From: Syntrophobacter sp. SbD2
GTDB lineage: Bacteria > Desulfobacterota > Binatia > UBA9968
NCBI GenBank assembly: GCA_945889495.1
Contig: CAMDBU010000051.1
Location: forward strand, 1-35,255
DNA length: 35,255 nucleotides
Reading direction: 5' to 3'
Under the pieces are notes generated by a model, which saw only the letters and a list, made by a program, of their open reading frames with translations, was not told the DNA's origin and ran no database searches. Positions 1-35,255 of the stretch are shown here, in pieces. Numbering within the stretch: the stretch's first letter is position 1; the number at the start of each line of letters is the position of its first letter. Position numbers and translations under genes: made by a program.

Positions 1-143
1 GTTTGAAATGGCCGCGGTGCACCCCGCATAAGGGTCAAAGAGTGAGGTTTTTTCACAGCTACGGCAGGCGATGATGAAATCTATCACTGGCAGAACTATA
101 GCCGCCGACACAGTGCGATTTACAATGGGGTTTTTCAGCAGAA

Positions 144-171
144 TCAGGAGTCAGGAGTCGGTCGCGAGGAG
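144..171 (+). repeat. Heptamer array containing the ribosome binding site of the first gene
   Basis: Four consecutive 7-bp units read TCAGGAG, TCAGGAG, TCGGTCG and CGAGGAG. The last unit holds a GAGGAG Shine-Dalgarno core nine bases before the ATG at 181. Related arrays precede the next three genes. Confidence 0.6.
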
Positions 172-180
172 AACACGGCA

Positions 181-1149
181 ATGAATTCAATCAGTGGAAC
201 AATTCTGTTCTGGTTTCTGACAACTGTCTTGTTGGCAATCGGCTCTCCCGCGCATGCGCAGCAGACCAAGAAAATCCCCCGAATTGGATTTCTTGGCAGC
301 AGCATCGACGGATTCCGACAGGGCCTTCGCGAACTTGGTTACGTCGAGGGGGAAAACATCATCATTGAAAACCGAGAGGCGGAAGTAGATTCCGCACGCT
401 CGCTGATGCGCGTGGAAGAATTGGTGCGTCTCAAGGTAGACGTGATCGTCACGGGTGGTGCGACAAACACCCGTGTCGCCAAACAAGCGACGACCACGAT
501 TCCCATAGTCTTTTTGCAAGATCCCGACCCGGTTGGAAATGGCTTCGTGACCAGTCTGGCACGGCCTGGGGGGAATATCACTGGGTTATCGTCAATGAGT
601 GCGGACTTATCTGGCAAACGGCTTGAGTTGCTCAAAGAAGTCTTACCGAAGCTTGCGCGTCTGGCGGTGCTTGGCAATTCTGCCAACGCGGGCAACGGCA
701 CCCAGTTAAGAGAGACCGAACGCGCCGCAGAGGCATTTAAGATGCAGCTTCAATACCTAGATATACTAAGCGCTAAGGATATCGAGACAGCGTTTCGCGA
801 GGCTAGCAAGGGACGGGCTGACGCGGTTTTTGTACTGCGGGGTCCTTGGCTGACTGCGCAGCGATCTTTGTTTGCTCAACATGCCGTAAAGAACCGGCTC
901 CCGGCGGTGTACCCGCAAAGCAATTCTGTCGAAGCAGGCGGGCTGATGAGCTACGGCGCCAGCATCGCCGACATGGAGCGGCGCGGCGCAGTGTACGTGG
1001 ATAAGATTTTGAAAGGCGCGAAGCCTGCCGATCTTCCGGTGGAACAGCCGAAGAAGTTCGAGTTCGTGATCAGTCTTACAGCAGCGAAGCAAATCGGTTT
1101 GACGATCCCGCCGAATGTGCTGGTGCGGGCGGATAAAGTTATTCGTTAG
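181..1149 (+). CDS. ABC transporter substrate-binding protein (ABC_sub_bind family), copy 1
   Basis: A periplasmic solute-binding protein of the ABC_sub_bind (PF04392, COG2984) type, 322 residues, normal for the family. The first 26 residues form a signal peptide ending AHA before QQTKK. The mature protein opens with the family core PRIGFLG, then FRQGLRELGYVEG, a segment with VDVIVTGGA, and the PIVFLQDPDPVGNGFV and SLARPGGNITGL motifs near residues 108-135. The start is fixed by GAGGAG nine bases upstream. The next gene is a close tandem paralogue, and both end in a nearly identical NVLVRADKVIR tail, so this is a recent duplication. No permease or ATPase gene is adjacent, so the ligand is unknown; family members are annotated for tryptophan or other small molecules. 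Confidence 0.9.
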   Translation: MNSISGTILFWFLTTVLLAIGSPAHAQQTKKIPRIGFLGSSIDGFRQGLRELGYVEGENIIIENREAEVDSARSLMRVEELVRLKVDVIVTGGATNTRVAKQATTTIPIVFLQDPDPVGNGFVTSLARPGGNITGLSSMSADLSGKRLELLKEVLPKLARLAVLGNSANAGNGTQLRETERAAEAFKMQLQYLDILSAKDIETAFREASKGRADAVFVLRGPWLTAQRSLFAQHAVKNRLPAVYPQSNSVEAGGLMSYGASIADMERRGAVYVDKILKGAKPADLPVEQPKKFEFVISLTAAKQIGLTIPPNVLVRADKVIR

Positions 1150-1169
1150 GCATGAGCCGGAGGCAGAAT

Positions 1170-1205
1170 TCGGAAGTCAGGAGTCAGGGAGTCGGAATTC
1201 AGGAG
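1170..1205 (+). repeat. Heptamer array containing the ribosome binding site of the second gene
   Basis: Units are TCGGAAG, TCAGGAG, TCAGGGAG (one base longer), TCGGAAT and TCAGGAG. The AGGAG of the last unit (1201-1205) lies seven bases before the ATG at 1213 and is the only good ribosome binding site for this gene. The spacer from the stop codon of the first gene into the array is nearly the same as the spacer after the second gene. Confidence 0.6.
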
Positions 1206-1212
1206 TTGGTCG

Positions 1213-2223
1213 ATGGGTGGAAGGCCCAGGAAGAAATGGCGCGTGAAATCGATGATGAAATTACTTCTGTTCTGCCTGCTGACAACGGTCTTGCTGACAA
1301 CCGGCCCCACCGCCGACGCGCAGCAGCCGAAAAAAGTCCCGCGCATAGGCATGCTTACTACTAATAGCTTGGAGAGTTACGGCGCATTCCGACAGGGCCT
1401 GCGCGAGCTTGGTTACGTCGAGGGAAAAAACCTCATCATCGAACTTCTAAAGGCGGAAGGGAATTTCACGCGTGCGCAGGCACGCGCGGCCGAACTCGTG
1501 CGGCTCAAGGTAGATGTCATCGTCACGACGGGTGCGTCGGATACCCGGGCCGCTAAGGAGGCAACGCCCACGATCCCCATAGTCTTTTTGCAGGATCCCG
1601 ATCCGCTTGGAAACGGCTTCATCACCAGTCTCGCGCGACCTGGAGGAAATATCACTGGATTATCCACGCTGGGCGCGGACCTATCTGGCAAGCGGCTGGA
1701 GCTGCTCAAAGAAGTCCTACCCAAGCTCACGCGTCTGGCGGTGCTTGGCAATTCTGCCAATGCGGGCAACGGAATTCAGTTAAGGGAAACCGAACGCGCC
1801 GCAGGCGCATTCGGGATGCAGCTTCAATACCTGGACACGCTAAGTGCCAAGGATTTCGAGACTGCGTTCCGCGCGGCGAGCAAGGAACGGGCTGACGCGG
1901 TTTTCGTCCTGGGCTTTCCTGGGCCCCTTTCCGAGCGAGCATTGCTCGGCCAAGAGGCGGTAAAGAACCGCCTCGCCGCGATCTACCCACAAATCAACTA
2001 TGTGGAAGTTGGCGGGCTCATGAGTTACGGCACCAGCTTCGCCGACTTGGAACGGCGCGCCGCTTCGTATGTTGACAAAATTTTGAAAGGCGCCAAGCCA
2101 AACGATCTCCCGGTGGAGCAGCCGATGAAGTTCGAGTTCATCGTCAATCTCAAAGCCGCCAAGCAAATCGGTTTGACGATTCCACCGAATGTGTTGGTGC
2201 GGGCGGATAAAGTTATTCGTTAG
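1213..2223 (+). CDS. ABC transporter substrate-binding protein (ABC_sub_bind family), copy 2
   Basis: Tandem paralogue of the preceding gene with the same fold and motifs: PRIGMLTT, FRQGLRELGYVEG, VDVIVTTGASDTRAAK, PIVFLQDPDPLGNGF and SLARPGGNITGL. It has a signal peptide with an unusually long basic n-region (residues 1-16, GGRPRKKWRVK) before the hydrophobic stretch LLLFCLLTTVLL, with likely cleavage after ADA. The start at 1213 is chosen because AGGAG sits seven bases upstream; in-frame ATGs at 1252 and 1255 would give a more conventional leader but have no ribosome binding site. The copies diverge mostly in the middle (for example FTRAQARAAELVRLK here), as expected for duplicates with somewhat different ligands. 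No transporter partner genes are visible. Confidence 0.88.
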   Translation: MGGRPRKKWRVKSMMKLLLFCLLTTVLLTTGPTADAQQPKKVPRIGMLTTNSLESYGAFRQGLRELGYVEGKNLIIELLKAEGNFTRAQARAAELVRLKVDVIVTTGASDTRAAKEATPTIPIVFLQDPDPLGNGFITSLARPGGNITGLSTLGADLSGKRLELLKEVLPKLTRLAVLGNSANAGNGIQLRETERAAGAFGMQLQYLDTLSAKDFETAFRAASKERADAVFVLGFPGPLSERALLGQEAVKNRLAAIYPQINYVEVGGLMSYGTSFADLERRAASYVDKILKGAKPNDLPVEQPMKFEFIVNLKAAKQIGLTIPPNVLVRADKVIR

Positions 2224-2244
2224 GTATGAGCCGGAGGCCGGAAA

Positions 2245-2265
2245 TCGGAAGTCAGGAGTCAGGAG
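2245..2265 (+). repeat. Heptamer array containing the ribosome binding site of the third gene
   Basis: Three exact 7-bp units: TCGGAAG, TCAGGAG, TCAGGAG. The AGGAG of the last unit is five bases before the ATG at 2271. Confidence 0.6.
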
Positions 2266-2270
2266 ATCGG

Positions 2271-3257
2271 ATGAAGATGCGGTTCTGGATAGGCGCTTTG
2301 ATTCTGCTTGTCTGCTTCAGTGCGGGACCAATCGAGGCCCAGGAGAAGTTTCGCTTCCCCATCGGCGAGTCTTCCAAAACTCTCAGCTACGGGCCGCTGT
2401 GGGTGGCGGCGAAGATGGGGTTCTTTGACAAAGAAGGTCTCGATGTCCCCATCGTCACCATGCGCGGTTCGCCGTTGACGATCCAGGCGCTCACCGCGGA
2501 TTCGATCTACGTTGCCAACGCGACGGTGGACACGCTGATCAGCGCCTATGAGAAGGGCGCCAGCGATTTGACCATGATCGGTGGGTTGATCAACGGATTA
2601 GGCTTGTCGATGATCGGCGGCAAGCAGTACAAAACCTACGCCGATCTGCGCGGCACGACCATAGGCACGCAGACGCTGACTTCCGGCACCGGCTTCGCGC
2701 TGCGGTTGGTTCTAAAAGCCCACGGTATGGAGTATCCGCGCGATTACAAGCTGCTCAACATTGGTGGCGCGGCGGATCGCTATCAAGCGTTAAACTCGGG
2801 GCAGATATCTTCGACCCCAGTGGGCGTGCCTTTGGATTTGGTCGCTAAACAACAGGGCTACAACATCATCGGCTATTTCGCCGACGATGAGCCGAACTTT
2901 CAGTTCAATGTTTATATCGTCAAAAAAACCTGGGCCGAGAAAAACCGCCCGCTGGTGCTGCGCTTCATGCGCGCCATGGTCTCGACCATGCGCTGGATGA
3001 ACGACAACCGCGACGCGGCTTGCGCTTATCTCAGCAAGGAAATGGTCATCAGTCTGGAGCATTGCCGCTACGCTTCGGACTACAATTGGAAGAGCAAGAT
3101 TTGGGACCGCAACGCCGATCTCAATGTCGAGGGCGTGCGTACTTTGATCAAGATCACCGCGGAGCAGGGGATTTTGAAAGAGCCGTTGCCGCCGCCGAGT
3201 AAATATATCGATCAAAGTTATGTTAAGCAGGCTTGGGCGGAATTAGCTAAGAAGTAA
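2271..3257 (+). CDS. NMT1/THI5-like (SsuA/TauA-type) substrate-binding protein
   Basis: A secreted solute-binding protein of the NMT1/THI5-like superfamily, which serves ABC importers for sulfonates, nitrate or pyrimidine precursors. An ATG at 2226 is in frame, but the start at 2271 has AGGAG five bases upstream and gives a clean signal peptide (hydrophobic IGALILLVCFSAG, cleavage near IEA/QEK). The mature part shows LSYGPLWVAAKMGFFDKEGL, the usual N-terminal ligand-pocket motif, then TYADLRGTTIGTQ and YPRDYKLLNIGG, and ends YIDQSYVKQAWAELAKK. It is clearly paralogous to the protein at 11071-12054, which shares YPRDYKLL, WAEKNRP and the YVDQSY tail. No permease or ATPase is nearby. The ligand is unknown. 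Confidence 0.88.
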   Translation: MKMRFWIGALILLVCFSAGPIEAQEKFRFPIGESSKTLSYGPLWVAAKMGFFDKEGLDVPIVTMRGSPLTIQALTADSIYVANATVDTLISAYEKGASDLTMIGGLINGLGLSMIGGKQYKTYADLRGTTIGTQTLTSGTGFALRLVLKAHGMEYPRDYKLLNIGGAADRYQALNSGQISSTPVGVPLDLVAKQQGYNIIGYFADDEPNFQFNVYIVKKTWAEKNRPLVLRFMRAMVSTMRWMNDNRDAACAYLSKEMVISLEHCRYASDYNWKSKIWDRNADLNVEGVRTLIKITAEQGILKEPLPPPSKYIDQSYVKQAWAELAKK

Positions 3258-3282
3258 GGGGTTAGGGGTAAGGAGTAAGGGG
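3255..3282 (+). repeat. Heptamer array spanning a stop codon, a ribosome binding site and a start codon
   Basis: Four exact 7-bp units: TAAGGGG, TTAGGGG, TAAGGAG, TAAGGGG. The first three bases are the TAA stop of the previous gene. The third unit provides AGGAG, and the last base begins the GTG start codon of the next gene. Confidence 0.6.
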
Positions 3283-4289
3283 TGAAAAAAATGCCGCGAA
3301 TCAACTTGATATTGTGCTTGCTTGTTGTTGGCTTTTGGCTTCCTTGGCATGGCGCGAACGCCCAGGACAAGATCAGCATGGGGCTGAGCTCAGTGAGCGC
3401 GCTGCATACCGCCACCTGGGTGGCCCAGGAGCGCGGGCTGTTTCGTAAACATAACATCGACGCCGAAGTCATCGTTACCGGGCAGGGCGGCACGGTCGGC
3501 ATCGCGGCGCTGCTGTCCAACGATGTCCAAATAATTAGTTCCGCGGGCGACTTGTTAGCCGCGGCGGCGCTGCGCGGCGGCGAAGCCGTGATGCTCGCCG
3601 GTGTCGTCAACAAAGGTTTGCAGCGCATCTTGACGGTGCCCGAGATCAAAACCCCCGCCGATCTAAAAGGCAAGCGCGTCGGCGTCACGCGCATCGGCGC
3701 GGTTTCCCATGTCGTCCTGCAGATGATGATGCAGCGATGGAAGATGAATCCCGCCGACGTTCAAGTCATGCAGGTCGGCACCTCCCCGGATATGCTGATC
3801 AGTCTGGATAAAAAAGGCATCGACGCCGCGGTGTTGACCATCCCATCGATGTTCGTCGCCGAAGACCGCGGCTATCGCGTGCTCATCGACATGGCGGATA
3901 CCGACATTTTTTACCTCCACACCATGATCGGCTCGACCCGCGCCTACGTCAAAAACAACCGCGACAAAGTATCGCGCTTTTTGAAGGGTTATTTGGAAGG
4001 CATCGCCTTCGTCAAGCAAAACCGCAAGGAGAGCATCGAAATCGTCAAGAAAAAGCTCCGCATCGGTCCGGCCCAGGAGCGTAATCTGGTGCGGGCGGTG
4101 GACTTGGTCGCCGATAAGTATTACGAGCAGGTGCCCTATACTTCGCAGCGTGGCGTTGAGACGGTGTTGGGGTTCATCGAGAAAGACAATCCCAAGGCCA
4201 AAACCGCCGACCCCAAGTCGTTCTACGACGACAGCCTGTTGCGCGAGATCGAGCAGAGCGGCTTCGTCAAGACGCTCTACGCACGTTGA
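3282..4289 (+). CDS. NMT1/THI5-like substrate-binding protein, paralogue A
   Basis: A secreted NMT1-type solute-binding protein of 335 residues. A GTG start at 3282 is six bases after AGGAG; an ATG at 3291 is an alternative. The signal peptide (LILCLLVVGFWLPW) ends at ANA before QDKISMG. Core motifs are SALHTATWVAQERGLFRKHN near the N-terminus, IVTGQGGTVGIAALLSNDVQ, TPADLKGKRVGVTRIGAVSH and the DTDIFYLHTMIGSTRAYVK hinge region. The protein at 5057-6058 is a close paralogue along its full length. A two-gene toxin-antitoxin-like cassette separates the two copies. The transported ligand cannot be read from the sequence. Confidence 0.88.
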   Translation: MKKMPRINLILCLLVVGFWLPWHGANAQDKISMGLSSVSALHTATWVAQERGLFRKHNIDAEVIVTGQGGTVGIAALLSNDVQIISSAGDLLAAAALRGGEAVMLAGVVNKGLQRILTVPEIKTPADLKGKRVGVTRIGAVSHVVLQMMMQRWKMNPADVQVMQVGTSPDMLISLDKKGIDAAVLTIPSMFVAEDRGYRVLIDMADTDIFYLHTMIGSTRAYVKNNRDKVSRFLKGYLEGIAFVKQNRKESIEIVKKKLRIGPAQERNLVRAVDLVADKYYEQVPYTSQRGVETVLGFIEKDNPKAKTADPKSFYDDSLLREIEQSGFVKTLYAR

Positions 4290-4391
4290 GATGTTGGTTT
4301 CATAACTGGCTTCGCTGCGTATGGTCGCGGTGGCATATACCGTGCTAAGGTAGCGTCAAAACGGTGTGCAGCGAGATTGAGGGCCATCGGC

Positions 4392-4715
4392 GTGGATGTC
4401 GAAATAATTCGCCAACGAATTCGCGCCGGGAACTACCTCATCAAGAGCCACGCCATTCAACATGCTTTGAAGCAGGGCTTTGAACGCAAGCACATCGTTG
4501 ACGCCGTGCTCGATGGAAACTTAATCGAGGAATACCCCGACGAACCACGGATGCTTTTATGCGGCAAAACCAACCTTTCGCCAAACGTCGACATATACTT
4601 GCATGTCGTTTGCGAATTTGCCGATCCGATGTACGTTGAGTTCGTGACCGCTTATATCCCGGATGAAACCGATTGGGAGAGCCCGCCATTTCGGCGGCGA
4701 CGAAGAGAGAGGTGA
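4392..4715 (+). CDS. DUF4258 domain protein, probable toxin-like partner
   Basis: A protein of about 107 residues resembling DUF4258: an early SHAIQHALKQGFERKHIVDAV segment, then LDGNLIEEYPDEPRMLLCG, a strand with LHVVCEFADPMYVEFVTAYIPD, and a basic tail FRRRRRER. The GTG at 4392 has GAGGG eight bases upstream and is preferred; an in-frame TTG at 4377 would add five residues. The next gene begins three bases after this stop, so the two are cotranscribed. DUF4258 proteins often occur beside YgiT-type zinc-finger genes, a layout suggestive of toxin-antitoxin modules, but toxicity is inference. The cassette interrupts two paralogous solute-binding genes. Confidence 0.72.
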   Translation: MDVEIIRQRIRAGNYLIKSHAIQHALKQGFERKHIVDAVLDGNLIEEYPDEPRMLLCGKTNLSPNVDIYLHVVCEFADPMYVEFVTAYIPDETDWESPPFRRRRRER

Positions 4716-4718
4716 AGT

Positions 4719-4982
4719 ATGACGATCGAGACTGCACCTATCTGTAAAGAGCACCGGATTGCGAAATCATGGTGCAAAACAACCTTTGAGTACAGCGAAG
4801 ACGGTATCGCCGTTCGCGTGCCGAATGTTTACGCATGGGTGTGCACGCTGGATGGCGAAGCCTCCTTCACCCCAGAAACCGTTGACGAGCTAATTACCAC
4901 GGTGCGTGAACTGATCGAGCCGGCAAAACGGGCGCGGCAACGTCGATCGGGCCTGACGGAATACATCGTTTCAGTCATCTAA
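4719..4982 (+). CDS. Degenerate YgiT-type zinc-finger protein, putative antitoxin partner
   Basis: A protein of 87 residues starting three bases after the DUF4258 gene. The middle, VRVPNVYAWVCTLDGEASF, has the shape of the YgiT/MqsA N-terminal zinc-finger domain (typically VPALVCPQCGE), followed by a helix PETVDELITTVRELIEP. The usual first Cys-x-x-Cys is CKEH here and the second is CTLD, so two of the four zinc ligands are changed; a neighbouring Cys at residue 19 and His at residue 12 might compensate. No helix-turn-helix domain follows. By position and fold it is the likely partner of the DUF4258 protein. The exact function is not established. Confidence 0.6.
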   Translation: MTIETAPICKEHRIAKSWCKTTFEYSEDGIAVRVPNVYAWVCTLDGEASFTPETVDELITTVRELIEPAKRARQRRSGLTEYIVSVI

Positions 4983-5056
4983 GTATCTTCGCCTTGATCG
5001 CATGCTGGCGTTTCGCCGCAATGGGTCGTTAACCGTAGTCTGATAATCATGCGCCG

Positions 5057-6058
5057 ATGAAAAAGCTCACTGGATACTTCATCCTGACCTCGCTGCTTGT
5101 CACGACTTATGGCGCACCAACGGCGGCGCAGGAAAAGCTCCGCGTTGGCTTGAGTTCGGTGAGCGCGCTGCATAGCGCCATGTGGGTGGCTGAGCAAAAA
5201 GGGTTTTTCCGCCGCCATGGCATCGACGCGGAGATCATCGTCACCGGCCAGGGCGCGGCGACCGGGATCAGTGCGCTGTTGGCCAACGATATCCAGATCG
5301 TTAGCTCCGCCGGTGACTCACTGGTCAATTCCGCGTTGCGCGGCGGTGAGACCGTGATGATCGCCGCCGGCGTCAACCGCGGCTTGAATCGCATCATGGT
5401 GCGCCCAGAGATTAAAACCCCCGCCGATCTGCGCGGTAAAAAGATCGGCGCCACCCGGGTCGGCGCGGTGTCCCATTCGGTGCTCATGATGATGCTTAAG
5501 CGCTGGAACATTAACCCGAACGATGTTCAGGTGCTCCAGTTGGGCTCGTCGCCGAACATGCTGTCGGCCTTGGAGAAGGGTGGCATCGACGGCGCGGTGA
5601 TGACCATTCCCTTTGTGTTTGTCGCCGAGGATCGCGGCTCGCGGGTGCTGATCGATCTGGCCGAGACCGATATTTTTTACTTACACACCATGCTCGCCTC
5701 GACGCGTAGTTTCATAAAAACCAAGCGCGACAGCGCGCTGCGCTTTTTGCGTGGCTTCGTCGAGGGCATCGCCTATTTCAAGCAAAACAAAAAAGAGAGC
5801 CTGGAGATCGTCCGCAAGAAGCTCCGGGTCAACGCCGATCAGGAGCGCAATCTGGAGCGCTCCTACGATTTACTGGCGGCGAAATATTACGAAGCGATGC
5901 CCTATCCGTCGCTGCGCGGCGTCGAGACCGTGCTCGGCCTGGTCGAAAAGGACAATCCCAACGCCAAAACCGCTGACCCCAAATCTTTCGTCGACGACAG
6001 TCTACTGCGCGAGATCGACGCCAGCGGCTTTATCAAGACGCTCTATCCGGCGCGCTAA
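5057..6058 (+). CDS. NMT1/THI5-like substrate-binding protein, paralogue B
   Basis: A secreted solute-binding protein of 333 residues, closely similar to the one at 3282-4289. Shared blocks include the SALHSAMWVAEQKGFFRRHG entry motif, IVTGQGAATGISALLANDIQ, TPADLRGKKIGATRVGAVSH and DTDIFYLHTMLASTRSFIK, with a matching C-terminus around NAKTADPKSFVDDSLLREI. The signal peptide covers about the first 25 residues (TGYFILTSLLVTTYGA, cleavage near TAA/QEK). The ribosome binding site before the ATG is weak. It was probably separated from its twin by insertion of the toxin-antitoxin-like pair. No membrane transporter partner is visible. Confidence 0.88.
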   Translation: MKKLTGYFILTSLLVTTYGAPTAAQEKLRVGLSSVSALHSAMWVAEQKGFFRRHGIDAEIIVTGQGAATGISALLANDIQIVSSAGDSLVNSALRGGETVMIAAGVNRGLNRIMVRPEIKTPADLRGKKIGATRVGAVSHSVLMMMLKRWNINPNDVQVLQLGSSPNMLSALEKGGIDGAVMTIPFVFVAEDRGSRVLIDLAETDIFYLHTMLASTRSFIKTKRDSALRFLRGFVEGIAYFKQNKKESLEIVRKKLRVNADQERNLERSYDLLAAKYYEAMPYPSLRGVETVLGLVEKDNPNAKTADPKSFVDDSLLREIDASGFIKTLYPAR

Positions 6059-6094
6059 GCTGGTTTTTCGCGGCGTGGAATCTTTTGCAATCCC

Positions 6095-6123
6095 TTGACA
6101 GATTCACGGCGCCTCGACTAAGT
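6095..6123 (+). promoter_or_regulatory. Candidate promoter of the hydratase-CoA-transferase operon
   Basis: A perfect -35 hexamer TTGACA at 6095-6100 is followed, 17 bases later, by a poor -10 (CTAAGT at 6118-6123). The gene at 6162 also has a strong AAGGAGG ribosome binding site. The weak -10 suggests either an activator or a wrong call. Confidence 0.35.
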
Positions 6124-6161
6124 AATGAACAAGTTTCAAATTTACCAAGGAGGTAGGGAAA

Positions 6162-6992
6162 ATGGCTTTAACACTATGGAAAGATTATAAGACCGTCAAA
6201 GTGGAAAAGGACGACGGCACGACTTGGGTGACTCTCAACAGGCCGGAGAAGCGTAACGCGATGAACCCACAGCTTCATTACGATATGCTCGAAGCTTTGA
6301 CTGAACTGGAAGTCGACAAAGAGACGCAAGTGGTGGTGCTCACCGGCGCCGGGCCGAGCTGGTGCGCCGGGCAGGATCTGCGCGAATATTTCCGGGGCAC
6401 CGATAACAACGCGCTGGAACGGCGCAAAGCTAGCTGGGCTTCGCAGGAATGGCGCTGGCGCCGGCTGTTTTACTTCCCCAAGCCGACCATCGCCATGGTC
6501 AACGGCTTCTGCTTCGGCGGCGCCTTTACGCCGCTCATCGCTTGCGACTTCGCCATTGCCTCCGATACTGCGACCTTCGGTTTGAGCGAAATCAACTGGG
6601 GCATTTTCCCCGGCGGATTGGTTAGCCGCGTGTTAGTCGATGCCATGAGTTATCGCGACGCCATGTGGTACATCATGACCGGCGATCCCTTCGACGGCAA
6701 AAGAGCCGCGGAAGTGAAGCTGGTTAATTTTTCCGTGCCACCGGAGAAGCTGCGCGAAGAAACCATCAAGCTCGCCGACAAGCTCAAGAAGAAAAACCCC
6801 GCGGTGCTGCGCGCCGCCAAGGAAGTTTACAAACACTGCCGCACCATGGACTACAGCCAGGCCGAAGAATACATGTCGGCCAAGGGCACCGCGCTCCGTC
6901 TCACCGACCCGGAGAAGGGCCGCGAGACCGGCATGGAACAGTTCCTCGACAAGAAGACCTATCGGCCGGGGTTGGGCGAATATAAACGCTAA
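6162..6992 (+). CDS. Crotonase-family p-hydroxycinnamoyl-CoA hydratase/lyase-like enzyme
   Basis: A 276-residue enoyl-CoA hydratase/isomerase family enzyme, most like p-hydroxycinnamoyl-CoA (feruloyl-CoA) hydratase-lyase, which hydrates an aryl-propenoyl-CoA and splits it by retro-aldol reaction to an aromatic aldehyde and acetyl-CoA. Seen here: LNRPEKRNAM, TGAGPSWCAGQDLREYF, KPTIAMVNGFCFGGAF (oxyanion hole), the hallmark FGLSEINWG with Glu143 where the Pseudomonas enzyme, as I recall it, has its catalytic glutamate, and the C-terminal ending PGLGEYKR. By eye alignment the tyrosine near 75 that helps hold the 4-hydroxyl is kept (Tyr76), but the second one, Tyr239, is Ser, and Ser123 is Thr. 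So the substrate may not be a 4-hydroxy aryl compound. An AAGGAGG site precedes the ATG. It heads a four- or five-gene catabolic series. Confidence 0.85.
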   Translation: MALTLWKDYKTVKVEKDDGTTWVTLNRPEKRNAMNPQLHYDMLEALTELEVDKETQVVVLTGAGPSWCAGQDLREYFRGTDNNALERRKASWASQEWRWRRLFYFPKPTIAMVNGFCFGGAFTPLIACDFAIASDTATFGLSEINWGIFPGGLVSRVLVDAMSYRDAMWYIMTGDPFDGKRAAEVKLVNFSVPPEKLREETIKLADKLKKKNPAVLRAAKEVYKHCRTMDYSQAEEYMSAKGTALRLTDPEKGRETGMEQFLDKKTYRPGLGEYKR

Positions 6993-6997
6993 AAAAT

Positions 6998-7127
6998 TAA
7001 TGGATAATGGATAATTGAGAATGGATAATTATCGGAGGGGCGCTGCCGCAACTATGTGGCAGTGCCCTCTTCGGTAATTTTTCTTTTCTTCCCATTATCC
7101 ATTTTCCATTATCAATTATCCATTTTT
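6998..7127. repeat. Palindromic element with heptamer arms (TGGATAA type), copy 1
   Basis: The left arm (about 6998-7030) is tandem 7-mers TGGATAA, TGGATAA, TTGAGAA, TGGATAA. The right arm (about 7091-7127) read in reverse complement is TGGATAA, TTGATAA, TGGAAAA, TGGATAA. Between them, GAGGGGCGCTGCC and GGCAGTGCCCTC pair as an inner stem. It fills the gap between the hydratase and dehydrogenase genes. A second copy of this family lies at 9619-9716. Confidence 0.8.
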
Positions 7128-7149
7128 CCTTTCTACGCTGAGCTGATCC

Positions 7150-8310
7150 ATGGATTTCAATCTTCCCGAAGAACTGCAACTGCTGAAAGAGACCGTCCGC
7201 AAATTCGTCGACCGTGAGCTGATCCCGCTGGAGCGGGAGTGCCGGCCGGAAGGCGAGGATATGCCGGAGCAGTTTATCGCGCCGCTGCAAGAGAAGGCCA
7301 AGGCGATCGGGCTCTGGCTACTTGACGTGCCGCAGGAATACGGCGGCGCCCGCCTCGACTTGATGAGCCGTTGCGTGATCATGGAAGAGGTCGCGCGCAC
7401 CATCGCGATTCCGTTTCGCTACGCGCCGATTTTTGGCCCGGAAGTGCGGCCGGTGCTGTTTCACTGCAACGACGAACAGAAAAAGAGATTTTTGCAGCCG
7501 GTGATCGACGGCAAAATCAAAATCTGCTTCGCCCAGACCGAGCCCGACGCCGGTAGCGATCCGGCCGGCATGAAGACCCGCGCGGTCAAAGACGGCGATC
7601 ATTACGTCATCAACGGCACCAAACGATTTATCACCGGCGCCAAGAGCGCCGACTATGCGCAGGTGATCGCGGTCACCGATCCGGCCAAGGGGGCGCGCGG
7701 CGGCGTCAGCTGCTTCATGGTCAGCATGAAGGCGCCGGGCGTGACCCTGGAAAAGCTCTGGCCGACCATGATGGGCGACACGCCGGGGCAGATTCATTTT
7801 GAAAACGTCCGGGTGGCGGCGGCCGATATGATCGGCGGCGAAGGGCAGGGCTTTTCCATCGCGCAAAAATGGATTGAAGAAGGGCGCGTGCGTGGCCATG
7901 GCGCGCGGCCCGTCGGTATCGCTTCGCGCGCGCTGGACATGATGATCGAGTATTCCAAAGTGCGCACGACTTTCGGCCAGCCATTGTCCAACCGCCAGGC
8001 GATTCAGTTCATGATCGCCGACTCGGCCATGGAGCTGCACGCTTGCCGCTTGATGGTTTACGAGTGCGCTTGGCGCCACGACCGCGGCGAAGACATCCGC
8101 CAGCTCTCTTACATGACGAAAATCCAATGCGCCGAGATGGCCGGCCGGGTGGTCGACCGCTCGATCCAAGTGCACGGCGGCTTGGGACTGATGCGCGAGC
8201 TGCCGCTCGAATGGTGGTATCGCCAGGTGCGCAGCCTGCGGATTACCGAGGGCACGCCGGAAGTGCTGCGCTGGCGGCTGGCCGAGCACATCATCAGAAA
8301 TCACAAGTGA
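7150..8310 (+). CDS. Acyl-CoA dehydrogenase
   Basis: A 386-residue FAD-dependent acyl-CoA dehydrogenase that introduces an alpha,beta double bond into an acyl-CoA and passes electrons to an electron-transfer flavoprotein. Domains in order: N-terminal helical bundle (FNLPEELQLLKETVRKFVDRE, about 1-115), central beta domain with CFAQTEPDAGSDPAGMKTR and NGTKRFITGA, and C-terminal helical domain with the RTTFGQPLSNRQAIQFMIAD and QVHGGLGLMRELPLEWWYR motifs. The ITEGTPEVLR motif near the end places the probable catalytic base at Glu367, as in medium-chain enzymes. Between a hydratase/lyase and two CoA-transferases, it most likely desaturates the CoA thioester the transferases make. There is no clear ribosome binding site because a palindromic element ends about 22 bases upstream. 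Confidence 0.92.
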   Translation: MDFNLPEELQLLKETVRKFVDRELIPLERECRPEGEDMPEQFIAPLQEKAKAIGLWLLDVPQEYGGARLDLMSRCVIMEEVARTIAIPFRYAPIFGPEVRPVLFHCNDEQKKRFLQPVIDGKIKICFAQTEPDAGSDPAGMKTRAVKDGDHYVINGTKRFITGAKSADYAQVIAVTDPAKGARGGVSCFMVSMKAPGVTLEKLWPTMMGDTPGQIHFENVRVAAADMIGGEGQGFSIAQKWIEEGRVRGHGARPVGIASRALDMMIEYSKVRTTFGQPLSNRQAIQFMIADSAMELHACRLMVYECAWRHDRGEDIRQLSYMTKIQCAEMAGRVVDRSIQVHGGLGLMRELPLEWWYRQVRSLRITEGTPEVLRWRLAEHIIRNHK

Positions 8311-8324
8311 GAGAGACGAGAAGA

Positions 8325-8393
8325 ATGGAGTACTGGAGTGGTGGAGTGATGGGTTCGGATCAGAACCAGTACTCCAATACTCCATCACTCCAA
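8325..8393. repeat. Palindromic element with octamer arms (TGGAGTAC type)
   Basis: The left arm is three 8-mers TGGAGTAC, TGGAGTGG, TGGAGTGA. The right arm in reverse complement is TGGAGTGA, TGGAGTAT, TGGAGTAC. The loop is about 18 bases (around 8351-8367). It sits between the acyl-CoA dehydrogenase and the first CoA-transferase gene. Confidence 0.78.
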
Positions 8394-8412
8394 TTTCCCG
8401 GGTGACCCTTCC

Positions 8413-9621
8413 ATGAGCATTACAATCGAACCAGTTGCGCTACTCCCCGGCTACCGAGTTCTAGATCTGTCCTCTTCTATGGGATCGTTCTGTGGCAAGG
8501 TGCTGCGCGACCTCGGCATGGAAGTGATCAAGATCGAGCCACCGGGCGGTGACGCTGGGCGCTTGGAGCCGCCGTTTGCCAAAGGGCACGCCCACCGCGA
8601 GGGCAGTTTACGTTTCGCCTATCTCAATGGCGGCAAGAAGAGCGTGACGCTCGACATCGCCAAGGACGATGGCCGTAGGATTTTTCTCGATCTGGTGGCC
8701 AAGTCCGACGTCGTGCTGGAGACGTTTACGCCGGGCGAACTGGCGGCGAACCAACTCGGCTACGCGCAGCTGTTGGAAAAGCAATCGAAGCTGATTCTAG
8801 TTTCGCTCACCGGCTTCGGTCAGGATGGACCCTACGCGCACTACAAAGCGCCGGACATCGTCGGCAACGCCATGGGCGCGCTGCTCTACATCAGCGGTGA
8901 CCCCAAGATGACGCCGTGCAATCCGCCGGAGACTCAGGCCTATTATTACGCCAGCTTGATGGCTGGCTACGGCACCATGCTGGCGCTCTGGCAGCGCGAG
9001 ATGCGCGGCATCGGTGCTTGGATCGATGGCTCGGTGCAGGCGAGCATGGCGTTGCACGAGCATGTGGCGTTTAACTACGCGGCGGAAAAGCGCGTCATGA
9101 AACGGGCCGGCAGCCAGCACCAGCACAACGCGCCGGCCAATTTGTTTCAGTGTAAGAACGGCTGGATCGCGCTGTTTGTCACGCAGACCCACTGGCCGCT
9201 CTTGCTTAAGGTCTGGGACAACCACGCGCCGGAGTTGGACGACCCCAAATGGATCAACAGCAACCTGCGGCGCAAAGAGGCTGACTACATCAACGCCGAG
9301 GTGACTTCATTTACCATGCGTTTCACCAAGGAAGAGCTTGCCGAGCTGATGCAAAAGCATGGCATCCCCGGTCTGCCGGTGAACTCGCCGTCGGACTTCA
9401 TGAAGGACCCGCATATCCAGGCGCGCAACTTCTTTAGCCAAGTGACCCATCCGGTGCTCGGTACTTATGACGCGCCGGGAAGTTTCTTCACCGTCAACAG
9501 TAAACGCGGCGGCCCGGCGCCGGCGCCGCTTCTGGGGCAGCATAATCATGAGATATTCGCCGGCGAATTGGGCTTGAGTGCCGAGACTTTGGCGGTGCTG
9601 ACGGCGGAACAAGTAATTTAA
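8413..9621 (+). CDS. CaiB/BaiF class III CoA-transferase homologue, possibly non-catalytic subunit
   Basis: A 402-residue member of the CaiB/BaiF (class III) CoA-transferase family, whose enzymes move CoA between carboxylates through an aspartyl-CoA thioester. Seen: YRVLDLSSSMGSFCGKVLRDLGMEVIKIEPPGG at the N-terminus, LNGGKKSVTLDIA, SLTGFGQDGPYAHYKAPD and the C-terminal PSDFMKDPHIQARNFF block. Where family members have the catalytic Asp (about residue 169 in formyl-CoA transferase), eye alignment of AYYYASLMAGYGTMLALWQR puts Tyr177. The next gene encodes a second family member that keeps the Asp, so this may be the structural half of a heteromeric transferase. The TAA stop is the first part of a palindromic element. 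Confidence 0.86.
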   Translation: MSITIEPVALLPGYRVLDLSSSMGSFCGKVLRDLGMEVIKIEPPGGDAGRLEPPFAKGHAHREGSLRFAYLNGGKKSVTLDIAKDDGRRIFLDLVAKSDVVLETFTPGELAANQLGYAQLLEKQSKLILVSLTGFGQDGPYAHYKAPDIVGNAMGALLYISGDPKMTPCNPPETQAYYYASLMAGYGTMLALWQREMRGIGAWIDGSVQASMALHEHVAFNYAAEKRVMKRAGSQHQHNAPANLFQCKNGWIALFVTQTHWPLLLKVWDNHAPELDDPKWINSNLRRKEADYINAEVTSFTMRFTKEELAELMQKHGIPGLPVNSPSDFMKDPHIQARNFFSQVTHPVLGTYDAPGSFFTVNSKRGGPAPAPLLGQHNHEIFAGELGLSAETLAVLTAEQVI

Positions 9622-9716
9622 TGGATAATGGATAATGGATAATTGATAATGTGAAGAATCGATCGGCGTTGGGTTGTCCGATCATTATCCATTATCCATT
9701 GTCAATTATCCATTAG
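9619..9716. repeat. Palindromic element with heptamer arms (TGGATAA type), copy 2
   Basis: The left arm is TGGATAA three times, then TTGATAA. The right arm in reverse complement is TGGATAA, TTGACAA, TGGATAA, TGGATAA. The core contains GATCGG and CCGATC as an inner stem. The left arm starts within the stop codon of the upstream gene, and the right arm ends nine bases before the next start codon. Confidence 0.82.
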
Positions 9717-9724
9717 TTGAGACT

Positions 9725-10939
9725 ATGGAAACTCCCAATCAGATACTCAAAGGCGTCCGCATACTGGCCTTCACCACCGGCTACGCCGGTCCTTACGCCG
9801 GCAGGTTATTGGCCAATTACGGCGCGGAGGTGATCAAGATCGAGTCGCGCAAGGGTGGGCTCGATACCTTTCGCCATTACGGCCAGCATAAGGACATCGA
9901 CGAGGCGCCGCGCTTTATCGAGTGCAACTTGGGCGTGCGCTCGCTGGCGATCAATTTAAAGAACCCCACCGGTACCCGGCTGATCCGCGAGCTTGCCGGT
10001 AAATCGGATGCGATCTTGCAGAATTTCCGTCCTAGAGTGCTGGATAAACTTGGTCTGGGCGACGAGGATCTGCGCAAAGTTAATCCAAAGCTTGTGATCG
10101 TCAAGCTGCCCGGCTTCGGCACCGAAGGGCCCAAGAGCAGCTACGGGACCTGGGGTTTCAACCTCACCGCTTTCTCCGGCATCACCTATCTGTGGAATCA
10201 TCCCGAGCAGGACCGGCCCATCGGCAGCCAGGGCGTTTATCCGGATCATTTAGGCTTCGTCTTGGGACCGACAATGATGATCGCGGCTTTGCTCAACAGC
10301 CGGCGCAGCGGCAAGGGCGTGACAATTGACCTCGCGCAGATTGAAGGCACGGCGGCGGTGCTGGGCACGACCTACTTGGAGACTTCGGTCAACGGCGACG
10401 ATCCCAAACCGCGCGGCAATCACTACGCCTTGGCCGCGCCCCACGGCGTCTACCGCTGCCAGGGCGACGATCGGTGGTGCGTGATCTCGGTGCGCGACGA
10501 TGACGAGTGGCGAAACTTTTGCCGGGTCGTCGGCCGCGGCGATCTAGTCAGTGACCGGCGCTTTACCACGCTGCAACTGCGGGTCGAAAACCGCGCGGCG
10601 CTTGACGCCATGGTCAGCGAATGGACCTTAGCGCGCCCGGCCGAAGAGGTGATGACCCGGTGCCAAGCTGCCGGCGTGCCGGCCAGCGTCGTCCAGACCG
10701 GCGCCGACTTACTGAAAGATCCGCAGCTGCGCCACCGCAACTATTTCTCCGCCTTCCCCGATTCGCTCATCGGCTCCTTCGAAATTCCCCGCAGCGGATT
10801 CCTCTTCAAAGGTGTTCCAGAAGATCCGCTCAAACTGCCGGCGCGCTTCGGCTCCGACAACGACCAGATATTGGGCGAGCTTCTAGGTTATGACAAAGCG
10901 ACCATCGAGCAGTGGCGGCAGGAAGAAGTGCTGACTTAG
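9725..10939 (+). CDS. CaiB/BaiF class III CoA-transferase, catalytic-type
   Basis: A 404-residue CaiB/BaiF CoA-transferase. An in-frame ATG at 9674 would add a peptide encoded by the palindromic element, so the start at 9725 (METPNQILKGVRILAFTTGYAGPYAGRLLANYG) is preferred. It shows the usual first strand and dimer-interlock motifs: GAEVIKIES, LGVRSLAINLKNPTG, LPGFGTEGPKSSYG, then VYPDHLGFVLGPTMMIAALL with Asp174 in the catalytic-Asp position, RRSGKGVTIDLAQIEG and a C-terminal DLLKDPQLRHRNYF. It follows a homologue in which this residue is Tyr. Together they may form a heteromeric enzyme like benzylsuccinate CoA-transferase; the partner acid is unknown. Confidence 0.9.
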   Translation: METPNQILKGVRILAFTTGYAGPYAGRLLANYGAEVIKIESRKGGLDTFRHYGQHKDIDEAPRFIECNLGVRSLAINLKNPTGTRLIRELAGKSDAILQNFRPRVLDKLGLGDEDLRKVNPKLVIVKLPGFGTEGPKSSYGTWGFNLTAFSGITYLWNHPEQDRPIGSQGVYPDHLGFVLGPTMMIAALLNSRRSGKGVTIDLAQIEGTAAVLGTTYLETSVNGDDPKPRGNHYALAAPHGVYRCQGDDRWCVISVRDDDEWRNFCRVVGRGDLVSDRRFTTLQLRVENRAALDAMVSEWTLARPAEEVMTRCQAAGVPASVVQTGADLLKDPQLRHRNYFSAFPDSLIGSFEIPRSGFLFKGVPEDPLKLPARFGSDNDQILGELLGYDKATIEQWRQEEVLT

Positions 10940-11070
10940 AAGCGTTCAATCCGTTCAAGACGCTCAAATCGTTTCGAATGGAAGTCGTCTCGGCCAAGGT
11001 TCATGTGAATTCGTATGGGGCGCCGCGCGCACCAGCCAACCCAGCGCTCGTGGCCTCGCAGGAGAAAACG

Positions 11071-12054
11071 ATGGCGTTACCAGGTTCTCGGGCTATCGCG
11101 GTTCTCGTCTTTCTTCTCACAGCGAATATTTGCGGCGCCCAGGAGCGCGTCAGGCTGCGCATCAGCTCGGCGACCAAGACGCTAGGCTATGGGCCGTTGT
11201 GGATCGCCTCGCGCATGGGATTTTTCGCCAAGCAGGGGCTCGATGTTGACTTGGTGGTGATTCGCGCATCGGATGTCGGCATTCAAGCGCTGGCGGGGGA
11301 TTCGCTAGAGATCGCCGGAAGCTCGTCGGACGCGCCGATCGCCGCCATCGAGAAAGGGCTCGATCTGGTGATCGTCGGCGGGATCATCAATGGTTTGACC
11401 CAGTCGATTATGGCGGCGAAGCGGTTCAAGACTTACAACGATCTACGCGGCGCCACCTTTGGCGCCATCAGCCTCACCTCCGGCGTCACCTTCGCGCTCC
11501 GTCAAGTACTGAAGCTCAAGGGGCTGGAGTATCCGCGCGATTACAAGCTCCTGGTTATTGGCGGCACGCCGCAGACTTACGCCGCCCTGGTCGCCGGCTC
11601 CATCGACGCCGCGGCGCTGTCGCTGCCGGTCAACTACGCCGCCGAAGAGCAGGGCTTCAACGAGATCGGTCGCTTCGTCGACGTCATGCCCAATTACCAG
11701 TTAGCGGCGCTGTCGGCTAAGCGTTCCTGGGCGGAAAAAAATCGCCCGGTGCTGGTGCGCGTCATGCGCGCCATGGCCCAGACCATGCGCTGGATTCATC
11801 AAAACAAAGAACCAGCGGCCAATTACCTCGCCAAGGAAATGAACCTAAAACCCGACCACGCCCGGCGCGGCTGGGAATTCTACACCTCAACCAAGATGTG
11901 GCACCCCGACGGCGATGTGAACCTCGAAGGCCTGCAAAACGTCACGCAGATTTATTGGGAACAAAGCCAAGCCAAATGGCCAGTGCCGAGCGCGGTCAAG
12001 TATGTTGATCAGAGTTACTTGCGGGAGGGGTTGAGGGAATTGGGGGGACGGTAA
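11071..12054 (+). CDS. NMT1/THI5-like substrate-binding protein at the end of the catabolic series
   Basis: A secreted solute-binding protein of 327 residues. The reading frame opens at 10912 inside the previous gene, but the ATG at 11071 has AGGAG six bases upstream and starts a proper signal peptide (AIAVLVFLLTANICGA, cleavage near GA/QER). Motifs: TKTLGYGPLWIASRMGFFAKQGL, FKTYNDLRGATFG, LEYPRDYKLLVIGG, SWAEKNRPVLVRVMRAMAQTMRW and a YVDQSYLREGLREL tail. It is paralogous to the protein at 2271-3257. It lies 131 bases after the CoA-transferase gene on the same strand, so it plausibly binds the substrate of that pathway. Importer membrane and ATPase subunits are absent from the window. Confidence 0.87.
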   Translation: MALPGSRAIAVLVFLLTANICGAQERVRLRISSATKTLGYGPLWIASRMGFFAKQGLDVDLVVIRASDVGIQALAGDSLEIAGSSSDAPIAAIEKGLDLVIVGGIINGLTQSIMAAKRFKTYNDLRGATFGAISLTSGVTFALRQVLKLKGLEYPRDYKLLVIGGTPQTYAALVAGSIDAAALSLPVNYAAEEQGFNEIGRFVDVMPNYQLAALSAKRSWAEKNRPVLVRVMRAMAQTMRWIHQNKEPAANYLAKEMNLKPDHARRGWEFYTSTKMWHPDGDVNLEGLQNVTQIYWEQSQAKWPVPSAVKYVDQSYLREGLRELGGR

Positions 12055-12129
12055 CCTGTCGACAATTTATAAGTGTTCGAAGGCGAGGCGGATGCATTTC
12101 CATTTCGCTGCTAGGCCCAGGTTGTTGGA

Positions 12130-12158
12130 TTGGGTTTTCGTTGCGTCTCTGCGATAAT
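12130..12158 (+). promoter_or_regulatory. Candidate promoter of the DUF6932-type pair, possibly leaderless
   Basis: GATAAT at 12153-12158 is one base from the -10 consensus and lies 17 bases after a partial -35 TTGGGT (12130-12135). Transcription would begin near 12165, almost on the ATG at 12168, which has no ribosome binding site. A leaderless transcript is possible. Confidence 0.35.
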
Positions 12159-12167
12159 GACAGCGTT

Positions 12168-12620
12168 ATGGCGGAACCCCTATTCGATGCTGCTATTCCA
12201 CCGTTCCGCTCGGATGGCTATTTGCCGGTAGGGGTACATGTTTGCTCCGAGGCGGAAGTGCTGTTTCGTTTTGGCACTTCCAATCGTCGTCGTCGACGGT
12301 TGGCGATTCGGTTGCGCCGGTGGATTGAACTGGGCCGACAAGTTGAGGCTCGGCGGCTTCTGGTTGACGGTAGTTTTGTCACGGCAAAAGAGGAACCAGG
12401 AGACATCGACTCGGTCATGCTTCTGCCGCAGGATTTTTACCGAAGGGTAATGCGCGAAGACGTCGCGGCGACGGAGCTGGAGCAGATGTTTTTGACCCGT
12501 CAGCCCGAGGAGCTTTTTGCCGCTGAAGATGAGATCGATTGGGATGAGTGGATTGCGTTCTTTAGCCAGACCCGCGAACCGGATAAACGCCGGAAAGGGC
12601 TTGTGGAGGTCCGTTTATGA
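12168..12620 (+). CDS. DUF6932-type nucleotidyltransferase-like protein
   Basis: A protein of 150 residues from the ATG at 12168 (an in-frame start at 12141 would add nine residues). It opens with AIPPFRSDGYLPVGVHVCSEAEVLFRFG and carries LLVDGSFVTAKEEPGDIDSVMLL, which matches the GS-x10-DxD pattern of minimal nucleotidyltransferases, with the two acidic residues in GDID. This combination is what I recall for DUF6932 proteins, often found with small partners in toxin-antitoxin-like pairs. The C-terminal third is acidic with a tryptophan-rich DEIDWDEWIAFF patch and ends in a basic stretch. The next gene overlaps it by four bases (ATGA), so translation is coupled. Transfer of a nucleotide to RNA or protein is inferred from the motif only. 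Confidence 0.65.
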   Translation: MAEPLFDAAIPPFRSDGYLPVGVHVCSEAEVLFRFGTSNRRRRRLAIRLRRWIELGRQVEARRLLVDGSFVTAKEEPGDIDSVMLLPQDFYRRVMREDVAATELEQMFLTRQPEELFAAEDEIDWDEWIAFFSQTREPDKRRKGLVEVRL

Positions 12621-12826
12621 TCGCTAATGCCGAGCAATATCAAACGGCGCAAAAAGAACTGCGTCAACTGGAAGATCGTCTTAGTCGGCTACAGCAAGAA
12701 TTTCCCCTCGGCGTCAAGGGTCTCACCAAGGCTGGGGTGCGAAAACTGATCGCGCGATTGCATGAAGAGTTGGCGGTGTATGAAGGAAACCTCGAAGCCA
12801 ATCGAGCCGGTCCGCTATTGTCATGA
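12617..12826 (+). CDS. Small coiled-coil protein coupled to the DUF6932-type gene
   Basis: A protein of 69 residues whose ATG overlaps the preceding stop codon by four bases. It is almost wholly helical: QTAQKELRQLEDRLSRLQQEF, a short glycine turn GVKGLTKAG, then VRKLIARLHEELAVYEGNLEA, i.e. a helical hairpin with heptad leucines. Similar N-terminal hairpins precede an XRE helix-turn-helix domain in some antitoxin-like proteins; here no DNA-binding domain follows. It is likely the binding partner, perhaps antitoxin, of the nucleotidyltransferase-like protein. It converges on recQ, with 15 bases between stop codons. Confidence 0.6.
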   Translation: MIANAEQYQTAQKELRQLEDRLSRLQQEFPLGVKGLTKAGVRKLIARLHEELAVYEGNLEANRAGPLLS

Positions 12827-12841
12827 TCTGATTTGCCCGGG

Positions 12842-14710
12842 TTACGTATCCATCTCCAACCGCTTCTCCCGGCAATAGTTCGATATCGCCTCCAGAAACG
12901 GCTGGCCGATGTCGGCGAGCTTCTTTTCACCAACGCCTTTGATATTTAGCAGCGAGCCCGGCGAGCCCGGTCTCACCTTCGCCATGTCGCGTAGGGTGGC
13001 GTCGTTGAATAGCACGTAGGCCGGCACGCCGCGTTGGTCGGCGAGTTTTCGACGTAAACCGCGCAGGGCTTCGAACAAACCTTCGTCGACGTTTTCCCAG
13101 GATTTTTCGTCGAAGCGGGTTTTTTTTACTTTCACTTTGGTTTTGGGCTCGACCAGTTGGACGGTGCGTTGGCCCTTCAAGACGGCGCGGGAGGCGTCGT
13201 TCAGGCGCAGCACGGGATATTCCTCGTCGCTGCGTTCGAGCAGGCCGTTGTCGATCAGTTGATAGACTAAGTTGGTCAGCGACTTGCGGTCGGTGTCTTT
13301 CATCAGCCCGTGGGTGCTGAGCTTGTCGTGGCCCCAGCGGCGCACCCGTTCGGTGTCGGCGCCGGCGAGCACGTCGACGATATGGGCGGCGCCGAAGCGC
13401 TCGCCGACGCGGGCGACGCAGGAAAGGATTTTTTGTGCTGTCACGGTTCCGTCGGCCAAGCCTTCGACTTCGCTGAGACAGACGTCGCAGGCTTCGCAGT
13501 TGGCTTTCGGATAGGCCTGGCCGAAATATTCCGACAATTTTTTATGGCGGCAGTGGACGCCGCTACAAATCTGCCGCATATGGTCGAGCAGCTGGCGTGA
13601 GGCGGCGATGGACTCCGGCGTGGCATCGGCTTGGTTGGCGTTGCGCGTGATCAAGGAATCCCAGCGCATGGCGTCGGCGGCGGAGTAGAGGAGCACGCAC
13701 TCGGCTTCCAAACCGTCGCGGCCGGCGCGGCCGGTTTCCTGCTGGTAATGTTCCACTGACTTGGGCATGGCGGCGTGGATGACGCAGCGCACGTCGCTGC
13801 GGTCGATGCCCATGCCGAAGGCGACCGTGGCGGCGACGACGTCGAGCGCTTCGGAGGCGAACTCTTCTTGAGTTCGGCGGCGCTGGTCGGCCTCCATGCC
13901 GGCGTGGTAATGGGCGGCGCGAATTCGATTGGCCTGGAGGAACGATGCCATGGACTCGGTGTCGTTGCGGCTGATGCAGTAGACGATGGCGGCTTGGTTC
14001 TGGTGGCGCTTCAAGATTTCCAACACCTGGGCGCGGGCGTCGTAGCGCGGCACGATGCGATAGACCAAGTTGGGGCGGTCGAAGATGCCGACTAACAATT
14101 CTGGATTGCGCAGCTTCAACTGCTCGGCGATGTCGAGGCGGACGCGATCCGTCGCTGTGGCGGTGTAGGCGTGCAGGCTGGCTTTGGGAAAATATTTTTT
14201 CAGCTCGGCCAGGCGGCGGTATTCGGGCCGGAAATCATGGCCCCAATGGCTGATGCAATGCGCTTCGTCGATGGCGAAGGCGTCGATCTTGATCTTCTCG
14301 GCGAGGCGCAGGAACTGTGGAGTCAGCAAGCGCTCCGGCGCGACGAACAGCAGTTGATAGCGCCCGGCGAGAAACTGCGCTTCGGTTTCCTGGATCGCAT
14401 GGGCCGGCATGCCGCTGTAGAGTGCCCCGGCCGGATAGCCGCACTCGCGCAGGCCGTCGACCTGATCCTTCATCAAGGAGATGAGCGGCGAGATGACGAT
14501 GTCGGTGCGTTTGCCGACCGCCGGCGGAATCTGGTAGCACAGCGACTTGCCGCCGCCGGTGGGCATGACCACCAGCGAGTCGCGGTGATTCAGTTCCGCC
14601 TGGATCGCCTGCTCTTGCAGCGGCCGCAGCTCGTTGTAGCCCCAATAGCGGCGCAGGGTGTCGAGGATGGCGGAATTCTCGTATGGGCTGGTTGACGGCT
14701 CGCGTTTCAC
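12842..14710 (-). CDS. recQ: ATP-dependent DNA helicase RecQ
   Basis: A 622-residue 3'-5' superfamily 2 DNA helicase acting in recombination and fork repair. Order: LRPLQEQAIQ, Walker A PTGGGKS at residues 50-56, SPLISLMKDQVDGL, the DEAH box DEAHCISHWGHDFRPEY, TATATDRVR, helicase C domain with GRAGRDGLEAEC, the RQC zinc-binding cluster (Cys residues in CSGVHCRHKKL and NCEACDVC), a winged-helix RQC region and a C-terminal HRDC domain (LRGLRRKLADQRGVPAYVLF to LLNIKGVGEKKLADIG). Length matches the full bacterial RecQ type. The start is a GTG (minus strand, 14710) with AAGG directly upstream, so a slightly different start is possible. Confidence 0.96.
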   Translation of the reverse strand: MKREPSTSPYENSAILDTLRRYWGYNELRPLQEQAIQAELNHRDSLVVMPTGGGKSLCYQIPPAVGKRTDIVISPLISLMKDQVDGLRECGYPAGALYSGMPAHAIQETEAQFLAGRYQLLFVAPERLLTPQFLRLAEKIKIDAFAIDEAHCISHWGHDFRPEYRRLAELKKYFPKASLHAYTATATDRVRLDIAEQLKLRNPELLVGIFDRPNLVYRIVPRYDARAQVLEILKRHQNQAAIVYCISRNDTESMASFLQANRIRAAHYHAGMEADQRRRTQEEFASEALDVVAATVAFGMGIDRSDVRCVIHAAMPKSVEHYQQETGRAGRDGLEAECVLLYSAADAMRWDSLITRNANQADATPESIAASRQLLDHMRQICSGVHCRHKKLSEYFGQAYPKANCEACDVCLSEVEGLADGTVTAQKILSCVARVGERFGAAHIVDVLAGADTERVRRWGHDKLSTHGLMKDTDRKSLTNLVYQLIDNGLLERSDEEYPVLRLNDASRAVLKGQRTVQLVEPKTKVKVKKTRFDEKSWENVDEGLFEALRGLRRKLADQRGVPAYVLFNDATLRDMAKVRPGSPGSLLNIKGVGEKKLADIGQPFLEAISNYCREKRLEMDT

Positions 14711-14739
14711 ACCTTATTCAAACCATGAGCGAAGACGCT

Positions 14740-14832
14740 AGGCAACAGGCAATAGGCAACAGGCAACAGTAAGAAAATAGTTCCGGAGCGGCTGGTTCCT
14801 GTTTGAAATCTGAGATCTGGAATTTGAAATCT
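14740..14832. repeat. Heptamer array (GGCAACA) plus a TTTGAAATC direct repeat
   Basis: At 14740-14767 there are four 7-bp units: AGGCAAC, AGGCAAT, AGGCAAC, AGGCAAC. At 14802-14832 the nonamer TTTGAAATC occurs twice around TGAGATCTGG. Unlike the other elements, the two sides do not pair, so this may be two half-elements. It fills the gap between recQ and the metallo-hydrolase gene. Confidence 0.6.
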
Positions 14833-14833
14833 T

Positions 14834-15544
14834 TTAAATCCCCTCGCCCTGGCCGCGTTGGCGGTAGATCGGCGTGCGGTTCCACTCCAGCGCTTCTTGG
14901 ATCTTGCGCGGCAGCGGCGGGTGGCGCGAGGTCATGAAGTGGATAAATTCATCGCGCGACTGGATGGTTAGGCGGGGATTTTTTTGCTTCTCGTCGCCCA
15001 GGCTCGACACTGCTTCGCGATAGTCGTGGCCGGGATAAACCCGGAGGTCGTTGCCGAGCGCTTCCAGGCGGCGCAGGCTGTCCCATTGCTGCTCGGCGCT
15101 GCCGCCGGGCAGGTCGGTGCGGCCGCAGCCGCCGATCAGCAAAGTGTCGCCGGTGAAAATCCGGTCGCCCCACAACAGGCACATGGCGTCCTGGGTGTGG
15201 CCCGGCGTGTAGATGACTTTGAGCGCTTGCTGGCCGAAGCGGATTTCATCGCCGTCTTCGACCCGGACATCGACGTAAGGTGCATCGGTGGCGCGGTGCA
15301 TGACGACCTTGACGCCGTAGCGCTCGCGCATCAGTTTGCAAGCCGAGTTGTGGTCGGCGTGAGTGTGGGTGTCGACGACGTAAAGTAGTTTGGCACCCAA
15401 GAAGTCCACCAAGCTGGCGTAATCGTCGGTCTTGTCGATCTCCGGATCGATGACAACGCAGACTTTTTCTTGGGCGCAGCCGATGAGGTAGGAGAGGCAG
15501 CCGCTGGAGCGAATCTGTTCGAAGAGGATTTCGTTGCCGCTCAT
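14834..15544 (-). CDS. Metallo-beta-lactamase fold persulfide dioxygenase-like protein (ETHE1 type)
   Basis: A 236-residue MBL-fold hydrolase. Metal motif DTHTHADHNSA gives His60, His62, Asp64 and His65; further ligands are His116 (TPGHT), Asp133 (TGDTLLIGGCGRTDLPGG) and His173 (YPGHDY). The GGCGRTDLPGG loop after the Asp and YPGHDY are hallmarks of ETHE1-like persulfide dioxygenases, which oxidise glutathione persulfide to sulfite with a His2-Asp iron site. A glyoxalase II or generic hydrolase role is less likely from these motifs. The next minus-strand gene upstream is a cysteine-dioxygenase-like cupin, so the pair may handle reduced organic sulfur. There is no clear ribosome binding site before the ATG. 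Confidence 0.85.
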   Translation of the reverse strand: MSGNEILFEQIRSSGCLSYLIGCAQEKVCVVIDPEIDKTDDYASLVDFLGAKLLYVVDTHTHADHNSACKLMRERYGVKVVMHRATDAPYVDVRVEDGDEIRFGQQALKVIYTPGHTQDAMCLLWGDRIFTGDTLLIGGCGRTDLPGGSAEQQWDSLRRLEALGNDLRVYPGHDYREAVSSLGDEKQKNPRLTIQSRDEFIHFMTSRHPPLPRKIQEALEWNRTPIYRQRGQGEGI

Positions 15545-15580
15545 GGGGAATTTATTCGTTATGATTTCGGAACTCGGATT

Positions 15581-15668
15581 AGCTCTCGCAAAGGCGCCAA
15601 GCTCGCAAAGTTCGGAGGAAATTAGTTACGGTTTCCGAACTTAGTGTCCTTGCGCCTTTGCGGGAGAA
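15581..15668. repeat. Palindromic element with nonamer arms (CGCAAAG/CGCCAAG type), copy 1
   Basis: The left arm divides into 9-mers TCTCGCAAA, GGCGCCAAG, CTCGCAAAG, then TTCGGA. The right arm in reverse complement repeats CCCGCAAAG, GCGCAAGG and AAGTTCGG. A related copy lies at 19070-19148. Confidence 0.78.
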
Positions 15669-15691
15669 ATTTCCGAATCTTGATTGTCCGT

Positions 15692-16255
15692 CTACCGCGC
15701 TGGCACCGGGATTACCGTGCCTTTTTCCAGGTTGAACCGGCTGCGGTTGATCTTATCGAGGTCGTAGCTCAAGAACCGGAAGACGACGCCCGGCCCTTGG
15801 GCGGCGTGGGTCGAGTGGATATCGCCGGTGACGTAGGGGACGACTTTGCCGGCGCTGAGAGTGTCGAGGCGGTCCTTCTCTAATTTACACTTGCCGGCTT
15901 CCGAGCCGTCGTCGGTGCGTTTGTATTTGGTGATCTCGGTGACGCCGCTGAAGGCGCCGTAAACCACCCAACAGGGGCCGTGGTCATGGGGCGTGTTGCC
16001 GTGGCCCTGCTTGTGCACATGGCCCATTTGGATGAAGCCGTGGTCGGGGTCGCGGTGCAGTTCGCGGGACGGCTTGCCGTCGCGGATGATCTCGGCCATC
16101 CACGGGTCGTCTGGTTTCGTCGAGGCGAACAGTTTTTCCATCAGACCGGCGACTTTGTCGGGCAGCTGCGGGTCCTTGCCGTCGCCCCAGACGGCGCGCA
16201 CTTCGGCGATATAGCGGTCGAAAGAATTTTCAGCGTGGCGTTCCTGTACGGCCAT
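15692..16255 (-). CDS. Cysteine-dioxygenase-like cupin
   Basis: A 187-residue single-domain cupin. TPHDHGPCWVVYGAF carries the HxH metal pair (His90, His92) with Cys95 a few residues on, as in thiol dioxygenases, and DIHSTHAA provides a third His (147 or 150). An N-terminal helical segment (DRYIAEVRAVW, VAGLMEKLFAS) resembles that of cysteine dioxygenase and its COG5553 relatives. The likely reaction is iron-dependent oxygenation of a thiol or similar small acid, but the substrate cannot be fixed. AAGGAGG seven bases before the ATG supports the start. It lies upstream of the ETHE1-like gene on the same strand, separated by a palindromic element. Confidence 0.75.
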   Translation of the reverse strand: MAVQERHAENSFDRYIAEVRAVWGDGKDPQLPDKVAGLMEKLFASTKPDDPWMAEIIRDGKPSRELHRDPDHGFIQMGHVHKQGHGNTPHDHGPCWVVYGAFSGVTEITKYKRTDDGSEAGKCKLEKDRLDTLSAGKVVPYVTGDIHSTHAAQGPGVVFRFLSYDLDKINRSRFNLEKGTVIPVPAR

Positions 16256-16386
16256 AAGAAATCCTCCTTTGGATGATTAGTTGATAGCACTTTTGGCCTC
16301 GCTCCGTCTACTAGCATCAGGTCGATTGACAGCCCTTGGCGGGCTCTGCTACCACTTGGAAAAGTTTTTTCGAATCTGGAGATCAA

Positions 16387-16866
16387 ATGGCCATCGAAGC
16401 TCAAGAACTACGCCGGGTCATGGGACATTTCGCCACCGGCGTCACCGTAATCACGACCAAGGACAAAGACGGCGCGCCGCAAGGTTTGACCGCCAACGCA
16501 TTTATGTCGCTGTCGCTCAATCCACCACTGGCGATCATCAGCGTCGACAAGGGCGCCACCTGCTACGCTTGTTTCGAGCCGGGCAACGGTTTCAACGTAA
16601 ATTTCTTGAGCGAAGGCCAGGAAGATGTCTCGCGCCGCTTCGCGACCAAAGGGGTCGACAAATTCGCCGACCTAAATTGGCGCGCCGGCGGCAACGGCGC
16701 CGCACTCATCGACGGCGCCCTGGGTCAGGTGGAGTGCAAAATTACCGCCTGCCATGACGGCGGCGATCACACCATCGTCGTCGGTGAGATTCTCAACGTC
16801 ACCGCCGATGGCGAGCAGCCGCTGTTATTTTTCAAAGGCAAGTATCAGAAGTTGCCAACCGCTTAG
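16387..16866 (+). CDS. Flavin reductase domain protein (DIM6/NTAB family)
   Basis: A 159-residue FMN-binding split-barrel protein from the ATG at 16387, with GGAG just upstream; an in-frame start at 16336 has no support. Motifs: MGHFATGVTVITT, GLTANAFMSLSLNPPLAIISVD (flavin-binding loop), FNVNFLSEGQEDVSRRFA and the C-terminal PLLFFKGKYQKL. Family members are NAD(P)H:FMN reductases supplying two-component monooxygenases. No oxygenase partner is adjacent, although the window contains a catabolic operon further left. It is transcribed divergently from the cupin gene. Confidence 0.87.
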   Translation: MAIEAQELRRVMGHFATGVTVITTKDKDGAPQGLTANAFMSLSLNPPLAIISVDKGATCYACFEPGNGFNVNFLSEGQEDVSRRFATKGVDKFADLNWRAGGNGAALIDGALGQVECKITACHDGGDHTIVVGEILNVTADGEQPLLFFKGKYQKLPTA

Positions 16867-16872
16867 GCGCAT

Positions 16873-16967
16873 CGTCTGGCGTTTAGGGTCTAGCGTCTAG
16901 CGTTCAGATGCCGATTGCGAATCTTCTTCTTTAAACGCTAGACCCCAGACCCTAGACGCTAAACTCT
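16873..16967. repeat. Palindromic element with heptamer arms (GTCTAGC type)
   Basis: The left arm is 7-mers GTCTGGC, GTTTAGG, GTCTAGC, GTCTAGC. The right arm in reverse complement is GTTTAGC, GTCTAGG, GTCTGGG, GTCTAGC. It lies between convergent genes and ends one base before the stop codon of the minus-strand gene, so it could serve as a bidirectional terminator despite lacking a T-run. Confidence 0.82.
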
Positions 16968-16968
16968 C

Positions 16969-17940
16969 CTACGCTCCCAACGCCAGCGCATTGATGCAAG
17001 GTAAGCCGCTCACCAACGTGCGCGTCTTGCCGGTAGAATCCACGTTGACCACTTCGCCGTCGGCGGTGGCGATCAAGACGCCGTTGCCTTCGCCGTTGGC
17101 GCACATTTCCATAACCCCGCCGCTCATCTGGTCGGTGAGAAATTCCCAATTGGCGCCGTCCTGCGATTTGAAGATGGCGGTTTTGGCGCGCCCTTCGCGC
17201 AGCCAGGTGCGCGGCCGGTCCTGGGTGATACCCAAATAAATATTGCCCTGGTCGTCTTCGGCCAGCGCGTTGCCGTAGGTGCGGCCGCCGGCGGGAGTGA
17301 CCGGTTCCCACTTGTTGCCGCGATCGGTGCTGCGCGCTACGCCTTCGCCGCAGGCGGCAACCAACAGTCCAGGCTTTTTACTCGCCGATAAGATTTGATG
17401 CAGGTCGGGATCGGTGAGGCCGTCGTTGCGCTTGACCCAGCTCTCGCCGTCGTCATCGCTAACCAAGATGCCGCCCACTTCGATGCCAGCGTAGAGCCGG
17501 TTGCCCGAGGCTTTTTCCGTGGTCAACACGCGGGTGCGCGGCGCCAGATCGGGATTGGGCGGAAAGCTGCCGCCAAAGGCGCCCTGGCGAATCCCTTTGA
17601 CCTCTTTCCATCCGCTACCGTTGGCGTGCATGTAGAGCGCCGCCGGGCGGGTGCCGACCAAGACTTTGCCCGGTAGAGCGAGCATCGCCGACATTTCCAA
17701 GATCGGCACATTCGGTTCGGCGCGCTGCCAATCCTTGCCGCCGTCCTTGCTGACGAACATGCCGGAATGTTCCGTCCCGGCGTAGACATGCTTGGCGTCG
17801 TCGGGGTCGACCTGGATGCAGCTCATCTGCCAGAAGGTCAGCGCCCGGTCGGTTTGTTCCCAGTTCTCGCCGTGGCGGTCGTAGCGGTACCAGCCCGAGT
17901 GGGTGGCGAGGTGAAGAGCATTTTTTTCGTTAACAGCCAT
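16969..17940 (-). CDS. BNR/sialidase-like beta-propeller protein
   Basis: A 323-residue protein made of repeated blades with Asp-box motifs: SKDGGKDWQ, SDDDGESWVK, STDRGNKWE and SQDGANWEF, each preceded by a YAG, YAGIEVGG or YLG type strand. This is the BNR-repeat/WD40-like propeller found in sialidases, Ycf48 and many bacterial glycosidase-like proteins. There is no signal peptide or transmembrane segment, so it appears cytosolic. No sialidase catalytic signature (FRIP) is seen, so a sugar-cleaving role is not supported. AGGAGG just upstream fixes the start. Confidence 0.78.
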   Translation of the reverse strand: MAVNEKNALHLATHSGWYRYDRHGENWEQTDRALTFWQMSCIQVDPDDAKHVYAGTEHSGMFVSKDGGKDWQRAEPNVPILEMSAMLALPGKVLVGTRPAALYMHANGSGWKEVKGIRQGAFGGSFPPNPDLAPRTRVLTTEKASGNRLYAGIEVGGILVSDDDGESWVKRNDGLTDPDLHQILSASKKPGLLVAACGEGVARSTDRGNKWEPVTPAGGRTYGNALAEDDQGNIYLGITQDRPRTWLREGRAKTAIFKSQDGANWEFLTDQMSGGVMEMCANGEGNGVLIATADGEVVNVDSTGKTRTLVSGLPCINALALGA

Positions 17941-18051
17941 GGGGGGCCTCCTACGGTTAATTGATTTAGTTGGATCGATCGGAGTCGAGCATACGCCGGA
18001 AGGTGTTTTTACGTCAAGCCGAACCTGTTCTTACGGCAGGGTCGGAAGATT

Positions 18052-18137
18052 TACCGCAGAGGCGCCGAGAACGCAGAGTTAAGACTTTGTGTTTAAAACA
18101 TGTTCCGATCTCTGCGAACTCTGTGTCTCTGCGGTGA
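18052..18137. repeat. Palindromic element with nonamer arms (CGCAGAG type), copy 1
   Basis: The left arm is 9-mers ACCGCAGAG, GCGCCGAGA, ACGCAGAGT. The right arm in reverse complement is ACCGCAGAG, ACACAGAGT and TCGCAGAGA. It lies between two minus-strand genes. Similar CGCAGAG palindromes occur widely in deltaproteobacterial-type genomes, as far as I recall. Confidence 0.8.
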
Positions 18138-18155
18138 CATTCCTATTTCTTATTC

Positions 18156-18962
18156 CTAGCTCTGCTCCCATAGATCTTCGAACTGTTTCACCGAGCCTGG
18201 CGAGAAGCCGGCGTAGTGGTTATTGAAGAACGCGTAGGTCTTGACGCCTTTGTCGGTGATTTTTTTGAGTTCGTCGATCCAGACTTTCATTTCGTCGGTT
18301 TTGTCTTCGATCAGCTTGTCCCACCGTTTGGTTTTGGCCTCGATGGCTTTCCGGTCGCCGATGAATCGCACGTAGGCAAAATCGCTGGTGACCAGATCCA
18401 ACGACTTGGCCAAGGTATCGATGCGCGGCATCCAGGCTTGGGCAACCAGGGCGAAGGCGACCTGGTGGTCGCGCAGCATTTCGAGAAAATCCCAGCTCAG
18501 CCAATTCTTGTTGCGAATCTCCAAGGCGAACTTGAACTCCTTGGGCAGGCTCTGAAGAAACGGCTTGAGCCGGTTGTCGAAGGGCTGGCGCGACGGGAAG
18601 GCGTTGCGATTGAAATAAGGGAACTGCAACAAGAGCGGCCCGAGCCGGTCGCCCAACAGCGAAATGTTGTTGAGAAAACTGGTGAACTCCGGCTGGCAAT
18701 CCTTCAACACTTTCTCATGGGTGATCACGCCGGGAATTTTCGCGGTAAAAATAAATCCCGGCGGGGTTTTGTCGCGCCAGCTCGCCACCACATGGGCCGG
18801 CGGGATGCTGTAGTAGGTCGAATCGATCTCGACCGCGGGAAACTTGCGCGCGTAGGCCTCGATGAACTGGCCGGGTTTCAAATTGGCTGGATAGAACGAC
18901 CCCAGCCAATCGCTGCTCGACCAACTGGAAGTGCCGACGAGTAAGTTCGCGGGAAATGGCAT
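18156..18962 (-). CDS. DUF72 family protein (YecE-like)
   Basis: A 268-residue DUF72 (YecE) protein with a TIM-barrel-like fold. Seen: LVGTSSWSSSDWLGSFYP at the N-terminus, FPAVEIDSTYYSIPP, WRDKTPPGFIFTAKIPGVITHEK, LGPLLLQFPYF, FKFALEIRNKNW, DFAYVRFIGDR and the C-terminal YAFFNNHYAGFSPGSVKQF. These are the conserved blocks of the family. Biochemical function is unknown; a link to metal-dependent nuclease or sugar-isomerase folds has been suggested for relatives, but nothing here decides it. The ribosome binding site is weak. Confidence 0.92.
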   Translation of the reverse strand: MPFPANLLVGTSSWSSSDWLGSFYPANLKPGQFIEAYARKFPAVEIDSTYYSIPPAHVVASWRDKTPPGFIFTAKIPGVITHEKVLKDCQPEFTSFLNNISLLGDRLGPLLLQFPYFNRNAFPSRQPFDNRLKPFLQSLPKEFKFALEIRNKNWLSWDFLEMLRDHQVAFALVAQAWMPRIDTLAKSLDLVTSDFAYVRFIGDRKAIEAKTKRWDKLIEDKTDEMKVWIDELKKITDKGVKTYAFFNNHYAGFSPGSVKQFEDLWEQS

Positions 18963-19069
18963 GGCTACTTTTCACCATATCGGTGGCGCGCGATCAATAG
19001 TGGTTCTGTATGACAATGCGCTGCGTAAGGATTAATTGCGAGATTTCCGCCCCATCCAATTCTCGGAAT

Positions 19070-19148
19070 GTCTCGCGCAAAGCTCGCAAAGGACGCCAAG
19101 GAAAATCAAAGAATTTACCTTTGCGGTCTTGGCGTGCTTGGCGCGAGG
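19070..19148. repeat. Palindromic element with nonamer arms (CGCAAAG/CGCCAAG type), copy 2
   Basis: The left arm is 9-mers GCGCAAAGC, TCGCAAAGG, ACGCCAAGG. The right arm in reverse complement contains GCGCCAAGC, ACGCCAAGA, CCGCAAAGG. It lies between the divergent DUF72 and merR genes. Confidence 0.76.
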
Positions 19149-19186
19149 TTATCCGGTAATTGCCCACGCCAGCCGGCAACTTCTAG

Positions 19187-19215
19187 TTGACTTCCCGCTG
19201 GGCAGCGTTTACCTT
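19187..19215 (+). promoter_or_regulatory. Candidate promoter of the merR-mutS-amiC operon
   Basis: TTGACT at 19187-19192 is one base from the -35 consensus. The best -10 is weak: TACCTT after 17 bases, or CTTTAT after 20. A long spacer would fit a MerR-controlled promoter, but no convincing operator dyad is visible. Confidence 0.3.
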
Positions 19216-19256
19216 TATGAAAACATTGATGTTTCCATCCTGAATCTGACTTTTTC

Positions 19257-19736
19257 ATGGATACCTACGATAGCAAGAGCGCGAGCCGGATCGTCGGCGT
19301 GAGTTTGCGCCAGTTGCAGTATTGGGACGAGCAGAACTTTCTCCGGCCATCGGTGAAGCTCGCCGGCGGGCGCGGCACCAAGCGGCTTTATTCGTTTCAC
19401 GATCTGGTTTGCTTGAAGGTGGTCAAGGATCTGGCGCGCTACGGTTTTAGCTTGAAAAAAATCCGCCGCTGCTTGCGCCCGTTGAAGGAACAAACCGATC
19501 CGACCACCCGGCCGCCCGAATCCTTGCGCTATCTTACCGACGGCGAAGAGCTGTTCGTCATCACCAGCGACCGGCAGAAAATTCTTCATGCCATGGAGCG
19601 CCAGTTCGTGCTGTCCTTGGGCATCGGCAGCTTGGTGCGCGAGCTCGATGGCGCGGTGAAGCGCTTCGGTGCACCGGCCGTGAAGCAGGTGCGCGCGGCG
19701 CGGTCGCTGGCGGAACGACGGAGCGGCTCGGCCTGA
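19257..19736 (+). CDS. MerR family transcriptional regulator
   Basis: A 159-residue MerR-like regulator. The N-terminal winged helix-turn-helix reads YDSKSASRIVGVSLRQLQYWDEQNFLRPS, then RLYSFHDLVCLKVVKDLARYGFSLKKIRRCL. The C-terminal part lacks the cysteines of metal-sensing MerR proteins, and its effector is unknown. It ends five bases before mutS, so the two are almost certainly cotranscribed; it might regulate this operon. No ribosome binding site is clear before the ATG. The alanine/arginine-rich tail (RAARSLAERRSGSA) is probably unstructured. Confidence 0.88.
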   Translation: MDTYDSKSASRIVGVSLRQLQYWDEQNFLRPSVKLAGGRGTKRLYSFHDLVCLKVVKDLARYGFSLKKIRRCLRPLKEQTDPTTRPPESLRYLTDGEELFVITSDRQKILHAMERQFVLSLGIGSLVRELDGAVKRFGAPAVKQVRAARSLAERRSGSA

Positions 19737-19741
19737 TCGCC

Positions 19742-22330
<2,589 letters not shown>

Positions 22331-22341
22331 CCGGAGTCGTT

Positions 22342-23748
22342 ATGATGCACAGGCTTAATTGTCATAAATACCTTGCGATCGCCGGCGTGGCGCTGATTTG
22401 CCTCTGGCCGTCGCGCCAACTATCCGGCCAGGCGCGCAATGAGACTGTGAGCCGCGATCCGTTGCCATCCTATGCGCAATCGGCCACCACCAAGGCCGGC
22501 GAAAGCGACGCGCCAGGGCCAGCGCCGCGCCCGGCGGTGGAGGAGAAAAAGCCCGCGCCTAGTAGCGCGGTGCCGAGCGCTTCGCCGCCGGCACCGGCGC
22601 CCGCGTCGGACAAGGTTCAAGTCACTGGCCTGCGTTTTCTTTCGTCGAAAAATTATACCCGGGTGATGTTGGATTTATCCCAGGACGCCAAGTACGAAGT
22701 GCGCCGGTTGAAGGAAGATCCGGCCAATGGCACGCCGCCGCGCATCTACGTCGACATCACCGGCGCGCGCTTGGCGATGGCGTCCAAGGAGCCGGTGCCG
22801 GTGGATGACGGGCTCTTGCGCCAGGTGCGCGTCGGTCAATACAGCGCCGACGTCGTGCGGGTGGTCTTGGACATGACCAGCCTGCGCGATCATAAAGCGT
22901 TTATCCTGCCCGATCCGCACCGCTTGGTGATCGATCTACAAGGACAGAAAGCGCCGGAGGTGACGACGGGCAAGGAAGAGCCGGCCAAGGCCGAGAAAAA
23001 TTCCCGCCGCAGCGCGCCGGTCAAAGACAAGAAGGCGGCGGCGCCGCTCGGCAACTCTGGCGGGATTCGCAAGATCGTCCTCGATCCCGGCCATGGCGGC
23101 AAAGATCCCGGCGCCGTTGGCGTCGGCGGCATCATGGAAAAAGATTTGGTCTTGGCGATCGCCAAAAAACTCGCCGCCAAGCTCAAGAACGAGCTCGGCA
23201 TCCAGGTGGTGCTGACCCGCAGGGACGACCGTTTCGTCGCCCTGGAGGAGCGCACCTATCTGGCCAACGCCGAAGATGCCGACTTATTTGTCTCCTTGCA
23301 CATGAACGCCAGCCCCAACAGCGAGGCGCGCGGCGTCGAGACCTACTATCTCAACAACACTAGCGACGAGGCGGCGATGCGTTTGGCGGCGCGGGAGAAC
23401 GGCAGCGCGCGCAAGAACGTCTCCGATCTGCAATTTATCCTGAGCGACATGACGCAAAATATGAAGCTCGAAGATTCGATCACCCTGGCGCACCGCCTGC
23501 AGCAATCGGTGGTCGGCGGCATGACTAAGTCGATCGGCGAGGTGCGCGATCTGGGCGTCAAGAAGGCGCTGTTCTACGTGCTCGTCGGTGCGCGCATGCC
23601 GAGCGTGTTGGTGGAAATGTTTTTCGTGACCCACCGCGTCGAAGGGCCGGCCATGAGCCGCGAGGCGACTCAAGAAGCGATGGTCAACTCGCTGTTCGAG
23701 GGCATTCAGAAATATAATCAAGCGATGCAGATCGCCAAGACTTTGTAG
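22342..23748 (+). CDS. amiC: N-acetylmuramoyl-L-alanine amidase with AMIN domain
   Basis: A 468-residue exported cell-wall amidase that cleaves the lactyl-L-Ala bond of peptidoglycan during division. It has an N-terminal signal segment (YLAIAGVALICLW), then a long Pro/Ala-rich linker to about residue 90. The AMIN targeting domain covers about 92-200 (VTGLRFLSSKNYTRVMLDLS to DPHRLVIDLQG), followed by a charged linker. The amidase_3 domain has zinc ligands His251 in LDPGHGGKDPGA, Glu in IMEKDLVLAI and His in LFVSLHMNAS, and the catalytic Glu in VLVEMFFVTH. It sits directly after mutS. The gene order mutS-amidase-glnD-xerD resembles that of Geobacter-type genomes as I recall them. Confidence 0.94.
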   Translation: MMHRLNCHKYLAIAGVALICLWPSRQLSGQARNETVSRDPLPSYAQSATTKAGESDAPGPAPRPAVEEKKPAPSSAVPSASPPAPAPASDKVQVTGLRFLSSKNYTRVMLDLSQDAKYEVRRLKEDPANGTPPRIYVDITGARLAMASKEPVPVDDGLLRQVRVGQYSADVVRVVLDMTSLRDHKAFILPDPHRLVIDLQGQKAPEVTTGKEEPAKAEKNSRRSAPVKDKKAAAPLGNSGGIRKIVLDPGHGGKDPGAVGVGGIMEKDLVLAIAKKLAAKLKNELGIQVVLTRRDDRFVALEERTYLANAEDADLFVSLHMNASPNSEARGVETYYLNNTSDEAAMRLAARENGSARKNVSDLQFILSDMTQNMKLEDSITLAHRLQQSVVGGMTKSIGEVRDLGVKKALFYVLVGARMPSVLVEMFFVTHRVEGPAMSREATQEAMVNSLFEGIQKYNQAMQIAKTL

Positions 23749-23790
23749 CGGAGGTTCTCCGCTTGGAGTAAAAAATGAGAATCGGATTAT

Positions 23791-23862
23791 TCACCGCTGA
23801 GACGCCGAGAACGCGGAGGGAAGAACTTCTTCCGAACTCTGTGTTCTCTGTGCCCTCCTTAG
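23791..23862. repeat. Palindromic element with nonamer arms (CGCAGAG type), copy 2
   Basis: The left arm is 9-mers ACCGCTGAG, ACGCCGAGA, ACGCGGAGG. The right arm in reverse complement contains GGCACAGAG, AACACAGAG, TTCGGA. It follows amiC in the 340-base gap before glnD, which also holds the element at 23911-23980. Confidence 0.76.
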
Positions 23863-23910
23863 AAAATAGCAGCCCAGCCATGATCTGGGCAACGAAGAGA
23901 CTCTCTGTTC

Positions 23911-23980
23911 CGTCATACCGGCGAAGGCCGGTATCCATCCCCCTCCAGCCCCTGGATTCCGGCCTACGCCGGAATGACGA
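23911..23980. repeat. Dispersed palindrome of the CGTCATTCCGGC...GCCGGAATCC type
   Basis: The left half is CGTCATACCGGCGAAGGCCGG followed by TATCCA; the right half, in reverse complement, is CGTCATTCCGGCGTAGGCCGG with AATCCA. Each half is itself an inverted repeat of CCGGC/GCCGG, so the element can fold as two small hairpins or one large one. Such GTCATTCC palindromes are widespread in unrelated bacteria and resemble dRS3/REP-type elements. Apart from the two elements, nothing else is seen between amiC and glnD. Confidence 0.8.
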
Positions 23981-24088
23981 ATGAGAAGCTACACACTTTT
24001 CATCCTCTCGATGTGTGTGCCAGGACATGAAACACTCTGTGGTGAAACTATCTTCCTGCGAAATTAGAAAGGTTCTCTCGTAAGTATC

Positions 24089-26806
24089 ATGGACGCCGTC
24101 GCGATTTCCTTATCCTTGTTACAAAACAGCCAAGTCGAGGTCGATTTGAAGGCGCTCGGCCGGAGCTATTTGGAGCGCGGCCGGCGCGAGCTCTGGGCGC
24201 GCCATCGCCAGGGCGCCGGCGGCATGGAAGTGGCCGCGGCGTTTTCGACGGTGATGGATCACTTGATCCGCTATCTGTTCAGTTCGCTGGGCGCGGAGCT
24301 CTTGCCGCGCTTTCGCGGCCAGGGCGGCGGCCTGGCGCTGATCGCCCAGGGTGGCTACGGCCGCGGCGAGCTCAATCCTTACTCCGATATCGATCTATTA
24401 TTTTTACACGACGGCAAGGTGGCGCCGTTCTGCCAAGCGCTCAACGAACGCTTGCTGCACACGCTCTGGGACATCGGCCTCGATGTCGGCCACGCCAGCC
24501 GAAGCATCGCCGATTGCGCGCGTTTGGGCGAGTTGGACATGAAGATTCGCACGGCGCTCCTCGACACGCGCTTCTTGTGCGGCGATTTCGCGCTCTACGG
24601 CGAGTTCGCCAAGAGCCTGGAGAACAAGCTGTTGAAGAAAGGCATCAAGCGCTTTGTCCAGGCGAAAATCGACGAGAGCCAAGCGCGCCACAAAACCTAT
24701 GGCGGTTCGGTTTATTTACTCGAGCCGGAAGTCAAAGAAGGGTTGGGTGGGCTGCGCGACATTCACACCGCGCGGTGGATCGCTCGCGCCAAGTTGAAGG
24801 CTAAGGAGTTGGACGCGCTGGTGCCGCTCAATATCATTAACCCCAAAGATCTCGCCGACCTCAAGGAGGCCCAGGAATTTCTCATGCGGGTGCGCAATGA
24901 GATGCATTTTGCCTGCGCCAAGCATCAAGACCAGTTGACCTTCGAGCAGCAAGAAAAGACCAGCGAGGCGCTCGGTTTTGAGAGCGAGGGGACGCTGCGC
25001 GGCGTCGAAGTGTTCATGCGTGGCTATTATCTGCACGCCATGCAGATCAGCCGGCTGGCGGAGTTGATTGTCCACCGGGTCACCGAAAGCGACAAGCGCG
25101 GTTTGACCGAGAAGTTGATCGGCCGCAATTTGCGCGAAGGGGTGCGCATCGCCAAGGGGCAGCTGGCTATCACCAAGGCCGAGGTGCTGGGAAGCGATCC
25201 GGCCAACCTGATTCGGATCTTCGACGACGCGCAGAAATATCGCTGCAAGGTGAGCCATGAGAGCCGCGAGTTGATGCGCGCGCACTTGGACGTCATCGAC
25301 GATGAGTTTCGCCGTTCGGTGGCGGCCAACCAGCCATTTTTCTCGATCCTCAAATGGAAGGACGGCGTCTACGACACGCTGGTCGAGATGCACCGTGCCG
25401 GCGTCTTGGGCGCGTTCATTCCCGAGTTCAACCATCTGCTGTGCATGGTGCTGCACGATGCCTATCACACCTACACTGTCGACGAGCATTCGCTGATGCT
25501 GGTGCAGGAAATCGAACGGCTGCGCTCCGGCGCCTACGAACGGGCCTTGCCGCTGTTGACCCAGGTGGCCCGGGAAGCGGAAAAAATCGAGCTGCTCTAT
25601 TTGGGTATGATGTTCCACGACATCGGCAAGGGATTCGGCGGCGGCCACTCGGAGGTGGGCGCAAAATTGGTCCGGCCCATCGCCCGGCGCATGCACCTCA
25701 ACGCCGACGATGGCGCGCTCGTCGAGTTTCTCGTGCGCCACCATTTGCTCATGACCAATATCGCCTTTCGCCGCGACCTCGAGGACGAAAAAACCATCTT
25801 CGAGTTCGCCAAAACCATGGGTACGGTCAACAATCTGAAGATGCTCTATCTCTTGACCTTCGCCGATGTCAAAGCGGTGGGGCCCGACGTCTGGAATCCC
25901 TGGAAGTCGTCGCTCCTGGGCGAGCTCTACGTGAAAACGCTAAACCTCCTCGAAGACGCCGAGAAGGGCGAGTTGCCGCGCGAGGACGTGCGCGCGGTCT
26001 TGCGGCGCATTCAAGCGCGGGTGCGGCGCGGGCTGGTGGCCTTGCCGGCGCCGGAGGACACCGTCGACAGCTTCATCGACGCCATGCCCGACCGTTATTT
26101 TCTGTCAACCGCCGAGGCCGAGATCCCCAACCACTTCGAGCTGATGGGGAAATATCGCGGCAAGGGCGCGCTGCATTACGTCGAGCATTTCCCCGAGCGC
26201 AACTGTAGTTCGGTGGTGATCTGCACCCAGGACCGGCCGGGACTGTTCGCCTCGATCACCGGCGTGCTGACTTCGCTCAGTCTCGATATTCTCAACGCGC
26301 GCATCTTCACCGCCAGCGACGGCCGCATTCTCGACGTCTTCCGCATCTCCCACCGCGGCCGGCCCGAGCTGGTGATGGCCGAGGCCAAGTGGGCCAAGTT
26401 CAAAACCGTCCTCGACAATGTCTTGGAAGGCAAGGCCGACGTGGTGCGTATGGTCGAAGCCGCCAAACCTTCGCTCTATCTGCTCAAGCGCGCGCCCAAA
26501 GTCTCGACGGTGATCAACCTCGACAACGACGCCTCGGATGATTTTTCCATCGTCGAGATTTTTACCGACGACCGCATGGGCGTGCTGTTCAACATCACCC
26601 ATAGTTTGCATCTGTTAGGTTTGTCGATTCACGTCGCCAAGATTTCCACCAACGTCGACCAGGTGGCCGATGTGTTTTACGTCACCGACAGCTCGGGCCG
26701 AAAGATCGCCGGCGCCGAGCGGGTCGCCGAGGTGAAAAATTACCTCTTCCAAAGTTTAGCGCCAGAGCATGTTGCCAGCGAAAGACGCGCTGAGTCCGTA
26801 CATTGA
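24089..26806 (+). CDS. glnD: Bifunctional uridylyltransferase/uridylyl-removing enzyme GlnD
   Basis: A 905-residue nitrogen sensor that uridylylates PII protein when glutamine is low and removes UMP when it is high. Domains in order: nucleotidyltransferase with GGYGRGELNPYSDIDLLFL (Asp100 and Asp102 in the active site), the PII uridylyltransferase helical domain with LEPEVKEGLGGLRDIHT, the HD phosphohydrolase with MMFHDIGKG (His510, Asp511), and two C-terminal ACT domains (about 705-785, DRPGLFASITGVL; about 825-895, DRMGVLFNITHSL). Every catalytic block is present, so both activities should be retained. No glnB or glnA is in the window. Its last 38 bases overlap xerD. Confidence 0.97.
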   Translation: MDAVAISLSLLQNSQVEVDLKALGRSYLERGRRELWARHRQGAGGMEVAAAFSTVMDHLIRYLFSSLGAELLPRFRGQGGGLALIAQGGYGRGELNPYSDIDLLFLHDGKVAPFCQALNERLLHTLWDIGLDVGHASRSIADCARLGELDMKIRTALLDTRFLCGDFALYGEFAKSLENKLLKKGIKRFVQAKIDESQARHKTYGGSVYLLEPEVKEGLGGLRDIHTARWIARAKLKAKELDALVPLNIINPKDLADLKEAQEFLMRVRNEMHFACAKHQDQLTFEQQEKTSEALGFESEGTLRGVEVFMRGYYLHAMQISRLAELIVHRVTESDKRGLTEKLIGRNLREGVRIAKGQLAITKAEVLGSDPANLIRIFDDAQKYRCKVSHESRELMRAHLDVIDDEFRRSVAANQPFFSILKWKDGVYDTLVEMHRAGVLGAFIPEFNHLLCMVLHDAYHTYTVDEHSLMLVQEIERLRSGAYERALPLLTQVAREAEKIELLYLGMMFHDIGKGFGGGHSEVGAKLVRPIARRMHLNADDGALVEFLVRHHLLMTNIAFRRDLEDEKTIFEFAKTMGTVNNLKMLYLLTFADVKAVGPDVWNPWKSSLLGELYVKTLNLLEDAEKGELPREDVRAVLRRIQARVRRGLVALPAPEDTVDSFIDAMPDRYFLSTAEAEIPNHFELMGKYRGKGALHYVEHFPERNCSSVVICTQDRPGLFASITGVLTSLSLDILNARIFTASDGRILDVFRISHRGRPELVMAEAKWAKFKTVLDNVLEGKADVVRMVEAAKPSLYLLKRAPKVSTVINLDNDASDDFSIVEIFTDDRMGVLFNITHSLHLLGLSIHVAKISTNVDQVADVFYVTDSSGRKIAGAERVAEVKNYLFQSLAPEHVASERRAESVH

Positions 26807-27692
26807 CTCGTTTCTCTCGATGGTCACCGTCGAGAAGGGGCTGGCGAAAAACACGCTGGATGCCTATAGCCGCGACCTCGCCGGCCTGGCCGAGTTTCTG
26901 GACAAGCAAAAGATCGCTGACTGGCGCGAAGTCGACGCCAATCACATCCGCGCCTATGTCAGCCACCTGCGAGTGAGAGGGCTCAGCGCCAAATCCATCG
27001 CCCGCCATGTGGTGACGCTGCGCCGGCTGCTGCGCTTTCTGCAAACCGAAAATCTGATCGTCGAGAGCCCCATGCCGCAGCTCCTGCCGGCGCCGGGCCA
27101 GCGAAAGTTGCCGCAGACTTTGTCTGCGGCGGACATTCAGAGCCTGCTCAACCAGCCCGACGCCAACCAGCCCTTGGGCGCCCGCGATCAAGCGATGTTC
27201 GAGCTCCTCTATGCCACCGGTTTACGCGTGTCGGAGCTGGTTCTCTTGCAAACCCAGCAGGTCAATTTTCAAGGCAACTACGTCATCGTCAAAGGCAAAG
27301 GCTCGAAGGTGCGCGCCGTGCCCTTCGGCAACTATGCCCGAGAAAAATTAAACAGTTTCATGAGCGACGCCCGGCCGCGCTTGCTCAAAGGCAAAGTTAG
27401 CCCGTACATCTTCACCAACCGCTCCGGCAAACCGCTGAGCCGCCAAGGCTTCTGGAAACTGATCCGCCGCTACGCTCTCACCGCCGGCATCGACAAACGG
27501 GTCACGCCGCACACCCTGCGCCACTCCTTCGCGACGCATTTATTAGAAGGCGGCGCCGACCTGCGCTCAGTGCAGACCATGCTCGGCCACGCCGATATCT
27601 CGACGACGCAGATTTACACCCATGTCGATGGGGCGAGGTTAAAGAAAGTGCATCAGCAGTTTCATCCGCGGGAGAAGGGGGAGTTGAGTTAA
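26769..27692 (+). CDS. xerD: Site-specific tyrosine recombinase XerC/XerD
   Basis: A 307-residue tyrosine recombinase that resolves chromosome dimers at dif. The N-terminal SAM-like core-binding domain (YIDSFLSMVTVEKGLAKNTLDAYSRDL) supports the start at 26769 even though it overlaps glnD by 38 bases; a start at 26820 would cut into this domain. Catalytic residues are all present: Arg153 (TGLRVSEL), Lys177 in the GKGSKVR beta-hairpin, His248 and Arg251 (HTLRHSFATHLLEGGAD), His274 (MLGHADISTT) and nucleophile Tyr283 (IYTHV). Length and motifs fit XerD better than XerC, but the distinction is not certain. No dif site was recognised in the window. Confidence 0.94.
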   Translation: MLPAKDALSPYIDSFLSMVTVEKGLAKNTLDAYSRDLAGLAEFLDKQKIADWREVDANHIRAYVSHLRVRGLSAKSIARHVVTLRRLLRFLQTENLIVESPMPQLLPAPGQRKLPQTLSAADIQSLLNQPDANQPLGARDQAMFELLYATGLRVSELVLLQTQQVNFQGNYVIVKGKGSKVRAVPFGNYAREKLNSFMSDARPRLLKGKVSPYIFTNRSGKPLSRQGFWKLIRRYALTAGIDKRVTPHTLRHSFATHLLEGGADLRSVQTMLGHADISTTQIYTHVDGARLKKVHQQFHPREKGELS

Positions 27693-27766
27693 CTGCCGGT
27701 CTTGGGATTCGAGAACCGCCGAGCCTAATCGAAGCAGTCAGCGTGTGCCGATAGGACCTGCGCCGC

Positions 27767-27795
27767 TTGACCCAATCCCGAACCGGGATAGCTTT
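27767..27795 (+). promoter_or_regulatory. Candidate promoter with palindromic operator of the phd-parE pair
   Basis: TTGACC at 27767-27772 resembles a -35 site. Right after it is a perfect inverted repeat ATCCCG-AAC-CGGGAT (27775-27789), followed by a weak -10 (AGCTTT or TAGCTT). A dyad between -35 and -10 is where an antitoxin would bind to repress its own operon. Confidence 0.4.
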
Positions 27796-27836
27796 GGATA
27801 AACCAGAATTGTGGTCGATGAGAAAGAAGGCCTCCT

Positions 27837-28130
27837 ATGTCCAAAACCATGCCCATTTCGGAAGTCAAAACGCGGTTGCCCGAGCTAGTTTCCGGCGTGG
27901 AGGAACGGGAAGAAGAGATCGTCGTCACGCGCAACGGCAAGCCCGCCGCGGTCTTGGTCAACTACGACGAGTACCAGCGCCTGAAAGATACCCTCGATGT
28001 GCTGAGTGATCCGGTGTTAATGAAGCAGATCGGCCAGAGCAAAAGCGCCTATGCCAAGGGACAGCAGGGGCAATCCTTTGCAGCCGTCTTTGGCGAACCG
28101 CTGGTCGTAGTGAAACCCCGCAGAAAATAA
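27837..28130 (+). CDS. Phd/YefM-type antitoxin
   Basis: A 97-residue type II antitoxin. The N-terminal DNA-binding domain reads MPISEVKTRLPELVSGVEEREEEIVVTRNGKPAAVLVNYDEYQRLKDTLD, the classic Phd/YefM fold. The C-terminal toxin-wrapping tail is SKSAYAKGQQGQSFAAVFG. AGAAGG six bases before the ATG is a good ribosome binding site. Its stop codon overlaps the next start by one base (TAATG), the usual coupled arrangement with a ParE/RelE toxin. That toxin frame contains a TAG, so the antitoxin may now be alone. It presumably represses the operon by binding the dyad upstream. Confidence 0.93.
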   Translation: MSKTMPISEVKTRLPELVSGVEEREEEIVVTRNGKPAAVLVNYDEYQRLKDTLDVLSDPVLMKQIGQSKSAYAKGQQGQSFAAVFGEPLVVVKPRRK

Positions 28131-28426
28131 TGGCCGCCTACCGGCCCGATATTCCGCTGCATATCGCCGAAATCATTCGCCAACTGTCGCCGGACTTGAA
28201 GCGGAGCGTCAAACAATCGGTTAGGTCTTTAAGCGCCAACCCTCTCTTGTGCGCTCCGCTGATGCGGGAACTGTCCGGACTTTGGAAATTTTAGGTCAGA
28301 CGGTTTCGCATCGTTTACGAGATAGATCGCAAATCACGCGTCCTCCGGATCTTCGCGGTCGGCCACCGGCACGACGTTTACGAAGAATTGGCCGGCCAAC
28401 TGAGACAACTCAGACGAAAAAAATAG
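28130..28426 (+). pseudogene. ParE/RelE-family toxin gene broken by an in-frame TAG
   Basis: The ATG overlaps the antitoxin stop by one base. The frame reads MAAYRPDIPLHI, AEIIRQLSPDLKRSVKQSV, ANPLLCAPLMRELSGLWKF, then TAG at 28292-28294 (codon 55). It continues without frameshift as VRRFRIVYEIDRKSRVLRI, FAVGHRHDVYEELAGQL and RQLRRKK to TAG at 28424. The joined 98-codon product is a full ParE/RelE toxin: the L-GLWKF-x-V-RFRIVYEI core and the VGHRHDVYEEL end are standard, and they are split by one stop codon. TAG ends many ordinary genes here, so recoding is unlikely. Alternatives are a sequencing error, a strain variant or programmed readthrough. The 54-residue fragment lacks the catalytic strands. 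Confidence 0.85.
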
Positions 28427-28752
28427 CAGGATGGACTGAAAAGACAGTCGAGTTGTCGAACTCTGAGCCTAGCGTCCTGCGGGCGAGTGATTGACGACCA
28501 CTTCAACGGTAATCGTCATTAGTTCTCTTGGAATCCACGCTACCGAAGCTCTCAATCTTCCCCCGGTAGCGACTGCTGAGGGCTTGGTAAAGTGGGTAAT
28601 ACCCGCAAACTCAGAATTTCTGATAGGTGGAGTTCGGAACGGTTGAGATCGTGGCTTTGGTGGTAGAGTCAGTCTCCTTATCACTCCTCCCGCCTTGTGT
28701 TTTCCCCATCCATACCGTATTTCTATAGGAGCGAGTTTCCCGCGAGAAGGTA
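28427..28752. other. Gap of about 325 bases with no recognisable gene
   Basis: No gene is convincingly supported. A minus-strand reading frame at 28469-28684 (71 codons, GTG start with GGAGG too close) encodes a proline- and arginine-rich peptide of no known family. A small GAGTT-GTCG-AACTC hairpin lies at 28450-28463 without a T-run. The region may hold the promoter of the M50 protease operon or remnants of the toxin-antitoxin insertion. Confidence 0.5.
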
Positions 28753-29406
28753 TTGGAAGACACCATCCAGAAAATTGCCATTTGGGCGATTCCGGTTCTT
28801 ATAGCTGTGGTTTTTCATGAGGTCGCCCATGGTTGGGTGGCCAATCGTCTGGGCGATCCGACGGCGAAAAATTTGGGCCGGTTGACGCTCAATCCGCTCA
28901 AGCATATCGACCTGTTCGGCACCATCCTGGTGCCGGCGATGTTGATCTTGGCGAACTCGCCGTTTGTCTTTGGTTACGCCAAGCCGGTGCCGGTGAATTT
29001 TCACAATCTGCGCAATCCCAAGCGCGATATGGTGTGGGTGGCGCTGGCTGGGCCGGTGATGAATCTAATTCTGGCGGCCGGTTTTGCATTCCTGTTTCGC
29101 TCGCTCTTGCCGACCAGCAGGGCTGGCTTTGGCGCTTCGGCGGGCGTCAATCCGCTGCTCTTGATGGCCCAGGGCGGGTTGTTGATCAATATCGGTTTGG
29201 CGGTGTTCAACATGTTTCCCTTGCCGCCGTTGGACGGCGGTCGAGTGCTCGTTGGGCTCTTACCCGAGCCCTGGTCATCGAAAGTTGCAGGTGTCGAGCG
29301 CTTCGGCATGTTGATCCTCATCGGTCTCTTGTATACCCGCGTGATCGACCGGGTTCTCGACGGTCCGACGGAATTTTTGTTGAGACTTTATTTGGGAGTT
29401 TTTTAG
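28753..29406 (+). CDS. Site-2 protease family (M50) membrane metalloprotease
   Basis: A 217-residue integral-membrane zinc protease of the M50 family. Zinc motif HEVAHGWVANRLGDPTAK (HExxH at residues 22-26) lies in the first hydrophobic region, AKNLGRLTLNPLKHIDLFGT follows, and the third ligand lies in the FPLPPLDGGRVL motif. Hydrophobic stretches include IWAIPVLIAVVF, TILVPAMLILAN, VALAGPVMNLILAAGFAFLF and MLILIGLLYTRV. The gene starts with TTG at 28753 after GAGAAGG. Members of this compact YdiL/YwhC-like group occur upstream of trpS and scpAB in many bacteria; the substrate is unknown. Confidence 0.92.
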   Translation: MEDTIQKIAIWAIPVLIAVVFHEVAHGWVANRLGDPTAKNLGRLTLNPLKHIDLFGTILVPAMLILANSPFVFGYAKPVPVNFHNLRNPKRDMVWVALAGPVMNLILAAGFAFLFRSLLPTSRAGFGASAGVNPLLLMAQGGLLINIGLAVFNMFPLPPLDGGRVLVGLLPEPWSSKVAGVERFGMLILIGLLYTRVIDRVLDGPTEFLLRLYLGVF

Positions 29407-29428
29407 TTTCGCTACAGGTAGAGGAGAC

Positions 29429-30406
29429 ATGGACACCATCGTTAGCGGCATGCGGCCCACCGGACGGCTGCACTTGGGACATTACTTTGGCGCCTTGACC
29501 AATTGGTTGAAGCTCCAAGAGCAGTATCGTTGTTATTTCTTCGTCGCCGATTGGCACGCGCTCACCACCGACTACGCGACGCCCCAGGGGATCAATCAGA
29601 ATACCATCGAGATGGTGATGGACTGGCTGAGCGTCGGTCTCGATCCCAACAAAGCGGTGGTGTTTCGCCAGTCGCGGGTCAAAGAGCATGCCGAGCTGCA
29701 TTTGCTCTACTCGATGATCGTGCCGGTGCCCTGGCTGGAGCGCAATCCGACCTACAAGGATCAGATCAAGGAATTGGTCGGCAAGGATTTATCGACCTAC
29801 GGCTTTCTCGGCTATCCGGTGTTGCAGGCGGCTGACATTACGATTTATAAAGCCAACAAAGTTCCGGTGGGCGTCGATCAAGCGCCCCATGTCGAGTTGA
29901 CCCGGGAGATCGTGCGCCGGTTCAATCAAGTTTACGCGCCGATCTTTCCCGAGCCCGAAGTATTGCTCACCGAAGCGCAGCGGCTGCCGGGGCTCGATGG
30001 GCGCAAGATGAGCAAGAGCTATGGCAATTCGGTCATGCTGTCCGACACGCCCAAGGAAATTGACCAGAAGCTGAGCAAGATGGTCACCGATCCGGCGCGG
30101 GTCAGGCGCACCGATCCCGGCGAGCCGGAGAAATGTCCGGCATTTCAATTTCATAAGATTTATTCGACCCAGGATGAGATCGCCGAAGTGTCCCAAGGCT
30201 GCCGCACGGCGGGCATCGGCTGCCTCGATTGTAAAAAGATCATGATCAAGCATGTGGTGGCGCAGTTGGCGCCGATCTCGGCGAAGCGCGCGGCGTTGGC
30301 CGAGCGACCTAAAGATGTCGAGGATATCTTGGCCGCCGGCAATCGACTGGCGCAGGAGAAAGCGCGCGAGACCATGACTGAAGTCAGGGAGGCGCTCGGA
30401 CTGTGA
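29429..30406 (+). CDS. trpS: Tryptophanyl-tRNA synthetase
   Basis: A 325-residue class I aminoacyl-tRNA synthetase that charges tRNA-Trp. The HIGH-type signature is GRLHLGHYFGAL (HLGH at residues 15-18) and the KMSKS loop is GRKMSKSYGN (193-197). The catalytic core shows FFVADWHALTT, QAADITIYKANKVPVGVDQAPHVELTR and TDPARVRRTDPGEP. Length is typical of bacterial TrpS. GAGGAG five bases before the ATG fixes the start. Its stop codon overlaps the GTG start of scpA by four bases, so translation is coupled. Confidence 0.97.
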   Translation: MDTIVSGMRPTGRLHLGHYFGALTNWLKLQEQYRCYFFVADWHALTTDYATPQGINQNTIEMVMDWLSVGLDPNKAVVFRQSRVKEHAELHLLYSMIVPVPWLERNPTYKDQIKELVGKDLSTYGFLGYPVLQAADITIYKANKVPVGVDQAPHVELTREIVRRFNQVYAPIFPEPEVLLTEAQRLPGLDGRKMSKSYGNSVMLSDTPKEIDQKLSKMVTDPARVRRTDPGEPEKCPAFQFHKIYSTQDEIAEVSQGCRTAGIGCLDCKKIMIKHVVAQLAPISAKRAALAERPKDVEDILAAGNRLAQEKARETMTEVREALGL

Positions 30407-31182
30407 GCACCCGGGTCGAAACTGAAATCTTCGAGGGGCCGCTCGATCTGCTGCTTCATTTGATCAAAAAAAATGAAGTCAGCATTACCGACATCCCGAT
30501 CGCGACCATCACTGAGCAGTATTTGGCCACCCTCGATTTGTTGCAGTCCTTGAGTCTCGATGTCGCCGGCGAGTTCCTGGTCATGGCGTCGACCTTGATT
30601 CACATCAAATCGCGCATGCTATTGCCGGCCGGCGACGACGACGGCGCCGACGACGATGAAGACGGCGGCCTCGATCCGCGCGATGAGCTGGTGCGCCGTT
30701 TGTTGGAATATCAGCGTTACAAGGAAGCGGCCCAGGATCTCGACCAACGCGAAGTGCTGAGCCGCGACGTTTTCACCCGCACGGCGGCGCCGGTGGAGGA
30801 AGCCGGACAGCGCGGTTTTCGCGAAGTCTCGGTGTTCGAGCTCTTGGCGGCGTTGAAGCGCATCATCGACCGCTTGCCCAAGGATAGCTTCCACGAAGTT
30901 ACGCTGGAAAAAATCACCGTGCGCGAGAAGATGACCCATCTGCTCGACGTGCTGCGGACTCAAGGCTCGGTGCGGTTCGAGGATTTGTTCGCCGCAGCTA
31001 GTTCGCGCATGGAGATTATCGTGACTTTTCTCGCCATGTTGGAGTTGGTCAAGGTGCGCGCTATTCGCATCGTCCAGGACGAATTGGCCGGACCGATCAC
31101 ACTGGAAGCGGCGGCGGTGTTGGACGAGGTCGGCGAGCAGGCGGTGCTGGAGCAAGTAGAGGACGATCCCTATGGAACGTGA
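30403..31182 (+). CDS. scpA: Segregation and condensation protein A
   Basis: A 259-residue kleisin subunit that joins SMC heads in the condensin complex. Motifs: ETEIFEGPLDLLLHLIKKNEVSITDIPI at the N-terminus, LDVAGEFLVMASTLIHIKSRMLLP, an acidic linker (DDDGADDDEDGG, residues about 79-90), LVRRLLEYQRYKEAA and a C-terminal winged helix with VRFEDLFAAASSRMEIIVTFLAMLEL. The GTG start lies in a GTGA overlap with trpS. The 3' end overlaps scpB by 11 bases. The smc gene is not in the window. Confidence 0.95.
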   Translation: MSTRVETEIFEGPLDLLLHLIKKNEVSITDIPIATITEQYLATLDLLQSLSLDVAGEFLVMASTLIHIKSRMLLPAGDDDGADDDEDGGLDPRDELVRRLLEYQRYKEAAQDLDQREVLSRDVFTRTAAPVEEAGQRGFREVSVFELLAALKRIIDRLPKDSFHEVTLEKITVREKMTHLLDVLRTQGSVRFEDLFAAASSRMEIIVTFLAMLELVKVRAIRIVQDELAGPITLEAAAVLDEVGEQAVLEQVEDDPYGT

Positions 31183-31753
31183 AGAAGTAAAATCGGTTTT
31201 AGAAAGTTTGCTGTTTGTCGCCGATGGGCCGCTGACGGTGCAGCGCATCGCCGAAGTGGTCGACGGCGTCGACAAGGAAACCCTTCAAGAGTTGCTGCGG
31301 GAAATCCAAAGCGAGCTCGAAGCGCCGAGCCGCGGTTTGCAACTAGTCGAAGTGGCCGGCGGTTATCAACTGCGCACCGCCAAGGTCAACGCCGACTGGG
31401 TGAAGAAGTTTCTCGGCGGTCGGCCGGCGCGCATGGGCCGGGCGACCTTGGAGACCCTGGCGATCATCGCCTACCGCCAGCCGATCACCAAGGCAGAGAT
31501 GGAAGCGATTCGCGGCGTCGATGTCGACGGCGTGATCACGACGCTGTTGGAGCGCAACTTGATCCGCGCGGTGGCGCGCAAGGACGTGCCGGGGCGGCCG
31601 TTTCTCTACGGCACCACGGCGGAGTTTCTGCAGATGTTCAACTTGAAAGATTTGACCGAGCTGCCGACGCTCAAGGAGACCGACGAGATTTCACTGCCGG
31701 AAATCTCCCGCGACGTGATTCCGCTCGAAGCGGCCGAGGAAGCTGAAGCCTAA
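31172..31753 (+). CDS. scpB: Segregation and condensation protein B
   Basis: A 193-residue partner of ScpA that dimerises and regulates the SMC-kleisin ring. It consists of tandem winged helices: VKSVLESLLFVADGPLTVQRIAEVVDGVD (N-terminal) and RATLETLAIIAYRQPITKAEMEAIRGVDVDG (C-terminal), then KDVPGRPFLYGTTAEFLQMFNLKDLTELP. A short acidic tail ends the protein. It overlaps scpA by 11 bases and precedes rluB by six, a common order in many bacteria. Confidence 0.96.
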   Translation: MEREEVKSVLESLLFVADGPLTVQRIAEVVDGVDKETLQELLREIQSELEAPSRGLQLVEVAGGYQLRTAKVNADWVKKFLGGRPARMGRATLETLAIIAYRQPITKAEMEAIRGVDVDGVITTLLERNLIRAVARKDVPGRPFLYGTTAEFLQMFNLKDLTELPTLKETDEISLPEISRDVIPLEAAEEAEA

Positions 31754-31759
31754 ACATTC

Positions 31760-32626
31760 ATGGAACGCATACAAAAAATCATCGCCCGCGCCGGGCTGGC
31801 GTCGCGCCGCGAGGCGGAACGCTGGATCGTCGAAGGGCGCATCACGGTCAACGGCACGGTGGTCGACAAGCTGGGCTCCCAGGCCGATCCGTTTAAAGAC
31901 AGCATCAAGATCGACGGCAAGCGGGTGAAGTCAGCCGCCGAGCCGCTTTATTACGCGCTGCACAAGCCGCCCGGCGTGATCACGACTTTGCACGATCCGG
32001 AACATCGCCCGGACCTGACGCCTTACATAGCGCGCTTGGGCGACAAGAAACGGATCTTTCCGGTGGGGCGCTTGGATTACAATACCACCGGCTTGTTGCT
32101 GCTCACCAACGACGGCGATTTGGCCATGCGCATCGCCCATCCGCGCTACGGCGTGGCCAAACTTTATCAGGTCAAACTGAGCGCCTGTCCGACCGAGGAT
32201 GATTTCGCGATCCTGCGCAAGGGTATTCGTCTGGAAGACGGCATGACCGCGCCGGCGCGGGTGCGGGTGATCGAGAAGCTGCACAAGAACGCCTGGGTGG
32301 AGATCGAGGTCCACGAAGGCAAGAAGCGCGAAGTGCGGCGCATGTTCGAAGCCTTGAATTACTTCGTCGAGAAACTGATCCGCGTCAAGGTCGGCCCGAT
32401 CGCGCTGGGCGACTTGCCCATCGGCGAGCTCCGGCCGCTATTTCAAAATGAAATCATGGCGCTGAAAATCGCCGTCGGTCTGGCCAAGCCGAGCAAGTCG
32501 GGCATCGAGCGCCGGCCGATCATCGAGCCAAAAAAAAGCGGCGGCTTGGGCAGCCGCCGCTCTACTTATTCCAACAAACCGCCGTCTTCTAGTGGCGCAA
32601 GGAACAGAACTCCTCGTAGTCGATAA
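31760..32626 (+). CDS. rluB: Ribosomal large subunit pseudouridine synthase B family protein
   Basis: A 288-residue RsuA/RluB-type pseudouridine synthase, likely modifying 23S rRNA. The N-terminal S4 RNA-binding domain is ERIQKIIARAGLASRREAERWIVEGRITVNGT. The catalytic domain has HKPPGVITTLHDP, FPVGRLDYNTTGLLLLTNDG with catalytic Asp106, and EGKKREVRRMFEAL. A basic Ser/Pro/Arg tail of about 45 residues (from PSKSG onward) follows. The final 38 bases overlap the convergent rhodanese-E1 gene, and the tail codons also form that gene's transcription terminator. RsuA, RluE or RluF is less likely given the scpB neighbour. Confidence 0.93.
   Translation: MERIQKIIARAGLASRREAERWIVEGRITVNGTVVDKLGSQADPFKDSIKIDGKRVKSAAEPLYYALHKPPGVITTLHDPEHRPDLTPYIARLGDKKRIFPVGRLDYNTTGLLLLTNDGDLAMRIAHPRYGVAKLYQVKLSACPTEDDFAILRKGIRLEDGMTAPARVRVIEKLHKNAWVEIEVHEGKKREVRRMFEALNYFVEKLIRVKVGPIALGDLPIGELRPLFQNEIMALKIAVGLAKPSKSGIERRPIIEPKKSGGLGSRRSTYSNKPPSSSGARNRTPRSR
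32530..32561 (-). terminator. Intrinsic terminator of the rhodanese-E1 gene inside rluB
   Basis: A perfect 10-base inverted repeat, AGCGGCGGCT (32537-32546) and AGCCGCCGCT (32552-32561), surrounds a TGGGC loop. Eight A residues at 32530-32537 lie on the left, so the minus-strand transcript ends with a GC-rich hairpin plus eight U. It lies 27 bases past the stop codon of the minus-strand gene, within the plus-strand rluB coding sequence. Confidence 0.85.
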
Positions 32627-33758
32627 GTTCTTTGATCGTCGGGTTATCGCCGCACATGGGGCACTCGGGATCGCGGCGCAATTTCAACGTGTTGATCTCC
32701 ATCGTCAAGGTGTTGAAGTGGAGCAGCCGGCCGACCAGGCTATCGCCCTTGCCGAGTATCAATTTCACTGCTTCCAGCGCTTCAATGACGCCGATCAGTC
32801 CGGGCAGCACGCCCAGAACGCCGGCCTCGGCGCAGCTCGGCGCCATGTCCGGCGGTGGCGGCTCGGGGTACAAGCAGCGATAGCAGGGCCCTTTGCCGGG
32901 ATAAAAAACCGTCGCCTGTCCCTCGAACTGAAAAATGCTGCCGTGGACGTTGGGCTTGCCGGTAAGCACGCAGGCGTCGTTGACCAGATACCGGGTCGGG
33001 AAGTTATCGCAGCCGTCGATGACCAGATCGTAGTCCTTCAAGATCTCCATGATATTTTCCGACGTCAGCTTGGCCTGATAGGGGATGACTTTGACGTCGG
33101 GGTTCAAGCCTTCGAGGGTTTTCTTCGCCGATTCGACCTTGGGCATGCCGACCCGGTCGTTGGCGTGAAGAATCTGCCGCTGCAAGTTGGAAATGTCGAC
33201 AACATCGTTGTCGATGATGCCCAAGGTGCCGACACCGGCGGCGGCGAGATAGTACGCGGACGGCGAACCCAAGCCGCCCGCGCCGACCATCAAGACTTTC
33301 GCTTGCAGCAATTTCGCCTGGCCGTCTTCGCCGACTTCAGGCAAGAGAAAGTGACGGCTGTAGCGGATTAATTGCTCGGGCGTGTACTGAAAATCTTGCA
33401 CCCACTTGAAGCCGCCGTTTTTCCAAGCGCCGTAACCGCCGGCCATGGAGGTGACGTTTTGATAGCCCATCTCTCGCATGACCTTGGCCGCCAAAAGCGA
33501 GCGCACGCCGCCGGCGCAGTAGGCGATGATCGGCGTGTTCTTGTCAGGAATGGCGGTCTCGACTTTGATTTCGAGAAACCCCCGGGGCAGCGGAATGGCT
33601 CCTTCGAGATGGCCCTGGCGCCACTCGTCGCTTTCGCGAACGTCGAGCAATACCGGCGACTTGCCATTGTTCTTCAACAGTTCACTGACTTGCTGCGGCG
33701 ACGCTTCCGGGATCTCCTTGCGCGCCTCGGCCATAATATCTTGAAAACTCTTGGCCAT
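32589..33758 (-). CDS. Rhodanese-E1 fusion, MoeB/ThiF-like adenylyltransferase-sulfurtransferase
   Basis: A 389-residue fusion that activates the C-terminal glycine of a ubiquitin-like sulfur carrier (MoaD/ThiS type) and can pass on sulfur. The N-terminal rhodanese domain (about 20-115) has its active-site Cys81 in AYCAGGVRS. The E1 domain (from about 127) has YSRHFLLPEVGEDGQ, the ATP loop GAGGLGSP (159-166), DNDVVDISNLQRQILH, DGCDNFPTRYLVND, Cys309 in APSCAEAGVLG, and zinc pairs CYRC (292, 295) and CPMC (366, 369). MOCS3/Uba4-type proteins have the rhodanese at the C-terminus; here the order is reversed. AGGAGG precedes the ATG. Pathway (molybdopterin, thiamine or tRNA thiolation) is not decided because no sulfur carrier is nearby. 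Confidence 0.93.
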   Translation of the reverse strand: MAKSFQDIMAEARKEIPEASPQQVSELLKNNGKSPVLLDVRESDEWRQGHLEGAIPLPRGFLEIKVETAIPDKNTPIIAYCAGGVRSLLAAKVMREMGYQNVTSMAGGYGAWKNGGFKWVQDFQYTPEQLIRYSRHFLLPEVGEDGQAKLLQAKVLMVGAGGLGSPSAYYLAAAGVGTLGIIDNDVVDISNLQRQILHANDRVGMPKVESAKKTLEGLNPDVKVIPYQAKLTSENIMEILKDYDLVIDGCDNFPTRYLVNDACVLTGKPNVHGSIFQFEGQATVFYPGKGPCYRCLYPEPPPPDMAPSCAEAGVLGVLPGLIGVIEALEAVKLILGKGDSLVGRLLHFNTLTMEINTLKLRRDPECPMCGDNPTIKELIDYEEFCSLRH

Positions 33759-33872
33759 GTTTCCTCCTAGATGGACCTTAGAGGTCTAAGTTATGTCTCG
33801 CTTTGGTCAATGTCAAGTTTGCGCGCGCTTGAACGATCGAGACCAGCGCGGCGGTACAAACGGAATTGAAGA

Positions 33873-33946
33873 ATTAACCACGAAAAGCACGAAAGGCACG
33901 AATTGGGGAAAGGCTTCGGAATTAAATTTCGTGCTTTTCGTGGTCA
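33873..33946. repeat. Palindromic element with nonamer arms (CACGAAAAG type)
   Basis: The left arm is 9-mers ACCACGAAA, AGCACGAAA, GGCACGAAT. The right arm in reverse complement is ACCACGAAA, AGCACGAAA, followed by TTT. The core contains AGGCTTCGG. It lies between the promoter side of the rhodanese-E1 gene and the end of the VOC gene. Confidence 0.8.
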
Positions 33947-33965
33947 TCCCTCTCCGATCCGCAGT

Positions 33966-34322
33966 TCAGCGCGGCAGTCGCACTTCCATCTTGAGGCCGT
34001 TGCAGTCCTTGACGAATAGCGTGGTCAGCTTGCCTTCTTGGTCGCGGATTTCGCGGATGATTTCGGCGTTCTTGGCTTTAAGCTCTGCGACGACTTTATC
34101 CATGTCGTCGGCGACGAAGCCGTAGTGGTTAATGCCGGTCTCGCTGGCCGACTCGATCAACTGGATCGGCGTCGAGCCGCTGAGCTCGATGAAACGGAAG
34201 CGGTTGCCGTCGCCGGCTTTGCGTTCCGCCGTCGGCTTGCCGCCGAGGATGGTTTCGTAATACTTGACCGCGTCATCGAGATTGGCGCAGTTGAGCGCGA
34301 TGTGGTCCAAACGATAATTCAT
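33966..34322 (-). CDS. VOC superfamily (glyoxalase/dioxygenase-like) protein
   Basis: A 118-residue single-domain vicinal oxygen chelate protein. It starts YRLDHIALNCANLDDAVKYYETILGGKP with a metal-ligand His at residue 7, has FRFIELSGSTPIQLIES, then INHYGFVADDMDKVVAELKAKNAEI and ends FVKDCNGLKMEVRLP with the typical Glu. The paired beta-alpha-beta-beta-beta modules and the H, H, E pattern match glyoxalase I-like proteins, but the substrate is not predictable. AGGGGG before the ATG is an acceptable ribosome binding site. Confidence 0.88.
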   Translation of the reverse strand: MNYRLDHIALNCANLDDAVKYYETILGGKPTAERKAGDGNRFRFIELSGSTPIQLIESASETGINHYGFVADDMDKVVAELKAKNAEIIREIRDQEGKLTTLFVKDCNGLKMEVRLPR

Positions 34323-34376
34323 GTTGCCCCCTAAAATTTTCTGGAATGCGAAAGTAACTGGAACGCGCTGGCAACG

Positions 34377-34673
34377 TCAAGGCGTCGCCGGTGGTTTAGG
34401 CGTGCCGCTTTGGCGCAGGTAGCCGCTTTTCTCCGCCATGCGGGCGCAGCCTTCGACGGCGTCGGCGAGCTGGTTGCGGTCGGCCAAGCCGAGATCGCGG
34501 GCGGCGCAGTCGAGGGTGGATTTTTTCTCCGGGTGAAACATGGTGATGGAGAGCGGACGGGGCCCCGGTGCGGCGCAACTGAAGAGATTGACGGCCAGGA
34601 AGGCGATTGCGACAATGTCGAATCGTCCAATGGTGACGGCTCGGTAGCCGGTGGGCATTCTGTTATGCTTCAT
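34377..34673 (-). CDS. Small putative lipoprotein
   Basis: A 98-residue protein from the ATG at 34673 (minus strand); the frame could extend upstream to 34745, but that would bury the signal. The signal-like stretch FDIVAIAFLAVNLFSC ends in a plausible lipobox LFSC with Cys33 as the lipidated residue. The mature part includes LDCAARDLGLADRNQLADAVEGCARMAEKSGY, with two cysteines, and a Pro/Thr-rich end. It has no recognised family. A promoter or ribosome binding site is not clear, so the start and even coding status are uncertain. Confidence 0.45.
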   Translation of the reverse strand: MKHNRMPTGYRAVTIGRFDIVAIAFLAVNLFSCAAPGPRPLSITMFHPEKKSTLDCAARDLGLADRNQLADAVEGCARMAEKSGYLRQSGTPKPPATP

Positions 34674-34884
34674 GGGTGGCGAATATTCTCTCCGCGCGGA
34701 GTTTGGTCGGTTCGACGACAACGAATTTGCCGTCGATGGTAACAAATAGCCGATGACAAAAGAATATACGCGACGAAAACCTCAGTGTGCCGGTAGTTGG
34801 CGCCGACGGTTCTTAGCTTCACCGAAGAGCGTATGACGGAGCGCTCAACCCATGCTAAAATCGTTTCGACCGTAGGGGGACACC

Positions 34885-35232
34885 ATGGCGCAAACAGAAG
34901 TGGAGTATGTGGGCAAACGGGTTGACGTGGAGATTATCACGGACACCTACAATATCCGCGGCACGGTATTCGTCCCGTCGACCGGCAAAGCGGCCTATAC
35001 TTATGCTTCGCGCTTGTCCGATCTGTTGAATGATGGCGATAAGCAATTCCTGGCCTTGACCAATGTCAAAGCGGTGTCGCTCAGCGATGTCAACGAGAAA
35101 TGGGAAGCGTGTTGTAGCAAAGTGAATCTGTCAGGGTCTAACGGCAACGTGAATATGTCAGGGTGGAAGGATGACAACCCTGACGATGAGAGACGAGAAA
35201 CGACTAGACATCATACAACGATCGTTACGTAA
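34885..35232 (+). CDS. DUF6812-like protein, probably truncated by an insertion sequence
   Basis: A reading frame of 115 codons with AGGGGGAC before the ATG. Residues 1-75 resemble DUF6812 proteins: VEYVGKRVDVEIITDTYNIRGTVFVP, then SRLSDLLNDGDKQFLALTNVKAVSL. From about residue 80 the sequence becomes Asn/Ser/Gly- and then Thr/His-rich and runs through two repeats that look like an insertion sequence end. So the natural C-terminus is probably missing, and the last 35 or so residues come from mobile DNA. The function of the family is unknown. Confidence 0.6.
   Translation: MAQTEVEYVGKRVDVEIITDTYNIRGTVFVPSTGKAAYTYASRLSDLLNDGDKQFLALTNVKAVSLSDVNEKWEACCSKVNLSGSNGNVNMSGWKDDNPDDERRETTRHHTTIVT
35122..35163. 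repeat. Two direct repeats resembling an insertion sequence end
   Basis: GTGAATCTGTCAGGG (35122-35136) and GTGAATATGTCAGGG (35149-35163) differ at one base and are spaced 27 bp apart. They lie directly upstream of a transposase-like start codon. Duplicated terminal motifs of this sort are typical of transposase binding sites. Confidence 0.55.
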
Positions 35233-35255
35233 TGAGCTGACGATGGTGGAAGCCG
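35171..35255 (+). CDS. N-terminus of a transposase-like helix-turn-helix protein (cut by window edge)
   Basis: The frame from ATG 35171 (or the in-frame ATG at 35186) reads MTTLTMRDEKRLDIIQRSL then RNELTMVEA and runs off the window. The MRDEKRLDIIQR...ELTMVEA pattern is the N-terminal helix-turn-helix start of ISNCY-type transposases as I recall them. Only 28 codons are visible, so the family call is tentative. GGAAGG lies just before the first ATG. Confidence 0.5.
   Translation, partial: MTTLTMRDEKRLDIIQRSLRNELTMVEA

Follow-up and report, generated by a model that had tools for sequence, protein, structure and literature searches.

The four enzyme genes within positions 6162-12054 of the window, by which we mean the whole 35,255-nt stretch of DNA analyzed here, look like a transferase-activated variant of the known retro-aldol pathway and not like a new kind of pathway. 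On balance, the encoded enzymes probably carry out the non-beta-oxidative (retro-aldol) side-chain shortening of a 3-substituted propanoate, most likely one bearing an aryl or other ring; put simply, in this member of a little-known bacterial group a two-carbon piece is probably clipped from aromatic-type acids, with a CoA-swapping enzyme acting first where relatives burn ATP. Judging from its family and the missing ligase, a two-subunit CoA-transferase (CTA/CTB) would transfer CoA from a donor, either succinyl-CoA or acetyl-CoA, to the acid, and an acyl-CoA dehydrogenase (ACAD) would, as its family suggests, produce the 2-enoyl-CoA. Based on homology and a retained Glu143, a homologue of hydroxycinnamoyl-CoA hydratase/lyase (HCHL) would then hydrate this product and split the resulting 3-hydroxyacyl-CoA into acetyl-CoA and an aldehyde, which would be oxidized by an aldehyde dehydrogenase encoded elsewhere.

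The gene set agrees with the initial annotation: five ORFs, all open and all on the plus strand, could be assigned to the described families by profile. The same-strand run starts before 6162, with binding-protein genes from position 181 on. The genes of the cluster may form an operon; the spacers between them measure 102-157 nt and contain repeat elements, and therefore give no hint of tight coupling. Promoter-like sites (9 observed vs 5.5, sd 2.1, in shuffles) and terminator-like sites (24 vs 14.4, sd 3.9) are slightly over background, with several of them lying inside repeat elements. A domain scan of 30 ORFs of the window, with smaller and overlapping ORFs falling outside the scan, revealed no aldehyde dehydrogenase or thiolase domain, as had been noted before, and no 3-hydroxyacyl-CoA dehydrogenase domain. 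Seven aldehyde dehydrogenase matches were found in the genome, none of them on this contig. The earlier description of the route as complete thus goes too far, since aldehyde oxidation would be encoded elsewhere and not all relatives have the four-gene set (see below).

The HCHL homologue (6162-6992, plus strand, 276 aa) reaches 402 bits against NCBIfam NF006588, 'p-hydroxycinnamoyl CoA hydratase/lyase' (cut-off 276), while the next-best family profile scores 160 bits. Its closest PDB match is 2j5i (E 3e-94), and the AlphaFold model (mean pLDDT 80.6) has 2j5i_F as its best structure match (TM 0.84 by query length, rmsd 1.4). Profile and predicted structure thus support its assignment as a lyase-type crotonase, as initially proposed. 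Glu143, which we take to be the essential residue of HCHL, is kept in the alignment of the window protein and in 46/46 homologues from fetched loci. Tyr75 is kept in the window protein as well, whereas position 239 is occupied by Ser where the classical enzyme has Tyr239. None of the 44 fetched homologues with a residue at this position has Tyr239 (2 further homologues have gaps); 2j5i and 3 of the 8 HCHL copies from plasmids do have it. Since the Tyr75/Tyr239 pair presumably binds the 4-hydroxyl of the substrate, the substrate is probably no ordinary p-hydroxycinnamate, and the ring is probably not recognized via a 4-hydroxyl in the classical manner. With Ser in place of Tyr239, the aryl-propanoate suggested at the outset is a candidate substrate, albeit a plausible one.

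The loss of Tyr239 also leaves some doubt about lyase activity with cinnamoyl-type CoA, and it speaks for an unlikely alternative in which the HCHL homologue is a hydratase only and the cluster is the front of an ordinary beta-oxidation, with 3-hydroxyacyl-CoA dehydrogenase and thiolase encoded elsewhere. One report (PMC3560178) mentions beta-oxidation of ferulate through HcaD, HcaA and a thiolase. However, the protein groups with HCHLs and not with plain enoyl-CoA hydratases, as seen from the difference in bit scores and the structure match, and neither of the two enzymes needed to complete beta-oxidation has a domain in the scanned ORFs.

The ACAD (7150-8310, plus strand, 386 aa) passes the Pfam cut-offs for the N-terminal, middle and C-terminal acyl-CoA dehydrogenase domains and has short-chain enzymes among its top PDB matches. 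Out of 41 distinct matches, 40 relatives were scored, and 39 of these keep glutamate 367 within an ITEGT motif; four relatives from family f1 are 93-97% identical to the window protein. We propose that this enzyme performs the alpha,beta-desaturation of a saturated acyl-CoA, as its family membership would suggest.

Of 20 loci that have a CTA relative (about 56% or more), 9 show the order HCHL-ACAD-CTA-CTB. Two of these nine stem from MAGs titled Acidobacteria (L069 and L071; HCHL 70%, ACAD 63-64%, CTA 62-63% and CTB 61% identity), and the rest belong to family f1. A chance neighborhood was rejected, as this order recurs over genera and phylum labels; the conserved arrangement makes chance adjacency unlikely. 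Genomes appearing under more than one handle or locus were counted once, and a duplicate (L001) as well as three distant rows (L004, L076 and L134) were left out of the tree. Co-conservation, on which the initial annotation had staked its proposal, is thereby found in part, but it is not universal. Eight f1 genomes have an HCHL orthologue and lack CTA and CTB orthologues, and 7 of the 20 loci, all from family f3, keep ACAD-CTA-CTB with HCHL absent from the stretch. In an eighth f3 genome (G029), outside the 20 loci, the coordinates place ACAD, CTA and CTB one after another.

This pattern bears on a second alternative, namely that the cluster is made up of two adjacent but independent modules, ACAD-CTA-CTB serving one acid and HCHL, with or without ACAD, serving another. 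In f3 genomes, ACAD-CTA-CTB is located apart from HCHL, and a search of one such genome (G027, 97% complete) gave no HCHL match at E 1e-50, so that the transferase in genomes of this type may serve another purpose; moreover, six f1 genomes carry HCHL-ACAD without CTA/CTB. A further genome (G005) has CTA-CTB and a best HCHL match of only 54%, with the CTA contig cut inside ACAD. G027 and G005 moved weight from the reading as a single route toward that of two modules. Nevertheless, we consider the latter quite unlikely, given that all four genes stand together in nine loci with two kinds of phylum label and that two Chloroflexi-titled MAGs (L074 and L077) have CTA-CTB adjoining an HCHL with no ACAD beside them. 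Furthermore, a second, diverged cluster of the source genome (contig C165) again unites a fused CTA-CTB with HCHL (43%) and ACAD (57%).

CTA (8413-9621, plus strand, 402 aa) and CTB (9725-10939, plus strand, likely start ATG 9725) both match CoA_transf_3 (PF02515, cut-off 23.3), with 290 and 309 bits, respectively. CTA has an invariant Asp148 (15/15 aligned), which aligns with an Asp of 9fn0 chain A, a subunit of benzylsuccinate CoA-transferase, and which corresponds to what we take to be the active-site aspartate of family III, Asp169 of formyl-CoA transferase. In CTB, an equally invariant Gly145 (14/14 aligned) replaces this aspartate. The closest PDB matches are different subunits of the same enzyme, 9fn0_A for CTA and 9fn0_B for CTB, and in 13 of the 22 loci checked the two genes share one frame or are fused. 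From the Asp/Gly pair, the match to the unlike BbsEF subunits and the gene fusions, we propose that CTA and CTB form one heteromeric enzyme, in line with the initial annotation, and that CTA is its catalytic and CTB its non-catalytic subunit. For a fused CTA-CTB (L071, 805 aa, 5 sequences), AlphaFold gave a model with a mean pLDDT of 63, too low for use. On plasmids, the best CTA relative among the matches listed is 36% identical (187 records, all <60%), and the one such region inspected is a different CoA-transferase and thiolase cluster.

The likeness to BbsEF, likewise two unlike family III subunits with one aspartate in the alignments, also speaks for a toluene-type route for a substituted succinate, in which CTA/CTB would act as BbsEF, ACAD as BbsG, and the lyase would cut benzylidenesuccinyl-CoA to benzaldehyde and succinyl-CoA. 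According to PMC10818641, BbsEF acts ahead of the acyl-CoA dehydrogenase BbsG, giving the same first two steps. However, such a route is highly unlikely and was mostly rejected, as the 95.6% complete genome has no match to the glycyl radical enzyme profile PF02901, and thus no benzylsuccinate synthase counterpart was found. The absence of a thiolase domain from the scanned ORFs weighs against it as well, and CTA scores barely higher against the Bbs chain (155 bits) than against a succinate-hydroxymethylglutarate CoA-transferase (152 bits). In the cluster, the lyase would replace the hydratase, dehydrogenase and thiolase of the bbs pathway.

Returning to retro-aldol cleavage as the preferred reading, activation by CoA transfer is what would set this cluster apart. 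None of five ligase queries (three taken from the counted plasmid loci, two from the counted Binatia loci) gave a tblastn match in the nine four-gene loci, including the window, within fetched stretches of 7-35 kb (5-20 kb for other loci), more distant or divergent ligases being beyond the reach of this search. In comparison, an AMP- or NDP-forming acyl-CoA ligase was found nearby in 7 of 7 plasmid HCHL loci examined, 6 of which also have an aldehyde dehydrogenase near the lyase; these loci were hand-picked out of 170 records and include two unannotated ones, in one of which (L161) the ligase match is only 30%. All four f3 loci fetched, out of eight f3 genomes with HCHL, have HCHLs in tandem together with an NDP-forming acyl-CoA synthetase, the assignment of the synthetase and TctABC domains being Pfam-based for L150 only. 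Among the f1 genomes without CTA/CTB, in one (G007) an AMP-forming ligase precedes HCHL-ACAD on the same strand at a distance of about 3 kb, and in the stretches fetched for the other 7 of 8 no ligase was found. Where HCHL relatives have a nearby ligase, the transferase is absent from the vicinity. Neorhizobium petrolearium combines a ligase and an aldehyde dehydrogenase with an HCHL and an ACAD, the latter being only 27% identical. Taken together, the ligases near HCHL relatives elsewhere and the lack of a ligase match in the nine loci suggest that the CoA-transferase probably replaces an ATP-dependent ligase here, and the difference from known clusters that was first pointed out thus stands.

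CoA-transferases do act on related acids elsewhere. The caffeate CoA-transferase CarA of Acetobacterium woodii runs a CoA loop that saves ATP in phenylpropenoate activation; it serves caffeate respiration, and FldA of Clostridium serves phenylalanine fermentation, neither of which is known to involve side-chain cleavage. FldA is a cinnamoyl-CoA:phenyllactate CoA-transferase and, as the enzyme proposed here would, acts on phenylpropanoid acids (PMC5758686). The general statement that known phenylpropanoid pathways use a ligase therefore fits the seven plasmid loci but not FldA. The HCHL/ferulate (hca) clusters share an HCHL-family lyase with the window. The hca genes also include one for an acyl-CoA dehydrogenase (HcaD); in Cupriavidus basilensis B-8 these genes are dispersed (PMC3560178). 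The hca clusters differ in having a CoA ligase and mostly an aldehyde dehydrogenase, whereas the cluster described here has the CoA-transferase pair and neither of these.

A possible but doubtful extension is that the cluster works as a self-sustaining CoA loop: the acetyl-CoA released by the lyase would be the CoA donor for CTA/CTB, CoA would thus circulate between these two enzymes, and an aryl propanoate of non-phenolic type, or a cyclic one, would yield an aldehyde and free acetate with no ATP spent on activation. The literature searched gave no account of an HCHL pathway with such a loop, no report of a CoA-transferase paired with HCHL or of one in Binatia, and no direct account of HCHL active-site residues, of feruloyl-CoA hydratase/synthetase with dihydroferulate or acyl-CoA dehydrogenase, or of caffeate CoA-transferase. 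If the loop exists, it would be an energy-saving one that is open to direct test. If the reading as a whole is correct, the retro-aldol phenylpropanoid pathway exists with CoA-transfer activation in Binatia-type genomes and in Acidobacteria- and Chloroflexi-titled MAGs, which would widen the gene set to look for in soil and lignin-carbon metabolism. Furthermore, the name of the NCBIfam family would include proteins without Tyr239, the residue with a presumed role in specificity.

The fifth ORF encodes an NMT1/SsuA-type periplasmic binding protein (11071-12054, plus strand), which passes the NMT1 Pfam cut-off (PF09084, 65 bits) and whose likely start, ATG 11071, precedes a signal-peptide-like stretch. 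Its proposed role in uptake was not borne out: the 30 scanned ORFs contain no permease or ATPase domain, and the genome has at least 150 NMT1-type matches (150 scored of 482 first-look candidates) compared to 70 permease-domain matches, an excess that, together with the missing transport components, argues that the binding protein is not specific to the cluster. The five further binding-protein genes upstream of HCHL (181-6058, plus strand; by Pfam, 2 of the ABC_sub_bind and 3 of the NMT1 type) are probably accessory or unrelated. Relatives of some of these five precede HCHL in several f1 loci, and a relative of the downstream binding protein follows CTB in 7 of 9 other f1 stretches fetched, the remaining two being L045, which ends at CTB, and L046, which has no binding protein.

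The cluster on the + strand at 6162-12054 comprises five genes, which encode a hydroxycinnamoyl-CoA hydratase/lyase homologue (HCHL), an acyl-CoA dehydrogenase (ACAD), two family III CoA-transferase proteins (CTA and CTB), and an NMT1-type binding protein. The HCHL assignment is supported by a score of 402 bits for NF006588 (cut-off 276) and by the solved HCHL 2j5i, which is both the best solved relative in sequence (E 3e-94) and the top PDB match of an AlphaFold model (14 sequences, mean pLDDT 80.6; TM 0.84 by query length, rmsd 1.4). The remaining scanned genes of the window are housekeeping or unrelated (RecQ, MutS, GlnD, ScpAB, ThiF, and others). In agreement with the initial annotation, a domain scan of 30 window ORFs revealed neither an aldehyde dehydrogenase nor a thiolase.

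CTA and CTB had been proposed to form a heteromeric CoA-transferase, and further analysis strengthened this proposal. Asp148 of CTA aligns with an Asp of chain A of the benzylsuccinate CoA-transferase (BbsEF) structure 9fn0 and is kept in 15/15 aligned sequences, whereas CTB, whose top match is chain B of 9fn0, has Gly at this position (14/14 aligned). Furthermore, CTA and CTB lie in a single stop-free frame in 13 of 22 loci checked, with the reading extended 900 nt into CTB or up to the contig end. Twelve of these belong to a distant class (44-50%), and the other, L071, otherwise has the same gene order as the window; the 9 loci lacking a single frame include L085 and L089 (distant class) as well as L077. 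The Asp/Gly pair, the matches to both 9fn0 chains, and the one-frame loci are good evidence that the transferase is heteromeric, with one predicted catalytic subunit.

The suggestion that this transferase takes the place of a ligase was likewise supported when five ligase proteins were used as queries against the HCHL and CoA-transferase stretches. A ligase match was found in 7/7 plasmid HCHL stretches (5 AMP-forming, 2 NDP-forming; L161, with a match of 30%, and L164 are unannotated records, while the ligases are annotated in the remaining plasmid loci) and, as an NDP-forming type, in 4/4 fetched HCHL loci of family f3, but none of the queries matched any of the 9 loci containing all four genes HCHL-ACAD-CTA-CTB. 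Two aldehyde dehydrogenase queries matched 6/7 plasmid loci and none of these 9 loci. Among the 8 loci of family f1 without CTA/CTB, a single ligase match (AMP-forming, L137) was found, directly 5' of a 46% HCHL and approximately 3 kb before the HCHL orthologue. The stretches around two HCHL paralogues from the window's genome (L051 and L053, contigs C7 and C70) and a 48% relative (L152, G043) contained neither a ligase match nor CTA/CTB. In the f3 locus L150 (7691-15769), where Pfam confirmed the ligase domains and TctABC, a tandem pair of HCHL genes has an NDP-forming acyl-CoA synthetase close by, together with genes for a dienelactone-hydrolase-like protein and the TctABC transporter; L146, L149, and L151 have a similar HCHL pair and synthetase.

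Gene order was surveyed in 20 loci whose CTA relative shares approximately 56% identity or more (the window, L039-L050, L054-L056, L058, L069, L071, and L073). Relatives were expected to share the gene order, and HCHL-ACAD-CTA-CTB occurred in this order in 9 of the 20, namely the window, six further f1 genomes (L039, L040, L041, L043, L045, and L046; in L045, ACAD is divided over two frames and CTB extends past the contig end), and two loci from MAGs titled Acidobacteria (L069 and L071). Seven loci, all from f3, have ACAD-CTA-CTB in a stretch that contains no HCHL; in three (L042, L044, and L050) the contig ends inside ACAD or CTA, and in L073, with only 1 kb upstream covered, CTA-CTB is followed by a 46% HCHL. 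The expectation did not hold for 8 f1 genomes (G007, G008, G009, G011, G016, G018, G019, and G024), which have an HCHL of 75-83%, adjoined by ACAD in 6 of them, but no CTA/CTB orthologue; 5 of the 8 are at least 91% complete, and contig breaks may conceal some orthologues. Nor did it hold for the f3 genome G027 (97% complete), where ACAD-CTA-CTB is present without an HCHL match at E 1e-50. Together with G005, in which CTA-CTB is present, the contig is cut inside ACAD, and the best HCHL match is just 54%, these genomes argue against HCHL-ACAD-CTA-CTB as a fixed unit. An HCHL tree of 53 rows places the window in a group of 30 (98/94), separate from the group (99/98) that contains 2j5i as well as the plasmid copies; on this tree, the state of lying next to CTA/CTB must change at least 5 times. 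Although this count is too high, as some rows scored as having no partner stop at contig breaks (L144, L147, and L148), it is consistent with the partner having been exchanged or lost repeatedly.

More distant arrangements were also found. In two Chloroflexi-titled MAGs (L074 and L077), HCHL adjoins CTA-CTB without ACAD, with a more distant CTA (48-50%). On its contig C165, the window's genome (5.64 Mb, 239 contigs, 95.6% complete) carries another, more diverged cluster, in which a fused CTA-CTB is combined with an HCHL (43%) and an ACAD (57%). Two further close ACAD paralogues (76% and 73%) occur on contigs C151 and C32 of this genome (L155 and L156), with no HCHL or CoA-transferase match in the fetched stretches.

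Regarding the substrate, Glu is present at HCHL position 143 in 46/46 homologues from fetched loci (at least 35% identity). In classical HCHL, Tyr239 binds the 4-hydroxyl of p-hydroxycinnamoyl-CoA together with Tyr75. Position 239 is Ser in the window, and Tyr is found in 0/44 homologues that have a residue at this position, where the most distant sequences are aligned with less certainty; Tyr239 is present in 2j5i and 3/8 plasmid copies (two Rhizobiaceae, one Burkholderia). Tyr75 is present in the window HCHL and replaced by Phe in 10/46 homologues, including those of L069 and L071. Therefore, the NCBIfam name should not count as substrate evidence. In L069 (2135-3722) and L071 (5938-7519), genes for an amidohydrolase family 2 protein and a small Rieske protein adjoin the four-gene cluster divergently, and L074 has a LigB-type dioxygenase beside an HCHL; these neighbours are compatible with ring metabolism. 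Four LigB-family matches were found in the window's genome, all of them on other contigs. An aryl- or ring-bearing propanoate, probably with no requirement for a p-hydroxyl, would fit best.

In the proposed pathway, CTA/CTB would convert the acid and a donor-CoA to the acyl-CoA, ACAD would yield the 2-enoyl-CoA, and HCHL would cleave this to an aldehyde and acetyl-CoA. The aldehyde would then be oxidised by an enzyme encoded outside the cluster; the genome has 7 aldehyde dehydrogenase matches, none on the window's contig. If acetyl-CoA can be the donor, CoA cycling within the cluster would follow. Caution is warranted here, since the cinnamoyl-CoA:phenyllactate CoA-transferase FldA is reported to be inactive with acetyl-CoA as donor (PMC5758686); the CoA donor of BbsEF is succinyl-CoA (PMC10818641). 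All component families are known, as is the chemistry from HCHL pathways, and the combination of an HCHL route with a heteromeric CoA-transferase was not found in the open-licence papers searched. We thus regard the cluster as a variant of a known pathway.

Additional features were observed in the window and its genome. Repeat elements occur in the cluster spacers, at 6994-7131 and 9615-9718, and their arms consist of tandem heptamer-like units of ATGGATA type, opposed as inverted repeats; an ATGGATA-type pattern has 11 exact matches in the genome, 2 of them in the window (reversed control, 0). A similar element with TGGAGTA-type units at approximately 8325-8394 was recognised by eye only and is absent from the computed repeat list. 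A Phd/YefM-type antitoxin gene lies at 27837-28130, with no evident toxin partner in the scanned ORFs. Finally, binding proteins are in large excess in this genome, with at least 150 NMT1-type matches (best 150 of 482 first-look candidates) compared to 70 permease-domain matches.
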